A stretch of 64,000 nucleotides of DNA from assembly GCF_001529295.1 (NCBI RefSeq), contig NZ_LLWK01000037.1, forward strand, positions 558,001 to 622,000. The letters run 5' to 3'. Shown here piece by piece: positions 1-64,000 of the stretch. The position numbers and the translations under genes were made by a program. A model generated the notes under the pieces. It ran no database searches. It worked only from the letters and a program-made list of their open reading frames with translations, and had not been told where the DNA came from. Numbering within the stretch: the first letter of the stretch is position 1; each line of letters opens with the position of its first letter. The stretch comes from Flavobacterium sp. TAB 87 (GTDB lineage: Bacteria > Bacteroidota > Bacteroidia > Flavobacteriales > Flavobacteriaceae).

Positions 1-383
1 AATAACGTTTTTTGACGTTGGTACATTTTTTCTTGATTATCCAATTCAATTTTAGTCGTTTGAACTTGATTTTGAGTATTACTCAAGCTAGAAACATTAG
101 CCACCACCTTGATTTTTGCAATCATATCGCCCGCTTTGATGTGCTCTCCTGCTTTAATGTAAACCGCTTCGATAATTCCTGAAATGTTGGGTTTAATTAA
201 TACTTCTTCATCCGGAACAATGTTTCCTGTGGCGATAGTGTTTTTTACAATGGTTTTGTTTTCTACCTTGTCTGTCTTAAAAACCACTGGTGATTCTTGA
301 TTTTTAGCATACAAATAATAGAGTGCTCCAAAAAAAACAATAGCAATTAAAATTAAAATAGTTATGGTAACTCCTCTTTTCAT
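1..383 (-). CDS. Periplasmic adaptor of ABC efflux pump, MacA/HlyD-like (partial)
   Basis: N-terminal 127 residues of a membrane-fusion (HlyD/RND-type) adaptor; the C-terminus lies beyond the window edge. The start is the ATG at 381-383. Residues about 5-24 form one hydrophobic anchor followed by a periplasmic linker. A biotinyl/lipoyl-like half-motif (VLIKPNISGIIEAVYIKAG) comes next, then the beginning of a coiled-coil hairpin rich in Gln, Lys and Glu. Such proteins bridge an inner-membrane transporter to an outer-membrane TolC-like channel. It lies 46 bp downstream of two FtsX-type permeases and their ATPase on the same strand, so a MacA-like role in a MacAB-type exporter is inferred. The substrate cannot be told. 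Confidence 0.88.
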   Translation of the reverse strand, partial: MKRGVTITILILIAIVFFGALYYLYAKNQESPVVFKTDKVENKTIVKNTIATGNIVPDEEVLIKPNISGIIEAVYIKAGEHIKAGDMIAKIKVVANVSSLSNTQNQVQTTKIELDNQEKMYQRQKTL

Positions 384-429
384 TTTGTTTTTGGTTTATG
401 ATTTAATCAATTATAATTAGATAATTTAT

Positions 430-1695
430 TTATTCGGTTCTTAATGCGTCTACTGGCTTAATATTAATAGCGGTCTGCGCCGGAATAAACCCAGCTAACA
501 ATCCTGATCCTACTAGAATTACTAAGGCAAAAAACACTACCCCTAAATCGACACTTGGATTCGCAAACATGGTGTTTTCGCCAGGTGGCATTGAATCCAA
601 TACCATATTCAATAAGGCAATTATTCCCGTTGCAACTGCAATACCGAGCATTCCTGAAATGATGGTTAAAAACAAGGCTTCTAACAGGATTTGTTTTCGA
701 ATAGCACCTGGAGTCGCACCAATGGCTCTCCTAATTCCGATCTCTTTCGTTCGCTCTTTCACCACGATCAGCATGATATTTGAAATTCCAATTACTCCAG
801 ACAAAAGCACTAATGTTCCGACGAAAAAGGCAATAAATTGTAAAATGGTAAACAAACTCTGCACTTTGCTAAATTGCTCATACAAATCAAAATTACCAAT
901 TGCTCGATCGTCAGTAGGATTTATGAAATGCCTTTCTTTCATAATTTCTAAAATTTTTGGTTTTAATTGGGTGATTGAAGCTCCGTCATGTGCTGTAATT
1001 GCCATCCAACCGACTCTATCTCCATAATTAAATGCTTGCTGAAAAGAAGTAAAAGGCACAAATATATTTTTTTGCTCTTGTTCTGCATTCCCATTATTTC
1101 CTTTTGCTTTATAAGTTCCAACAACTAAAAAGTTAACACCGTTTGCCTTGAGGTACGTTCCGATCACTTCTTCGTCTTTATCGTATAACTCTTTAATAAC
1201 GCCTTCGCCAATTACAGCTACTTTCCTTTTTAAATTAATGTCTTGATAATTTATAAATCGCCCTTTTGAGATGTCCATGGGTTGTTGCTTGATCAACTCT
1301 GGATAGTCTCCGTATACATCAAAAGCAGAAGTTTTAGTACCGCGAACTACGTTATTTGCACCTCCAAATCCTCCTAATTGATTGCGCGGTGAAACGTACA
1401 AAAGATCTGGTAAACTTTGCTTTAAAGCAGCAACATCGCTATTTTTAAAGTCATATCGACGCGTTTTTGGTAAACCTTTATAAGCTTTAGATGTAGTTTG
1501 GGTCCACATGAACATGGAGTTTGTCGCCATTCCTGAAAACCCTTGCTTTACTCCATTTTCTAAACCTTTACCAGCGGCCAGTAAAATCACCAAAATAAAA
1601 ATACCCCAAAACACACCGAAAGCAGTCAATATGGTTCTAAACACATTTGCTGTTAAAGCTTCTAAAATTTCGTTTAAACTGTCTCTACTAAACAT
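430..1695 (-). CDS. ABC transporter permease, MacB/FtsX type
   Basis: A 421-residue permease with the MacB layout: one membrane helix near residues 20-42, a large periplasmic core domain, then three helices near 283-313, 339-367 and 388-408. The cytoplasmic coupling segment ERTKEIGIRRAIGATP follows the second helix, as in FtsX-family permeases that couple ATP hydrolysis to periplasmic movement (mechanotransmission) rather than conventional import. Unlike E. coli MacB it has no fused ATPase domain; that is a separate gene upstream. It starts 1 bp after the stop of the paralogous permease, so the two are co-transcribed and may form a heterodimer. Export of a peptide, lipid or drug is possible; the sequence does not decide. 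Confidence 0.9.
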   Translation of the reverse strand: MFSRDSLNEILEALTANVFRTILTAFGVFWGIFILVILLAAGKGLENGVKQGFSGMATNSMFMWTQTTSKAYKGLPKTRRYDFKNSDVAALKQSLPDLLYVSPRNQLGGFGGANNVVRGTKTSAFDVYGDYPELIKQQPMDISKGRFINYQDINLKRKVAVIGEGVIKELYDKDEEVIGTYLKANGVNFLVVGTYKAKGNNGNAEQEQKNIFVPFTSFQQAFNYGDRVGWMAITAHDGASITQLKPKILEIMKERHFINPTDDRAIGNFDLYEQFSKVQSLFTILQFIAFFVGTLVLLSGVIGISNIMLIVVKERTKEIGIRRAIGATPGAIRKQILLEALFLTIISGMLGIAVATGIIALLNMVLDSMPPGENTMFANPSVDLGVVFFALVILVGSGLLAGFIPAQTAINIKPVDALRTE

Positions 1696-1696
1696 A

Positions 1697-2941
1697 TTAT
1701 TCGTCTCTAAGTGCTACAATGGGCTTAATTTGTGCTGCGCGATAAGCAGGAAAAAAACCTGCCAATGCTCCCGCAAAGACAAGTATGCCTAACGTGCTTA
1801 ATGCTACGCCAAAGTCTACCTCTGGATTTCTAAAATAGTCACTTTGTATCATTGGTCCCACAAATTCTAATAACAACAAACTTGCTAACAAACCTACAAA
1901 TCCAGCAATCGTGGTGATAAAAATCGATTCATGTAAAATCATTCCAATAATTGATACTGGCGAAGCACCTAGTGCTTTCCTAATTCCGATTTCTTTGGTT
2001 CGTTCTTTTACAATAATCAACATAATGTTACTGACTCCAACTACACCAGCGATAATGGTACAAATTCCAACCCACCAAAAAAACAATCTGATATATAAAT
2101 TCAGATCATAAAATTGCTTCGCCCGTTCAACAGAGTTGTAAACACCCAAAGCGCTCTCATCATCTGGAGCAATGATGTTTTTACTTTTAAGCGCTGTGCT
2201 GACCTTCTCTGTAAATAGTTTAGATTGTGCTAATGCATCTATGTAATTGTCTTTTTTTTCTAATACAAAATGCAATCCATCAATTTTATCACCCGCACCA
2301 AAAGCGCGTTGGTTGGTTGTCATTGGAATATATAGACGCGATTCTTCCCGTTCTCCAGAAGGATCGGTAAACACACCTACCACTTTAAAATTTATATTAT
2401 TTATTGCAATTTGTTTTCCGATGGGATCGGCATCTTTAAACAAATCTTGTTTGACTTTCAGACCAATTGCAACCACTTTTTCATTATGAATTAAATCAGT
2501 ATTGTTGATAAATCGTCCTTGAATAATTGTTGCATTTTCAATATCCACATAGTCGGGATTCACACCTTTAAATTGATAATTTCCTGATTCTTTACCGTAG
2601 CTAATTAATCCGCGCCAAGAACTTAGTGAAGCAGATTTTTTATCGATTTCCCCACCAAATTTTTGAATTGCTAAATTATAGTCACTATTTCGGAGCTGAA
2701 TTTCACGTCCTGGATTAAGACCTTTGTATTCTTTTGTAGTGGTATTGGACCACACTTCGATGATGCCTTTTGCATCCCCTTCGAACTGTTTCTCGATACC
2801 GTTTTGAAGTCCTTTACCTGCTCCCAACAAAATCACAAGTATAAAAATACCTGACGCAACTGAAATCCCCGTTAAAAAAGTTCGGAGCTTGTTTTTGGCA
2901 ATTGCTTCAAATATTTCCTGCCATCGCTCGATATTAAACAT
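1697..2941 (-). CDS. ABC transporter permease, MacB/FtsX type
   Basis: A 414-residue paralogue of the next gene with the same architecture: helix at about 20-42, periplasmic MacB core domain, then three C-terminal helices. The coupling motif ERTKEIGIRKALGASP lies between helices 2 and 3. Its start codon lies inside the end of the ATPase gene (8 bp overlap) and its stop is 1 bp before the next permease, so translation is probably coupled. Two distinct permeases with one ATPase suggest a heterodimeric FtsX-type exporter working with the downstream HlyD-type adaptor. Confidence 0.9.
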   Translation of the reverse strand: MFNIERWQEIFEAIAKNKLRTFLTGISVASGIFILVILLGAGKGLQNGIEKQFEGDAKGIIEVWSNTTTKEYKGLNPGREIQLRNSDYNLAIQKFGGEIDKKSASLSSWRGLISYGKESGNYQFKGVNPDYVDIENATIIQGRFINNTDLIHNEKVVAIGLKVKQDLFKDADPIGKQIAINNINFKVVGVFTDPSGEREESRLYIPMTTNQRAFGAGDKIDGLHFVLEKKDNYIDALAQSKLFTEKVSTALKSKNIIAPDDESALGVYNSVERAKQFYDLNLYIRLFFWWVGICTIIAGVVGVSNIMLIIVKERTKEIGIRKALGASPVSIIGMILHESIFITTIAGFVGLLASLLLLEFVGPMIQSDYFRNPEVDFGVALSTLGILVFAGALAGFFPAYRAAQIKPIVALRDE

Positions 2942-3635
2942 ATTGCGACGCTCTTACTTGTTCGACCATTTTATCATCTATAATTAATCCATCCTTTAAC
3001 ACCACATTACGCTTGCACATTGCAGCAATATCTGGCTCATGCGTCACAATAAGAATGGTTTTACCTTCGTCATTAATGCCTTGAATTAATTCCATTACTT
3101 CATATGACGTTTTAGTGTCCAAAGCTCCTGTCGGCTCATCGGCCAATAAAACTTTTGGATTTGATGCCAAGGCACGAGCAATAGCTACCCGTTGTTTTTG
3201 ACCTCCAGAAAGTTCGTTTGGTAAATGGTGCGCATGAGTAGCTAATCCTACTTTTTCAAGATAACTCATTGCGATTTCATTGCGTTCTGCTCTTTTTATT
3301 CCTTGATAATACAACGGCATTGCAACATTATCTAATGCGTTTTTGTAATTAATTAGATTAAAAGACTGAAAAACAAAACCTAAAAACTTATTTCGGTAGC
3401 GAGAAGCAATGGTCTCGTTTAAGTTTTTGATGGGTACATTATCTAAAGTATAACTTCCCAGATCAGCTTCATCTAAAATTCCTAAAATATTCAATAATGT
3501 CGATTTTCCAGAACCTGAAGACCCCATAATAGCAACCAATTCTCCTTCTTTAATATTGAAATTAATCCCTTTCAATACGTGTAATTTAGAATTTCCCATT
3601 TTATAGGACTTATGCAAGTCTTTAATCTCAATCAT
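2934..3635 (-). CDS. ABC transporter ATP-binding protein, MacB/LolD type
   Basis: A 233-residue ATPase of the MacB/LolD/FtsE group. All motifs are intact: Walker A GSSGSGKST near residues 38-46, the Q-loop (VFQSFNL), signature LSGGQKQRVAIARAL near 141, Walker B VLLADEPTGALD near 161, and the switch His in IVTHEPD. The length is normal for a stand-alone subunit. It is the first gene of a four-gene unit (ATPase, permease, permease, adaptor) and overlaps the first permease by 8 bp. It powers the exporter from the cytoplasmic face. Confidence 0.93.
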   Translation of the reverse strand: MIEIKDLHKSYKMGNSKLHVLKGINFNIKEGELVAIMGSSGSGKSTLLNILGILDEADLGSYTLDNVPIKNLNETIASRYRNKFLGFVFQSFNLINYKNALDNVAMPLYYQGIKRAERNEIAMSYLEKVGLATHAHHLPNELSGGQKQRVAIARALASNPKVLLADEPTGALDTKTSYEVMELIQGINDEGKTILIVTHEPDIAAMCKRNVVLKDGLIIDDKMVEQVRASQYV

Positions 3636-3806
3636 AGTTGGTTATTTTTAGTAGCAATACTACTAATTTTGTTAAATAGTTTATGATAATAAAACGTTAA
3701 TAGTTTATAACTCACAATATGTAAGTAAACAAAAGTTGCAAATTGTTACACTTTTTAACAAACATATCTTTCTTTTTTTAATTTTACCATATAAAACAGA
3801 TTACCA

Positions 3807-5216
3807 ATGGCACAAAATAAAACTATTATATATTCGCTTTTCATTCTCCTTTTTATCAGCAGCTGCTCGAGCACTAACCAGTTGTCTACGTTAAAACCAG
3901 AACCCGATGACGCAACACCTTTAACTTACCAAAGCACTCCGTCATTCATTAACTTACCGATCACTGTACAAATAAAGGATATCGAAAATCAAACCAATAC
4001 CCATTTAAAAGGTTTGATCTATGAAGACAATGACATTACTGACGATGATATAGAAATGAAAGTTTGGAAAACTGCTTCAATCCAAATGCGGAATGTGTCT
4101 AAAAACTCCAATGGAAAACTAGAAACGGTCCTACCATTGAAAGCACTTATAAAATATAGAATTGGAACCGAAAGACTAGGCCTCAAGATGTATGATGTTC
4201 GAGAATTTAATTTAACTGGTACTGTGATTTTGAATAGTGATGTCGCGCTAAATAACTGGAAATTAAGGACAAAGACGGAAATAAAATCATTGGTATGGAC
4301 AGAGAGTCCAACGATGACTGTTTTTGGTAAAAACATGCCGATTACCTATCTCGCGAATCCTGCAATATCCCTATTCAAATCGGATATTACAACTAGTATT
4401 GATTCGGCCATAGAAAAAGCAATGGACTTTAAACCCAATGTACTCGCTGCATTAGAACAAATTTGCACTCCTTTTTTGATGAATGAAGATTATGAAAGTT
4501 GGTTGCGAATTGCTCCAACTGAAATTTATTCGACTGAGGCAAGTATTAAAAAAGATGCTTTTATGCTCGAAATGGGCGTAAAATGTACCATGGAAACGAT
4601 CATCGGAAAACAACCAGAATCAAAATTTAATGCCGCCAATATTGCAATCAAACCGGTTAGTAAAATTCCAAAACAAGTGAACGCAAGTATTGCTGCTATT
4701 TCGACCTATAGTGCAGCTTCGAAAATTATGAGTAAAAATTTTGTAGGTCAAGAATTTGGGTCGGGAGGTAAAAAAGTACTTGTGAAAAACGTACAACTTT
4801 GGCACAAAAACGGCAAGATGATTATTGCGCTAGACCTTTCAGGCTCGATTAATGGAGCTATTTATTTAAGTGGATTTCCACAATACAATAGCGCAACTAA
4901 AGAGCTTTATTTTGATCAGCTGGATTATGTTTTAGATACAAAGAATAAATTGACTCGCACTGCGAATTGGCTGATGCAAGGATATATTTTAAAGAAAATT
5001 CAAGAAAGTTGCCGCTATTCTATCGCTCCAAATCTTGAAGAAGGTAAACAAACCATGCTTACTTATTTAAATAACTACTCGCCAATGAAAGGTGTGTTTG
5101 TAAATGGAAAACTAAACGAAATTACATTTGATAAGTTAAAATTAACGAATCAGGCAATTATTGCTTTTTTGAAAATAAACGGAACCGTTAATATTTCGGT
5201 TGATGGGCTTGAATAA
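3807..5216 (+). CDS. DUF4403 family lipoprotein
   Basis: A 469-residue protein with a lipoprotein signal peptide: hydrophobic residues 8-18 and a lipobox ending at Cys20 (LFISSC). The mature protein matches the general look of DUF4403 proteins, which are predicted envelope proteins with repeated beta-rich modules resembling lipid-binding tubular folds; the function is unknown. It is transcribed divergently from the MacAB-like exporter and ends only 1 bp from the stop of the convergent small membrane protein, leaving no room for a terminator. A link to the exporter is possible but unproven. Confidence 0.75.
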   Translation: MAQNKTIIYSLFILLFISSCSSTNQLSTLKPEPDDATPLTYQSTPSFINLPITVQIKDIENQTNTHLKGLIYEDNDITDDDIEMKVWKTASIQMRNVSKNSNGKLETVLPLKALIKYRIGTERLGLKMYDVREFNLTGTVILNSDVALNNWKLRTKTEIKSLVWTESPTMTVFGKNMPITYLANPAISLFKSDITTSIDSAIEKAMDFKPNVLAALEQICTPFLMNEDYESWLRIAPTEIYSTEASIKKDAFMLEMGVKCTMETIIGKQPESKFNAANIAIKPVSKIPKQVNASIAAISTYSAASKIMSKNFVGQEFGSGGKKVLVKNVQLWHKNGKMIIALDLSGSINGAIYLSGFPQYNSATKELYFDQLDYVLDTKNKLTRTANWLMQGYILKKIQESCRYSIAPNLEEGKQTMLTYLNNYSPMKGVFVNGKLNEITFDKLKLTNQAIIAFLKINGTVNISVDGLE

Positions 5217-5217
5217 A

Positions 5218-5487
5218 CTATTCTGATTTACTCTTTTTTGATTGGTACATTTTGTACACAAAGTAACCAATAACTACTACCAATAAATACGGAACAAGCA
5301 TTAAATAGACAATACCATCATTTACCGCTTCTGCCTGCTTAACATTTGCATCGCCACCCAAAGCGGCACGACACATCGCACATTGAGCGTTAGCAGACAT
5401 TCCGATAAAGAAAAAACAAAGTCCCAAAAACAGCGATTGAAATCTTACATTGAAAGATTGAAATCTATTTAATTTTTTAATTGACAT
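5218..5487 (-). CDS. Small membrane protein with CxMC motif, end of oxidase assembly operon
   Basis: An 89-residue protein. Residues about 14-35 form a signal-like hydrophobic segment ending in SANA. A CAMCRAALGG motif follows near 36-45, a second membrane helix spans about 61-80, and the C-terminal tail is Lys/Ser-rich. Its start overlaps the end of the DUF420 gene by 11 bp, so it belongs to the SCO1-DUF420 unit. The two cysteines with an intervening Met would sit at the outer face of the membrane, where copper is delivered to the oxidase. A copper-handling or assembly role is my inference; I do not recognise a named family. Confidence 0.75.
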   Translation of the reverse strand: MSIKKLNRFQSFNVRFQSLFLGLCFFFIGMSANAQCAMCRAALGGDANVKQAEAVNDGIVYLMLVPYLLVVVIGYFVYKMYQSKKSKSE

Positions 5488-6019
5488 AATATGGAGAAAT
5501 CATTAAATATACTACAACACCCGTAATGGCCACATAAAGCCACAACGGAAAGGTGATTCGTGCAATTTTTCGATGCTGATCAAAACGTTGTGACAAAGCG
5601 CGAACATACGTAATTAATACTAAAGGAATTATTGCAATTGACAATAAAATATGTGAAATTAATATAATAAAATAAATCAAGCGCATGGTACCTTCTCCAC
5701 CATATTTGGTTGAATCTGCGGTCATGTGGTAGGCAACATACATCATCAAGAACAACACTGAAAATGCAATTGCCAAAGTCATCAACCGCTCATGTAACTT
5801 TCGTTTACCATTTTTAATGGCAATGACTGCCACAATCAAAACCACTGCTGTCATTGCATTAATTGAGGCATATATTGGCGGTAAAAACGAAAGCGGTTCT
5901 ACATCGTAACCAAAATCTTTTAATTTGATTCCGAATAATATTGCAACTACAACAGGAATAATTATCGAAACTGCAATAATATATTTATTGTATTTTTTTT
6001 CTAAAGAAGTGGTTTCCAT
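5477..6019 (-). CDS. DUF420 family membrane protein (oxidase assembly, CtaM-like)
   Basis: A 180-residue protein with five predicted membrane helices (about 12-30, 45-65, 80-97, 111-135 and 153-173). His residues in or near helices (YVAYHMTADS, ISHILLS) resemble DUF420 proteins. To my knowledge the Staphylococcus protein CtaM belongs to this family and is needed for a working aa3 oxidase. The gene starts 2 bp after the stop of SCO1 and overlaps the small CxMC gene, which fits a role in maturing the caa3 oxidase in the inner membrane. The family assignment is good; the exact role is inferred. Confidence 0.8.
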   Translation of the reverse strand: METTSLEKKYNKYIIAVSIIIPVVVAILFGIKLKDFGYDVEPLSFLPPIYASINAMTAVVLIVAVIAIKNGKRKLHERLMTLAIAFSVLFLMMYVAYHMTADSTKYGGEGTMRLIYFIILISHILLSIAIIPLVLITYVRALSQRFDQHRKIARITFPLWLYVAITGVVVYLMISPYYVN

Positions 6020-6021
6020 TT

Positions 6022-6708
6022 CTATTCTGCTAATAATATTGTAATGTCTTGTTGTATCTCGCGAACGCCTTTTTTATCTAAACCATCGTAATACAAAATC
6101 GGATTTCCGAAATCATCTTTACGACAACGAATATTTCCTTCTTTATCTACCAAAGCAAAAAGTCCCGAATGTTCAAAACCTCCATTTACCTTATCGTTTT
6201 CGCCTGCATATAAATTAAACCCTTTGTTTGACAGGTCAAAAATAGCTGCTTTATCGCCAGTTAAAAAATTCCAACTGGACGAGCGCACTCCTAATTCGGC
6301 TGCATGCTCTTTTAAAACTTTTGTAGTATCATGCTCTGGATCGATCGTAATCGAAATAATTCCGAAATTAGGATTTCCAAAAAACTTATTTTCTATCTCC
6401 AACATACTCACATTCATCTTAGGACAAATAGAAGGACATTTGGTGAAGAAAAATTCTAAAACATATACTTTCCCTTTGTAGGCTTCATTGGTCACTTTTT
6501 GATTGTCCTGATTGCTCAAATCAAATTTAGGAACAGGTCCGATCAGTACTAATTTATCCCCTTTTGTCTCCTCGTTACTCACATTGTCTAGTCGAGCACC
6601 TTTAACGATAGAACCATCTTGAATTCGATCAATAATTTTAGGAACGGCATAAATCCCAAAAATTAAAATAACAAACGATATACCGATATACGATTTATTT
6701 TTAAACAT
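6022..6708 (-). CDS. SCO1/SenC family copper chaperone for cytochrome oxidase
   Basis: A 228-residue membrane-anchored thioredoxin-fold protein with one helix at about 7-25. The copper-binding CxxxC is present as FTKCPSICPKMN near residues 89-100, and the third ligand His sits in GGFEHSGLFAL. SCO proteins insert copper into, or reduce, the CuA site of oxidase subunit II on the outer side of the membrane. The gene stands between a Cys-less protein and DUF420, downstream of oxidase subunits III and IV, so the target is almost certainly the caa3 oxidase whose CuA subunit is encoded at about 30 kb. Confidence 0.93.
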   Translation of the reverse strand: MFKNKSYIGISFVILIFGIYAVPKIIDRIQDGSIVKGARLDNVSNEETKGDKLVLIGPVPKFDLSNQDNQKVTNEAYKGKVYVLEFFFTKCPSICPKMNVSMLEIENKFFGNPNFGIISITIDPEHDTTKVLKEHAAELGVRSSSWNFLTGDKAAIFDLSNKGFNLYAGENDKVNGGFEHSGLFALVDKEGNIRCRKDDFGNPILYYDGLDKKGVREIQQDITILLAE

Positions 6709-6718
6709 GATAAACTAT

Positions 6719-7360
6719 TTACAATTGCTTAGTAGCATTATGATTCTTTTTTAAAGCAGCACGATATTCATACAATACAATTTTAAAATCATCTAACATC
6801 TCATTATTCAACTCAGATGGATGAAAAGTATCATATCCTTCTCTATATTCCTTTTCTTCTGTTCTACCTCTTAAATTGCGTGCTTTATCTATTATAAATA
6901 CATTTGATGTTCCGTGACCTACATCCAATTTCTCTCTTAACTTTAATTCAGCAAAATAAGCTTTAATTTCTTCTGGGTTTGCGAAAAGAAAATGCCACTG
7001 AGACACATCTGTAAAATCATCCAAAGCATCTAAAATACCAGCAACATCAGCTTCGGTTCCTTTTGGGCAAACCATTACAAACTGCAAGTCTTTAAACTCA
7101 TGGTAGCGCTGGTAAATTTTTTCATTTAAATTGAAAAGATTTCCACGGTTTTTTACAATATCAAAACCACCAAAGCCCAATATAGTGATTTTATCATTCA
7201 AGGTTACAGGCTCTCCTCTCAAAGACTCCCATTTGCCAAAATCGGGCACTTTTGCCGTAACTATAGGAAGTTTCGTAAAACTATTTACTCCCGATGCAAA
7301 GAAAAGATAAGCAACAATAGGGAGAACAAATAAAACAAAAAGAACAATGTTTTTTTTCAT
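6719..7360 (-). CDS. Membrane-anchored thioredoxin-fold-like protein without redox Cys
   Basis: A 213-residue protein with one N-terminal helix (about 4-22). The periplasmic domain reads like a degenerate SCO/AhpC-type fold: a strand TILGFGGFDI where the CxxxC loop would be expected, then FVMVCPKG, then VFIIDKARNLRGR, which resembles the late strand and His loop region of SCO proteins. No CxxC or CxxxC is present; the single Cys in FVMVCPKG is not in the active-site position. It starts 10 bp upstream of SCO1 and has its own -7 box at 7386-7393. It may pair structurally with SCO1 in oxidase assembly. No function is known to me. Confidence 0.7.
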   Translation of the reverse strand: MKKNIVLFVLFVLPIVAYLFFASGVNSFTKLPIVTAKVPDFGKWESLRGEPVTLNDKITILGFGGFDIVKNRGNLFNLNEKIYQRYHEFKDLQFVMVCPKGTEADVAGILDALDDFTDVSQWHFLFANPEEIKAYFAELKLREKLDVGHGTSNVFIIDKARNLRGRTEEKEYREGYDTFHPSELNNEMLDDFKIVLYEYRAALKKNHNATKQL

Positions 7361-7385
7361 GGAGCGTAAAAAAATAGGTTAACTG

Positions 7386-7393
7386 CAAAAATA
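7386..7393 (-). promoter_or_regulatory. -7 box of the SCO1/DUF420 unit
   Basis: TATTTTTG on the minus strand matches the Bacteroidota -7 consensus TAnnTTTG. It lies 26 bp before the start of the 213-residue protein and directly after the terminator of the subunit IV operon, so the assembly genes can be transcribed on their own. No clear -33 TTTG is seen. Confidence 0.5.
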
Positions 7394-7423
7394 AAAAAAG
7401 GTACGCAATGCGTACCCTTTTTT
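7394..7423 (-). terminator. Terminator after oxidase subunit IV
   Basis: A perfect 7-bp stem GGTACGC/GCGTACC with a 3-nt loop at 7400-7416, flanked by A-runs and T-runs. On the minus strand it ends in a T-run 15-45 bp after the subunit IV stop codon. Confidence 0.85.
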
Positions 7424-7438
7424 TGAATTAATATGATC

Positions 7439-7789
7439 TTAAAAATTCCATTTGATAGTAGAATTTTTAAAAACCTCATAAATATAATGTCCTTCTGTTA
7501 ACAGAATAAACAATAAATAAGTAATTAAAAATACCAATGGCCAAACTACTGAAGATCGTAATGAACTTTTCTCGCCTTCCATGTGCATGAAAGCCCAAAC
7601 AATATAGTATGCTTTGACAATAGTTAAGATATAAAAAATCCAGTTCAACAAGTTCAAACCAAAAAAATGATTAAACTCTAATGCACCTGGCTTAATAATT
7701 CCTAGTACAACTTCTACAGTAGTTATTACTGAAAGTAGACCAAAAACAACCCAAATTCTTTTTGTATTAGAAACATATTCGTGTGACAT
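7439..7789 (-). CDS. Cytochrome c oxidase subunit IV (caa3 type)
   Basis: A 116-residue protein with three membrane helices (about 12-31, 46-70 and 80-102). The middle helix ends in WAFMHME, the signature of the small subunit IV (CtaF/CyoD-like, COX4_pro group) of heme-copper oxidases. It stabilises the subunit I/III assembly. It follows the 326-residue subunit III by 19 bp, is the last gene of the cyoE-cox3-cox3-cox4 unit, and is followed by a strong terminator. Confidence 0.88.
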   Translation of the reverse strand: MSHEYVSNTKRIWVVFGLLSVITTVEVVLGIIKPGALEFNHFFGLNLLNWIFYILTIVKAYYIVWAFMHMEGEKSSLRSSVVWPLVFLITYLLFILLTEGHYIYEVFKNSTIKWNF

Positions 7790-7808
7790 AATGCTATAAA
7801 TCTTAAAA

Positions 7809-8789
7809 TTAAACTAAGTAGAAAACTGTAAATACAAATACCCAAACTAAATCGACAAAGTGCCAGTAAAGTCCAACTTTCTCAACCATTTCATAACTTT
7901 TTCTTTTGTCGTATGTACCTAACAATACATTAAAGAAAATGATAATATTAATTATAATACCGGTAACTACGTGAAAACCATGAAAACCTGTAATAAAGAA
8001 AAAGAAATCAGCAAATAATTTATTTCCGTATTCATTTCTTATTAAATTAGCTCCTTCAACAACATATTTGGCATCGCCTAATCTTGCTACTGACTCTTCT
8101 CTTGAAAGAATTGTCTTTTTCTTCTTATCTGTAAGTTGCTCAGTTCTGATTAATAAATCAGGATGTGCTGTAAATCCAGCTTGTACTTCAGCAACAGAAT
8201 ACGTTGGTAAAGTTTCAGCGTCGCTCATAAACCATTTGGCGTCATTTCCTCTTAAAGGAACTCTGCCGTCTTTTTGCTTTACTGCAAAATCAGCTATAGC
8301 AATTTGCTTTCCTTCTTTATTCACAAATTGAAGAATACTGCCTCCTTTAGTTTCAATAGCTCCAAATTCACCATTTATAAAGTTTTTCCATTCCCAAGCT
8401 TGTGAGCCTACGAATATCAAACCACCAATAATGGTCAATAACATATAAATAGCAACTTTTGTTTTTTTCATTTGATGTCCTGCATCAACAGCCAAAACCA
8501 TTGTTACAGAAGAGAAAATTAAAATAAAAGTCATTAAAGCAACATACAACATTGGTTGTGGATTGCCGTGCATAAAAGGAAAGTGAGTAAAAACTTCATC
8601 GGCTATAGGCCAAGTTTCAATAAATTTAAATCTTGAAAAACCGTAAGCTCCTAAAAATCCAGAAAATGTTAAAGCATCTGATACGATAAAAAACCACATC
8701 ATCATTTTACCATAACCCGCTCCTAAAGGTTCATTTCCACCTCCCCAGGTCTTCTCTTCGTTGTTTGCAGTAGTAACTGTCGTGTCCAT
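7809..8789 (-). CDS. Cytochrome c oxidase subunit III with large hydrophilic insertion
   Basis: A 326-residue heme-copper oxidase subunit III. The N-terminal helices (WFFIVSDALTFSGFLGAYG) and C-terminal segment (FFITGFHGFHVVTG ... YWHFVDLVWVFVF) carry the family hallmarks. Between helices, roughly residues 141-253, there is a hydrophilic stretch of about 110 residues that ordinary subunit III proteins (about 190-260 residues) lack; it contains a DKKKK run and charged segments. Subunit III guards the proton uptake path and stability of subunit I. A second, standard-length subunit III paralogue lies just upstream. Confidence 0.92.
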   Translation of the reverse strand: MDTTVTTANNEEKTWGGGNEPLGAGYGKMMMWFFIVSDALTFSGFLGAYGFSRFKFIETWPIADEVFTHFPFMHGNPQPMLYVALMTFILIFSSVTMVLAVDAGHQMKKTKVAIYMLLTIIGGLIFVGSQAWEWKNFINGEFGAIETKGGSILQFVNKEGKQIAIADFAVKQKDGRVPLRGNDAKWFMSDAETLPTYSVAEVQAGFTAHPDLLIRTEQLTDKKKKTILSREESVARLGDAKYVVEGANLIRNEYGNKLFADFFFFITGFHGFHVVTGIIINIIIFFNVLLGTYDKRKSYEMVEKVGLYWHFVDLVWVFVFTVFYLV

Positions 8790-8813
8790 AAAAGTTATTC
8801 GTTAAAAAGTTCC

Positions 8814-8821
8814 CAAATTTA
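8814..8821 (-). promoter_or_regulatory. Internal -7 box before long subunit III
   Basis: TAAATTTG on the minus strand fits TAnnTTTG and sits 25 bp before the start codon, in the 42-bp gap between the two subunit III genes. The -33 position reads TTTC, close to TTTG. It may allow separate transcription of the long subunit III and subunit IV. Confidence 0.4.
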
Positions 8822-8831
8822 CGTTTTTTTC

Positions 8832-9419
8832 TTATTTAAAGAAATATAAAAATAAAAATAAATAAACCCACAAGAAATCAAGAAAGTGCCAGTACATCGC
8901 ACCTAGTTCTATTCCAAGAGTTTGAGTTGAATTGTATTTTTGTTTAAAATGATTATAAATTATTACTAGTAGTGAAATAATTCCGCCTGCAAGGTGCAAA
9001 AGGTGTGTAACGGTAACTACATATAAAAACGTAGTCGTTATCGAACTTCCTGCTCCCGTAAAATAAAACCCTTGTTCTACGATTTGTCCAAATCCAACAA
9101 ATTGCAAAACTACAAACAAAATACCTAATCCTAAAGTAGCTAGTAAGAAATTTGTTGTGCGCTTATAATTGTCTTTTTTTATGGCTGTTTTAGCCAAGTG
9201 AAAAGCAACACTACAACCTAAAATAACCAAAGTGCTCCAGTAAAAAGCTGGTGGCAACTGAAAATCTTTCAACCAGTCTGCGCGTGATTTACTAACCACA
9301 AAGGCACTCGTTAACCCTGCGAACATCATGGTCATACTCACCATGGCAAACAATAAAATCAACTTATATGATTTATCTGTCCGTATTCTACTTTCGTCTT
9401 TAACCATTGTCATATCCAT
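8832..9419 (-). CDS. Heme-copper oxidase subunit III, standard length
   Basis: A 195-residue protein with five predicted helices and the subunit III signature near its C-terminus (AMYWHFLDFLWVYLF). The N-terminal segment (MVSMTMMFAGLTSAFVVSKSRADW) starts the first helix. Its length equals that of CyoC/CtaE-type subunits without the first two helices of mitochondrial COX3. It is 4 bp downstream of the cyoE gene and upstream of the longer subunit III, so both paralogues are probably made together. They could form alternative oxidases or both be needed in one complex. Confidence 0.9.
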   Translation of the reverse strand: MDMTMVKDESRIRTDKSYKLILLFAMVSMTMMFAGLTSAFVVSKSRADWLKDFQLPPAFYWSTLVILGCSVAFHLAKTAIKKDNYKRTTNFLLATLGLGILFVVLQFVGFGQIVEQGFYFTGAGSSITTTFLYVVTVTHLLHLAGGIISLLVIIYNHFKQKYNSTQTLGIELGAMYWHFLDFLWVYLFLFLYFFK

Positions 9420-9423
9420 ATAA

Positions 9424-10326
9424 CTATCTTAAAAATTTATCAATTATGTAAACCAGTTGCAATAATGAAATATAAGAAACACTAACTAACATCAATGTTC
9501 TCGCTGCCTTGGCAGTTCTAATTTTGTATAATTTAACCGCGTAGAACAACATCCAAACTCCTAATAAAAACACTAAAATTGCTGCAATTGGAGAAAGAAA
9601 CAATTGACCGGTATAACCGATCATTGGTATTAACGACGCGACGATCAACCAAACCGTGTATAAAATTATCTGTAAAGCCGTCCCATTATCCCGCTTACCT
9701 GTTGGTAGCATGAATATACCTGCTTTTTCATAGTCGTCATATAAAAACCATCCAATTGCCCAAAAATGAGGAAATTGCCAAAAAAACTGAATTAAAAATA
9801 ATGTTCCTGCTTCAATACCGAATTCACCGCTTGCGGCTACCCACCCTAACATAAATGGAATTGCACCTGGAAAAGCACCTACAAAAACGGATAAAGGCGT
9901 TACTGTTTTTAATGGTGTATAAACACTTGTGTATAAAAATATTGAAATCGCACCAAACATTGCTGTTTTGGGATTAATTGCATAAAGCAATCCCAAACCA
10001 ATAATAGTCAACAAAGAAGCAACAAAAAGCGCTAATCTTGGAGACATTCTTCCAGAAGGCACTGGCCTGTTCTTGGTTCTATCCATCAAACTATCAATAT
10101 CCTTCTCGATCACTTGGTTGAACGCATTAGAGGCACCTACCATGCAATAGCCTCCCACGCACAAGAAACCCAAAACCCACCATTGAAAAGGGTGATCCTT
10201 ATCAAAGCCTAATAAATATCCTGCAATGGATGAAAATAGTACACTTACAGCTAACCCTGCTTTGGTAATTTCTTTAAAATCATTAAAAATAGATTTAATT
10301 GAAAGTGTATTTGTAGTTGCGCTCAA
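9424..10326 (-). CDS. cyoE: Protoheme IX farnesyltransferase (heme O synthase)
   Basis: A 300-residue UbiA-family prenyltransferase that attaches farnesyl to heme B to give heme O, the precursor of heme A in aa3-type oxidases. The first Asp-rich motif is intact as NQVIEKDIDSLMDRTKNRP (about residues 70-88), and the second as YDDYEKAGIFMLP. About nine membrane helices are predicted, normal for CyoE/CtaB. It heads the oxidase subunit III/IV unit; a -7 box lies 36 bp upstream. No heme A synthase gene is in the window. Confidence 0.95.
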   Translation of the reverse strand: MSATTNTLSIKSIFNDFKEITKAGLAVSVLFSSIAGYLLGFDKDHPFQWWVLGFLCVGGYCMVGASNAFNQVIEKDIDSLMDRTKNRPVPSGRMSPRLALFVASLLTIIGLGLLYAINPKTAMFGAISIFLYTSVYTPLKTVTPLSVFVGAFPGAIPFMLGWVAASGEFGIEAGTLFLIQFFWQFPHFWAIGWFLYDDYEKAGIFMLPTGKRDNGTALQIILYTVWLIVASLIPMIGYTGQLFLSPIAAILVFLLGVWMLFYAVKLYKIRTAKAARTLMLVSVSYISLLQLVYIIDKFLR

Positions 10327-10361
10327 TGCTAATTTATTTTGTGGTTTTTTTAAAACTGCTG

Positions 10362-10369
10362 CAAATGTA
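10362..10369 (-). promoter_or_regulatory. -7 box for cyoE-cox3-cox3-cox4
   Basis: TACATTTG on the minus strand, matching TAnnTTTG, ending 36 bp before the cyoE start codon. No clear -33 element was found at the expected distance. Confidence 0.5.
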
Positions 10370-10476
10370 CAAATTTGATTATGAAAAGGAGAATCATACC
10401 TTTAGATTTAAAAGCAAATCCAACGATAATTAGTCACATTTTCAACTTTGCTTCGGTTTAAATTAGAAAAGTCTTA

Positions 10477-12594
10477 TTAATAGTCAAAGTACCAATTAAA
10501 AATATCCGAGCGCAAACCAATAGAGAACCAATTGGTACTTTCTTTAAATGTCGTTACTGTATTCTGTGTCGGATCAAAATTTCTAAAAATGTAACTTCCA
10601 TACAGTTTTAGATTAGTAGCAGGATTTACTAAATAACCTCCTTGAACATCGCTAATAAATACGGTCGTTTTATTTCCTTGACCTACTTTAACTCCTTTGT
10701 CAAAAGGTCTCTTCTCGTCATAATCGATATAAATATTACTGCCGTAATTAAACGAATCTTCGGCAGTATTAAAGTCTAACCCTCTAACTCCGTATGTGAT
10801 TTTAGCATCCGCAAAGAGTCTGCCTTTATGGTAACGTGCAATAGCTATAAGTTCTTCAAAATTTCCGCCCCATTGGTGCCCAATGTTTTGATTGTTGTGT
10901 CCGTAATTGGTAATGATATTGCTGTGCTCGTATACGTATGGACGTACATGATTGTACTCTAATTGCAGCAGTAAGTTTTGAACATTAAAAGCGTCATAAT
11001 ATTTAACCCCCAATTGATAACCAAATTTATTTTTCCAGCTGTTGTCTCTTTCTTTAACATCTCCCAAAGAAAATTCATCTAATAAAAACTGCCCGTAGAA
11101 ATTAATCTGATTATTCCATTTGTATTTTGAAGTAATGGCCAACATAGCATTTCCACTTCTTGAAGAAGAAGCAAATTCAACCGAACGGTAAAAAATGATC
11201 GGATTGACAAAATTCATATCAAAACCTCTGTTATTGCTGTCGGTCCATATCACAGATTCAAAAAGTCCAATGTTTAATCGGTTGGAAACATTCCAGCTCA
11301 AATAATGATTCGCCATAAATTTGGAAGCATAGGTTTTATCTACCGTAACCTCTGGCCGAACGTCTTTAAGCCACAGGTACGTATTCGTATATTTTATTTT
11401 CCAAAAATTAGTATTAATTTTAAAATAAGGATAGGGACTCGCACCATCACTTTCTAACAAAGAGCGATAACCGTCTCCTATAAAATTACGTCCGTAACCT
11501 AATTGAAAATCAAAATGCTTGGTTGGAGCAAAAGTTAAATTCGCTTCCGCTAACGGAAAATCATATCCATCTTCTTTAAACTCCTTCGCGATTCCCATGC
11601 CTGGAATAATGGCAGGATTACCTCCCGAAGGTTTTATAGATTCGGCATAGCTATTGAAATAAGTAGCAAATCGACCTTGACTTTCATAAACAGTAGTTGT
11701 AAAATTTAATTGTTTTCCTAAACCACCGCGAAAATTAAGCGCTCTAGTATTAATGTACGTTCGTTCTTTAGTATGAGTTGCAGAACCCACTTGTAAATCT
11801 AAAATAGGATTCAATGTAAACCAATACCCATCTCCTTGAATTTCTACCAAACTTTCATTCCACAATTTTTTGCCCCACCAACCTGAAACCTCTTTTTTAA
11901 GGCTTTCATTTTTGGCCATAAAATCATAATATTTAGCAACTTCGGCGTACGAGTATGGCTTTGATGCCGTGTGGTTATTGCTTCCTACTTTATTAATAGC
12001 ACCATCAAATTTTGCATAATAACTATGAGAAAAAGGAATATTTAAATGGCTTTCAAATTCTGGATTATCGTATTTCTTATAAATAATACTATCCAATTCA
12101 GTTAAAGGCTTGTTATCTGGCTTTAAAAAATTAGTGGTTGCCAAAGCTTCATTAGAGACAGCTTCTGGGCTTTTCAGCGGAATACCAATTGCGATTGTAT
12201 ATTTAGAATACGTTGGTTTTCCATCATAAGTTGCAGGAATAACTTTTGGAAATTGTCGAAATACACGAAGAGTCTCAATCTTTAAATCGTCATTTATTGC
12301 ATTAACGTACAAAACTTTAAATTCGCCTGTCGCATCTACTTCAAATAAAACTTTTACGTTTCCCTTGTACCCGTTCTCTATGGCGCTTTTAGGTACATTA
12401 AAATTCTGGAAGACTAATTGCTGCACTTCATAGTAAAAACAATTCTGCAACGCAGTGTTATCTAAAGTCGCACAGGAGAAAAAAGCAGGAAAACGTTCAT
12501 TGACTGTGGTTGAGGCAATGATAGTATTTGTTTGTTGTGCTTTGAGAGAAAGCGTACTCAAAATACAAAATAAAGTAACGAGACTTTTATTCAT
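10477..12594 (-). CDS. remB: RemB-like gliding motility outer-membrane protein
   Basis: A 705-residue protein with a signal peptide (about 1-19, ending LKAQ). Residues about 50-135 look like a TonB C-terminal-type domain (GYKGNVKVLFEVDATGEF ... LRVFRQFPKVIPATYDGKP). From about residue 240 it is rich in alternating aromatic beta strands like the Wzi/capsule-assembly barrel family, ending in a C-terminal aromatic (SDIFNWYFDY) as in outer-membrane barrels. Size and architecture match what I know of RemB of Flavobacterium johnsoniae, a protein affecting gliding and surface polysaccharide. It lies 19 bp after deoC. The architecture is solid; the RemB name rests on recall. Confidence 0.7.
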   Translation of the reverse strand: MNKSLVTLFCILSTLSLKAQQTNTIIASTTVNERFPAFFSCATLDNTALQNCFYYEVQQLVFQNFNVPKSAIENGYKGNVKVLFEVDATGEFKVLYVNAINDDLKIETLRVFRQFPKVIPATYDGKPTYSKYTIAIGIPLKSPEAVSNEALATTNFLKPDNKPLTELDSIIYKKYDNPEFESHLNIPFSHSYYAKFDGAINKVGSNNHTASKPYSYAEVAKYYDFMAKNESLKKEVSGWWGKKLWNESLVEIQGDGYWFTLNPILDLQVGSATHTKERTYINTRALNFRGGLGKQLNFTTTVYESQGRFATYFNSYAESIKPSGGNPAIIPGMGIAKEFKEDGYDFPLAEANLTFAPTKHFDFQLGYGRNFIGDGYRSLLESDGASPYPYFKINTNFWKIKYTNTYLWLKDVRPEVTVDKTYASKFMANHYLSWNVSNRLNIGLFESVIWTDSNNRGFDMNFVNPIIFYRSVEFASSSRSGNAMLAITSKYKWNNQINFYGQFLLDEFSLGDVKERDNSWKNKFGYQLGVKYYDAFNVQNLLLQLEYNHVRPYVYEHSNIITNYGHNNQNIGHQWGGNFEELIAIARYHKGRLFADAKITYGVRGLDFNTAEDSFNYGSNIYIDYDEKRPFDKGVKVGQGNKTTVFISDVQGGYLVNPATNLKLYGSYIFRNFDPTQNTVTTFKESTNWFSIGLRSDIFNWYFDY

Positions 12595-12613
12595 TGTAGG
12601 TATTTATGGTATT

Positions 12614-13357
12614 TTAATATTCGTTTATACTGCTTTGTTTGCCAGCAATTGCTTTTGCTCCAGAAGTTCCAATGCGTTTAACTCCCAAAGAAATCATTTG
12701 CATCGCTTCTTCAAAAGTTCGAACACCGCCTGCCGCTTTTATTGACAAAGGAGATGCATTTTCTATCATCATGGTAATCGTTGGTAATGTCGCGCCGTTT
12801 GGCTTTCCGTCTTTCGTCTTATAAAACCCAGTTGACGACTTTACAAATACTGATGCATACTGATTTTCTTCAAAATGCAACATTACAACATTTTTTATTA
12901 AAGCTGATAACTGTATAATTTCTTTTTCCGTCAATGCTGCAACTTCAATAATCCACTTCACCGTTTTAAAATTGGCCAGTCCTAATCGCGTTCCTTCCAG
13001 AATTTCTTCTTTCACGAGTTCTACTTCACCGTTTTTAAAAGCGGTATAATTGCAAACAAAATCTAAGTCGTCTGCACCATTTTCGATTGCAGCTTGCGCT
13101 TCTATGATTTTAGCTTTTAAGTTAGATCTTCCTTCAGGAAAATCAATTACGGTACCTACCAAAAGACGCGAATTTGCGGCAACAACCATCTCGCGAGCCA
13201 ACACCACCATTTCGGGCCGAATCATAATCAATTTAAAATCTTCATGAATGGCCTCTGCCACCGCAAGACGAACAACTTCTGTATTTTCTTCTACGGTCAA
13301 CCCAGCTTGTTCTGGAGTTTTCAAGTAAGTTGAATCTAAATATTTTTTGACATCCAT
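12614..13357 (-). CDS. deoC: Deoxyribose-phosphate aldolase
   Basis: A 247-residue class I aldolase that splits deoxyribose 5-phosphate into glyceraldehyde 3-phosphate and acetaldehyde in deoxynucleoside catabolism. The Schiff-base Lys is in FVKSSTGF, and the phosphate-binding end AAGGVRTFEEA with RIGTSGAKAI is intact. The length is normal for the short DeoC group. A -7 box lies at 13391-13398, and the remB-like gene follows 19 bp later, so both are likely co-transcribed although they have no obvious functional link. Confidence 0.95.
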   Translation of the reverse strand: MDVKKYLDSTYLKTPEQAGLTVEENTEVVRLAVAEAIHEDFKLIMIRPEMVVLAREMVVAANSRLLVGTVIDFPEGRSNLKAKIIEAQAAIENGADDLDFVCNYTAFKNGEVELVKEEILEGTRLGLANFKTVKWIIEVAALTEKEIIQLSALIKNVVMLHFEENQYASVFVKSSTGFYKTKDGKPNGATLPTITMMIENASPLSIKAAGGVRTFEEAMQMISLGVKRIGTSGAKAIAGKQSSINEY

Positions 13358-13390
13358 TGGTTTACCACTTTAACTGTTGTTTCTAAAACG

Positions 13391-13398
13391 CAAAAATA
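13391..13398 (-). promoter_or_regulatory. -7 box for deoC-remB
   Basis: TATTTTTG on the minus strand, 34 bp before the deoC ATG, fits TAnnTTTG. A nested inverted repeat (13452-13499) lies about 55 bp further upstream. Confidence 0.5.
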
Positions 13399-13451
13399 CG
13401 CTTAAAATTAAGAAAGTATGCTTTTAAAAAAAGGCAATTCTCTGTATTTCA

Positions 13452-13499
13452 TTACTATAAAATGAGTTCTGATTAAAAACAGAACGAAAGTTATAGTAA
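13452..13499. repeat. Nested inverted repeat between vanZ terminator and deoC promoter
   Basis: Outer arms TTACTATAA (13452-13460) and TTATAGTAA (13491-13499) are perfectly complementary. Inner arms GTTCTG (13466-13471) and CAGAAC (13480-13485) also pair, separated by a symmetric 5/5 internal loop and closed by an 8-nt loop. It lies outside any gene, so it could be an operator dyad for deoC or a structured RNA end. Confidence 0.55.
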
Positions 13500-13500
13500 A

Positions 13501-13522
13501 AAAGCCCACCGAAGTGAGCTTT
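13501..13522 (-). terminator. Terminator after gcvH-vanZ
   Basis: On the minus strand, the stem GCTCAC/GTGGGC (one mismatch-tolerant pair) closes a stable TTCG tetraloop and is followed by a T-run. It begins 4 bp after the vanZ-like stop codon. Confidence 0.75.
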
Positions 13523-13525
13523 TAT

Positions 13526-13903
13526 TTATTTTTTGCTTATATATGAAGTATAAAAAACGATCGTTATTATAGCGAACGTTCCGCCAAAAGTGTTGGCTAA
13601 TACATCTGTTACATCTTGCGCCCGCGTCGCGGTGTAAAACCCTTGCAGCATTTCGATTATGATTCCGAAAAAAACCGAAAAAACGAAAGCCATCAAAAGT
13701 GATTTGTATGTATTGGGTGTTAAAAACTGTCGTCTAAAGTATAAAAACCAAATAATTGTAAATCCAAAATGAAACGTAAAATGAACAATTTTATCTATTA
13801 AAGGAATTGTAACTAAAGGTATATTTGAACTTGGCATTAAACAGGCATAAGCAATAATTGCGGTCCAGAATAAAGCTAAGAGTAAATAAATTAATTTACG
13901 CAC
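13526..13903 (-). CDS. VanZ family membrane protein
   Basis: A 125-residue protein with four predicted helices. The pattern [10 protein letters not shown] ... [17 protein letters not shown] ... [17 protein letters not shown] ... DVLANTFGG is the VanZ-like signature: the D-K-x-x-H motif, the E-x-x-Q motif in helix three, and a D-x-x-x-N-xx-G end. VanZ gives low-level teicoplanin resistance in enterococci; for most family members the role is unknown. It overlaps the end of gcvH by 8 bp. Confidence 0.85.
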
Positions 13904-14276
13904 CGATTAATTCTTTATATGCATCTCCTGAAAGCAACCCTTCAATTTCAGATTCATTTGAAATTTTAATTTTAATCATCCAACCTGCTCCGTAAGGATC
14001 TGAGTTTACTACTTCTGGAGCACTCTCCAAAGCGTCGTTAAACTCAATGATTTCTCCAGACAATGGCAGGAATAAGTCAGAAACTGTTTTAACGGCTTCT
14101 ACTGTTCCAAAGATTTCATCTTTTTCTAAAGTTTGGTCTAAAGTCTCTACTTCAACGTAAACGATATCTCCTAATTCTTTTTGTGCAAAATGTGTGATTC
14201 CCACAGTTGCTACATCTCCTTCAATACTAATCCACTCGTGATCTTTTGTGTACTTTAAATTTGCTGGTATACTCAT
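13896..14276 (-). CDS. gcvH: Glycine cleavage system H protein
   Basis: A 126-residue lipoyl carrier that shuttles the aminomethyl group between the P, T and L proteins of glycine cleavage. The lipoylated Lys lies in [12 protein letters not shown], and the flanking strands ([17 protein letters not shown]) match the family. The length is typical. No other gcv gene is near. It follows sprA across an 84-bp gap with its own -7 box, and overlaps the vanZ-like gene. Confidence 0.96.
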
Positions 14277-14315
14277 ACTACTGTTATATAAATTGATGTT
14301 TTAACTTTAATGACA

Positions 14316-14323
14316 CAAATGTA
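14316..14323 (-). promoter_or_regulatory. -7 box for gcvH
   Basis: TACATTTG on the minus strand, 40 bp before the gcvH ATG, fits TAnnTTTG; it lies in the gap after sprA. No clear -33 TTTG. Confidence 0.5.
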
Positions 14324-14360
14324 ACAATCTTCTCATAATTTACTCTTTTATTCTTCAAAA

Positions 14361-17300
14361 TTAATTCCCAAAATTGTAGCGCAAGGTAAACCCAGAACGA
14401 ATATTTGTTATTGGAAAAGATGTCGAAATTACGGCCTTTGAAAAAGAATGATCGTAATAGAAAATTGCAGTTAAATTTTTACTGAAAGAATAGTCGGCTG
14501 TTAATTTTACAGACCAAATATTTTGTCCAGCGGCTAACTGATTGTTATTATAATCTAAATAACGCACCAAGGTCTGATTGTTTCTATATGAAATATCACC
14601 TTTTATATTGATGTCACTTTTAATAATTCCGGTTGGACTGTCTGCTAATTGCGATGAAATGATTACATCTTTAAAACGATAACCCATTCCGACCACATAC
14701 TCCACTCCTTGCACTTCGGTTAATAAGTTATTATCAAAACTCATGGACAAGGCGCGATCCTTTTTAATTTCTGTCAATATTTTTAACGAACTTTTGAGCT
14801 CAAAATCCATACGAATTAACGGACTGAATTGCTCGACTAAATTGACATTAGACATTATTATTTTATTCAGGAAATTACCGTTATCATCAAATCCTCCTGG
14901 AGTTTCATCGTATTCAAAATTAGATCTAAACTGACTCACGGTATAAGAAGCACGATACCCATGTTGCAAAGAAAACCGCTTGAATTTTTCTTTAAAGAAA
15001 TGGTATCTCATTAAACCATTATACTTCACGTTCCAATTGGGAATCGGAAAATTTTTAAAAATTCCCAGCGATTCGCCAGAAGCGTTTTGACCACTGTAAG
15101 CCGCCAAAAATGCAGGTAATAAAACCGCTTGATTGTTTTTTGCATATCCCAACGGGAATCCGTCTGCATCTAAATTAATCGGATTGCTAATGTCAATTCC
15201 TTTTTGAGATGCTAATCGGTTCGCAATTACCAATCGGTTCGACCTAAAATCATCAAAAGCTGCCGATTGATTTTCATCGCTTACTGCAAATGATGTTTTG
15301 ATCAAAACAGTCGATATCGAAAATATCCCGAAGCTATAAGGAGATCTTGAATTGTAATCCCCATTGCTACTCACGTCATATTGTTCTGAATAATTTTCAG
15401 AGTAAGCACGATCCATAGCTAAATCAATTTTTAGATCGGGAAACAAATCAATATTAGCGTTGGCTTTTAGTAACTTATTATTTACTTGTGTGAAATTTTG
15501 ATTAAAATCTTGATAATTGGTCAACCATCCGTTTTTGGCCGCTTCGTAACGCACGTCATCTTGACTACCAAAAACAAATCCTAGCGAAGGTCTTGACGAT
15601 CCTAAAAAACCAATGCTGGGTAAATAACCTGGCAAAACAGTTCCGCTATTTTCAGTATAATTTATCTGTACATTTTTTATACTGGTTAAAACTCCTAGTA
15701 AACCATCTTTAAAAGGACTATTTAACTGCGTCGGTTGTTGGTTTGTATTGACCACTTTTTCACCCGGCTTTGGAGCTGAAGGTCTTGGAGCTATTTTTTT
15801 GTTTTGCTTGCCGTTTATTCCTAAATATTTATACAAACTATTCATATCTAATGCCGCACTAATTGTATTGGAATTAGCATTTTGAATCGTGTTTCCTAAA
15901 TTATAATTTGCGCCATCAATTTCTATATTAGACAAAGCAGTTGATGCTCTTTGCCAACTGTAATCTCCCGTATACGAATAATTAGCTTTGATGAAACTTA
16001 AAACTGGAATCTTGTTAATCGGAATTTCGTAATTTAAAACCAATTGTTGCGAATGCTGATTGGCTTGTCCAATATCCCAGTAACTATCCCAAATATTAAA
16101 TTCTGGTATCGGCTCGTTATCTTCGTTTAAATAATTTCTGACAATATTTCCAGTTGCAACAACGTAATTCAATTTCAACGACTTGGTTAAGTTATAATTG
16201 AAGCCATACTGGTAATTAAACTCATAATTTCTTCGGTACAACGGATCTAAACCAATTCCTTGCACATCTTCAACCTGTCTAAATTGTTGACGATTGTACT
16301 GTCTGTTTATATTAGAAGAGAAATTAATATTACTCGGCAAATAATTAAAATTAAAGTCACTTAATAATTTCCAATAATCGCTTTTCTTTAAAAATGTATT
16401 GTTTTTTAAAGGTTCTACCAATTTTGGTTTAAACGTATAGGCATAGGTTACCGTCGTACTTGTAAGTTGGTCTTCATAATCCTCGATTTCAAAATCGTGT
16501 CGTTCTACCTGATTGTACGATTGCGAAAATGTTATGTTTTCCACATCATAAACATGCGGTTTCTGCTCTGGCGCTCGGTCTTTCCGCACTCCAATAAAAT
16601 TGATGCTTTTGCGCTTGGTATAATCAATAGCGCGATCTTTATACAAGTCTCTTTGTGCGTTATCTTTTGTGACATCTAGCAATTGCTTCAACTTAATATC
16701 TTCATTAAAAGGATCGTATTCTGGAGTAATGATTTCTTCTCCAACAGCGTAATTAAAAGGTAGGTTTATAGCCCACTTTGTTGGCAATAACTTTCCTAAA
16801 TTTAAATTCGTAATAAAGTTATACTGCTGAAAATCTTCACGACTTCTTTCGTTTGAAGTTTCTTCCAGCGCTCCAAAACCTATGGTGCTTTTTCTTCCTG
16901 TTGCCGAAATAGTGGCAAAATCTGCCATATTAGTATCCACATTCAGTATTGCAGCCATTCCGCCTTTATTGTCCATTCCAGACATACGCAATTCATTGAA
17001 CCACACCTCTCCTTTTATGTCTTGGCGAATGTCATTATTTTTTACACCGACCATTAAATTTCGAATCAATCCAAAATTCGGATTTCCTTTAATACCCAAT
17101 CTTAAATTTGGATCACCGTCTCCACCAGGAACACTTGCGTCATCATCTGGATAATAAATTCCGTCAAGCGGAAGCGTATTTGGATCCACACTCATTGCCA
17201 AAATTTTCATTTTCGTCAATAATTCCATGCTCAAATTAATGTTGTTGTCTTCGGGCCAAACGACATCAGCACTTAATTTAGAACAATTATTTGAAGAACT

Positions 17301-20300
17301 ACTGTTTGGAATTGTAACTTTTAATGGAATCTCAATTTGATAAAAGGACTGTGTAAAGTCATTACCCATTCGGATAAAAGCAGTCATTTGATTGTCTTGC
17401 AAAGGCATCTCAAAAGGCAGTGATTCTGCATGCACAAACATCTGTAATTTTTTATACTGACGCATGTCTACACTCACATTTTTAAAAACCGCTCTCGAAT
17501 CTCTTGGCTCCAAACCGTTACCCGCTACACGCAGCGAAAGTGATTGCTCATTCTGATTGATGATTGTATTGTTATTGTACAATTGCTCTCTTTCAACCCC
17601 CGGAGGAGTTACGTAATTCACTGGACAGCGATCGCTGTTTTCTTCTATATTTACTGCCGCGACATCAAAATCTGTCCCATCATTTGTAGGATCTGTATCG
17701 TTTGCATCTAAGGTGCTGGTGTATCTTCGCCATTCGCCTCGCACCAAATCTAAAGCACCAAAACGTATGGTAACATTATCATTAAATCCAGTCATGAACA
17801 TACGCATGAAACGAATGGATCTGAAATCAGATATATTTCCAATAGTATTTTGTGGTTGCGTAACCGGAATTTTAAATTGAATCCATCTTGCTTCGGTTGT
17901 ACTTCCATTAGCCATTGTAACTTGTGTATTGCGAACATCTGTAATAAAATTTTCGCCCACAGTCATTCCCGGTTTTACATCAACACTATACTCATAATAC
18001 GCATTAATTGTATTCATAGTATTGTCTTTATTGATGTCTTCCACATCTGGTAAGGTAGTAGATGCACGGTTTGGATCATTAATATCAATATTCGAATTTC
18101 CTTCTACACCATTATATCCTTTGTAACGTGCTGTTATGCCACCTGTAGTATTCAAATAATAAGTGTAATCATCGCCAGCAGGATCATTTTCTCCCGCATA
18201 ATTGGTGTAAATAGCTGCTTCTTTTGAATTTGGCAAACCATCTAAACCTACATCTTGGTTAGTACGATTCGTTGCATTTGTATCAAAAGCGTATACCAAA
18301 GATTGAGAGGCAGGAACATCTCCCCAAATTGGCTGTGGCGTCGCTAAAATTTGATCAGGACCAAGTCCGTTCTCATATTGTTTGCGTCCGTCTTTTAAAA
18401 TGTCTTCAGAAATTTCACCTAAATTAAAATATAATTTCCCAGTATTTCCAGTCTGTGAGGCGCCCGCACCAACATAAGGGTCAAGAACCCAAAACTGAAT
18501 GTACTCTACATTTCCCTGCTCGAAATTTGTAGCATTTAATGCACGCATAATTCCTCCAAAATTATCTTTGGGGTTTAATCCAACAGTAGAGTCATTATTG
18601 TACGGTCCTCTTTCGGAAGGATAAAAACTCAAATCAAGCGTGTTTACCACCTGAGATTGACCTTGTGCAATATCTGTTAACGGATACAATTCGTTGCTAA
18701 AAATTCTTCGTGTAGTATTTAAAGATAAATCGTTATTAGAAATTCCCGATGGTTTTTGCGCATAAAAAATAGGATCGATACTGTACCAATTTAATTGTGC
18801 TCTTTTAAAACCATAACTCAAATCGTTTGCTTCTGCATTAAAATCGTAAGTACTATTCGCGTTTTTTGCAGGAGTTGAAGATAGACTCCAAGCATAAGCA
18901 GAACGCATATCGATAGTGGTTTGCGAACCTTCAAAATCATCTACGTAAACTGTAGATTCACCATTAAAATCATCTGCTTTTGGCGAACCTGGTTTTAAAA
19001 ATGCAACTTCTCCTCTAATAGAAAGATTAGAAGGCACATCGGTGTCTATGTTGGGTAGTTTGTTTACCAATCGAGTAAAGAAAGGAACTTCTGTCGAAAA
19101 ATTAGCATTAAAACCAAAAATCGCATTGTTTACGGACTCTTGACCATAATTTGTTTTTTGCGTAAATGGCTTCTGTGTCATTTGCAAATACGTTCCTCCT
19201 ACTACAAATTTGTCAGATATTTTATGTTCCACATTCAACCCCATAAAGCGAGTGGTTTGTTGACCGAAAATAGAATTATTTTCTAGCGAAATTTCAATGG
19301 GCGTGTTCGACGCTTGCAGAGAAGGATCTAGAATTTGAACTCGACCTAACTGATAATTAACGCTGTAATCGACACCCTCTACAAGAACTCTTCCTCCAGC
19401 AGTAACCACAACCGAACCTTGAGGCACGTTAAATGCTCCAATAGGAATTCCATCTCCACCAGTGGACTTGTATTTTCCTCTCAATAAAAATTTATTTTTA
19501 TCGCTGTCCTGTAATGCTGCAGACTGCGTCGAACGATACATTGTTCGAAAAACATATTTTTGTTGATTGGCATTATAACTAGTCGGATTGTTGTATTGTT
19601 GCCCACTATTATCCGCTAATTTTCTAAATAACAATTCCCCAAAAGGTTCTTTAGTAGTAAAGATAATTCGGCCGTTTTGTGCATCTACGGTAACACCTTG
19701 CATAAAGTCAAAAAATCCGTCACCGCCTATCTGTGGGTCATTAGTATAATTTAGTTTATCTAAATTAAAAACTTTCAATAAAGGTGTTTCTTCTAATCTA
19801 TCTTCTGGAGCAGGATTTGCGGGAAAAGTGCTTCCTGCGACTGGTTTAATGTAATTGATTGGAGAAGGATCGGTATATAAAATATTTAGCCTAAAATCTT
19901 CTTGTTGTATTTGATACGCACCTTGTATTTGATAAATGTTTTTCATCATTAAATTCCAAACTGGATTTTTAACATTTGTCAAATTGCTTTTCAACATTTT
20001 TAAAATCAAACTTTGCGTAATTACTGCTTGATTCGAATTTTGAGTTCCCGTTACCACCGTCGCATCTACACCATCATTACCAAACTCACCCACTCTGTAC
20101 ACTTTGTCTCCAACAGTATATTCGTACGCAACAGCCAAAACTTCGTCGTTACCAAGTCTTTGTTGCAGCGAAATATAGCCCAGTTGTGCATTATACGTAA
20201 ATTCGTTGGCGGTTAATTTTCGTGCATTTTCTAATTTAGAATAATCTTGACCTTCACTAATATTAGTAGTATTAAAACCAGAACTTGCCGTTACAATTTC

Positions 20301-21509
20301 GCGAATATTAGAATTTAAAAGTCCAGTTCCTGATTTAATTTGCCCAGGATTATAGCCATTGTTAGAGTTGTCTGCAGGAGAATTTATAGGATTGTTAAAC
20401 ATCCCTGTAGTAGGATTTAAAACCACAATTTCATTATCTGGAATACCTGAAATTTGCCCTTCACCTAAATCTTGAAGTGCAATAATGTTTCTCAAGTTAT
20501 TATTGGTAGTACTTATTCTATTTTGCTTGTTGGTCACCCAAACTTCTATTCGAGTAATTTGAACACGACTATCAATAAACGGATAATTCTTTAACGCAGA
20601 ATCGTATTTGTTTCTAAAATATTGCGAAAGAAAAAAATGTCGGTCGTTGTCGTAATCTAAAGCATAAAGATCAAATTTTTCAATCGTTCCTCCACCTTCT
20701 GCAACTAAACTTTTAATTTGAGATTTTTGTTCCGAAAAAACACCCGTTACAGTTGTTTTTCCAAATTGTAATTCTGTTTTTACTCCAAATAAACTTTGAG
20801 CACCACGAATTAAACTGCTGTTTAACGGCATACTCACATTTCCAACTTCTACTTTTTGAATGATGTCATCTTCGTCTGGCGTATACTCTAATTTTATTAA
20901 ATTTTGAAAAGCAAACGTCGACTGTGTATCATAATTGGCGTTAACATTCAGTCGTGTACCCACTTTACCTTGCAGGCTCATGCTAATACGCTGGTCAAAA
21001 TCAAAAGATAAATTGGATCTATTTCTAGGAGAAAAAGAAGGATTGTCTTGCTTGGTGTAACGCATACCTAAATCCATTTCGACAGAACCCGTTGGTTTTA
21101 CATCAATAGTATTGCTTCCAAAAACGGACTCGAATAATCCTGAATTGATATAATAGCGAGGTAACAAATCTTTTTTAGCATCTTCACTACCATCTTTTCG
21201 ACCTTCTATCGCATCGATTTTTTTCTTGAAATAATTACGACGGGATTCCTGAAGTACTAATTTTTCGTATTCTTCTGGTGTCAATATTATGGGGTAATCG
21301 ATAGAAAAATCATCTACTGACTTTGTATATACGTAGCGATTTGTAAGAGGATCGTACGTGTATGCCGAAAGAATACTGGATGGATTGTCAATGCTAACTT
21401 TACCGACGGCATACCCTTTTGCTACTGTATCTTGTTGCTGTTGATTTACTTGTCCTACAGCATTAAAGCCACAGAACAAAACCATTAAAAAGACACAAAT
21501 TTTAGGCAT
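14361..21509 (-). CDS. sprA: SprA, outer-membrane translocon of type 9 secretion / gliding
   Basis: A 2382-residue protein with a signal peptide (about 1-19) and a very long series of beta-strand-rich segments, matching SprA/Sov, the giant barrel through which type 9 secretion substrates cross the outer membrane. N-terminal and central portions contain repeated SprA-type modules; the C-terminus (SFTLRYNFGN-like end) resembles a barrel closing strand. The length agrees with F. johnsoniae SprA (about 2400 residues). It is needed for secretion of gliding adhesins and many surface enzymes. It starts 22 bp after ruvA and is probably co-transcribed. No frameshift or stop interrupts it. Confidence 0.97.
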   Translation of the reverse strand: MPKICVFLMVLFCGFNAVGQVNQQQQDTVAKGYAVGKVSIDNPSSILSAYTYDPLTNRYVYTKSVDDFSIDYPIILTPEEYEKLVLQESRRNYFKKKIDAIEGRKDGSEDAKKDLLPRYYINSGLFESVFGSNTIDVKPTGSVEMDLGMRYTKQDNPSFSPRNRSNLSFDFDQRISMSLQGKVGTRLNVNANYDTQSTFAFQNLIKLEYTPDEDDIIQKVEVGNVSMPLNSSLIRGAQSLFGVKTELQFGKTTVTGVFSEQKSQIKSLVAEGGGTIEKFDLYALDYDNDRHFFLSQYFRNKYDSALKNYPFIDSRVQITRIEVWVTNKQNRISTTNNNLRNIIALQDLGEGQISGIPDNEIVVLNPTTGMFNNPINSPADNSNNGYNPGQIKSGTGLLNSNIREIVTASSGFNTTNISEGQDYSKLENARKLTANEFTYNAQLGYISLQQRLGNDEVLAVAYEYTVGDKVYRVGEFGNDGVDATVVTGTQNSNQAVITQSLILKMLKSNLTNVKNPVWNLMMKNIYQIQGAYQIQQEDFRLNILYTDPSPINYIKPVAGSTFPANPAPEDRLEETPLLKVFNLDKLNYTNDPQIGGDGFFDFMQGVTVDAQNGRIIFTTKEPFGELLFRKLADNSGQQYNNPTSYNANQQKYVFRTMYRSTQSAALQDSDKNKFLLRGKYKSTGGDGIPIGAFNVPQGSVVVTAGGRVLVEGVDYSVNYQLGRVQILDPSLQASNTPIEISLENNSIFGQQTTRFMGLNVEHKISDKFVVGGTYLQMTQKPFTQKTNYGQESVNNAIFGFNANFSTEVPFFTRLVNKLPNIDTDVPSNLSIRGEVAFLKPGSPKADDFNGESTVYVDDFEGSQTTIDMRSAYAWSLSSTPAKNANSTYDFNAEANDLSYGFKRAQLNWYSIDPIFYAQKPSGISNNDLSLNTTRRIFSNELYPLTDIAQGQSQVVNTLDLSFYPSERGPYNNDSTVGLNPKDNFGGIMRALNATNFEQGNVEYIQFWVLDPYVGAGASQTGNTGKLYFNLGEISEDILKDGRKQYENGLGPDQILATPQPIWGDVPASQSLVYAFDTNATNRTNQDVGLDGLPNSKEAAIYTNYAGENDPAGDDYTYYLNTTGGITARYKGYNGVEGNSNIDINDPNRASTTLPDVEDINKDNTMNTINAYYEYSVDVKPGMTVGENFITDVRNTQVTMANGSTTEARWIQFKIPVTQPQNTIGNISDFRSIRFMRMFMTGFNDNVTIRFGALDLVRGEWRRYTSTLDANDTDPTNDGTDFDVAAVNIEENSDRCPVNYVTPPGVEREQLYNNNTIINQNEQSLSLRVAGNGLEPRDSRAVFKNVSVDMRQYKKLQMFVHAESLPFEMPLQDNQMTAFIRMGNDFTQSFYQIEIPLKVTIPNSSSSNNCSKLSADVVWPEDNNINLSMELLTKMKILAMSVDPNTLPLDGIYYPDDDASVPGGDGDPNLRLGIKGNPNFGLIRNLMVGVKNNDIRQDIKGEVWFNELRMSGMDNKGGMAAILNVDTNMADFATISATGRKSTIGFGALEETSNERSREDFQQYNFITNLNLGKLLPTKWAINLPFNYAVGEEIITPEYDPFNEDIKLKQLLDVTKDNAQRDLYKDRAIDYTKRKSINFIGVRKDRAPEQKPHVYDVENITFSQSYNQVERHDFEIEDYEDQLTSTTVTYAYTFKPKLVEPLKNNTFLKKSDYWKLLSDFNFNYLPSNINFSSNINRQYNRQQFRQVEDVQGIGLDPLYRRNYEFNYQYGFNYNLTKSLKLNYVVATGNIVRNYLNEDNEPIPEFNIWDSYWDIGQANQHSQQLVLNYEIPINKIPVLSFIKANYSYTGDYSWQRASTALSNIEIDGANYNLGNTIQNANSNTISAALDMNSLYKYLGINGKQNKKIAPRPSAPKPGEKVVNTNQQPTQLNSPFKDGLLGVLTSIKNVQINYTENSGTVLPGYLPSIGFLGSSRPSLGFVFGSQDDVRYEAAKNGWLTNYQDFNQNFTQVNNKLLKANANIDLFPDLKIDLAMDRAYSENYSEQYDVSSNGDYNSRSPYSFGIFSISTVLIKTSFAVSDENQSAAFDDFRSNRLVIANRLASQKGIDISNPINLDADGFPLGYAKNNQAVLLPAFLAAYSGQNASGESLGIFKNFPIPNWNVKYNGLMRYHFFKEKFKRFSLQHGYRASYTVSQFRSNFEYDETPGGFDDNGNFLNKIIMSNVNLVEQFSPLIRMDFELKSSLKILTEIKKDRALSMSFDNNLLTEVQGVEYVVGMGYRFKDVIISSQLADSPTGIIKSDINIKGDISYRNNQTLVRYLDYNNNQLAAGQNIWSVKLTADYSFSKNLTAIFYYDHSFSKAVISTSFPITNIRSGFTLRYNFGN

Positions 21510-21531
21510 ACAATTCGTTTTTAAACTCTTT

Positions 21532-22113
21532 TTATAAATTTTTCAACGCTTTTTTAATGATGGTTTCAACTGAAGCCTCAGGTTCTTCTTTTACTATTTT
21601 TTCGACAACTTTTTCGGCCGTTTTACGAATAAATCCTAAAACTTCTAAAGCAGATAACGCCTCATCTCGGTTTGTATTGTTTAGAACTATAGAAACTTCG
21701 TCTAAATCAAATAATTTAACTACTTTTTCTTTTAAATCAAGGATCACTCGTTGCGCAGTTTTATTACCAATTCCTTTAATAGATTGAATAACAACTACAT
21801 CTCCCGAAGCGATTGCATTGATAATTTGTTTGGGTTCTAATGAAGACAACATTGTTCGTGCAATATTGGCGCCTATACCTGAAACGGATAGTAACATTCT
21901 GAATATTTCACGTTCTGATTTTTCTACAAAACCAAACAAAGTATGAGAATCTTCTTTAATTTGAAGATGCGTAAATAATTTAATGAAATCTGAATTTGGA
22001 ATTAACGAGTACGTATGTAAAGATATATTTACTTGATAACCAACTCCTCCACAATCAATAATCACCTCAGTAGGTGATTTTTCGACCAATTTCCCTTGTA
22101 AATGTGCAATCAT
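21532..22113 (-). CDS. ruvA: Holliday junction branch migration protein RuvA
   Basis: A 193-residue protein that binds the four-way junction and loads RuvB. The N-terminal OB fold starts MIAHLQGKLVEKSPTEVIID. Two helix-hairpin-helix motifs follow (LLSVSGIGANIARTMLSSL, IQSIKGIGNKTAQRVILDL). The C-terminal domain that contacts RuvB spans about 145-193. The length is standard. It precedes sprA by 22 bp. The matching ruvB is 5 kb away in a separate unit rather than adjacent. Confidence 0.96.
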   Translation of the reverse strand: MIAHLQGKLVEKSPTEVIIDCGGVGYQVNISLHTYSLIPNSDFIKLFTHLQIKEDSHTLFGFVEKSEREIFRMLLSVSGIGANIARTMLSSLEPKQIINAIASGDVVVIQSIKGIGNKTAQRVILDLKEKVVKLFDLDEVSIVLNNTNRDEALSALEVLGFIRKTAEKVVEKIVKEEPEASVETIIKKALKNL

Positions 22114-22129
22114 AGTTTCACTAATTAAT

Positions 22130-22137
22130 CAAATATA
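22130..22137 (-). promoter_or_regulatory. -7 box for ruvA-sprA
   Basis: TATATTTG on the minus strand, 17 bp before the ruvA ATG, fits TAnnTTTG, and lies immediately downstream of the maeB terminator. Confidence 0.5.
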
Positions 22138-22140
22138 TGA

Positions 22141-22167
22141 AAAATGAGCCTAAAAAAGGCTCATTTT
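22141..22167 (-). terminator. Terminator after maeB
   Basis: A perfect 10-bp stem AAAATGAGCC/GGCTCATTTT with a 7-nt loop, 23-50 bp after the maeB stop codon on the minus strand, ending in a T-run. Confidence 0.85.
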
Positions 22168-22190
22168 ACTTTATACTTAATATCGTACAA

Positions 22191-24482
22191 TTATTTTGTT
22201 AATTTCAACTTTTTGTTTTCTTTTTCTTGTGCATCAAGAACAGCGATTGTAGCCATATTTACCATTTCTTCTACACTTGCTCCCAATTGAAAAATGTGTA
22301 CTGGTTTACCCATACCCATCATAATTGGCCCGATAGAATCTACTTTATCAATTTCTTTTAATAATTTGTAGGTAATATTTGCTGATTCAAGGTTTGGGAA
22401 AATTAGCGTATTTACCTTCTTTCCCGCTATCTTAGAAAAAGGGAACTTATCTTTAAGCAACTCTGCATTTAAAGCAAAATCAGCTTGCAATTCCCCGTCC
22501 ACAATCATATCAGGATGATTTTTATGCAGATAAGCAACTGCTTCTCTAATTTTTGCAACTGCAGGATGAGGTGACGATCCGAAATTAGAGTAAGAAACCA
22601 TTGCGATAACAGGTTCAATTCCGAACATACGAGCCGTTTTTGCTGTCATTATCGCAATTTTAGCCAGATCTTCCGCAGATGGATTGATGTTAATTGCCGT
22701 ATCGGACAAAAACATTGGACCACGTTTGGTCATCATCATATTAGCAGTAGCTACTAGTGAAGCACCTGGTGCTTTATCAATCAATTGAAGCATTGGCTTT
22801 ACAACTGTTGGGTAACTTCTTGAATACCCTGTTACCAAAGCATCTGCTTCTCCTTCATTTACCATCATCGCAGCAAAATAATTACGCTCTCGCATTAATT
22901 TTTGTGCATCCAATAAAGAAATTCCTCTGCGTTGTCTTGTGCTCCAATACGTATGAGCAAAACGATCACGTCTTGCTTGTTCTTTCTTAGTTTTTGGATC
23001 GATAATTTCAATATCTGCATCAAATCCTAGCTCTTTTTTAAACTCAGTAATGATTTCTTTATTACCTAATAAGATAGGAAATCCGATACCTTCTTCATAT
23101 ACAATTTGAGCTGCTTTTAAAACATCAAAATGATCTGCTTCTGCAAACACAATGCGTTTTGGTTCCATCTTGGCTCGGTTTGTAATCAAACGAACCATTT
23201 TGTTATCGTTTCCTAATCTTTCTAAGAGCTCTTCTTCGTATTTATCCCAATCTGTAATTGGATTTTGAGCTACACCCGATTCCATTGCTGCTCTCGCAAC
23301 TGCAGGCGCAACGATGGTAATTAAACGTGGATCAAATGGTTTTGGAATGATATACTCAGTCCCAAAAACTAATTTTGTTGCTCCGTAGGCTACATTTACT
23401 TGCTCCGGCACCGATTGTTTTGCTAGTGATGCTAAAGCTTTAACCGCAGCCATTTTCATAGCTTCGTTAATTTTAGTCGCCCGAACGTCTAAAGCTCCTC
23501 TAAAAATATAAGGAAATCCTAAAACGTTATTTACCTGATTTGGATAATCAGAACGTCCTGTGGCTATAATAACATCTTTGCGAGTTTCTACAGCAACATT
23601 ATAATCAATTTCTGGATTTGGATTTGCCATCGCAAAAACAATAGGATTGTCTGCCATGGTAAGTAGCATTTCTGGCGAAAGAATATCTCCAGTAGATAAT
23701 CCTAAAAAGATATCAGCACCTTTCATAGCTTCAGCCAACGTGATTGACTCTCTATCTACAGCATACTTTTGTTGTAATTTTGATAAGGACGGATTGTCTT
23801 TAGTCAAAAGTCCTTTACTGTTAAACATCAAAATATTTTCGAGTTTAACTCCTAATAAAATGTACAAATCAGCACAAGCCAAAGCAGCCGAACCTGCTCC
23901 AGAAACTACCATTTTTACATCTTCTGCTTTTTTATCAGCTAATTCTAAAGCGTTTATTAATGCTGCCGAAGAAATAATTGCAGTTCCATGCTGATCATCG
24001 TGCATCACCGGAATATTTAATTCTTCTACCAAACGTCTTTCAATTTCAAAAGATTCTGGGGCTTTAATATCTTCTAAATTTATACCTCCAAAAGTTGGAG
24101 AAATATTTTTTACAGTTTGAATGAATTCTTCAATGTCTTTGGTTCCTATTTCGATATCAAAAACATCGATATCTGAAAATATTTTAAAAAGCAGACCTTT
24201 TCCTTCCATTACCGGTTTTGAAGCTTCTGGTCCGATATCTCCTAAACCTAAAACTGCCGTTCCGTTTGTAATTACAGCAACTAAATTTCCTTTTGCAGTG
24301 TATTTGTAAACGTTGGTAACATCTTTAGCAATTTCTAAACAAGGTTCAGCAACACCGGGTGAATACGCTAAAGATAAATCTCTTTGCGTAGCATATTTTT
24401 TTGTTGGAACTACTTGAATTTTTCCTGGAGTTGGTTTAGCATGATATAATAATGCTTCTCTTCTTTTACTGTCTTTATTCAT
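22191..24482 (-). CDS. maeB: NADP-dependent malic enzyme (MaeB type, with Pta-like domain)
   Basis: A 763-residue bifunctional-architecture malic enzyme converting malate to pyruvate and CO2 with NADP. Residues about 1-430 are the malic enzyme part ([23 protein letters not shown], an NAD(P)-binding loop [15 protein letters not shown]). Residues about 440-763 are a phosphotransacetylase-like domain ([16 protein letters not shown], ending [19 protein letters not shown]) that in this class is regulatory, responding to acetyl-CoA in E. coli MaeB. The length is normal. A -7 box precedes it and a terminator follows, so it is a single-gene unit. Confidence 0.95.
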
Positions 24483-24813
24483 TGTTTTTAGCTTTTAATC
24501 TAGGCTGCAAAGATAGTGGAGTTCCTGTAAACAGAACATTTTTCTGCGAATCTTTTAGTAGGACTTCCCTTTTTTAAGAAAAACTCAAGAAAACGACTAG
24601 AAATAAGGTGATCAGTTTGAAAAAGCAACTTATTTATTAAATTAGTTCTTTTGCATAATAAGCAAAAAGAACGATTTAACTAGTTAGTCGTTTATGTAAC
24701 TAAAAAAACGAGTAGAAAATAAATTTTTTCCACTCGTTGCACTATTATCTTATTCCTTTTATTGTTTGTGAAACTAACCTTAAATAAGATCGTTTTACGT
24801 AAGTGGATCTTTT
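24483..24813. other. Intergenic region maeB / CBS gene (331 bp)
   Basis: Contains the maeB -7 box (24508-24515). A hairpin at 24645-24676 pairs GTTCTTTTGC with GCAAAAAGAAC (one bulge), followed by the palindrome TAACTAGTTA. An ACGAGT/ACTCGT pair flanks an A/T run at about 24709-24738. A GATC-centred stem at about 24786-24811 next to the CBS gene stop probably serves as its terminator. I see no coding sequence. Confidence 0.5.
24508..24515 (-). promoter_or_regulatory. -7 box for maeB
   Basis: TATCTTTG on the minus strand, 26 bp before the maeB ATG, fits TAnnTTTG. The -33 position has TGTT rather than TTTG at 19-bp spacing. Confidence 0.5.
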
Positions 24814-25239
24814 TTATTGAGAAATGTATGAGTCTAAATGCTGAATCGTTTCTTTTTGAACTTCAATTATTGCCTTTACTACATCACTTATCGAAATTAT
24901 CCCGATGACTGTTTGTTCTTCTACTACGGGAAGATGACGAATTCTTTTATTACTCATCAGCGCCATACAATTATCTAGCGTATCCGAATCTTTGATTGTA
25001 AAAACAGTCGATTCCATAATTTCGCTTACGGGAGTATCTCTCGATGTTTTGTCTTTTAAAACAATTTTGCGGGCATAATCTCTTTCGGATAATATTCCTT
25101 TTAGCGAACCATGGTCGATAATTAAAATAGCTCCAATATTTTTTTCTCCCATTACTTTTAAGGCCTCGTATACGGTTGTTGATGAAGTCACCGAATAAAC
25201 CTCGTTGCCTTTTGTGCTTAATATTTGATTTACAGTCAT
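24814..25239 (-). CDS. CBS-domain pair protein
   Basis: A 141-residue protein consisting of two CBS domains (about residues 5-65 and 75-130), with the typical SERDYARKIV and ISISDVVKAII ends. Such stand-alone pairs bind adenine nucleotides or similar ligands and act as sensors; the partner is unknown. A C-terminal helix (about 126-141) follows the second domain. It has no close operon partner: 331 bp separates it from maeB and about 250 bp from queG. Confidence 0.88.
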   Translation of the reverse strand: MTVNQILSTKGNEVYSVTSSTTVYEALKVMGEKNIGAILIIDHGSLKGILSERDYARKIVLKDKTSRDTPVSEIMESTVFTIKDSDTLDNCMALMSNKRIRHLPVVEEQTVIGIISISDVVKAIIEVQKETIQHLDSYISQ

Positions 25240-25492
25240 ATCGAAATTTTTTAAGGATTATAAAGTTAAAAAAAATATGACACAAACCAAGAATCTACTT
25301 CATTTTTTTATTTCTATGATTTTAATACACAGCACAATACCTAAAAAAAAGACTTACTCCTGAACACTTTTTAGAGAAAAAAAAAGATCAAAAAACTATT
25401 AATTCGGGAATTAAAACCTACGTTGCGGCAAAGTAAAACTTGAGAAATGTACTAGAAGTAAAAAACATGAAATTAAAGCTTGAAGAATAACA

Positions 25493-26413
25493 TTACTTTA
25501 AAAAATCAATATTTCGCTTTAAGCCACTAAACTTAGAGCGTTTTAAAGGAGAGTCTTTAAAAACCTGTCTAAAGGTTTCTTCGGTAAGTTCTACCCAATC
25601 ATTTTTAGTAAAAGAGAGTAGGTTAGGATTAGCATTAAAGAGAGGTTCGTTATGTGATTTCGAAAAGCGATTCCACGGACAGACGTCTTGGCAAACATCA
25701 CATCCAAAAATCCAATCGTCAAACTTTCCTTTCATTTCGTAAGGAATATTATCCTTCAATTCAATTGTAAAATACGAGATGCATTTACTCCCGTCAACAA
25801 CATACGGCGCAACAATTGCCTGAGTCGGACAAGCATCCAAACAAGCGGTACATGAACCGCAATGATCAGTAACTGCGAAGTCGTATTGAAGATCTAAATC
25901 GATTATCAACTCGGCAATAAAATAAAAAGAACCAGTTTTCTGTGTAATTAAATTACTATTCTTTCCTATCCAACCTAAACCGCTCTTAGCGGCCCATGCT
26001 CTATCTAAAACTGGTGCTGAGTCGACAAAGGCACGACCGGATACTTCACCAATTTCAGCTTGAATTAAAGCTAAAAGTTCATTCAATTTATCCTTTATGA
26101 CAAAGTGATAATCTTGACTGTAAGCATACTTACTAACTTTGAATGCGTCTTCATTTTGAAATTCCTGCGGGTAATAATTTAAAAGTAAAGAGACTACACT
26201 TTTTGAGCCTTCAACTAATAATGTAGGATCTAATCTTTTGTCAAAATTATTCTCCATGTAAGTCATCTGCCCATTTCGTTGGTGGTAGAGCCAGTTTTCT
26301 AATCGTGGTGCTTCCTCTTCTAAAAATCCTGCTTTCGAAATACCACAAGACAGGAATCCGAGCCGCTTTGCTTCAGATTTTATAAATGACGAATATTTTT
26401 CTTTGGTATCAAT
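25493..26413 (-). CDS. queG: Epoxyqueuosine reductase QueG, apparent ATT start
   Basis: A cobalamin- and 4Fe-4S-dependent enzyme that makes the last step of queuosine in tRNA. Two cluster motifs are intact: [16 protein letters not shown], and [11 protein letters not shown] near the C-terminus. The first in-frame ATG (26264-26266) would give 257 residues and lose the N-terminus. The frame stays open to 26459, and the added sequence ([36 protein letters not shown]) is clearly the QueG N-terminal domain. That extension has no ATG, GTG or TTG. The plausible start is ATT at 26411-26413 (or 26414-26416), giving about 306 residues, the usual family length. It lies 82 bp after ruvB. A degraded start codon is the alternative. 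Confidence 0.75.
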
Positions 26414-26495
26414 AATTGTAAAATAATTTCCGCAAAATTGAGAAGTGTAGTGCTTCTTTTAGCAATTAAGTATTCTTTTAAAATTCAATAAAAAA

Positions 26496-27518
26496 CTAAA
26501 ACAAACCGCCTTGAATGTTAGCTTTAACAATTCCTAAATGCCTGTACGCTTTGTCGGTTACCTCACGACCACGAGGAGTACGCATAATAAACCCTTCTTG
26601 TATTAAAAAAGGCTCGTAAACCTCTTCAATAGTTTCACTACTTTCTGAAACCGCAGTTGCTAGAGTTGAAAGTCCAACTGGACCGCCTTTAAACTTATTT
26701 ATAATAGTTGCCAAAATTTTATTATCCATTTCGTCTAAACCGTGCGCATCAACATTTAATGCTTTTAGAGCATATTGTGCAATCTCTAAGTCGATTGTTC
26801 CGTTTCCTTTAATCTGAGCAAAATCACGAACGCGACGCAATAAGGCATTCGCTATACGTGGCGTTCCACGACTGCGTCCTGCAATTTCAATCGCAGCTTC
26901 AACATGAATCGGCATTTTTAAAATAGATGCACTCCGCTCCACTATCGTCGATAAGAGTTCTTTAGTATAATATTGCAATCGAGAAGATATACCGAAGCGT
27001 GCACGCATTGGCGCAGTTAACAAACCCGAACGAGTAGTGGCGCCAATAAGTGTGAAAGGATTTAAATTGATTTGAACAGTTCGTGCGTTTGGTCCAGATT
27101 CAATCATTATATCAATTTTAAAGTCTTCCATAGCAGAATACAAGTACTCTTCTACAATAGGACTCAAACGATGAATTTCGTCAATAAAAAGCACATCACG
27201 CTCATCTAAATTAGTCAGCAGTCCCGCTAAATCGCCTGGTTTATCTAACACTGGGCCAGAAGTGATCTTTATACCCACCTCTAGTTCATTCGCTAATATA
27301 TTAGCAAGTGTAGTTTTTCCCAGACCGGGAGGCCCGTGAAACAAGGTATGATCAAGTGCTTCACCTCGCTGATTAGCAGCAGCAACAAACACTTTAAGGT
27401 TTTCTAAAACATGATCTTGACCCGCAAAATCATCAAAAGAAAGTGGTCTTAATTTCTTTTCAAGATCAAATTCTTCGGTATTATATTGGTTTGTTGTAGG
27501 ATCTAAGTTCTCGTTCAT
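26496..27518 (-). CDS. ruvB: Holliday junction branch migration ATPase RuvB
   Basis: A 340-residue AAA+ motor that drives branch migration with RuvA. Walker A is [12 protein letters not shown], Walker B is [12 protein letters not shown], sensor 1 is GATTRSG, and the arginine finger lies in the [10 protein letters not shown] region; the C-terminal winged helix ([20 protein letters not shown]) is intact. I chose the ATG at 27516-27518 (MNENLDP) because a promoter-like sequence lies directly upstream, and the next upstream ATG (27551) would sit before that promoter and add a hydrophobic stretch foreign to RuvB. Confidence 0.95.
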
Positions 27519-27522
27519 ATAG

Positions 27523-27552
27523 CAAAGATAACTAAAGAACAAACAAGACAAA
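27523..27552 (-). promoter_or_regulatory. Promoter of ruvB (possibly leaderless)
   Basis: -33 TTTG (27549-27552), an 18-bp spacer, then -7 TATCTTTG (27523-27530) on the minus strand. The -7 box ends only 4 bp before the ruvB ATG, so the mRNA would start at or within a few bases of the start codon. Confidence 0.5.
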
Positions 27553-27554
27553 AA

Positions 27555-27583
27555 AAAACCGCTATTTATAAAATAGCGGTTTT
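27555..27583 (-). terminator. Terminator after ctaD
   Basis: A 12-bp stem AAAACCGCTATT with its complement around a short A/T loop, followed on the minus strand by eight T. It starts 8 bp after the ctaD stop and closes the act-cta operon, separating it from ruvB. Confidence 0.9.
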
Positions 27584-27590
27584 AGTTATA

Positions 27591-29387
27591 TTAGTGATGA
27601 AGAACTTCTTCTCCTTCTTTCATCGGTATATTTTGCGGTACAAAATCTACATCATAATTCGGATTACTATAATCATAAGGCCAGCGGTGAACTTCAGGAA
27701 TTTCACCTGGCCAGTTACCGTGAATGTGTTCCACAGGCGTAGTCCACTCTAATGTTGTAGATCTCCAAGGATTCTGAATTGCTTTCTCTCCGTAGAAAAT
27801 ACTACTAAAAAAGTTATATAAGAATACTAATTGAAAAACTCCACCTACCAAAGCAAATACTGTAATTAATACGTTTACGTTTTGTAAGTCATCAAAAAGT
27901 GGAAAACTTGTATTGGTATAATATCTTCTTGGAAGACCAGCTAAACCAATAAAGTGCATTGGAAAGAAAACACCATAAGCACAAACTGCAGTTACCCAAA
28001 AGTGTATGTATCCTAAATTCTTGTTCAACATTCTACCGTACATTTTAGGAAACCAGTGGTAAACACCAGCAAACATTCCATAAAGAGCAGAAATACCCAT
28101 TACTAAGTGGAAGTGAGCAATTACGAAATAGGTATCGTGCACATTAATATCTAATGTACTATCTCCTAAAATAATTCCAGTTAAACCACCAGTAATAAAG
28201 GTTGAAACCATACCGATAGAAAACAACATTGCTGGATTAAACTGAAGGTTACCTTTCCATAAAGTTGTAATCCAGTTGAATGCCTTTACAGCTGACGGAA
28301 TTGCAATTAATAAAGTTGTAAAAGTAAATACAGAACCTAAAAATGGATTCATTCCGGAAATAAACATGTGGTGTCCCCAAACAATTGTCGAAAGAAACGC
28401 AATTGCTAAAACAGACATAATCATCGCTCTGTATCCAAAAATTGGTTTACGAGAACTTGTAGCTAATACTTCAGAAACAATACCCATTGCAGGTAAAATT
28501 ACAATATAAACTTCTGGGTGTCCTAAAAACCAAAATAAGTGCTCAAATAAAACTGGAGAACCTCCTTGATAATGCAAAACTTCACCAGCGATATAAATAT
28601 CAGATAAGAAGAAAGAAGTACCAAAACTTCTATCAAAAATTAATAATAACGCAGCCGATAATAAAACTGGAAACGAAATTACTCCAATAATAGCAGTTAC
28701 AAAAAATGTCCAAATCGTTAATGGAAGTCTAGTCATAGACATTCCTTTAGTTCTTAAGTTAATAACAGTAACGATATAATTTAAAGATCCCATTAAAGAA
28801 GATGCAATAAATATCGCCATAGAGATTAACCATAAAGTCATACCTGTTCCAGAACCTGGAATCGCTTGTGGCAAGGCACTTAATGGCGGATAGATTGTCC
28901 AACCTGCAGATGCTGGTCCTGCCTCTACGAATAAAGACGACAACATAATTACTGCGGAAAGAAAGAATAACCAATATGAAATCATGTTCATGAATCCAGA
29001 AGCCATGTCTCTAGCACCAATTTGAAGTGGTATCAATAAGTTACTAAAAGTTCCACTTAAACCGGCTGTAAGAACAAAAAACACCATTATAGTTCCGTGA
29101 ATAGTTACCAATGCCAAATAGGTATCATTACCCATAACGCCATCAGGTGCCATTCTATCACCTAATAAAACATTAAATAATTTAAATGACTCTTCTGGCC
29201 AAGCCAACTGCATTCTAAAAAGCATAGACATCATAATACCTATGATTCCCATTATAATACCTGTAATCAGGTACTGCTTTGCAATCATCTTGTGATCCGT
29301 ACTAAAAATATATTTAGTAACGAATGTCTCTTTATGATGATGTTCGTGTTCGTGATCGTGTCCGTGATCGTGACCTTCTGCTGACAT
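27591..29387 (-). CDS. ctaD: Cytochrome c oxidase subunit I
   Basis: A 598-residue heme-copper oxidase core subunit of the aa3 family with 12 or more helices. The CuB/Tyr site is WFLGHPEVYIVILPAMG, the CuB histidine pair is in WGHHMFISG, and the heme a3/a ligands are in HDTYFVIAHFHLVMG; the low-spin heme His is near TIHGTIMVFF. This type reduces O2 to water and pumps protons. The N-terminus has an unusual run of eleven His among the first 22 residues (GHDHGHDHEHEHHHKE), a possible metal-binding tail. It is the last gene of the act-cta operon, 30 bp after ctaC. Confidence 0.97.
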   Translation of the reverse strand: MSAEGHDHGHDHEHEHHHKETFVTKYIFSTDHKMIAKQYLITGIIMGIIGIMMSMLFRMQLAWPEESFKLFNVLLGDRMAPDGVMGNDTYLALVTIHGTIMVFFVLTAGLSGTFSNLLIPLQIGARDMASGFMNMISYWLFFLSAVIMLSSLFVEAGPASAGWTIYPPLSALPQAIPGSGTGMTLWLISMAIFIASSLMGSLNYIVTVINLRTKGMSMTRLPLTIWTFFVTAIIGVISFPVLLSAALLLIFDRSFGTSFFLSDIYIAGEVLHYQGGSPVLFEHLFWFLGHPEVYIVILPAMGIVSEVLATSSRKPIFGYRAMIMSVLAIAFLSTIVWGHHMFISGMNPFLGSVFTFTTLLIAIPSAVKAFNWITTLWKGNLQFNPAMLFSIGMVSTFITGGLTGIILGDSTLDINVHDTYFVIAHFHLVMGISALYGMFAGVYHWFPKMYGRMLNKNLGYIHFWVTAVCAYGVFFPMHFIGLAGLPRRYYTNTSFPLFDDLQNVNVLITVFALVGGVFQLVFLYNFFSSIFYGEKAIQNPWRSTTLEWTTPVEHIHGNWPGEIPEVHRWPYDYSNPNYDVDFVPQNIPMKEGEEVLHH

Positions 29388-29417
29388 ATATGTATACTTT
29401 AAATTTTCTTAATAATA

Positions 29418-30572
29418 TTATTTCATAGCTACCTTAACAACTTCAGTTGAATCTGCAGCAATAACAGAATCTGTTGGTGTTGCTGTTGGTTGCCCTGGAG
29501 CTGGTGCAGCATTTCTAATATCAATGGCTAAAGAAGTTTTTTCACTCAACCACTTTTTGTAATCTTCTGGCGTATCGACAACAATTTTCATTTGCATGTT
29601 GTAGTGCGAAGAACCACAAATTTTATTACACAGCAATAGGTAATCAAATGCATATGGATCTAGAGCAACTTCTCCATTTGCAACTAATTCTTCACTTTTC
29701 TTAGCACGTAAAGAGTTAATATTAGCAACTTTTTCGATCATATACGGCAATTCTCTATACTCGCTTGTCGTGTAAGTAGGGATAAAAGCAAACTCAGTAA
29801 CCATTCCAGGAACACAGTTCATCTGAGCTCTAAAATGTGGCATGTAAGCGGAGTGCAATACATCTTGTGAACGCATTTTAAAATGCACTTTTTTACCTTT
29901 CGGTATGTGTAATTCTGAAACTACAATATCATCTTGAGCATAAGGATCAGACATATCTACTCCTAATGTATTGATTCCTTCAATTAAACGAACGTTTGCT
30001 TTACCCAAAACATTATCTGGTCCAGCATATCGCGCCGTCCATTTGAACTGTTGGGCATATAGCTCAATTTCAATAACATCTTCATCTTTATCAACAAACA
30101 TAATATTGTTCCAAGCATACAATCCGTAAAGAATTAAACACGCTAGAACTATAGAAGGGATAATACTCCAAACTGCTTCTAATTTGTTACTATCGGCAAA
30201 AAATAAAGCTTTTTTGTCTTTATCACCTCTGTATTTAAAAGCAAAATAGTGTAATAATCCTTGTGTAATAAATTGAACAATAAATATTAATACCCAAGTA
30301 ATATTCATTAAGTTATCTACAGTATCACCATGCTCTGAAGCAGATGTATGCAAAACTAATGGTCCCCATACGATTAGTCCATAAATTGTTAAGATATAAA
30401 CGAATGCAAGAAAAGCAAACATAATATAACCTTGTACATTATTATCCCTATCAGAAGCAACTTGAGTATTGTCAATATTTGATCCTACTTGAGTAAGGTC
30501 AAATATTTTTGTCAATTGCCATAATGCAACTGCGAATAAAACTAAAACTATAATTATCAACAAACTTGTCAT
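29418..30572 (-). CDS. ctaC: Cytochrome c oxidase subunit II (CuA)
   Basis: A 384-residue protein with four predicted helices (about 2-20, 47-71, 87-112 and 133-154; most subunit II proteins have two) and a CuA cupredoxin domain. CuA ligands are His240 (VLHSAYMPHF), Cys315, Cys319, His323 and Met326 (CNKICGSSHYNM). The usual Glu between the cysteines, which supplies a backbone CuA ligand and a side-chain Mg/Mn ligand in other oxidases, is Lys317. About 45 extra residues lie between Met257 and Cys315. There is no C-terminal cytochrome c domain; the tail is Ala/Pro/Thr-rich. Confidence 0.95.
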   Translation of the reverse strand: MTSLLIIIVLVLFAVALWQLTKIFDLTQVGSNIDNTQVASDRDNNVQGYIMFAFLAFVYILTIYGLIVWGPLVLHTSASEHGDTVDNLMNITWVLIFIVQFITQGLLHYFAFKYRGDKDKKALFFADSNKLEAVWSIIPSIVLACLILYGLYAWNNIMFVDKDEDVIEIELYAQQFKWTARYAGPDNVLGKANVRLIEGINTLGVDMSDPYAQDDIVVSELHIPKGKKVHFKMRSQDVLHSAYMPHFRAQMNCVPGMVTEFAFIPTYTTSEYRELPYMIEKVANINSLRAKKSEELVANGEVALDPYAFDYLLLCNKICGSSHYNMQMKIVVDTPEDYKKWLSEKTSLAIDIRNAAPAPGQPTATPTDSVIAADSTEVVKVAMK

Positions 30573-30591
30573 CTGTTTTTATCTTTTAAAA

Positions 30592-31953
30592 TTAATAATG
30601 AAAATGCTTACTTTCTTCGATAAATGGATTTCTTTTTGCCAATAAAGGAGATTTAGCCAATGCTGAGAATACAACAAAAATAAATAAACCTAAAAAGAAA
30701 AATATAGACCCAATTTCTGAAGCTCCAATAAACCATCTGTCACCAACAGATCCTGGCATAATCATGTTAAAGAAGTCAATATAATGACCCAATAAAATAA
30801 CAACTCCAGCCATAACTAGTACCCAATTAATTCTTTTGAAATCACTACTCATTAAAATTAATAATGGGAAAATAAAATTCAAAGCAACAGCACCAAAAAA
30901 TGGTAAGTTATAATCGCGAATTCTAGTTACAAAATATGTTACCTCTTCAGGGATATTTGCGTACCAAATCAACATAAACTGCGAGAACCATAAGTATGTC
31001 CAGAAAATACTAAAACCGAACATATATTTCGCTAAATCATGAATATGACTGTTGTTTACAAAATCTAAATATCCAAGAGATTTTAAGAATATTGCAACCA
31101 ATGCTATTACAGTAATACCACTTACAATAAAACTTGCAAGTACATACCATCCAAACAAAGTACTAAACCAATGTGGATCAAAAGACATAATCCAATCCCA
31201 AGACATAATTGATTCAGATACAATAAAGAATACTAAAAACCCAGCCGAAGCTTTAAAGTTCTTTTTATAGTACAGATCATCATTAGCTTCATCTTGTGCC
31301 AAACAATTTTTTCTACTGTAGTAATTATATAAGTTCCAACCACCTAAAAATATAGCTGCTCTTACGATCCAAAAAGGGAAATTTAAATAACCCGATTTGT
31401 TAGCAACAAGTGCATCATAATTAGCATGATTAGGATCAGTAACTCCTTCTGCTAACCAAGTAAATAAATGGTTAAAGTGCAATCCGCATAAAATTAAAAG
31501 AACAAAAAATATCAATGAACCAACCGGCAAATAAGCTGTAATTCCTTGCATTACCCTAAACAAAACTGGAGACCAACCTGCCGAAGCAACTTGCTGTATA
31601 GCATAAAATGCTAGAACTCCCATAGTTAAAAGTAAAAAGAAAATACAAGCTACATAAAACGCAGCCCATGGTTTATTTTGCAACTGATGCAAAACGTGAT
31701 TTAAGTGTTCAGTATGCTCATCAGCTTGAGCGACATTAGCTTTCTTGTCTGTACTTACAGCGTGTGCATCATGCGATTCAACCGCTGTAGCTGCATGAGC
31801 TTCACCATGTCCGTCATGAGATTCTGCCGCAAGAATAGCTTCTACTTCTTGAATGTCTTTGGGGGCAGTTAAAAAACCATAACCAATACCTAAGACTCCT
31901 AAGGCCATTAAGATGATTGAAAATGTTTTTAATTTACTTGAAAATGTATACAT
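30592..31953 (-). CDS. actF: Alternative complex III, ActF subunit (NrfD-like)
   Basis: A quinol-binding-type membrane subunit of alternative complex III with about ten helices, similar to ActC but more divergent. After the first helix (about 7-24) there is a His-rich, Ala-rich soluble stretch, roughly residues 40-90 (SHDGHGEAHAA, SHDAHAVS, HTEHLNHVLH), then the helices. I chose the ATG at 31951-31953 (MYTFSSKLK); an upstream ATG at 31980 would add nine residues that overlap the actE end region. It lies 27 bp after actE and 19 bp before ctaC, coupling complex III to the oxidase genes. Confidence 0.9.
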   Translation of the reverse strand: MYTFSSKLKTFSIILMALGVLGIGYGFLTAPKDIQEVEAILAAESHDGHGEAHAATAVESHDAHAVSTDKKANVAQADEHTEHLNHVLHQLQNKPWAAFYVACIFFLLLTMGVLAFYAIQQVASAGWSPVLFRVMQGITAYLPVGSLIFFVLLILCGLHFNHLFTWLAEGVTDPNHANYDALVANKSGYLNFPFWIVRAAIFLGGWNLYNYYSRKNCLAQDEANDDLYYKKNFKASAGFLVFFIVSESIMSWDWIMSFDPHWFSTLFGWYVLASFIVSGITVIALVAIFLKSLGYLDFVNNSHIHDLAKYMFGFSIFWTYLWFSQFMLIWYANIPEEVTYFVTRIRDYNLPFFGAVALNFIFPLLILMSSDFKRINWVLVMAGVVILLGHYIDFFNMIMPGSVGDRWFIGASEIGSIFFFLGLFIFVVFSALAKSPLLAKRNPFIEESKHFHY

Positions 31954-31980
31954 ATCTAATACGATCAGTTTGTTCAACAA

Positions 31981-32526
31981 TTATAATTGGCTCTTTAGTT
32001 CTAAAACATAGTCAGCAACTAACCAACGTTCGTGGGCACTCAATTGATTCGAATGTGAACCCATTGCGTTTAAACCATAAGTTTGTACATGAAAGATACT
32101 CCCAAGAGTAAGATCTCTATCTTTGTAACTAGGAACTCCTAAGAACTTTTCTCTTTCCACTAACTTACCTTTTCCGTCACCAGCACCACCGTGGCAAGAA
32201 ATGCAATAAATATCATAAAGCACTTTCCCTTCCGCAGAAGCATGTTCTAAAGAATCTAAAGGAGACTTTAAATTTGCTTTTGCCATGTCATAACCTTCAG
32301 GAGTATTTGGATACTCATAAGGTTCAAAACCTCTATTTATAGTTCCATCTACTGGAAGCTGTCCTTCTTTTCCTCCCTTAAATGCGCTTGATTCTGCATA
32401 CGTTTCGTAACCTACAGATTCGTACATATCAGGAAAATATTGATAGTTGGGCTCCAACTTATTGTGACAAGAAGAAACTAAAACAGTTATACCAACTAGT
32501 AGCGTTATTTTATATACTCTTTTCAT
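31981..32526 (-). CDS. actE: Alternative complex III, ActE monoheme cytochrome c lipoprotein
   Basis: A 181-residue lipoprotein: hydrophobic residues 6-17 and lipobox LVSSC with Cys20. A class I cytochrome c domain follows with heme motif CISCHGG (near residue 106) and an axial Met candidate in LNAMGSHSNQL. ActE carries electrons between ActA and the downstream acceptor (here the caa3 oxidase). It lies 8 bp after actD and 27 bp before actF. Confidence 0.93.
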   Translation of the reverse strand: MKRVYKITLLVGITVLVSSCHNKLEPNYQYFPDMYESVGYETYAESSAFKGGKEGQLPVDGTINRGFEPYEYPNTPEGYDMAKANLKSPLDSLEHASAEGKVLYDIYCISCHGGAGDGKGKLVEREKFLGVPSYKDRDLTLGSIFHVQTYGLNAMGSHSNQLSAHERWLVADYVLELKSQL

Positions 32527-32534
32527 AGTTGTAA

Positions 32535-33056
32535 TTAATTCTTTTCTATTACTTTAACTTCTACTGCTCCTGTATTTTGAAAGAAAGAAATTAACTCCTC
32601 TTCGTTATCATTAACAGCAACTTCCATTAAAAAGTGATCATCAGTAGTTCTTACATCAGGATTTTCCGCTTCTTTAAATGGCCAAAGTTTGCTTCTCATA
32701 TAAAAGGTAATAACCATCAAGTGAGCTGCAAAAAAAACAGTCATTTCAAACATAATTGGAACGAATGCCGGCATGTTTTGAATAAAGCTAAAGCTAGGCT
32801 TTCCTCCAATATCCTGAGGCCAGTCATGAATCATAATATAACTCATCATAAATGTTGCAAAGGCTAACCCTACGCAACCATAAAGAAACGAGCAAATTGC
32901 TAATCTTGATGGAGCCAATCCCATTGCTTTATCTAAACCGTGAACAGGAAATGGTGTAAAAACTTCCTCAATATGATGATGAGCAGCCCTTGTTGATTTA
33001 ACAGCATCCATCAAAACATCATCGTCATTATAAATGGCGTATATTACTTTACTCAT
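32535..33056 (-). CDS. actD: Alternative complex III, ActD subunit (DUF3341)
   Basis: A 173-residue DUF3341 protein with two membrane helices (about 52-76 and 92-118) and a small cytoplasmic N-terminal domain (IYAIYNDDDVLMDAVKSTR ... EEVFTPFPVHGLDKAMGL), the standard ActD pattern. It is a structural subunit without cofactors. Its start overlaps the end of actC by 8 bp and actE follows 8 bp later. Confidence 0.93.
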   Translation of the reverse strand: MSKVIYAIYNDDDVLMDAVKSTRAAHHHIEEVFTPFPVHGLDKAMGLAPSRLAICSFLYGCVGLAFATFMMSYIMIHDWPQDIGGKPSFSFIQNMPAFVPIMFEMTVFFAAHLMVITFYMRSKLWPFKEAENPDVRTTDDHFLMEVAVNDNEEELISFFQNTGAVEVKVIEKN

Positions 33057-34452
33057 GATGTGAATTTTTATTTTCTTTTCTTTCTCTAATGTAATTATCT
33101 CCAGTTCCTTTCAAAATAGTTTTCACTTCTGCCTGAGCAATCACAGGGAATGTTCTAGCGTATAATAAAAATAATACGAAGAAGAAACCAATTGTTCCGA
33201 TGAAGATACCAATATCTACAAAGGTAGGTGAAAACATAGTCCAAGAAGATGGTAAATAATCTCTATGTAATGAAGTAACAATAATTACGAACCTTTCAAA
33301 CCACATTCCGATGTTTACAACAATCGAGATAATAAAAGAGAACATTATACTTGTTCTTAATTTCTTAAACCACATAAATTGAGGAGAGAATACGTTACAA
33401 GTCATCATCGACCAATAAGCCCACCAGTAAGGACCTGTAGCTCTATTTAAAAAAGCGTATTGCTCATACTCTACTCCAGAATACCACGCTACAAACAGCT
33501 CGGTTATGTACGCCACACCAACAATAGAACCCGTAATCATAATTACGATATTCATTAATTCAATATGTTGTAATGTGATGTAAGATTCTAAATTAGACAC
33601 TTTTCTCATAATAATAAGTAAAGTGTTTACCATTGCAAATCCCGAAAAAACTGCTCCAGCAACGAAGTAAGGAGGGAAAATTGTAGTATGCCATCCTGGA
33701 ATAACAGAAGTAGCAAAGTCCATCGATACAATCGTGTGTACTGAAAGTACTAAAGGAGTTGCTAAACCAGCAAGCACTAAAGATACTTCTTCAAAACGCT
33801 GCCAATCTTTAGCTCTACCGCTCCATCCAAAACTTAAAATAGAATACACTCTTTTATTAAAAGGAGTAATTGCGCGGTCACGTAACATTGCAAAGTCAGG
33901 AAGTAAACCAGTCCACCAGAAAACTAATGAAACAGATAAGTACGTTGAAATTGCAAATACATCCCACAGCAGTGGTGAGTTAAAGTTAACCCATAATGAT
34001 CCAAATTGATTTGGTATAGGTAAAACCCAATATGCCAACCAAGGACGACCCATGTGTATAATTGGAAATAATCCGGCTTGAATAACTGAAAAAATAGTCA
34101 TTGCTTCTGCAGATCGGTTAATTGCCATTCTCCATCGTTGACGGAAGAGCAGTAATACGGCCGAGATCAAGGTTCCAGCGTGACCAATACCAACCCACCA
34201 AACGAAGTTAGTAATATCCCATGCCCAACCAACAGTTTTGTTTAATCCCCATGTTCCAATTCCTGTAGAGACGGTGTATATTATACAGCCTATTCCCCAG
34301 AGAAAGGCTGTTAATGCGATTGAAAATACAATCCACCAATGTTTATTCGCTTTACCTTCGACTGGAGCTGCAACATCTACAGTTATATCGTGATAAGATT
34401 TATCACCTATAATCAAAGGTTTTCTAATGGGTGCTTCGTAGTGAGACGACAT
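33049..34452 (-). CDS. actC: Alternative complex III, ActC quinol-oxidizing subunit (NrfD/PsrC)
   Basis: A 467-residue NrfD/PsrC-type membrane subunit with about ten helices (for example WWIVFSIALTAFLWGIGCII). The segment WWVGIGHAGTLISAVLLLF and the HMGRPWLAYW motif are characteristic of the menaquinol site. ActC takes electrons from menaquinol and passes them to the Fe-S clusters of ActB. It lies 37 bp after actB and overlaps actD. Confidence 0.95.
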   Translation of the reverse strand: MSSHYEAPIRKPLIIGDKSYHDITVDVAAPVEGKANKHWWIVFSIALTAFLWGIGCIIYTVSTGIGTWGLNKTVGWAWDITNFVWWVGIGHAGTLISAVLLLFRQRWRMAINRSAEAMTIFSVIQAGLFPIIHMGRPWLAYWVLPIPNQFGSLWVNFNSPLLWDVFAISTYLSVSLVFWWTGLLPDFAMLRDRAITPFNKRVYSILSFGWSGRAKDWQRFEEVSLVLAGLATPLVLSVHTIVSMDFATSVIPGWHTTIFPPYFVAGAVFSGFAMVNTLLIIMRKVSNLESYITLQHIELMNIVIMITGSIVGVAYITELFVAWYSGVEYEQYAFLNRATGPYWWAYWSMMTCNVFSPQFMWFKKLRTSIMFSFIISIVVNIGMWFERFVIIVTSLHRDYLPSSWTMFSPTFVDIGIFIGTIGFFFVLFLLYARTFPVIAQAEVKTILKGTGDNYIRERKENKNSHHE

Positions 34453-34489
34453 AATCCTTTATATGTTTCTTAATTAATATTTTTTTGTA

Positions 34490-37400
34490 CTAGGTATTTC
34501 TAACTTTAACATGATAAATCACATTAGGTTTTGTTCCAACATGTTCTAACAAATGATACATTCTATCATCAGCAACCAATTCGGCTACTTTGCTTTCTTT
34601 ATCATTTATATCCCCAAAAACCATAGCTCCAGAAGAACAAGCACTAGAACAAGCCGTTTGGAATTCACCATCTTTAATCTCTCTACCTTCGCGTTTTGCT
34701 GTTAAAATAGTCAATTGCGTCATTTGAATACACATTGAACATTTCTCCATAACTCCACGAGAACGTACATTCACATCCGGATTCAACACCATGCGTCCTA
34801 AATCATCATTCATATGATAATCAAATTCACTGTTTTTGCTGTATAAGAACCAGTTGAAACGACGTACCTTATAAGGACAGTTGTTTGCACAGTAACGAGT
34901 TCCTACGCATCTGTTGTACGCCATTTGATTTTGACCTTGACGACCATGAGAAGTTGCCGCTACTGGACAAACTGTTTCACAAGGCGCATGGTTACAATGC
35001 TGACACATTACAGGTTGAAAAGCTACTTGAGGATTATCTGAAGCGTGTTCCATTTCATTAAAAGTTGACAATGAACTAGATAACCCAGAGATATTCTCTT
35101 TTCTTTCAATATCCTCCGCAAAGGTTGTATCAGAAGAATAATATCTATCAATACGCAACCAGTGCATATCACGACTTCTTCTAATTTCTGACTTACCAAC
35201 TACAGGAACGTTATTCTCTGCGTGACAAGCAATAACACAAGCTCCACAACCAGTACAAGCATTTAAATCAATAGAAAGATTAAAATGATGCCCAATAGAA
35301 CGATCAAACGAATCCCATAAATCTACTGATGTAGCTGCAACTTCTTTGTGATCTAAAGATACCACTGGTTGTTCGTTCCAATGTGCTGCATCTTTAGTAT
35401 TGAATATTTCTAATGTAGTCTCTTTAATAATATCACCTCTTCCCATCAAAGTCTTTTGACCTTGAACACAAGCAAATTCATGCTCGCCAGAAGCAGCTTC
35501 TATTACTACAGTTTGTACGTTTTTAAAATCTTTATATAGAGCGTAAGCATTAACACCTACCATCATCTCTTCTTTCATAGCCGCTTTACGACCGTAACCT
35601 AAAGCGATTCCAACAGTTCCAACAGCTTGACCTGGTTGTACAATTACAGGCACGTTTTCTAACTTAATGCCATTTACAGTTAAGTTAGCATAACTACCAT
35701 TTAAGCCACCATTTGCAACAATTTGATTAGTTAACCCTAATCTTTTTGCATCAGCATTGGCAACAGTAACATAGTTATCCCATGAAACTCTTGTTAATGG
35801 ATCTGGAAATTCTTGCAACCATGGATTGTTTGCTTGCTGCCCATCTCCCATACCTGTCTTAGTATACAATACCAATTCAGTTCCGTTTGATTTAGAAGCA
35901 GAAAGTGCACTAGCAGCCGCATTGTAATTTGCAGAACCAGCGCCTAAAGCATTTGTAGCAGAAACAAAAATACCATCGTGTAAAACTTTATTCCAAAAAG
36001 TACCACCAATTACAGATGAAGCATTTACTTTAACATAATCGTAGTACGTACCTGAAATTCCATTTAGAGAAAGTAAAACATCTTGAAACTGTTTAGTATC
36101 AAATATCGGTCTAATTGTAGGCTGCGTTAATCCATAAGTTCCTTTTGTAATACTAACATCACCCCAAGACTCTAAATAATGAGGAACAGCAGCAGCAACA
36201 GTAGAAAGTAAAGCCGTCTCATCTTCCTTTAATGAAAAAGCAACAGATGTAGTTACTTTTTTCAGACCTGAAGCAAATCCTTCTGAATCTGCTAAAGTAT
36301 AAACTGGATTCACACCACTCATTAATAAAGTGTGTACTTTCCCTGCTTTCATATCGGCCAACAATTGAGATACAGTAGCATTAGAACCTTTTCTAATTTG
36401 TCTTGTACCAACAGTTGTAAATGACTCACTAGCTAAAGCTTGATTAACAGCTAAAACTAATAATTGAGCATTTTTATCATCAATTCCAGAAACCAAAACT
36501 CCTTTTGAACCAGCAGCTTTTAATTGTTGAGCAGCCTTAGTAACTTCAGCTTTAAAAGCTGAATCTAAATTTACACCAACAGCAGAACCTGTAATAATAT
36601 TATAAATTTGAACTAGAGCTTGTTTTTGATTTGCCGAACTCATAGCAATACGTTTATCAGCTGCAGCACCAGACAAAGTCATATTAGACTCTAACTGAAA
36701 ATGACGCGACATCTTCCCGTTTCTAGGAATTCTTCCCTGAGCATAACCAGAATCATACCCACCACCTTGCCAATCTCCAAGAAAATCAGCACCAACACTT
36801 ACTATTAATGAAGCTTTTGAAAAATCATAATCAACTAAAGCTCTTTCACCATACACTTCTTCAAAAGCATCTAAAGCTTCAGACGAAGATACAGCGTCAT
36901 AAATAACATGTTTAGCTCCAGGATTATTAGAAACAAACTCTCCAATTAATTTTTCTGTTGACGGACTCGCTAAAGTATTAGTTAACAAAACAACTTGACC
37001 TCCTTTTGCTTTCGCATCAGCAAGACTCGCTTTGATTTTTAAATCTACTGCGGACCAAGTTGAGGCTTTACCTTCAATTTTAGGCTCTCTCAAACGCGTA
37101 CTGTCATATAAAGACAATATAGAGGCGTGAATTCTAGCATTAGCAGCAAATTTCGCTCCTTCAACCGTATTATTCTCAATCTTAATAGGGCGCCCTTCTC
37201 GCGTTTTTACCAATATGTTTGCAAAGTCAAAACCATCAAAGACAGTAGTAGCATAATAATCTGCAACTCCAGGAATGATTTGTTCTGGCTGTAAAACGTA
37301 AGGTATTGATTTGTTTACAGGCCCTTCGCACGCAGCCAAAGTAACTGCTGCTGTACTAAAACCAACGTACTTTAAAAAGTCACGACGTGATGTCGAAGAA

Positions 37401-37540
37401 GAAGACAAAGCTCCTCCATTTCCTAAAAACTCATCAGTAGGAATCTCTTCAACAAATTCGTTATTTCTAAGCGCCTCAACAATAGAACTATTATCTTCTA
37501 GTTCTTCAACACTTTTCCAGTATTTTTTGTTTGATGACAT
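34490..37540 (-). CDS. actB: Alternative complex III, ActB Fe-S subunit with molybdopterin-like domain
   Basis: A 1016-residue fusion. Residues about 1-60 form a long N-terminal extension leading into a Tat-type signal (SRRDFLKYVGFSTAAVTLAA). Residues about 90-740 resemble the molybdopterin oxidoreductase catalytic subunit, which in ActB proteins carries no Mo cofactor. Residues about 760-1016 form a ferredoxin-like domain with four Cys clusters: CTGCGACVIACH, CQHCNHAPCETVCP, CVGTRYCANNCPYK and a KCSMCIQ motif with distal cysteines. It passes electrons from ActC quinol oxidation to ActA hemes. It lies 33 bp after actA. Confidence 0.95.
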   Translation of the reverse strand: MSSNKKYWKSVEELEDNSSIVEALRNNEFVEEIPTDEFLGNGGALSSSSTSRRDFLKYVGFSTAAVTLAACEGPVNKSIPYVLQPEQIIPGVADYYATTVFDGFDFANILVKTREGRPIKIENNTVEGAKFAANARIHASILSLYDSTRLREPKIEGKASTWSAVDLKIKASLADAKAKGGQVVLLTNTLASPSTEKLIGEFVSNNPGAKHVIYDAVSSSEALDAFEEVYGERALVDYDFSKASLIVSVGADFLGDWQGGGYDSGYAQGRIPRNGKMSRHFQLESNMTLSGAAADKRIAMSSANQKQALVQIYNIITGSAVGVNLDSAFKAEVTKAAQQLKAAGSKGVLVSGIDDKNAQLLVLAVNQALASESFTTVGTRQIRKGSNATVSQLLADMKAGKVHTLLMSGVNPVYTLADSEGFASGLKKVTTSVAFSLKEDETALLSTVAAAVPHYLESWGDVSITKGTYGLTQPTIRPIFDTKQFQDVLLSLNGISGTYYDYVKVNASSVIGGTFWNKVLHDGIFVSATNALGAGSANYNAAASALSASKSNGTELVLYTKTGMGDGQQANNPWLQEFPDPLTRVSWDNYVTVANADAKRLGLTNQIVANGGLNGSYANLTVNGIKLENVPVIVQPGQAVGTVGIALGYGRKAAMKEEMMVGVNAYALYKDFKNVQTVVIEAASGEHEFACVQGQKTLMGRGDIIKETTLEIFNTKDAAHWNEQPVVSLDHKEVAATSVDLWDSFDRSIGHHFNLSIDLNACTGCGACVIACHAENNVPVVGKSEIRRSRDMHWLRIDRYYSSDTTFAEDIERKENISGLSSSLSTFNEMEHASDNPQVAFQPVMCQHCNHAPCETVCPVAATSHGRQGQNQMAYNRCVGTRYCANNCPYKVRRFNWFLYSKNSEFDYHMNDDLGRMVLNPDVNVRSRGVMEKCSMCIQMTQLTILTAKREGREIKDGEFQTACSSACSSGAMVFGDINDKESKVAELVADDRMYHLLEHVGTKPNVIYHVKVRNT

Positions 37541-37572
37541 TGTATATAAATATTAAAATCTTAATAATTCGA

Positions 37573-38889
37573 TTAATAGTGGCATTTACCACATTCTAAA
37601 CCTCCCATTTGTGCTGCAGTCAATTTGTCTACACCGTATTTTTTAGAAAGTTCAGCATGAATTTTCGCATAGTATTCATTCCCTTCCATTTTAACATCGG
37701 TTTTTCTATGACAATCGATACACCAACCCATAGTTAATGGAGCAAATTGTTTTTGGATTTCATATGTTTCCACAGGACCATGACATTTTTGACAATCAAT
37801 ACCAGCAACAGTTACGTGTTGTGAGTGGTTGAAATAAACAAAATCAGGTAAATTATGAATACGAACCCATTTTACAGGCTCCGTCTTTCCAGTATAAGAT
37901 TGCGATGATTTATCCCAACCAACCGCAGTATATAATTTTTGTATTTCTTCGTCGTAAAAAGCTTTGCTGTACTCAGGAGTAGCAGTAGCCTCAGCAACTT
38001 CAGCAATATTCTTATGACAGTTCATACAAACGTTCAACGAAGGAATACCTGCATTTTTACTTACACGAGCAGCAGAGTGACAATACTTACAGTTTACCTC
38101 ATTATCACCTGCGTGAATTTTATGAGAGAAATGTATTGGCTGAATTGGCTCATAGTTTTGATCTACTCCAACTTGCATTAAGAAACCATATACAAAATAA
38201 CCACTAGCCAATAACAAGAATACCGAAGTAACTAATACTAAAAACTGATTTTTTGCAAATGCTTTCCAAATTGGAACACGAACGTTTTTAGGCGTTACAT
38301 CAAGCTCGTTAATATTGGCAACCTTACGAAGCACATTATTTACTAAAACCAACATAACAACCAACATTGCCATCACCAAAGCAAGAACTCCCAAAATAAC
38401 GTTATTAGAAATACCGTTATCTTGAGCAGCGCCAGCTGCAGGTTGAGCACCTACTGCAGCAACTGGAGCAGCAGCTTTAGGCTCTGACGTATATGCAATC
38501 ATATCATCAATATCCGCAGTTGAAAGCTGAGGGAAGTGCGTCATCGGAATTTTATTGTATTCCTCAAAAATCTTCACCGCCGCTGCATCACCTGAAGCAA
38601 TCAAATCAGAGCTATTATGAATCCACTTGTACAACCAAGCTGCATCATGTTTTTCAATAATACCACGCAACGCAGGCCCTGTAGATTTTGCATCTAACTT
38701 GTGACACGCAGCGCAATTTGAATTAAAAAGCTCCTTACCCTTTGCTACATCTCCTCCACTTTGAGCAACAGGAGCATCAGCTGCTGGAGCAGCATCTTGA
38801 GCATTTGAAGTTAAAGAAAAAACAACTGTTAGCGATAAGCTAATAAGCAATTTCCTTAAGACCGAATTATGGTTACCCACCTTTTTCAT
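37573..38889 (-). CDS. actA: Alternative complex III, ActA multiheme cytochrome c (six heme motifs)
   Basis: About 438 residues from the ATG at 38887-38889 (MKKVGNH), which puts a signal peptide (about 12-30, ending SNAQ) in the normal place; an upstream ATG at 38940 is possible. The N-terminal part is a class I cytochrome c domain with CAACHKLDAKSTGP. Two helices follow (about 162-188 and 215-240), then a pentaheme part with CKYCH, CMNCH, CQKCH, CIDCH and the C-terminal CGKCHY. Classical ActA is pentaheme, so this is a fusion of mono- and pentaheme cytochromes. It heads the act-cta operon. Confidence 0.93.
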   Translation of the reverse strand: MKKVGNHNSVLRKLLISLSLTVVFSLTSNAQDAAPAADAPVAQSGGDVAKGKELFNSNCAACHKLDAKSTGPALRGIIEKHDAAWLYKWIHNSSDLIASGDAAAVKIFEEYNKIPMTHFPQLSTADIDDMIAYTSEPKAAAPVAAVGAQPAAGAAQDNGISNNVILGVLALVMAMLVVMLVLVNNVLRKVANINELDVTPKNVRVPIWKAFAKNQFLVLVTSVFLLLASGYFVYGFLMQVGVDQNYEPIQPIHFSHKIHAGDNEVNCKYCHSAARVSKNAGIPSLNVCMNCHKNIAEVAEATATPEYSKAFYDEEIQKLYTAVGWDKSSQSYTGKTEPVKWVRIHNLPDFVYFNHSQHVTVAGIDCQKCHGPVETYEIQKQFAPLTMGWCIDCHRKTDVKMEGNEYYAKIHAELSKKYGVDKLTAAQMGGLECGKCHY

Positions 38890-38976
38890 ACTACTATAAT
38901 AATTATCTACTAAATTTGGCACGATTTTTTCATTGTTCAATACATAGAAAATCTATACCCTCTTTTAAAACTTGCA

Positions 38977-38984
38977 CAAAAATA
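38977..38984 (-). promoter_or_regulatory. -7 box of the act-cta operon
   Basis: TATTTTTG on the minus strand fits TAnnTTTG. It lies 88 bp before the chosen actA start. No clear -33 TTTG. It could drive the whole eight-gene respiratory operon down to the terminator after ctaD. Confidence 0.45.
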
Positions 38985-39082
38985 CAATTTAAGAACTATT
39001 CTAAAAACCTTAAAATAGTCTTAAATGTTAATTTATATCAATTCTAAATAAATTCACATGTAGTCTTTGTTCATTTAAATAT

Positions 39083-39090
39083 TACTTTTG
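39083..39090 (+). promoter_or_regulatory. -7 box of the SPOR protein gene
   Basis: TACTTTTG on the plus strand fits TAnnTTTG; transcription would start near 39095-39100, downstream of a possible ATG at 39088, so translation must start at 39109 or 39130. Confidence 0.45.
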
Positions 39091-39129
39091 TTCAAAAACC
39101 GTCACGTTATGAGAATCTTACCTCTAAAA

Positions 39130-39498
39130 ATGAAACATATCTACACCATTAGCCTCAGTATTTTGACTTGTTCTATATATGCACAAAATCAGAATACTAC
39201 CTTAAAACAAGACCCTAAATTTGAGCAATTACTCAATGAAAAGCGACGTATTAATGCGACAAATATTGTTAACGATAGTTATCGCGTACAAATATACAGC
39301 GGCAAAAGTGACGAGGCTAAAAAGACTTTAAACGATTTTAAAACGGAGTTTAAAGACATAGATGCAACCATAATTTTCAACACTCCAAATTACAAAGTAT
39401 TAGTTGGTAATTTTGAAAGTAGAATCGAAGCAGAACGAAATTTGATTGATATTAAAAAGAGATACGGAAACGTTTTTTTGATTAAGCCCGAAAAATAG
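39130..39498 (+). CDS. SPOR-domain secreted protein
   Basis: About 122 residues from the ATG at 39130 (MKHIYTISLS), followed by a signal peptide ending near IYAQ; ATG 39109 is an alternative. The C-terminal 75 residues form a SPOR-like peptidoglycan-binding domain (YRVQIYSGKSDEAKKTLNDF ... YKVLVGNFESRIEAERNL), a fold that binds glycan strands lacking stem peptides at division sites. It stands alone between the act operon (divergent) and infB (convergent), closed by a strong terminator. Confidence 0.85.
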   Translation: MKHIYTISLSILTCSIYAQNQNTTLKQDPKFEQLLNEKRRINATNIVNDSYRVQIYSGKSDEAKKTLNDFKTEFKDIDATIIFNTPNYKVLVGNFESRIEAERNLIDIKKRYGNVFLIKPEK

Positions 39499-39522
39499 AA
39501 CGACAATCAATGAAGTAAACAT

Positions 39523-39560
39523 AAAGAGGCCGTCTTAACTAAAATTAAGACGGCCTCTTT
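39523..39560 (+). terminator. Terminator of SPOR gene
   Basis: A perfect 16-bp inverted repeat with a 6-nt loop; its GC-rich core (GAGGCCGTC) is followed on the plus strand by a T-rich tail. Being symmetric with A/T ends, it could also act for transcripts from infB. Confidence 0.88.
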
Positions 39561-39667
39561 ATTTATAATTCATAAATGAACAATGGCAGGTTAAATAATT
39601 ATTAACACCACAGAAGACATAAAACCACTACACTCATAAAATAAGATCTACTTTAAATTTTCTCCAT

Positions 39668-39698
39668 AAAAAAATCCCGACGAATCGGGATTTTTTTT
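39668..39698 (-). terminator. Terminator after infB
   Basis: The stem ATCCCGA/TCGGGAT closes a TTCG loop on the minus strand and is flanked by A- and T-runs, 18 bp after the infB stop codon. Confidence 0.88.
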
Positions 39699-39715
39699 AC
39701 TTATAGCAAAAAATT

Positions 39716-42604
39716 CTATTTCAATTTTTTCTTAATCGCAACCTCATGGTATGCTTCAATAACATCTCTTTCTTCAATATCATTATAACCTTTAACTTGA
39801 ATACCACAGTCGTAACCTTTAGCTACTTCTCGTACATCATCTTTAAATCGTTTCAAAGCAATTAATTCACCTTCATGAACAACTACCCCGTCTCTAATAA
39901 TTCTGATTTTACCATTTCTAGTAATTTTACCATCCATCACCATACATCCGGCAATTGTACCAACTTTAGAAATTTTAAACAACTCTCTGATCTCAGCAGT
40001 ACCAAGTACTTCTTCTTTCATTACAGGAGCTAACATTCCTTCCATCGCATCTTTCAAGTCATCAATTGCTGCATAGATAATAGAGTAGTAGCGGATATCA
40101 ATTTCTTCTTTATCAGCTAACTGTCTGGCATTTCCTGCAGGACGAACATTAAATCCGATAATAATCGCATCGGAAGCAGAAGCCAACATAACGTCTGTTT
40201 CTGTAATCGCTCCAACACCTTTATGAATAATATTAATCTCAATTTCTTCTGTAGAAAGTTTAGAGAACGAATCGGATAATGCTTCAACAGAACCATCCAC
40301 GTCACCTTTAAGAATAACATTCAACTCTTTAAATTGACCTAAAGCTATACGACGACCAATTTCATCTAAAGTAATATGACGTTGCGTACGTACCGATTGT
40401 TCACGCATTAATTGAGAACGTTTCGAAGCAATTTGTTTCGCTTCTTTTTCATCTTCAAATACATTGAACTTATCACCTGCAGTAGCTGCACCATCAAGAC
40501 CTAATACTGATACAGGAGTAGATGGACCTGCTTCTAAAACAGAATTCCCTCTTTCATCATGCATCGCTTTAATCTTACCATGATGTTTACCTGCCAACAT
40601 GTAATCACCAATTTTTAGCGTTCCGTGTTGTACTAATATCGTAGATACATATCCTTTTCCTTTATCAAGGAAAGCTTCTACTACCGTTCCTTGTGCCGCT
40701 TTGTTAGGATTAGATTTTAAATCTAACACTTCAGCCTCAAGTAATACTTTTTCTAATAATTCTTTAACTCCTGTTCCAACTTTTGCCGAAATATCATGAG
40801 ATTGGAACTTTCCTCCCCAATCTTCCACAAGTAAATTCATACCTGCTAATTTTTCTTTTATCTTCTCTGGATTAGAGTTTGGCTTATCTACCTTATTGAT
40901 TGCAAAAATAATTGGCACATTAGCTGCTTGCGCATGGCTAATTGCTTCTTTAGTTTGTGGCATGATGTCATCATCTGCAGCAATTACAATAATAGCAATA
41001 TCCGTTACTTGAGCTCCACGTGCACGCATCGCAGTAAATGCTTCGTGACCAGGAGTATCAAGGAATGCGATTTTTTGTCCGTTATCTAAAGTCACTCCGT
41101 ATGCACCAATATGCTGCGTAATTCCTCCAGACTCACCTGCAATAACATTTTCTTTACGAATATAATCCAGTAAAGATGTTTTACCGTGGTCAACGTGACC
41201 CATTACAGTTACAATCGGTGCTCTGAAAACAAGATCTTCTTCTTTATCTTCAACAACTTGTATTGCTTCTTCAATGTCAACAGTAATAAACTCAACTTCA
41301 TAACCAAATTCATCAGCTACAATAGTTAATGTTTCTGCATCTAAACGTTGGTTCATGGTAACCATGATTCCAAGTGACATACACGTACCAATAACTTTAG
41401 TAATTGGCACATCCATCATGATGGCAATTTCACCGACCGTTACAAATTCAGTAACCTTAATGGTTTTACTTCCTTCGTCGATAGCTCTTTGCTCCTCATC
41501 AGATTTCTGACGGTGCGTATCTCTTTTATCTCTTCTATATTTAGCAGCTTTAGATTTTCCTCCTTTTTTACCTTGAAGTTTTTCTAAAGTTTCTCTAATT
41601 TGATTTTTAACTTCCTCTTCTGTTGGCTCAACTTTAGCTACAATTGCAGGACGATTTCCTCTCACAAATCCAGGACGAGTACTTCTAGCGCCAGGAGCAT
41701 TTGGAGTAATTTTATTTGGATTTGGTGTTCCTGGAGGCCTTGTACTTGCTGCACTTGGCACACCTGGCTTAGTCGGAATTCTTTTACGTTTATTTTTGTT
41801 AGCGCTATTTGCTGCACCTGGAGCACCTGGTTTATTAGGTATGATCTTTGGATCTTCCTTTTTCTTTTTTGGTTTATTAAATTGAGATAAATCAATTGTT
41901 TGACCAGTAAGCTTTGTTCCAGATAATTTTTGGTACTGCGTAGCAATTGTTTCTTCTACAGGAGACTCCTCAGTTGTTGAAGGAGCATCATTTGGATTTG
42001 CTACAGGAGGAGCGGCAACGGCGACGGGAGCAACAGGTGCTTGGTCCGCCTTCACTACTTTTTCTTCCTTAACTTCCTTTTCTTCTTTTTTATGAATTGC
42101 AGCAGCTATAGGTTTCGCGATAGGCTCTTCCTTTTTTACTGGTTTTGCTTCAGCTTGTGGAACTTCAGCTTGAACAGCTTTTGGCTCTTCAGCTTTAACT
42201 TCTTTTACAGGAGTACTAGGAACACTTACAGGCTTTTTAGGATTAAGATCGATCTTTCCTACTTGCACAGGACTTTGAACGACCGCTTTAGCTTTAATAA
42301 TCTCTTGTTGCCTTTGACGTTCTTCGTCTTGCTTGCGTTTATCTTCAATCTCTTTTTCACGCTCTAAACGAAGCGCTTCTTTCTCTTTTCTTTTCTCCTC
42401 ACCCACTTCTTTAGAAGCCTCTTTATTCCCCTTATCGCCCGCAAATTGACTTTGAAGTATATTAAATTCCTGATTAGAAATTTTAGCGTTTGGATTTGCA
42501 TCAATAGCAATTCCCTTATCTTTTAGATAATCGACAGCTCTTTCTAACGAAATGTTTAATTCCCTTAAAACCTTGTTAATTCTTATTACTCTCTCTTCAG
42601 ACAT
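39716..42604 (-). CDS. infB: Translation initiation factor IF-2
   Basis: A 962-residue GTPase that brings fMet-tRNA to the 30S subunit. Residues about 1-60 form the IF2N module; residues about 60-370 are low-complexity Lys/Glu/Pro/Ala-rich linker. The G domain starts near residue 470 with [15 protein letters not shown], then DTPGHEAF and NKVD. Domains II-IV follow, ending in [15 protein letters not shown]. The length is typical for Bacteroidota. It is the third gene of the rimP-nusA-infB unit, 51 bp after nusA. Confidence 0.97.
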
Positions 42605-42655
42605 AAAACCTTTTTATTAATACCTAATTTGTTGTGTTGTGAGATCGATAGATAA

Positions 42656-43903
42656 TTAACTATCAAACTCTTCTTTTAGTATGCGCATTACATCTTGAAT
42701 CGTTTCCTCTTCTAAGTCTGTTCTACGAACTAAATCATCTACTTCTTGCTTCAAGATACTTCTTGCAGTATCTAAACCAATCTTTGCAAATTCTTCGATT
42801 ACCCATCCTTCGATCTCATCTGAGAACTCTGTCAACTCAACATCATCATCTTCGCCACCCGCAAGATCGCCTTCTCTGATAACATCCAATTCGTAACCGG
42901 TCAATAAACCTGCCAACTTTATATTATGCCCACCTCTACCGATGGCTTTTGATACTTCTTCTAATTTTAAGAACACCTCTGCTCTTTTTGTTTCTTCATT
43001 AATTTTAATAGAAGAAACTTTAGCCGGACTTAACGCTCTAGTTATATACAACTGGATATTGCTTGTATAATTAATTACGTCAATGTTTTCGTTTCCTAAT
43101 TCACGAACAATTCCGTGAATACGAGAACCTTTCATTCCAACACATGCACCCACTGGATCAATTCGATCATCATACGAATCGACAGCAACTTTTGCTTTCT
43201 CTCCTGGAATACGAACTACATTTTTAACATTAATCAAACCGTCAAAAACTTCAGGAATTTCTTGTTCAAACAATTTTTCTAAAAACTTCTCTGAAGTTCT
43301 AGACATAATGATTTGAGGTTTGTTTCCTTTCAATTCAACACTTTCAATAATACCACGAACATTATCTCCTTTTCTAAAAAAGTCAGATGGAATTTGTTTT
43401 TCTTTTGGCAAAACAATTTCATTTCCTTCGTCATCAACCAAGATTACCACTCGCGGACGAACGTGATGCACTTCGGCCGTGTAAATATCACCAATAATAT
43501 CTTTAAATTGCTTGTAAAGATTAGTATTGTCGTGTTCGTGAATTTTAGATATTAAGTTTTGACGTAAAGCCAAAATTGCTCTTCTTCCTAAATCTATCAA
43601 CTTTACTTCTTCAGAAACCTCTTCACCAATTTCGAAATCGGCTTCAATTTTACGTGCTTCTGTTAAAGTAATTTCTTCATTTTCAAAATCAAGATCTTCG
43701 TCTGCCACGATTACACGCCTTCTCCATATTTCCATATCACCCTTATCTGGGTTAATGATAATGTCAAAGTTGTCATCTGAACCGTATTTTTTCTTCAATG
43801 CATTTCTAAATACATCTTCTAAAATTGCCATAAGCGTTACACGATCAATAAGTTTATCGTCTTTAAACTCTGAAAATGAATCGATTAATGCTAAATTTTC
43901 CAT
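42656..43903 (-). CDS. nusA: Transcription termination/antitermination factor NusA
   Basis: A 415-residue protein: N-terminal RNA-polymerase-binding domain (about 1-130), S1 domain (about 135-200, with a VVILVDDEGNEIVLPKEKQ segment), and KH1 and KH2 (GACVGMKGSRIHGIVRELG; AIGRGGHNIKLAGLLTGYEL). It lacks the C-terminal acidic repeats of E. coli NusA, as usual in this phylum. It modulates pausing and termination and could act on the hairpin in its own operon leader. It follows rimP by 13 bp. Confidence 0.97.
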   Translation of the reverse strand: MENLALIDSFSEFKDDKLIDRVTLMAILEDVFRNALKKKYGSDDNFDIIINPDKGDMEIWRRRVIVADEDLDFENEEITLTEARKIEADFEIGEEVSEEVKLIDLGRRAILALRQNLISKIHEHDNTNLYKQFKDIIGDIYTAEVHHVRPRVVILVDDEGNEIVLPKEKQIPSDFFRKGDNVRGIIESVELKGNKPQIIMSRTSEKFLEKLFEQEIPEVFDGLINVKNVVRIPGEKAKVAVDSYDDRIDPVGACVGMKGSRIHGIVRELGNENIDVINYTSNIQLYITRALSPAKVSSIKINEETKRAEVFLKLEEVSKAIGRGGHNIKLAGLLTGYELDVIREGDLAGGEDDDVELTEFSDEIEGWVIEEFAKIGLDTARSILKQEVDDLVRRTDLEEETIQDVMRILKEEFDS

Positions 43904-43916
43904 GCGAATTCTTTAA

Positions 43917-44381
43917 TTAAAATGTTACTGTAACAATTGCCTCTTTGATTTCTGTATAAGGTATTTGTTGTTTTTTCTGTACTGTTTCTTTTCCCTTGCC
44001 TATTTTTTTAGGCTCTCTCGCTTCCCACGACAAAATTATAAAATCTTCATTAGCATCAACTAACTCCGCCTCAATTTTTTCGATCACTGTGGAAACGATG
44101 AGGGTACGTCCAATATTTTTTTTGTACTGACGAACCATTTTTAATGGTGAACCTACCCCTACTGAAGCAACTTCAAGAGAAAAATCTTGTTCTTCTCTAT
44201 CCAAATTATTCTCAACTGCTCGACTAACATCAATACAATCTTGCAACATCACACCATCATCACCATCCAAAGCAATAATTACTTTGAAAGCGTCGGTTAT
44301 AGTCAAATCAATCAAAAAAATTGATGGCTTGTCAACGAGCGATTCTGCGATTAGCGTATTTATTTTTTCTTTAAACGTCAT
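43917..44381 (-). CDS. rimP: Ribosome maturation factor RimP
   Basis: A 154-residue protein needed for 30S maturation. The N-terminal alpha/beta domain ([21 protein letters not shown], then [19 protein letters not shown]) and a C-terminal SH3-like domain are present. I chose the ATG at 44379-44381 (MTFKEK); a longer frame from 44417 would run through the leader hairpin and add residues unlike RimP. First gene of rimP-nusA-infB. Confidence 0.92.
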
Positions 44382-44395
44382 ATTTTTATAAAAAG

Positions 44396-44416
44396 AGGGG
44401 ACACTTAGTCCCCTCA
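44396..44416 (-). promoter_or_regulatory. Terminator-like hairpin in the rimP-nusA-infB leader
   Basis: GAGGGGAC/GTCCCCTC, an 8-bp GC-rich stem with a 5-nt loop, followed on the minus strand by TTTTTATAAA. It lies between the -7 box (44446-44453) and the rimP ATG (44379-44381), so it is inside the transcribed leader and looks like an intrinsic terminator or attenuator. Confidence 0.65.
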
Positions 44417-44445
44417 TTACTTAGTTTTTTTATTAAATAACGGTG

Positions 44446-44453
44446 CAAATATA
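44446..44453 (-). promoter_or_regulatory. -7 box for rimP-nusA-infB
   Basis: TATATTTG on the minus strand fits TAnnTTTG, predicting a leader of roughly 55-60 nt. No clear -33 TTTG. Confidence 0.5.
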
Positions 44454-44557
44454 GTGATTATTTTTATAAATAGTATTAAATAGATTCTCCTAATATTATT
44501 TCCTACCTTTATAGTACATTTTAATAGTCAAATTCTAACTTTTTTAAACCTAAAATA

Positions 44558-45382
44558 ATGAAAAGAATACTAGTCCCCACCGATTTTTCAGAAAATGCAG
44601 AAAACGCACTTAAAGTAGCGGTTCAAATCGCTCAAAAAAATAATTCCGAAATCATTCTTGCCCATATTTTAGAACTTCCCAACCAAGCGAAAGATGCCAT
44701 CATGGGCGGAACGAGCATTCCAGAAGTTATGCTTTTTATGAAAAAAGCAGAAGAAGTTATGGCAACTTTGAGCCAGAGATCGTATTTGAGTAACATAAAA
44801 GTAGGAACGATTACCAAATTAGATCGCGTTTCTGAAGGAATAAATGCCATTAGCAAAGACAATGCAATCGATTTAATTGTGATGGGCTCTCATGGAACTT
44901 CAGGATTCGAAGAATTACTAATTGGATCGAATACTGAAAAAGTGGTCCGTCATTCTGACATACCTGTTTTAGTTATCAAAAAAGAAATTACAAATTTTAA
45001 AATTGACAACTTAGTTTTCGCTTCCGATTTTTCTGAAGAAATCAAAAAACCTTTCCAAAATCTACTGGATTTCGCTTCTTTCTTTAATTCAAAATTGCAT
45101 TTGGTCCTAATTAATACACCAAATAGCTTTCATACCACTAAGGAATCGGATAAAATAATGAACGACTTTGTGAGTAATTTTAGCTTAACTAATTACACAA
45201 CGCAAACTTACAATGACTCTAACGTAGAAAGTGGAATAGTGAATTTTGCGAAGTCTATAGATGCAGATGTAATTGGAATGTGCACACACGGTCGAACAGG
45301 TCTCTCGTACTTTTTTAATGGAAGCATTAGCGAAGGCTTAGTAAACCACACTATTAGACCAATCATTACTTTTAAAATATAA
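44558..45382 (+). CDS. Universal stress protein, tandem UspA domains
   Basis: A 274-residue protein with two UspA domains. The first (about 1-145) starts KRILVPTDFSENAENALKVA and has the ATP-binding pattern GSHGTSGFEELLIGS. The second (about 148-274) starts VFASDFSEE and has CTHGRTGLSYFFNGS, with Gly spacing also kept. Usp proteins bind nucleotides and accompany stress survival. It is divergent from rimP and ends at a shared terminator with the tRNA-Gln gene. Confidence 0.92.
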   Translation: MKRILVPTDFSENAENALKVAVQIAQKNNSEIILAHILELPNQAKDAIMGGTSIPEVMLFMKKAEEVMATLSQRSYLSNIKVGTITKLDRVSEGINAISKDNAIDLIVMGSHGTSGFEELLIGSNTEKVVRHSDIPVLVIKKEITNFKIDNLVFASDFSEEIKKPFQNLLDFASFFNSKLHLVLINTPNSFHTTKESDKIMNDFVSNFSLTNYTTQTYNDSNVESGIVNFAKSIDADVIGMCTHGRTGLSYFFNGSISEGLVNHTIRPIITFKI

Positions 45383-45400
45383 ATTAAAAGTTATTGCATA

Positions 45401-45430
45401 AAAAAAGCCTCTCGAATGAGAGGCTTTTTT
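45401..45430. terminator. Bidirectional terminator, usp / tRNA-Gln
   Basis: AAAAAAGCCTCTC pairs perfectly with GAGAGGCTTTTTT around a GAAT loop. The symmetric A/T ends let it end both the usp transcript (plus) and the tRNA-Gln transcript (minus). Confidence 0.88.
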
Positions 45431-45431
45431 G

Positions 45432-45502
45432 TTGGTCTACAAGGACTCGAACCTTGAAAGACTGCACCAAAAACAGTTGTGTTACCATTACACCATAGAC
45501 CA
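45432..45502 (-). tRNA. tRNA-Gln (anticodon TTG)
   Basis: The acceptor stem TGGTCTA/TAGACCA is perfect. The D arm contains TAATGGTAA, the anticodon stem is ACTGT/GCAGT with loop TTTTGGT (anticodon TTG), and the T arm contains GGTTCGAGTCC. CCA is not encoded. Length is 71 nt. It has a well-formed promoter and a terminator directly after it. Confidence 0.95.
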
Positions 45503-45523
45503 GTATCAGCGGTTAAGCGAGTG

Positions 45524-45553
45524 CAAATTTAGAGCTATTTTCCGTTTGCGCAA
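45524..45553 (-). promoter_or_regulatory. Promoter of tRNA-Gln
   Basis: -33 TTG (45551-45553), a 19-bp spacer and -7 TAAATTTG (45524-45531) on the minus strand, 22 bp before the tRNA 5' end. A near-perfect Bacteroidota housekeeping promoter. Confidence 0.7.
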
Positions 45554-45748
45554 GCTTTTTTCAAAGATTTTTTACTTTTTTTTCGTTTTTTTTTTATTCC
45601 GCATCAAAAGGACCCACAAACTCACTCAAGGACAGCAAATTAAGCAGTTCGCGGCTTTTTACTGAATTTTTTGTTAATCCACACTTCTTTACACAAAAAA
45701 GCATTTTCTTTGCAGCTAATAAAACGAATCCTATTTTAATACCTAAAT

Positions 45749-48700
45749 ATGACACAATTCAATTTCACTAAATGGAATACGATTATTGGTTGGTTTACAT
45801 TTACAATCGCTTTAATAACCTACACTCTTACTGTTGAACCTACAATGAGCTTTTGGGATTGTGGCGAATACATTGCCACAGCTGCAAAGCTAGAAGTGGG
45901 ACACCCACCTGGAGCCCCACTGTACCAAATGATGGGCGCTTTTTTTGCCATCTTTGCGATGGACGATCAACATATTGCATTAATGGTTAATATGATGTCT
46001 GTTTTCTCGAGTGCATTCACCATTTTGTTTTTATTTTGGTCTTCCTCTATTATTTTAAAGAAACTTGTGGCACGCTTTGCCGATATTAATACAAATAATG
46101 CCATTGTCATATTAGGAAGCTCGTTTGTTGGCGCTTTAACTTTTACGTTCTCAGATAGTTTCTGGTTTAATGCGGTTGAAGCAGAAGTGTACGCTATGGC
46201 AACTTTATTGATTGCTTTGCTATTGTGGCTTGGCTTGCGCTGGGAAGAAGACATGGATACTCCAAGAGGGAATAAATGGCTTTTAATTATCTCGTTAATC
46301 GTTGGACTTTCTTTTGGAGTTCACTTTATGGCCTTACTAACTATTCCTGCAATTGGTTTTATTTACTTTTTCAAAAACTATGAAACAGTAACGGCTAAAA
46401 ATTTCATTATTGCCAATGTGGTTGTAATTGCCGTTTTATTATTCATTTTTAAATTATTATTACCTCTTACCATGGCTTCTTTTGGAAAAACAGAAGTTTT
46501 TATGGTCAATGAAATGGGACTTCCCTTTAATTCAGGAACCATATTTGTAGCCTTGCTTTTGATTGCATTCTTTTATTTTGGATTAAAATATACCAAACAA
46601 AAGGGATTTGTTTTCTACAACACCATTGTTCTTTGCATATTATTTATTTTAATTGGGTTTTCTACTTGGTTGATGTTACCAATACGCGCCAATGCTAATA
46701 CGGTAATTAACGAGAACAAACCATCAGATGCTGCCGAAGTTCTAGCCTATTACAATAGAGAACAATACGGAGTTAATCCTTTGTTCTACGGACCACAATA
46801 TACTTCGACTTTCGCTGGACTTGATCCAAATAATCCGTATACCGATTCGAAACCGAATTACGAGAGAGATTATGAAACGGGTAAATATATTGTTACCAAT
46901 AATTTCAAAAATGCGGATCAAAATACCGACGATGCTCAAAAATCGTTTCTTCCTAGAATGTGGAGCACAGAACACATCGGTAATTATATCAATTTTACAA
47001 ATCCTCCTCAATTTCGAATCAATCCAAATTACGATTACGAAAACGATTTGCAGCGCTACGGCATCGATCCTAGCCAATTGTCAGAACAAGAATACACACA
47101 AGCTATCGCTCGTTTACAGAGTGAAATAGAGAAAACAATCCAAGAATTTCGCACCGCTTATGCGCAGCGACAAATTGACAATGACGGTTACGTAAAATTC
47201 TTAAAAAGTTACGGAGATTATCTTATTATTGAGAAACCAACGACGGTAGACAACTTTAGTTTTATGTTCGAATACCAATTTGGCTACATGTATTGGAGGT
47301 ATTTGATGTGGAATTTTGTTGGAAGACAAAGTGACGAACAAGGAAAATACGATAACTTAGATGGAAACTGGATTAGTGGAATCAAATTTATGGACTCGAT
47401 TCATTTAGGTTCGCAAGACAATTTGCCAAGTGATGTTTTAAATAATAAAGGAAGAAATATGTATTTCTTTCTACCCTTCATTTTAGGCTTAATTGGTTTG
47501 ATGTATCATGCCACCAAAGATCGCAAGAGTTTTTATGTCCTACTGGTTTTATTCCTATTTACCGGGATTGCCTTAAAAATATACTTGAATGAAAGGCCAT
47601 TTGAACCTCGCGAAAGAGATTACGCATTAGTCGGTTCCTTTTACGTGTTTGCCATATGGGTTGGTTTTGGGGTATATGCCTTGTATGAAACGCTACAAAA
47701 ATATTTAGTTCCAAAAATTGCAGGACCTGTAATTATAGGATGTTGTTTATTAGGCGCGCCAATATTAATGGCTTCTCAAAACTGGGATGACCACGACAGA
47801 TCGAATCGTTACACCGCTTTAGCTTTAGCTAAAAACTATTTGAATTCATGTGATGCCAACGCTATTTTATTTACCATTGGAGATAATGATACCTTCCCGC
47901 TATGGTATGCACAAGAAATTGAAGGTATTCGAACCGACGTGAAAATAGTAAACACCAGTTTGTTTATGACGGATTGGTATATCGACCAAATGAAAATGAA
48001 AACCTATGAATCGGAAGCTCTTCCTATTTCTTTTGACCACGATCAATACGTAGGAGATAATTTAAATTACGTGGCACACATTAATAAAGTGGACAGCCGT
48101 TGGGATATTAAAGATTTTATTGATTTTATAAAAAATCCAAAATCAATTGTTGAAATGCAAAATGGTCAAACAATCCATTTTTATCCAACGAACAAAATTA
48201 GAATTCCGGTTGATAAGGAAGCAATCATTAAGAACAAAGTTGTTGCACCACAGTACAACGATTCAATTGTTCCGTATATTGACATTGACATCAAAGGAAG
48301 TGCGATATACAAAAACAGATTAATGATGTTAGATATCGTTAAGAACAATAACTGGAAACGACCAATTTATTTTAGTCCAGGTGCCTTTGATCCCGAAGAT
48401 TATCTTTGGATGAAAGATTACTTGCAACTAGAAGGAATGGTTTACAAACTAGTTCCTATCAAAACAGCCTTCAATAAAGAAAATGGACCAATGGATATGG
48501 GACACATTGATTCTGAAAAGATGTACAATGTAGTTATGAAATGGGATTGGGGTAACGGCGACAGTGATAAAATTTACCACGATCCAGAAACAAGACGAAA
48601 CAGCATTTCCTACCGAAGCAATCTTTCTAGATTAATGAAACAGCTTATTGCTGAAGGTAAAAATGAGAAAGCCAAGAAAGTAATTGATTTGGCAATAACC

Positions 48701-49024
48701 AAAATGCCTTTAGATAAATTTGGATTTTATTCGTTAGTAGAACCTTTTGCTGACGGCTACTATCAAGTTGGCGAAAAACAAAAAGCTCAGCAATTGTTGG
48801 ATGCTTTGGTGATCAAATACCAAGAAAATCTTAATTACTACAGCTATTTAGACGCATCAGAACAATCAAGCTTGGCAATTCCTATCATCACGGATATTGA
48901 GCGCTACAGAAGCTTATTGCAAGTAATGAACGCTAATGAGGATGCAGCTTTTTACGAAAAGCACAAAAAAGTTTTCAATACGTACGTAAATGTTTTTGAG
49001 CGTTTTGGTAGAGAAAAGGAATAA
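45749..49024 (+). CDS. DUF2723 membrane protein (GT-C-type glycosyltransferase)
   Basis: A 1091-residue protein. The N-terminal half has about a dozen helices and the DUF2723 core: TMSFWDCGEYIATAAKLEVG with an acidic loop after helix one (as in protein O-mannosyltransferases), followed by HPPGAPLYQMMGAFF. The C-terminal half is soluble (about 700-1091), with a GDNDTFPLWYAQE segment and TPR-like helices near the end. The family is classed among GT-C glycosyltransferases and is a candidate for O-glycosylation of secreted proteins in Bacteroidota; the activity is inferred. Single-gene unit with its own terminator. Confidence 0.88.
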   Translation: MTQFNFTKWNTIIGWFTFTIALITYTLTVEPTMSFWDCGEYIATAAKLEVGHPPGAPLYQMMGAFFAIFAMDDQHIALMVNMMSVFSSAFTILFLFWSSSIILKKLVARFADINTNNAIVILGSSFVGALTFTFSDSFWFNAVEAEVYAMATLLIALLLWLGLRWEEDMDTPRGNKWLLIISLIVGLSFGVHFMALLTIPAIGFIYFFKNYETVTAKNFIIANVVVIAVLLFIFKLLLPLTMASFGKTEVFMVNEMGLPFNSGTIFVALLLIAFFYFGLKYTKQKGFVFYNTIVLCILFILIGFSTWLMLPIRANANTVINENKPSDAAEVLAYYNREQYGVNPLFYGPQYTSTFAGLDPNNPYTDSKPNYERDYETGKYIVTNNFKNADQNTDDAQKSFLPRMWSTEHIGNYINFTNPPQFRINPNYDYENDLQRYGIDPSQLSEQEYTQAIARLQSEIEKTIQEFRTAYAQRQIDNDGYVKFLKSYGDYLIIEKPTTVDNFSFMFEYQFGYMYWRYLMWNFVGRQSDEQGKYDNLDGNWISGIKFMDSIHLGSQDNLPSDVLNNKGRNMYFFLPFILGLIGLMYHATKDRKSFYVLLVLFLFTGIALKIYLNERPFEPRERDYALVGSFYVFAIWVGFGVYALYETLQKYLVPKIAGPVIIGCCLLGAPILMASQNWDDHDRSNRYTALALAKNYLNSCDANAILFTIGDNDTFPLWYAQEIEGIRTDVKIVNTSLFMTDWYIDQMKMKTYESEALPISFDHDQYVGDNLNYVAHINKVDSRWDIKDFIDFIKNPKSIVEMQNGQTIHFYPTNKIRIPVDKEAIIKNKVVAPQYNDSIVPYIDIDIKGSAIYKNRLMMLDIVKNNNWKRPIYFSPGAFDPEDYLWMKDYLQLEGMVYKLVPIKTAFNKENGPMDMGHIDSEKMYNVVMKWDWGNGDSDKIYHDPETRRNSISYRSNLSRLMKQLIAEGKNEKAKKVIDLAITKMPLDKFGFYSLVEPFADGYYQVGEKQKAQQLLDALVIKYQENLNYYSYLDASEQSSLAIPIITDIERYRSLLQVMNANEDAAFYEKHKKVFNTYVNVFERFGREKE

Positions 49025-49042
49025 AGTAAAAATATAGCACAA

Positions 49043-49082
49043 AAAAAATGCAGCACTATTGAAAAATACTGCTGCATTTTTT
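49043..49082 (+). terminator. Terminator after DUF2723 gene
   Basis: AAAAAATGCAGCA pairs with TGCTGCATTTTTT around a 14-nt loop, about 20 bp after the stop codon. T-run on the plus strand. Confidence 0.85.
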
Positions 49083-49111
49083 AATTTTGTAATTTACTAA
49101 AGTCTTCGATT

Positions 49112-49750
49112 ATGAGTTTCTATTGGGTAAAAACAAATCAACTAATTAAAAAAATATTCGCAAATTATTATTGGGATTTGCCCAATCAGATTAAGAGCAT
49201 CTATCTAACTTTTGACGATGGACCGACTCCAGAGATCACGGACTGGGTTTTAGATTTGCTAAAAGATCAAAACATAAAGGCTACTTTTTTTTGTATCGGC
49301 AAAAACATTCAATCGAATCCATTACTATTCGAAAGAATTAAAAAAGAAGGGCATTCCATTGGCAACCATACCTTCAATCATGTAAATGGATGGAAAACAA
49401 AAAACAAACAATACATAAATAACGTCGAAATCTGCGAATGTTTGTTAGACAATAAAGACAATGTTAGTAAATTATTTCGCCCACCATACGGCAAATTGAC
49501 GAGATCACAGTCTAAAATATTACGCAGTAAAGGGTATAAAATAATAATGTGGGATGTTTTGAGTGCCGATTTTGATACGACTATTGCACCAGAGCAATGT
49601 TTAAATAATGTCATTAGTACTGTACAATCAGGTAGTATAATTGTATTTCACGATAGTGTAAAAGCGGCAACAAACATGCAACATGCTTTACCTAAAGTTA
49701 TCCGCTTTTTAAAAGACAATGGATATACTTTTGAAACAATTCCGAAGTAA
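49112..49750 (+). CDS. Polysaccharide deacetylase (NodB family)
   Basis: A 212-residue carbohydrate esterase family 4 domain protein. All five motifs are visible: TFDDGPTPE (catalytic Asp and metal Asp), HSIGNHTFNH (metal His pair), RPPYGK, WDVLSADFD, and IIVFHDS. No clear signal peptide; residues 1-20 are only weakly hydrophobic, so it may be cytoplasmic or membrane-associated. Such enzymes remove N-acetyl groups from peptidoglycan or other glycans. The substrate cannot be told. Confidence 0.92.
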   Translation: MSFYWVKTNQLIKKIFANYYWDLPNQIKSIYLTFDDGPTPEITDWVLDLLKDQNIKATFFCIGKNIQSNPLLFERIKKEGHSIGNHTFNHVNGWKTKNKQYINNVEICECLLDNKDNVSKLFRPPYGKLTRSQSKILRSKGYKIIMWDVLSADFDTTIAPEQCLNNVISTVQSGSIIVFHDSVKAATNMQHALPKVIRFLKDNGYTFETIPK

Positions 49751-49763
49751 ACTTTAAAATTAT

Positions 49764-50060
49764 TTACAGTTGTTCTTGAACAATACTAATAATGGTATTA
49801 GCATCCAACTCGCCAGATTGCCTCCAAATCATCTGCCCGTCTTTGTAGATCATCAAAGTAGGAAGACCTTTAATACGAAGTGCATCAGCTAGTTCTTGAT
49901 TTTTATCAACATCTATTTTAATAACTTTAGCTTTGTCGCCTAGCGCCGCCGCCACGTCTTTAATTACAGGATGCATGGACACCGAAGAGTCGTTCCAATC
50001 CGTGTAAAAGTCTATTAACACTGGGACTTGTGCGTTTATAAGTTCTCCAAATTTTGACAT
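49764..50060 (-). CDS. Thioredoxin-fold protein lacking the CxxC motif
   Basis: A 98-residue thioredoxin-like protein. The strand before the active site is LIDFYTDW, as in thioredoxins, but the following CGPC is replaced by NDSS (residues 23-26). The cis-Pro loop is kept (RIKGLPTLMIYKDG), as is the region VIKIDVDKNQELADALRI. It cannot do dithiol exchange; it may bind partners or have another role. Convergent with the deacetylase gene; 74 bp after the start side of the phosphoesterase gene. No frameshift is needed to explain it. Confidence 0.88.
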   Translation of the reverse strand: MSKFGELINAQVPVLIDFYTDWNDSSVSMHPVIKDVAAALGDKAKVIKIDVDKNQELADALRIKGLPTLMIYKDGQMIWRQSGELDANTIISIVQEQL

Positions 50061-50134
50061 ATAAGCAACAATTTATGTTTGTTTTTATCTACGAATGAGC
50101 GAAGTTATACTGCAAATGTAGCATTTTTAGCGAA

Positions 50135-51370
50135 TTACGTGACATTCTTTCCTTTTTTTAGTTCAATCACTGTTATTTCGGGCATTATACCTACTCGTCC
50201 TGGATATGCATGAAAACCAAAGCCACGGTTGACATATACGTATCTTCCTTGGTTTTCATACAAGCCTGCCCATTGTTTGTAAATGTATTCTGCTAAACTC
50301 CATTTAAAATATCCTGGAATTTCAATACCAAATTGCATTCCGTGCGTATGACCTGAAAAAGTCAAATGAAAGTTTTTTGGATGTTCTTTTATTTCATACT
50401 CCCAATGACTTGGGTCATGACTCATTAAAATCTTAAAATCATCTTGATTGACTTGTTGCGAAGCTTTATTTAAATCCCCTGCTTGCTTGAAGTTGTTACC
50501 CCAATTTTCAACACCTACTAATGCAATTTTCGACCCGTCTTTTTCGACATATCGATGCTCATTCAATAGTAAATCAAATCCAATTTGACCGTAGAGACTT
50601 TTAATCCCTTCAAAATTTTCGTTTTTTAGGGCTTGAGTGGGCCACGTAACATATTCCCCGTAATCATGATTTCCTAAAACAGCAAACTTTCCGTATTTGT
50701 AGCCTTTTATTCGATTGAATGTTTCCAACCAAGGATGCATTTCAGTAGCATGCGTATTTACAATATCACCAGTAAACAAAATCATGTCGGTATCTTGCTC
50801 ATTAATCAAGTCAATGGCATAGTTTATTTTTTCAGCATTATCAAAGCTTCCGCTGTGCACATCTGAAATCTGTGTAATCTTAAATCCATCAAAAGCGTCA
50901 GGCAAATCAGGAAAAAAGACGGTTTGCTTAATTACTTTAAAATTGTATTTTCCCTCAAAGATTCCGTAAATTAAAGATAAAAAAGGCACCGCCGCCAATC
51001 CTAAAGCCACCTGACTTATAAATTTACGTCTATTCGGCATCATTTCGCTTCGTGGAGCATTGTACATAAAATAGTTCACAAAACTTGCTCCTAGTCTAAA
51101 AATGTCTTCTCCTAAAAGAATTATAGTCACTATAATTTTAGGCACATATACCAATAACATCATCGCCATAACAAACATAGTGTGCCTGGTTTGTCCTTCA
51201 GAACGATCAAATTGTGTGAAAGAATAAACGAGATAGGCAAACAAAAATATACTAACAAAAATATAACTTACAAGTAGCCATCTGGGCTTGATGAGTGTTT
51301 TGAAAGCTTGGTACGCATACGCTTCAATCAATAAAAAAATAACTGCAATAAATATAAAACGGAATCCCAT
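50135..51370 (-). CDS. Membrane metallophosphoesterase
   Basis: A 411-residue protein: four helices in residues 1-150, then a calcineurin-like phosphoesterase domain with all metal motifs: ISDVHSGSF, FTGDIVNTHA, LGNHDYGEY, MSHDPSHWE and SGHTHGMQFG. It resembles the YkuE/YaeI group, which hydrolyse phosphodiesters, in some cases lipid-linked ones, at the membrane. The substrate is unknown. It precedes the Cys-less thioredoxin by 74 bp. Confidence 0.9.
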   Translation of the reverse strand: MGFRFIFIAVIFLLIEAYAYQAFKTLIKPRWLLVSYIFVSIFLFAYLVYSFTQFDRSEGQTRHTMFVMAMMLLVYVPKIIVTIILLGEDIFRLGASFVNYFMYNAPRSEMMPNRRKFISQVALGLAAVPFLSLIYGIFEGKYNFKVIKQTVFFPDLPDAFDGFKITQISDVHSGSFDNAEKINYAIDLINEQDTDMILFTGDIVNTHATEMHPWLETFNRIKGYKYGKFAVLGNHDYGEYVTWPTQALKNENFEGIKSLYGQIGFDLLLNEHRYVEKDGSKIALVGVENWGNNFKQAGDLNKASQQVNQDDFKILMSHDPSHWEYEIKEHPKNFHLTFSGHTHGMQFGIEIPGYFKWSLAEYIYKQWAGLYENQGRYVYVNRGFGFHAYPGRVGIMPEITVIELKKGKNVT

Positions 51371-51722
51371 TTAAAAAAATTTTCAACAAAGTAACAAATA
51401 ATGCTAGTGGATTGGCTTTTTATTATATAAAATTTAACGCCGCAAAAAGTAAAAGTATTCCAATATAACTCTGCACCCCTTAAACCAATAAAATTGGCGT
51501 ACTAGCCATTTACTAAAACTGCTAAACAACAGTACAATCTATAAATTTATATTACTTAAATAAAGATAGTATCAAGAAACGCTACTCAATTAGATCTCCT
51601 AAGCATGTTATCATTTTACTAAAGTAACAACAGCCTTGTTTATCCGTTCTTCAATTAATTCTGGTGTTCCAATTCGTTTTTAAGAGGCAATTGCTTATTT
51701 TTACCAGCTAATACAATTTTTT
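51371..51722. other. Intergenic region between phosphoesterase and polA (352 bp)
   Basis: The part next to polA (about 51611-51720) reads on the minus strand like a decayed coding tail (see separate entry). The rest (51371-51610) is AT-rich, with no coding frame, clear promoter pair or strong hairpin that I can see. Confidence 0.4.
51611..51717 (-). pseudogene. Possible degraded C-terminal coding fragment upstream of polA
   Basis: On the minus strand one frame reads LAGKNKQLPLKNELEHQN and stops, while an overlapping frame reads RIGTPELIEERINKAVVTLVK before a TGA at 51611-51613. Joined by one frameshift near 51677 they would form a plausible protein C-terminus. There is no room for the rest of a gene because polA begins at 51723. 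I cannot name the family; chance is possible. Confidence 0.3.
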
Positions 51723-54560
51723 ATGTCAACTCAAAAACGTCTTTTTCTTCTCGATGCGTATGCCTTAATTTTTAGAGGTTATTATGCTTTTATAAAAAAC
51801 CCTCGAATCAACTCGAAAGGAATGGACACTTCGGCAATTATGGGCTTTATGAACTCTCTTTTGGATGTCATCCGAAGAGAAAAACCCGATCATTTGGCCG
51901 TAGCTTTTGACAAAGGTGGAAGTGAATTGCGCAGCGAGCTTTATCCTGAATATAAAGCGCACCGAGACGAAACTCCTGAAGCAATAAAAATTGCAATTCC
52001 GTACATACAAGATTTATTGCGCGCCATGCACATTCCGATTATTGAATTGGCGGGTTGCGAAGCCGATGATTTAATTGGAACCATCGCCAAACAAGCCGAA
52101 AAACAGAATTATAAAGTTTTTATGGTGACTCCGGACAAGGACTTTGCACAATTAGTTTCCGAAAATATTTTCATGTATAAACCTGCACGAATGGGAAATG
52201 GAATTGAGATTTGGGGAGTACCTGAAGTTTTGGCAAAATTTGAAATTGAAAGACCTGAGCAAGTCATTGACTTTTTGGGAATGATGGGTGACTCTGCTGA
52301 TAATATTCCGGGATTACCAGGTGTTGGCGAAAAAACGGCCAAAAAATTCTTAGCGCAATACGGTTCGATGGAGAATCTTCTAGATAACACACACGAACTG
52401 AAAGGTGCCATAAAAACCAAAATTGAAGCCAACAAAGAACTCGGACTACTATCTAAAAGATTAGCAACTATTTTGTTAGATTGCGACGTCACTTTTCATG
52501 AAGAAGATTACGAATTATCTCGTCCTGATATCGAAAAAACGGCAGCACTTTTCAGTGAATTAGAATTTAGACGAATGGCCGAACAGTTTGATAATTTATT
52601 TAATTCTGATGGAAATCCTGCAACCAATACCAATACTGACGGTAAAATAAACAAAAAATCAGGAGCGAATATTGAAGAGCAATTTGACTTGTTTGGAAGT
52701 GGCGCAACAGGCGATACGGCCGAAGATGTAATGGCTTCTTTTTATTCGAATTTAGAAAACACACCCCACTCTTATCAGATCATTCAGGGTGATTTGGGTT
52801 TGAAATTATTATTGCAAAATTTACAAAATCAAACACAAGTTTGTTTTGATACCGAAACCACTGGTCTAGATGCTTTGCATGCCGAGTTGGTCGGAATTGC
52901 TTTTTCTTATGAAAAAGGAAAAGGGTTTTACGTTCCATTTCCCGAAAGCCAAGAAGAAACAACCGCATTATTACAGAAATTTATTCCGTTTTTCGAGAAT
53001 GAAACTATTGAAAAAGTAGGCCAGAACTTAAAATACGATTTAAAAATTTTATCAAATTACGGCATTCAAGTCAAAGGCAGGTTGTTTGACACGATGCTTG
53101 CGCATTATCTCATCAATCCAGATATGCGTCATAATATGGACGTTTTATCTGAAACTTATCTGAAATATGCTCCGAAACCAATTGCAGATTTAATTGGTAA
53201 AAAAGGAAAGAATCAGAAATCAATGCGCGATATTCCGCTAGAAGAAGCCAAAGAATATGCCGTTGAAGACGCAGACATTACTATGCAATTGGCACAATTA
53301 TTTTCTGCAGAATTGGATGCCACCGAAACTCACAAATTATTTACTGAAATCGAAATTCCGCTTTTGCGTGTTTTGGCAGCCATGGAAACCGAAGGCATCA
53401 ACTTAGACGTTGACTTCTTAAAAAACATGTCGATTGACATGCAAAAAGAAATTGACACCTTCGAACAGAAAATTTATGAAACAGCTGGAGAGCAGTTCAA
53501 TTTGGCTTCACCTAAACAATTGGGTGATGTTTTATTCGACAAGTTAAAGATAGGCGGAGCGAAGCAAAAGAAAACCAAAACTGGTCAATATGCTACTGGT
53601 GAAGAAGTGTTATCGTATCTGGTAAACGAGCACGAAATTGTAAAAGATATTTTAGAATGGCGCCAGTTAGTTAAACTACAAAGTACGTATGTTAACGCGC
53701 TGCCTTTACAAGTTGATTCGGTTACCAAAAGAGTACATACGGAATACATGCAAGCTGTTGCTGCAACCGGACGTTTGAGTTCTAACAATCCCAATTTACA
53801 GAATATCCCAATTCGCACCGAACGAGGCCGACAAATAAGAAAGGCTTTTGTAGCTCGCGACGAAAACTACACTTTGATTTCTGCCGATTATTCACAAATC
53901 GAATTGCGCATAATTGCAGCTTTGAGTGGCGAAGAAAACATGATCAAAGCATTTAAAGACGGAGAAGACATTCACAAATCTACGGCTGCCAAAGTTTTTG
54001 ATGTTCCTTTGAATGAAGTTACGCGCGAACAGCGTAGTCATGCTAAAACAGTAAACTTCGGAATTATATATGGCGTTTCTGCTTTTGGATTGAGCAACCA
54101 GACCAACTTATCTAGAAGTGAAAGTGCGGCTTTGATTGAGGCGTACTACAAAACTTATCCAAGATTGAAGTCTTACATACAAGAACAAATTGAATTGGCT
54201 CGAGAAAACGGCTACGTACAAACTATTCTGGGTAGACGCCGCTATTTAAAAGATATTAATTCGCCTAATGCAGTAGTAAGAGGTGCAGCCGAAAGAAATG
54301 CGGTCAATGCGCCAATACAAGGAAGTGCTGCCGATGTGATTAAAATTGCAATGATTAACATCTACAAAAAATTAACCGAAGAAAACTGGAAATCAAAAAT
54401 GCTATTGCAAGTGCATGATGAACTTGTTTTTGACGTGCATAATGATGAACTAGAAAAAATTCAGCCAATGATCAAGCACGAAATGGAAAACGCTTTTATG
54501 ATGGTCGTTCCGCTGGATGTAGAATTGGGTGTTGGTAAAAACTGGCTGGAAGCACATTAA
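51723..54560 (+). CDS. polA: DNA polymerase I
   Basis: A 945-residue family A polymerase. The 5'-3' nuclease domain spans about 1-290 (CEADDLIGTIA, TPDKDFAQLV, GMMGDSADNIPGLPGVGEKTA). The 3'-5' exonuclease domain begins near residue 370 with the intact Asp/Glu pair in CFDTETTGLD and continues through KYDLKIL. The polymerase domain follows, with motif A (SADYSQIELRI), motif B (RSHAKTVNFGIIYG) and motif C (LQVHDELVFDV). Repair and Okazaki-fragment processing. Both exonuclease activities look functional. Terminator follows. Confidence 0.97.
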   Translation: MSTQKRLFLLDAYALIFRGYYAFIKNPRINSKGMDTSAIMGFMNSLLDVIRREKPDHLAVAFDKGGSELRSELYPEYKAHRDETPEAIKIAIPYIQDLLRAMHIPIIELAGCEADDLIGTIAKQAEKQNYKVFMVTPDKDFAQLVSENIFMYKPARMGNGIEIWGVPEVLAKFEIERPEQVIDFLGMMGDSADNIPGLPGVGEKTAKKFLAQYGSMENLLDNTHELKGAIKTKIEANKELGLLSKRLATILLDCDVTFHEEDYELSRPDIEKTAALFSELEFRRMAEQFDNLFNSDGNPATNTNTDGKINKKSGANIEEQFDLFGSGATGDTAEDVMASFYSNLENTPHSYQIIQGDLGLKLLLQNLQNQTQVCFDTETTGLDALHAELVGIAFSYEKGKGFYVPFPESQEETTALLQKFIPFFENETIEKVGQNLKYDLKILSNYGIQVKGRLFDTMLAHYLINPDMRHNMDVLSETYLKYAPKPIADLIGKKGKNQKSMRDIPLEEAKEYAVEDADITMQLAQLFSAELDATETHKLFTEIEIPLLRVLAAMETEGINLDVDFLKNMSIDMQKEIDTFEQKIYETAGEQFNLASPKQLGDVLFDKLKIGGAKQKKTKTGQYATGEEVLSYLVNEHEIVKDILEWRQLVKLQSTYVNALPLQVDSVTKRVHTEYMQAVAATGRLSSNNPNLQNIPIRTERGRQIRKAFVARDENYTLISADYSQIELRIIAALSGEENMIKAFKDGEDIHKSTAAKVFDVPLNEVTREQRSHAKTVNFGIIYGVSAFGLSNQTNLSRSESAALIEAYYKTYPRLKSYIQEQIELARENGYVQTILGRRRYLKDINSPNAVVRGAAERNAVNAPIQGSAADVIKIAMINIYKKLTEENWKSKMLLQVHDELVFDVHNDELEKIQPMIKHEMENAFMMVVPLDVELGVGKNWLEAH

Positions 54561-54581
54561 AATATACATTACAACTCTTAA

Positions 54582-54619
54582 AAAAAAATCCATTTGTTTT
54601 TGAACAAATGGATTTTTTT
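54582..54619. terminator. Bidirectional terminator, polA / LacI-type regulator
   Basis: AAAAAAATCCATTTGTT pairs with AACAAATGGATTTTTTT around a 4-nt loop, between the convergent polA and regulator genes. Confidence 0.88.
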
Positions 54620-54636
54620 ATGCTTTAAATTTTTTT

Positions 54637-55671
54637 CTACTTTTTCTTTTTAGCAGTAGATTCTCTTTCTTTCAATACTGTTTTAATAACTATCGTTTCG
54701 TAAGGAGATTCGACTCCTTCTGGTTCTTCAAGCCTATCAATTAAAAGTTTAGCGGCTACTTCTCCAATTTCTGGTCCGTGCTGACTCACAGTTGTCAAAC
54801 TTGGTGTCAAACGGCGAGACGCTAAAATACCGTCAGCAAAACCAATAATAGCCAAATCTTCAGGAATGCGAAAACGTCTTTTTAATCCTGTCTTTAATGC
54901 AATAACCGAGTCGTTTTCATCCAATGCAAAAACGGCGTCTATTAAATTGTTATCAAAAACGGAATCCACTTTACTTTTTAGTTCCTCTTCTGATTCTGTT
55001 CTAAGAATTATTTTTTTATTGATCGGAAAGTTATTCTCCTCTAATGCTTTCAAATACCCTTCGGCCCGTAATTTTCCAACACTTAAATTATCTACAGAAG
55101 AAAGCAATGCAATATTTTTGCACCCTAAATTAATTAAATATTGTGTCGAGTTGTAAGCAGAGTCAAAATCATCGACTACTACTTTATCACACTCAACTCC
55201 TTCAGCAATTCGATCGAACATTACAATTGGCGTTCCATCATTAATTATTTCAGTAAAATGCTTGTATTCTTGTTTAGATTGTGCCTCTTCAGAAACTGAT
55301 AAAATAAAACCATCAATCGTTCCATTACTTAGCATATCTAAGGTATGAATCTCTTTTTCTAATGATTCATTGGAAATACAAGTAATAACATTGTATCCTT
55401 TTTCTTCGGCCACTTTTTCGATACCACTAAAAACCTTGGCAAAAAAAGAATTCAAAATATTAGGTAAAATAACACCGATCGTTTTGGTCTTTCTGTTTTT
55501 AAGATTTAAACCAATAACGTTGGGCTTGTAATTTTTGAGTTTGGCGTACTCTTTTATTTTAATTTTTGTTTGTTCGCTAATTTCAGGACTATCGTTGAGT
55601 GCTTTTGAAACAGTCGATACAGAAACGTTTAGTTCTTTTGCAATTTGCTTTAAAGTTGCTTTAGCTTTCAT
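54637..55671 (-). CDS. LacI-family transcriptional regulator
   Basis: A 344-residue regulator. The helix-turn-helix at residues 4-24 (TLKQIAKELNVSVSTVSKAL) and hinge (NYKPNVIGLNLK) are typical, followed by a periplasmic-binding-protein-like sensor domain (about 65-335; TIGVILPNILNSFFAKV, IVMFDRIAEGVECDKVVVDD). It binds an operator and responds to a sugar or nucleoside. No sugar-use genes are adjacent, so the target is unclear. A -7 box lies at 55816-55823. Confidence 0.92.
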   Translation of the reverse strand: MKAKATLKQIAKELNVSVSTVSKALNDSPEISEQTKIKIKEYAKLKNYKPNVIGLNLKNRKTKTIGVILPNILNSFFAKVFSGIEKVAEEKGYNVITCISNESLEKEIHTLDMLSNGTIDGFILSVSEEAQSKQEYKHFTEIINDGTPIVMFDRIAEGVECDKVVVDDFDSAYNSTQYLINLGCKNIALLSSVDNLSVGKLRAEGYLKALEENNFPINKKIILRTESEEELKSKVDSVFDNNLIDAVFALDENDSVIALKTGLKRRFRIPEDLAIIGFADGILASRRLTPSLTTVSQHGPEIGEVAAKLLIDRLEEPEGVESPYETIVIKTVLKERESTAKKKK

Positions 55672-55815
55672 AAATGGTATTTATTGTTTTAATTCACGCC
55701 AAAAAAAATTGTCAAAATTTTCGAAATAATTCACTAAAAACTGAGTCTAAATTTTATTCTATTTGTCGCATGCCTTTAAGATGAAAAAAGTGTAATATAC
55801 AATAATTTTCACTTA

Positions 55816-55823
55816 CAAATGTA
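55816..55823 (-). promoter_or_regulatory. -7 box of LacI-type regulator gene
   Basis: TACATTTG on the minus strand fits TAnnTTTG, about 145 bp before the start codon, implying a long leader if used. Confidence 0.35.
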
Positions 55824-55944
55824 GTATAAATATTGAAACGTATATTTGTCTGAATTTGAAAAATAGAATATAGTGACCTAAAACACTAAAAACCTAATTG
55901 ATAATCAACTGATAACCAACAAAAAAAATATATAACTTAAGGTA

Positions 55945-55975
55945 TTTGTATTTAAAATAATTAATTGTACTTTTG
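55945..55975 (+). promoter_or_regulatory. Promoter of rplM-rpsI
   Basis: -33 TTTG (55945-55948), exactly 19 bp spacer, -7 TACTTTTG (55968-55975). Transcription would start about 35-40 nt before the rplM ATG. The best match in the window to the phylum consensus. Confidence 0.75.
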
Positions 55976-56018
55976 CATCCCCTTTATTGGGGATGGAATG
56001 TTTAATTAAAATAATATT

Positions 56019-56474
56019 ATGGACGCATTAAGCTACAAGACAGTTTCAGCAAACAAAGCCACAATCACAAAAGAGTGGATTGTTGTAGATGCTGATGGTC
56101 ATAACTTAGGTCGTCTTGCTTCAAAGGTTGCAATGATCTTAAGAGGTAAGTACAAGCCAAGTTACACACCGCACGTGGACTGTGGAGATAACGTAATTGT
56201 TATCAACTCAGAAAAAATTAACCTTACAGGTAAAAAAATGGATGACAAAATTTACATGCGTCATACAGGTTACCCAGGAGGACAAAGAACTTTAACTGCT
56301 AAAGTATTGCAATCTAAAAACCCTGCATCTTTAGTAGAAAAAGCGGTAAAAGGAATGTTACCTAAAAACAAATTAGGTGCTGAACTTTTCAGAAATTTAA
56401 ATGTTGTTGTAGGTTCAGAGCACAAACAAGGGGCTCAAAAACCGAGAACAGTTAACCTTAACGATCTTAAGTAA
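56019..56474 (+). CDS. rplM: 50S ribosomal protein L13
   Basis: A 151-residue L13 with the family core (WIVVDADGHNLGRLASKVA, RHTGYPGGQRTLTA, VEKAVKGMLPKNKLG). Binds 23S rRNA early in assembly. Its TAA stop overlaps the rpsI start (TAATG), the conserved L13-S9 pairing. Preceded by a strong promoter. Confidence 0.98.
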   Translation: MDALSYKTVSANKATITKEWIVVDADGHNLGRLASKVAMILRGKYKPSYTPHVDCGDNVIVINSEKINLTGKKMDDKIYMRHTGYPGGQRTLTAKVLQSKNPASLVEKAVKGMLPKNKLGAELFRNLNVVVGSEHKQGAQKPRTVNLNDLK

Positions 56475-56860
56475 TGGGAGTTATTCACAAAATCGGTAGA
56501 AGAAAAACCGCTGTTGCACGTGTTTATGTTTCGGAAGGAACAGGACAAATCACTGTAAACAAAAAAGAATTCGCAACTTACTTTCCAACTGCAACTTTAC
56601 AGTACAAAGTTTTACAACCAATGTCTATGACAGAAAATGTAAACAACTTTGATGTAAAAGTTAATGTTTACGGAGGTGGTTCAACTGGTCAAGCAGAAGC
56701 AGTAAGAATGGCATTGGCACGCGTTATGTGTGAGGTAAATGCTGAGAACAGAGCTATCTTGAAACCAGAAGGTTTATTGACAAGAGATCCAAGAATGGTT
56801 GAACGTAAGAAATTCGGTCAGAAGAAAGCTCGTAAGAGATTTCAATTCTCTAAACGTTAA
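56474..56860 (+). CDS. rpsI: 30S ribosomal protein S9
   Basis: A 128-residue S9: IGRRKTAVARVYV at the N-terminus, GGGSTGQAEAVRMALARVM in the centre, and the basic C-terminal tail KKARKRFQFSKR that reaches the P-site tRNA. One-base overlap with rplM gives translational coupling. A 247-bp gap with hairpins separates it from rpsB. Confidence 0.98.
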   Translation: MGVIHKIGRRKTAVARVYVSEGTGQITVNKKEFATYFPTATLQYKVLQPMSMTENVNNFDVKVNVYGGGSTGQAEAVRMALARVMCEVNAENRAILKPEGLLTRDPRMVERKKFGQKKARKRFQFSKR

Positions 56861-56866
56861 TATTAC

Positions 56867-56893
56867 CTGTCTTGTACAACATGTACGAGACAG
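56867..56893 (+). promoter_or_regulatory. Hairpin after rpsI, in the rpsB leader region
   Basis: CTGTCTTGTAC pairs with GTACGAGACAG (one G-T pair) around an AACAT loop, 7 bp after the rpsI stop. No T-run follows, so it is not a standard terminator. A second small hairpin (TCCTA/TAGGA, 56938-56953) lies downstream. Candidate RNA element in the 247-bp rpsI-rpsB gap; not matched to a known family. Confidence 0.45.
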
Positions 56894-57107
56894 CATCAAT
56901 TTATTATTGAATTTAAAAAACACAGTTGTTGTTGCTCTCCTATCGAGGTAGGAAATAGTTTAGCATCTAAATGAAACTGGGATTGAAAGATTAGAAAATT
57001 GAATAGTTATAAGATTTCGTTCTGAAATTTTTAAATACTTGAATTTTTTAACTCAAGAACTCCATAACGGGACATTGCTAATCAACAGAACGTAAACTAG
57101 TACAAAA

Positions 57108-57911
57108 ATGGCAAACAAAATAGAAGTTAAAGACTTACTAGAAGCAGGTGTTCACTTCGGACACATGACTAGAAAATGGGATCCAAACATGGCTCCTTAC
57201 ATTTATATGGAGCGTAATGGTATTCACATTATCAATCTATACAAAACAGTAGCAAAAATTGAAGAAGCTAATGAAGCTTTGAAAAAAATCGCTGCATCAG
57301 GTAGAAAAATATTATTTGTTGCTACCAAAAAACAAGCAAAAGACATCGTTGCTGAAAAAGCAAAAGCTGCAAACATGCCGTACATCACTGAAAGATGGCC
57401 TGGTGGAATGTTAACAAACTTTGTTACCATTCGTAAAGCAGTTAAAAAAATGGCTACTATTGATAAAATGAAGAAAGATGGTACTTTCATGACTTTATCA
57501 AAAAAAGAGCGTTTGCAAGTTGATCGTCTTCGTGCTAAATTAGAAAAAAACTTAGGTTCAATTGCTGATATGTCTAGACTACCTGCAGCATTGTTCGTAG
57601 TAGATATTAAAGCAGAACACATCGCTATAAAAGAAGCTCAAAAATTAAACATTCCAGTTTTTGCAATGGTTGATACTAACTCTGATCCACGTGAAGTAGA
57701 GTTTGTAATTCCATCAAATGATGATGCTTCTAAATCAATCGACAAAATTTTAACTTTAGTAACAGCTGCGATCGTTGACGGTCTTTCTGACAGAACTTCT
57801 GATAAAGAAACTGAAACTGTAGCTACTGAAAACGCTGCTCCAGCAACTCCAGCTGCTCCGGCAGTAGAAGCTGCTCCAGCTGTTGAGGCTGCTCCAGAAA
57901 CTAAAGAATAA
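57108..57911 (+). CDS. rpsB: 30S ribosomal protein S2
   Basis: A 267-residue S2 (VKDLLEAGVHFGHMTRKWDP, GRKILFVATKKQAKDIV, ERWPGGMLTNF, VFAMVDTNSDPREVEFVIPSNDDA). After about residue 235 there is an Ala/Pro/Glu-rich tail with imperfect repeats (PAVEAAPAVEAAPETKE), common in Bacteroidota S2. Forms the usual pair with tsf downstream. Confidence 0.98.
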   Translation: MANKIEVKDLLEAGVHFGHMTRKWDPNMAPYIYMERNGIHIINLYKTVAKIEEANEALKKIAASGRKILFVATKKQAKDIVAEKAKAANMPYITERWPGGMLTNFVTIRKAVKKMATIDKMKKDGTFMTLSKKERLQVDRLRAKLEKNLGSIADMSRLPAALFVVDIKAEHIAIKEAQKLNIPVFAMVDTNSDPREVEFVIPSNDDASKSIDKILTLVTAAIVDGLSDRTSDKETETVATENAAPATPAAPAVEAAPAVEAAPETKE

Positions 57912-57920
57912 ATCAAACAA

Positions 57921-58015
57921 TTTAAAGATTGGAAGATTTAAAAATTAAAAGAATATTGATTGTCAAATTAGTAAACTTTAAATTTTTAAATTTTTCGATC
58001 TTTTAATCTTTAAAC
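57921..58015. repeat. AT-rich imperfect inverted repeat between rpsB and tsf
   Basis: Left arm 57921-57951 (starting TTTAAAGATTGGAAGA) and right arm 57976-58015 (ending AATCTTTAAAC) are near complementary, so most of the 114-bp gap can fold into one long hairpin ending 11 bp before the tsf ATG. Related sequences occur before thiC and the thiE/tenI-like gene. Confidence 0.55.
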
Positions 58016-58025
58016 TAAAAACATT

Positions 58026-58850
58026 ATGGCAACAATTACTGCTGCAGACGTAAATAAATTAAGAACAATCACTGGTGCAGGAATGATGGACTGCAAAAAA
58101 GCATTGGTTGAAGCAGAAGGAGATTTTGATTTAGCAATCGAAAACTTACGTAAAAAAGGACAAAAAGTAGCTGCAAACCGTTCAGATAGAGAATCTACTG
58201 AAGGAGCTGCTATCGCTGTTGTTAATGCTGAGAAAACTGCTGGTGTAGTGATCACATTAAACTGTGAGACTGACTTCGTTGGTATGAACGAAAGCTTCGT
58301 GAAAATGGCTACTGAAATGGCTAATTTAGCGTTGAATTTTAATACTAAAGAAGAATTTTTAGCTTCAGATTTCAACGGAATCACTGTTGCTGATAAATTA
58401 ATCGAGCAAACAGGTGTTATTGGTGAAAAATTAGAAATTAGAACTTTTGAGAAATTAGAAGGTGCTTTTGTTGGATCTTACATTCACTCAGGAAACAAAA
58501 TTGCTACAATAGTTGCTTTATCTGCAAAAGTTGATGGTGCTGAAGAAGCTGCTAGAAACGTTGCAATGCAAGCTGCTGCTATGAACCCAATCGCTTTAGA
58601 TGCTGATGGTGTTGATGCTGCAATTGTAGAAAAAGAAATTGAAATCGCAAAAGAACAATTACGTGCTGAAGGAAAACCAGAAGCGATGTTGGAAAACATT
58701 TCTAAAGGTAAAATTCAACGTTTTTACAAAGATAACACTTTAGTAAACCAAGATTATATTAAAGATGGTTCAGTAAGCGTTGCTGCTTACGTAAAATCTG
58801 TAGATGCTAACCTAACAGTTACAGGTTTCAAAAGAGCTGCTTTAGGATAG
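58026..58850 (+). CDS. tsf: Elongation factor Ts
   Basis: A 274-residue nucleotide exchange factor for EF-Tu. The N-terminal UBA-like domain (TAADVNKLRTITGAGMMDCK) and the core (LNCETDFVGMNESF, VGSYIHSGNKIA) are intact. Co-transcribed with rpsB, followed by a terminator. Confidence 0.98.
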   Translation: MATITAADVNKLRTITGAGMMDCKKALVEAEGDFDLAIENLRKKGQKVAANRSDRESTEGAAIAVVNAEKTAGVVITLNCETDFVGMNESFVKMATEMANLALNFNTKEEFLASDFNGITVADKLIEQTGVIGEKLEIRTFEKLEGAFVGSYIHSGNKIATIVALSAKVDGAEEAARNVAMQAAAMNPIALDADGVDAAIVEKEIEIAKEQLRAEGKPEAMLENISKGKIQRFYKDNTLVNQDYIKDGSVSVAAYVKSVDANLTVTGFKRAALG

Positions 58851-58885
58851 TCTATTGCGGTTGAATTTTCAAATTTTACTTATAT

Positions 58886-58924
58886 AAAATCTCATTTGGC
58901 CTTAAAACCAAATGAGATTTTTTT
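58886..58924 (+). terminator. Terminator after tsf
   Basis: AAAATCTCATTTGG pairs with CCAAATGAGATTTT around an 8-nt loop; ends in a T-run, 35 bp after the tsf stop. Confidence 0.88.
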
Positions 58925-58979
58925 TATACAATTAACTTTTGTTGAAGCAGTACTTTTTTAATGGAATCAAATAAATCAT

Positions 58980-58987
58980 TATTTTTG
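58980..58987 (+). promoter_or_regulatory. -7 box for queuosine precursor transporter
   Basis: TATTTTTG fits TAnnTTTG, 18 bp before the start; the -33 position reads TTTA. The leader contains a two-codon ORF, ATG-AAG-TAA at 58998-59006, whose stop overlaps the real start (TAATG). Confidence 0.4.
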
Positions 58988-59005
58988 AAATTCTAAAATG
59001 AAGTA

Positions 59006-59659
59006 ATGTTTAAAACTAAAAAGGAGCTTGTTTTTGTAATACTTGCTGGTATTTTTATAACCAATGCTGTAGTTGCGGAATTGATTGGTGGAAAACTAAT
59101 TCAAATCGGACCTTTTGTAATGAGCATCGGAATTTTACCCTGGCCAATTGTGTTTTTAACTACCGATTTAATCAATGAGTATTTTGGTGAAAAGGGAGTT
59201 AAAAAACTTTCATTCATCACCGCAGCGCTTATCATCTACGCCTTTATACTACTATTCATGGCGATCATCATTCCAGCCGCCAAAGGAATTAGTCCTGTTA
59301 ACGACGATCAATTTCAGGCTGTGTTTGGTCAAAGTATGTGGATAATCGTCGGCAGTATTATTGCATTTATGATCTCACAACTCATCGATGTATGGGTATT
59401 TTGGTTTTTTAAAAACAGGACAGGAAATAAAAAAATATGGCTCAGAACTACGGGATCTACCGTAATTTCGCAGCTTTTTGATTCTTTTATTGTACTTGGA
59501 ATTGCATTTTGGTTGCCCGGAAAAATAGACTTTGATATCTTTATTTCTTCTGCAACTGTTGGTTACATTTTCAAATTATCGCTTGCTATTATACTGACTC
59601 CCTTAATTTATTTGGGACATCATTTAATTAAAAAGTATTTAGAAAACGACACCCATTAG
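59006..59659 (+). CDS. Queuosine precursor transporter (YhhQ/VUT family)
   Basis: A 217-residue membrane protein with six predicted helices. It carries the family patterns NAVVAELIGGKL, WPIVFLTTDLINEYFGEKGV and SQLIDVWVFWFFKNRTGNK ... RTTGSTVISQLFDSFIVLG. The family imports queuosine precursors such as preQ0 or preQ1 in proteobacteria. With queG elsewhere in the window, this supports salvage as well as synthesis of queuosine. Own promoter; 61 bp before tag. Confidence 0.88.
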   Translation: MFKTKKELVFVILAGIFITNAVVAELIGGKLIQIGPFVMSIGILPWPIVFLTTDLINEYFGEKGVKKLSFITAALIIYAFILLFMAIIIPAAKGISPVNDDQFQAVFGQSMWIIVGSIIAFMISQLIDVWVFWFFKNRTGNKKIWLRTTGSTVISQLFDSFIVLGIAFWLPGKIDFDIFISSATVGYIFKLSLAIILTPLIYLGHHLIKKYLENDTH

Positions 59660-59720
59660 CTTAATTTTAAAAGCACGAAAAGATAGAATAATCTAGATTT
59701 TTATATCTTTAAAATAAAAA

Positions 59721-60278
59721 ATGGAAAAAGTGCGCTGCGGCTGGTGTTTGTCTAGTGATCTTTATAAAAAGTACCACGACGAAGAATGGGGAACACCAGT
59801 TTACGATGACGAAACACTATTCGAATTTCTAATTCTTGAAACTTTTCAAGCTGGTTTAAGCTGGATTACTATACTCAATAAAAGAGAAAACTTCAGAGTC
59901 GCTTTTGATCATTTCGACTATCAAAAAATTGCTTTATATGAGGATTCTAAAATTGAAGAACTACTACAAGATGCAGGAATTATTCGAAACAAATTAAAAA
60001 TTTATTCGGCGGTGACTAATGCACAAGCCTTTATTAAAATTCAAGAAGAATTGGGCAGTTTCTCCAACTACATTTGGCAATTCACGAATGCAAAAACAGT
60101 TAACAACCGACCAAAAACCTTAAAAGAGGTTCCTGCGACTACGCTACTTTCAGATGCAATTAGCAAAGATTTAAAAAAACGTGGTTTTAAATTTGTCGGC
60201 TCAACAGTCGTTTATGCGTACCTCCAAGCAACTGGAATAATCAACGATCACATCCTAGATTGTTGGACCAGAAGCTAG
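59721..60278 (+). CDS. tag: DNA-3-methyladenine glycosylase I
   Basis: A 185-residue HhH-superfamily glycosylase that removes 3-methyladenine. Zinc ligands are in place: RCGWC at the N-terminus, the YHDEEWG His, and C-terminal HILDCW (His/Cys). The substrate pocket segment LFEFLILETFQAGLSWITIL is intact. Length equals E. coli Tag. 61 bp after the transporter gene; no clear own promoter. Confidence 0.96.
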   Translation: MEKVRCGWCLSSDLYKKYHDEEWGTPVYDDETLFEFLILETFQAGLSWITILNKRENFRVAFDHFDYQKIALYEDSKIEELLQDAGIIRNKLKIYSAVTNAQAFIKIQEELGSFSNYIWQFTNAKTVNNRPKTLKEVPATTLLSDAISKDLKKRGFKFVGSTVVYAYLQATGIINDHILDCWTRS

Positions 60279-60362
60279 TATTCTATTACACTTTTTAATG
60301 TTCAACAAACAACAGCAATTATAAAAACTTAAAATTTATAGCTTATACTTCATAATTTTTGA

Positions 60363-60370
60363 TACATTTG
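60363..60370 (+). promoter_or_regulatory. -7 box for the thiamine operon
   Basis: TACATTTG fits TAnnTTTG and lies 6 bp before the first base of the TPP riboswitch, as expected for its promoter. No clear -33. Confidence 0.5.
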
Positions 60371-60376
60371 CGTTTC

Positions 60377-60456
60377 ACTTTAGGGGTGTCTGCAATTTGC
60401 AGGCTGAGATTTTACCCTCTGAACCTGATCTAGTTCATACTAGCGTAGGGAAAAGT
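60377..60456 (+). promoter_or_regulatory. TPP riboswitch (thi box)
   Basis: The aptamer has the conserved thi-box blocks: AGGGGTG, GCTGAGA, ACCCTCTGAACCTGATCT, and TACTAGCGTAGGGAA. P1 can form from ACTTT (60377-60381) and AAAGT (60452-60456). Thiamine diphosphate binding should lower expression of the downstream thiS-thiC genes. The likely expression platform includes the palindrome CGCACAATTGTGCG (60472-60485), with no poly-T, so control may act on translation or through another fold. Confidence 0.96.
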
Positions 60457-60532
60457 AAGATGACTTCTTGTCGCACAATTGTGCGTCCTTGTAGCCATTC
60501 CTAAAGTATAATTGACTCTAAATTATAACGGA

Positions 60533-60739
60533 ATGGAACTAAAAATAAACAATCAAATCAAACAATTTCAAGCAGATGCGCTAAGCATTCAAGCCTTGCT
60601 TGATATTGAAATTCCTCAAAAACAAAACGGCATCGCCGTTGCGATTAACAATACTGTAATTCCAAAATCCAAGTGGAATTCTCATTTCCTCCATAAAACA
60701 GATACTGTCATTATTATTTCAGCCACGCAAGGCGGATGA
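60533..60739 (+). CDS. thiS: Sulfur carrier protein ThiS
   Basis: A 68-residue ubiquitin-like sulfur carrier for thiazole synthesis, ending in the required Gly-Gly (ISATQGG). I start at the ATG 60533 (MELKINN); a TTG at 60512 would only add seven residues. First gene after the TPP riboswitch; thiC follows after a repeat-containing 108-bp gap. Confidence 0.93.
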   Translation: MELKINNQIKQFQADALSIQALLDIEIPQKQNGIAVAINNTVIPKSKWNSHFLHKTDTVIIISATQGG

Positions 60740-60744
60740 TATAA

Positions 60745-62671
<1,927 letters not shown>

Positions 62672-62693
62672 TTAAAATATTCACGAATTGACG

Positions 62694-62737
62694 AATTGAA
62701 GGATTTGTTGATCAATCAACTTTTGAATCTTTGAACA
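62694..62737. repeat. Short AT-rich inverted repeat between thiC and thiE-like gene
   Basis: The inner hairpin GTTGA-TCAA-TCAAC (62707-62720) is flanked by ATTGAAGGATTT and its partial complement TTTTGAATCTTTGAAC. It ends 11 bp before the next ATG and resembles the other two repeats. Confidence 0.4.
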
Positions 62738-62747
62738 TAAATAAAAA

Positions 62748-63365
62748 ATGATAGTACTTACCAATCCAACTTCAGTTGCCAAAGAAATTGACATTATTCA
62801 TGAATTGTTTGATGAAGGTTTGGCGATTTTACACATTCGTAAAAACGAAATTTCTAAAAAATTAATGAAGGATTTTATAAATAGTATTGATCCAAAACAT
62901 CATGATAAGTTGGTTTTGTGCAGTCATTACATTTTAGCAGATTCTTTTAATATCAAAGGCCTACATCTCAACTCGCAAAAAAGGTTTGATATACAAGGAA
63001 CACTGGAGCAATCGGCAATCTCGTATTACAAATCGAAAGGGTTAAGCATCTCGACTTCGGTACATTCTATCGAAGAATTTAATACGCTAGAATCGCATTT
63101 CGATTATGCTTTTCTTGCTCCAGTTTTTCCAAGTATTTCCAAAGAGAATCATTATTCAAAAATAAATCTTTTAGAAGCTATTCAAAAAAGAACCAATTAT
63201 AATACTAATCTAGTCGGTTTGGGTGGAATAAATTCTGACACCATCGAAGAGACTCTAGCGAATGGTTTTGATGATTTTGCGCTACTAGGAACTATCTGGA
63301 CTGCTAAAAACCCAATAAAAAATTTCAAATTATGCCAACAAATCGTCCATTCGTACTCACTGTAG
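62748..63365 (+). CDS. ThiE/TenI-family protein (thiamine phosphate synthase or thiazole tautomerase)
   Basis: A 205-residue TIM-barrel protein of the ThiE/TenI superfamily. It has LHIRKNEISKKLM (TenI-like; ThiE usually has a QxRxK pattern), HSIKGLHLN-type region IKGLHLNSQKR, and STSVHSIEEF with the His that is catalytic in B. subtilis TenI. The phosphate end GLGGINSDTIEE ... FDDFALLGTIW is kept. The substitutions fit a TenI-like thiazole tautomerase better than a true ThiE, though a divergent ThiE is possible. Its end overlaps thiD by 34 bp. Confidence 0.8.
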   Translation: MIVLTNPTSVAKEIDIIHELFDEGLAILHIRKNEISKKLMKDFINSIDPKHHDKLVLCSHYILADSFNIKGLHLNSQKRFDIQGTLEQSAISYYKSKGLSISTSVHSIEEFNTLESHFDYAFLAPVFPSISKENHYSKINLLEAIQKRTNYNTNLVGLGGINSDTIEETLANGFDDFALLGTIWTAKNPIKNFKLCQQIVHSYSL

Positions 63366-64000
63366 CAGGATTAGATCCTTCGGGAGGTGCCGGCATTTTA
63401 GCCGACTGTAAAACATTCGAACAACATCAGGTTTTGGGCTTGGCAGTGGTCACGGCAAACACCATTCAGACTGAAAATAAATTTATTCAAATGCAATGGA
63501 TCGACCTAGATTTTGTATTGGAATCGATTACGACCTTATTTAAACATTATGCAATAGCAGTGGTTAAAATCGGAATTGTTCCATCGCTACTTTTTTTAGA
63601 TGCAGTAGTTACGACTATTAAAAAAGTCGCGCCGACAACTAAAATTGTTTGGGATCCTGTTTTAAAATCATCTTCTAAATACAATTTTTTGACTTTAGAA
63701 GACGGGAGTGAATTGAACTCAATCTTGAAAAAAATTGATTTAATAACACCCAATTACGATGAGATATTGCAATTATTCCCGAGTTTTATTAGCGATAAAT
63801 TATGGTTAAAGAACGAACTTCCAACCACGATTTTATTAAAAGGTGGACATAATTGTGCAGCGTTGGGTACTGATTATTTATTTGTAAAAAACAACATTAT
63901 CGAATTACCTCCAAACGATGCTGAACACCAACCCAAACATGGTTCTGGCTGCGTACTTTCATCTGCAATTGCGGCAAATCTCGCGTTAGGAAAAAACATG
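63332..64000 (+). CDS. thiD: HMP kinase / HMP-phosphate kinase ThiD (partial)
   Basis: At least 223 residues; the frame is open to the window end, so the C-terminus is missing. It starts MPTNRPFVLTVAGLDPSGGAG, the substrate-binding signature of ThiD, and carries TTILLKGGH and the anion-hole/catalytic segment KHGSGCVLSSAIAANLALG. It phosphorylates HMP and HMP-phosphate for thiamine. It overlaps the preceding gene by 34 bp in another frame, implying translational coupling. Confidence 0.95.
   Translation, partial: MPTNRPFVLTVAGLDPSGGAGILADCKTFEQHQVLGLAVVTANTIQTENKFIQMQWIDLDFVLESITTLFKHYAIAVVKIGIVPSLLFLDAVVTTIKKVAPTTKIVWDPVLKSSSKYNFLTLEDGSELNSILKKIDLITPNYDEILQLFPSFISDKLWLKNELPTTILLKGGHNCAALGTDYLFVKNNIIELPPNDAEHQPKHGSGCVLSSAIAANLALGKNM

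Follow-up and report, generated by a model that had tools for sequence, protein, structure and literature searches.

To our knowledge, few bacterial genes are known to begin at AUU, AUC or AUA (together referred to as AUH), and the locus studied here raises the question of whether queG of a Flavobacterium strain is one of them and, if so, at which codon its translation begins. ATT, ATC and ATA are among the possible starts of NCBI translation table 11, and gene finders that assume ATG, GTG, TTG or CTG (together NTG) shorten or miss genes that use them. In the window, i.e. the whole stretch of 64,000 nucleotides that was analysed, the queG frame leads from an upstream stop through two adjacent ATT codons into a conserved stretch and ends with the stop at 25493-25495 (Table 1). 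We number the codons from the lysine of KYSSF (K1), so that the ATT at 26411-26413 is codon -5 and the ATT at 26414-26416 is codon -6. A search from the upstream stop to the first ATG of the frame, which lies 49 codons past 26413, yielded no in-frame ATG, GTG or TTG. The original prediction had stated that this interval is free of CTG as well; this part of the statement has to be dropped, since a CTG is present at 26351-26353, and a start there would cost 20 residues.

Table 1 Features of the queG locus and the basis on which each was assigned (positions in the window).
Feature	Positions	Strand	Basis
queG CDS, 306 residues from the likeliest start ATT	25493..26413	-	Matches to TIGR00276 and to PDB 5d08 and 5d6s
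Likeliest initiation codon ATT, codon -5 before KYSSF	26411..26413	-	Conservation of the Ile codon and adenine context
Second candidate start ATT, codon -6, in the column of most relatives' ATG/TTG	26414..26416	-	Alignment of relatives
Upstream in-frame stop	26459..26461	-	Reading of the frame
Spacer from the ruvB stop to the queG start codons	26417..26495	-	Sequence; REP-like element not recognised here
ruvB, next gene upstream, same strand	26496..27518	-	ATG of MNENLD at 27518; listed ORF from TTG 27551
Internal in-frame CTG, Leu of GFLSCG, within the conserved region	26351..26353	-	Sequence and translation
First in-frame ATG, internal, codon 45 from K of KYSSF	26264..26266	-	TIGR00276 profile position 40 if the start is here

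The identity of the gene product was assessed by profile and structure matches. The QueG protein of the window scored 330.5 bits against TIGR00276, exceeding the curated cut-off of 200, over profile positions 1-298 of 337, and both expected domains were found, PF08331 (QueG_DUF1730) with 74.9 bits and PF13484 (double 4Fe-4S) with 82.2 bits. The epoxyqueuosine reductases 5d08 and 5d6s of the PDB were matched as well. QueG is responsible for the final step of the queuosine synthesis pathway. The queG stretch of the window had a single match in the host genome, with 100% identity. Because tgt was found in this genome and a search for QueH gave no match, QueG is probably the host's sole enzyme for completing queuosine synthesis.

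For comparison with relatives, 30 loci were taken from the 94 genomes with a match among 101 Flavobacterium genomes and combined with 80 named loci (52 of them from Flavobacterium, including the seven best), 60 further stretches and a second copy of the window locus, giving a total of 171 loci with 156 distinct queG sequences. Locus L048 lies on a contig titled as a Klebsiella pneumoniae MAG, yet its queG and ruvB are of the Flavobacterium type, so that this bin probably carries a wrong label or contamination. In the 14 codons that precede the conserved region, 70 of the 156 genes have an ATG, 43 a TTG and 5 a GTG, which leaves 38 genes with no such codon. Among these 38, four (L103, L139, L147 and L160) carry a CTG at codon -5 or -6. 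The remaining 34 genes, the window included, form what we refer to as the AUH group, and all of them have an isoleucine codon at -6, -5 or -4. Members of this group were found in F. frigoris DSM 15719, F. granuli DSM 19729, F. xanthum DSM 3661, F. degerlachei DSM 15718, F. omnivorum, F. petrolei, F. sandaracinum and other named isolates. When the search was extended up to the in-frame stop, no NTG was found in 29 of the 34 genes; an ATG, TTG or GTG lies 25-29 codons upstream in three of them (L027, L030 and L096), and a CTG stands at -7 or -13 in two (L031 and L063). The in-frame stop precedes K1 by just 6-8 codons in nine AUH-group genes, and in L080 the codons from the stop to the conserved region read ATT ATT ACA AAA ACT. 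In four loci (L029, L069, L070 and L092), queG seems to have had its first codons replaced by short CTTCCAACTT-type repeats, with the ATG inside or beside them.

In the alignment, the ATG or TTG of the relatives mostly falls into the column of 26414-26416, and an isoleucine codon stands at 26411-26413, as expected from the original prediction, according to which both ATT codons lie where the N-termini of the family begin. All 28 further genera examined, represented by their best-scoring loci only, use NTG for queG (17 ATG, 6 TTG and 5 GTG); a queG match was present in 112 of the 120 genomes at family level. On the queG tree, which is weakly supported with 21 of its 152 inner branches starred, the AUH state requires at least 13 changes with L160 taken as CTG (14 if it is counted as AUH), and labels shuffled 200 times never gave fewer than 25. 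Parsimony with equal costs and nine distant rows as outgroup resulted in 5 gains and 8 losses of the AUH state. As read from these gene sequences, the AUH state of queG is shared and recurrent within Flavobacterium. Unusually, the codon varies instead of being fixed, drifting between AUA, AUC and AUU, and relatives with an NTG start are available for comparison.

Other genes served as controls. An ATG was present within 14 codons of ruvB in all 110 loci long enough to include its N-terminus (28 further loci stop short) and, when the span was widened to 30 codons, in 109 of 109. In the queG loci, maeB and the CBS-domain gene have an ATG within a span of 16 codons in 33 of 33 and 20 of 20 cases, respectively. 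The lack of ATG, GTG and TTG in 38 of 156 queG genes exceeds chance and compares with 0/110 for ruvB, 0/33 for maeB and 0/20 for the CBS-domain gene; coxA gives no control counts, as none of 82 loci reaches its N-terminus. The original prediction had pointed to infC as a parallel, and this parallel extends to the genus itself: in the best-scoring 30 of 89 Flavobacterium genomes with a match (L173-L202), infC has an ATA before AIRSN with no in-frame NTG upstream in 29 loci, and the thirtieth, L202, was unparsed and has the same ATAGCAATA in its bases. Since ATA is the start of infC in 29 of 30 loci, AUH initiation very probably already operates in Flavobacterium. The infC gene of the host itself (L112 1456-1458, on host contig C33) begins with ATA GCA ATA AGA.

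These comparisons suggest that queG is intact and is translated without an NTG, at an AUH codon, most likely the AUU at 26411-26413 and possibly the adjacent AUU at 26414-26416; from the sequences, we assign this reading a probability of about 0.8. The proposal that queG starts at ATT is well supported by the comparison with relatives, as is the parallel drawn with infC.

The alternative that survives best attributes the translation of queG mainly to ribosomes arriving from ruvB, by termination-reinitiation or scanning, in which case a good start codon would be unneeded. We regard this as a real, albeit lesser, possibility, and it would supplement initiation at AUH and not exclude it. The distance between the two genes speaks in its favour, with the qualification that ruvB was recognised by a motif and that some cases may be missed. 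Where the ruvB stop lies at most 10 nt from queG (32 genes), queG starts with TTG in 23 cases, two of which overlap the ruvB stop as TTGA, and with ATG in 8, and one gene belongs to the AUH group. At a distance of 11-200 nt, there are 31 AUH, 22 ATG, 11 TTG and 2 GTG genes, i.e. this class contains 31 of the 34 AUH genes. With ruvB more than 200 nt away, we counted 10 ATG, 6 TTG, 4 CTG, 2 GTG and 1 AUH gene. These four are the CTG genes named above (L103, L139, L147 and L160). Where ruvB was not recognised in the upstream sequence examined, queG has an ATG in 30 of 35 cases. The Bacteroidota promoter consensus consists of TTG, 17-23 nt and TAnnTTTG. In the 90 nt upstream of the AUH starts it was detected, with at most 3 mismatches, in 11 of 34 genes against about 18 expected, and this lack of enrichment would fit cotranscription with ruvB. 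On the other side, the spacers of the AUH genes are mostly 30-150 nt, often with a hairpin element, and thus long for reinitiation, and the association of AUH start and ruvB spacer was not significant on independent pairs on starred branches (5 pairs, median p 0.5). Moreover, arrival from ruvB explains how ribosomes gain access to the AUH codon, but is not a substitute for this codon.

The hairpin belongs to a REP-like element that occupies many ruvB-queG spacers (e.g. L004, L014, L023, L050 and L088) and has constant flanks of approximately GGAGCTATTTCCTGCTATCCGC ... GGATGCCGCTGCTATCAGGGCTA around a variable hairpin. By a strict motif, the element was recognised in 16 of 34 AUH genes versus 3 of 122 others. 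The host genome contains 10 exact 3' halves of it elsewhere, and none was found when they were sought in the window. We infer as likely a history in which queG would at first have followed ruvB immediately and used a weak TTG start. In a Flavobacterium lineage, the two genes would then have been separated, often by the REP-like hairpin element, and the first codon would afterwards have been free to drift provided that an isoleucine codon came next. Where queG has departed from ruvB, ATG is the rule.

The region in which translation of the AUH-group genes begins was delimited by the selection acting on their codons. As the compared rows are related, the pN/pS values and the base counts given here and below are not independent. 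For the 34 AUH-group genes, pN/pS over codons 1-15 was 0.113 when calculated from the 60 closest pairs and 0.128 when calculated from 500 of the 561 pairs, which is as low as for the rest of the gene (0.07-0.21). For the same two sets of pairs, the values were 0.71 and 0.93 over codons -12 to -7 and 0.34 and 0.47 over codons -6 to -1. Codons 1-15 were less constrained in the NTG-start genes (118 genes, less one that has a gap close to its N-terminus), where pN/pS was 0.39 and 0.28. Since codons 1-15 are constrained and the upstream codons are not, translation of AUH-group queG must begin somewhere from about -6 to K1. At the level of sequence, the AUH-group genes thus have no canonical start, and their N-terminal codons, including those ahead of the first internal NTG, are constrained as translated codons are. 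The constrained region is bordered by an AUH codon that is kept across species.

This constraint also bears on the alternative of an internal start, at the CTG at 26351 or the ATG at 26264, by which a shortened QueG would be produced and the homology upstream would be a relic. Codon 16 is indeed TTG in 18, ATG in 3 and CTG in 1 of the 34 AUH-group genes, and the shortened QueG of the window would still score 298.7 bits against the cut-off of 200. However, an NTG at codon 16 is unspecific, as 49 of 117 other queG genes have TTG and 4 have ATG at this position, and codon 16 is not ATG, TTG or GTG in 13 of the 34. The internal start at codon 16 fails because it is in the AUH genes themselves that purifying selection on codons 1-15 is strong (0.11-0.13), beyond that in the NTG-start genes, and we consider internal initiation at either codon very unlikely.

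For initiation at AUH, two codons of the window come into question. Shine-Dalgarno pairing, which E. coli uses, is not used by Bacteroidota ribosomes. In the AUH group without L031, which was omitted for its CTG, codon -5 is an isoleucine codon in 31 of 33 genes (ATA 14, ATC 9, ATT 8; 0.94 of all 34), and codon -6 is mixed, with isoleucine in 13 of 33 (ATT 9, ATC 4) and the rest scattered. Among the 118 NTG-start genes, codon -6 is ATG in 36 and TTG in 37; codon -5 is an isoleucine codon also in 79 of these genes, and part of its conservation may reflect the residue rather than the start. Adenines at -3, -6, -12 and -13 are described as favouring initiation in Bacteroidia (PMC9976891), and initiation in F. 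johnsoniae as depending on adenines at -3, -6 and -12 together with low structure around the site (PMC6847099, PMC9976891). In the 34 AUH-group genes, the mean adenine fraction at -3/-6/-12 was 0.60 for a start at codon -5 and 0.39 for a start at codon -6, with an upstream background of 0.33 (SD 0.06 over 45 offsets); several offsets inside the lysine-rich coding part of queG score higher, up to 0.89. In the window, A is found at -3 and -6 and T at -12 relative to 26413. The predicted mean unpaired probability, calculated for the AUH group alone, was 0.73-0.83 in the first 30 nt versus 0.52-0.55 at -60 to -20. The adenines and the low structure of the F. johnsoniae rules are thus likewise present at the AUH-group site, with the difference that these rules also name -13, which is not A-rich in the AUH group (5 of 34). 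The ATT at 26411-26413 would be the likelier start of queG and the ATT at 26414-26416 the second candidate.

It is highly improbable that queG is instead joined by a frameshift to an NTG in another frame: nine of the 34 AUH genes do have an other-frame NTG that is open through codon -5, the one of the window lying 14 bases before K1 in frame +1, but 25 have none, and a common slippery site was not seen by eye in the listed spacers. Least credible of all is the suggestion, also part of the original prediction, of a sequencing error or a newly crippled gene with an ATG to ATT change in the window strain only, because, although ATG or TTG is frequent at the aligned codon in relatives, the same lack is found in 34 distinct genes from named isolates and MAGs with at least 13 changes on the tree, the queG frame and family match are intact and purifying selection persists, strongly so at the N-terminus.

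If queG is translated from the AUH codon, initiator fMet-tRNA would mispair with this codon at the third position, and the adenines at -3/-6 together with little structure would help initiation in place of Shine-Dalgarno pairing. Initiation at AUH would give a low yield, and IF3 would hold the start down by analogy with infC and sigR. Initiation at exactly this codon, the low yield and the sensitivity to IF3 are what context and analogy point to, and it is plausible that the AUH start limits the amount of QueG. In its widest form, the proposal would be that, in one large Flavobacterium lineage, queG lacks canonical starts and drifts among AUA, AUC and AUU and that queuosine synthesis is under IF3 fidelity control; we put this forward tentatively and consider it rather unlikely as a whole. 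If true, tRNA modification would follow the state of the initiation machinery. Queuosine tRNAs read NAY codons (Tyr, His, Asn), and codon 2 of KYSSF (26393-26395 in the window) is NAY in 34 of 34 AUH genes and in 97% of 122 others, which is probably simple residue conservation. Sensing of the product via queuosine-read codons near the start was considered and rejected, as there was no excess of such codons in the AUH group.

Among known systems, pcnB of E. coli has an AUU start, encodes an RNA-modifying enzyme and is thought to be held at low expression in this way; queG resembles it in the AUU start, and the enzymes are unrelated. In E. coli, infC starts with ATT, in Streptomyces with ATC, and sigR of Streptomyces starts with GTC behind a strong Shine-Dalgarno sequence, with measured repression by IF3 and with GTC in 32 of 34 species (PMC5472188). 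The AUH group of queG is like infC in having an AUH start without an in-frame NTG upstream that is kept over many species. In contrast to Flavobacterium infC, which retains a single codon (ATA, 29 of 30 loci), queG varies among AUA, AUC and AUU, in some cases at the next codon inwards, and has relatives with TTG or ATG, and the autoregulation of IF3 finds no parallel in queG. With sigR, queG shares a lineage-wide non-NTG start of an ordinary gene missed by gene finders, and differs from it in that its codon drifts. In the literature searched, judged by titles and abstract openings, no paper dealing with a queG start other than NTG was found; the term 'infC' is absent from the main texts of PMC6847099 and PMC9976891, and 'AUU', 'AUA' and 'non-AUG' are absent from the main text of PMC6847099. 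With its AUH codon, queG appears to join the small class of non-NTG starts represented by infC, pcnB and sigR. The AUH state in dozens of relatives beside ATG and TTG users provides a natural series on start choice in Bacteroidota, which also bears on the question of whether a tRNA modification enzyme owes its level to IF3. Where a QueG model of these species starts from an internal ATG, it would miss the N-terminus.

Further non-NTG starts were sought in an all-against-all ORF survey of the loci, which gave 14 families and in which queG (35 of 182 flagged) and infC (21 of 21) stand out once false flags are removed. The flags on two families that we take, by eye, to be rplT (8 of 31 flagged) and a LacI-type regulator (1 of 20) were rejected upon inspection, as they arise from a spacer that is conserved or from a reading that is too long. 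Families 3, 9, 11 and 12 (flagged in 20/36, 7/18, 8/8 and 5/8 cases, respectively) were taken as shadow ORFs; their overlap with ORFs of the main families was 26/36, 18/18, 8/8 and 8/8. Family 2 (29 of 52 flagged) was, by inference, taken as maeB antisense, the overlap test giving 0/52 with maeB outside the main families. No flags were obtained for ruvB (0/119), family 4 (0/35), the CBS-domain gene (0/20), family 10 (0/9) and family 13 (0/5). In a codon-usage scan of the window for upstream extensions, which is a weak scan, 37 ORFs looked coding and queG was outside the 12 ORFs listed. In the ORF at 9424-10401, by eye presumably a heme O synthase-like gene, the first NTG lies just before the presumed N-terminus.
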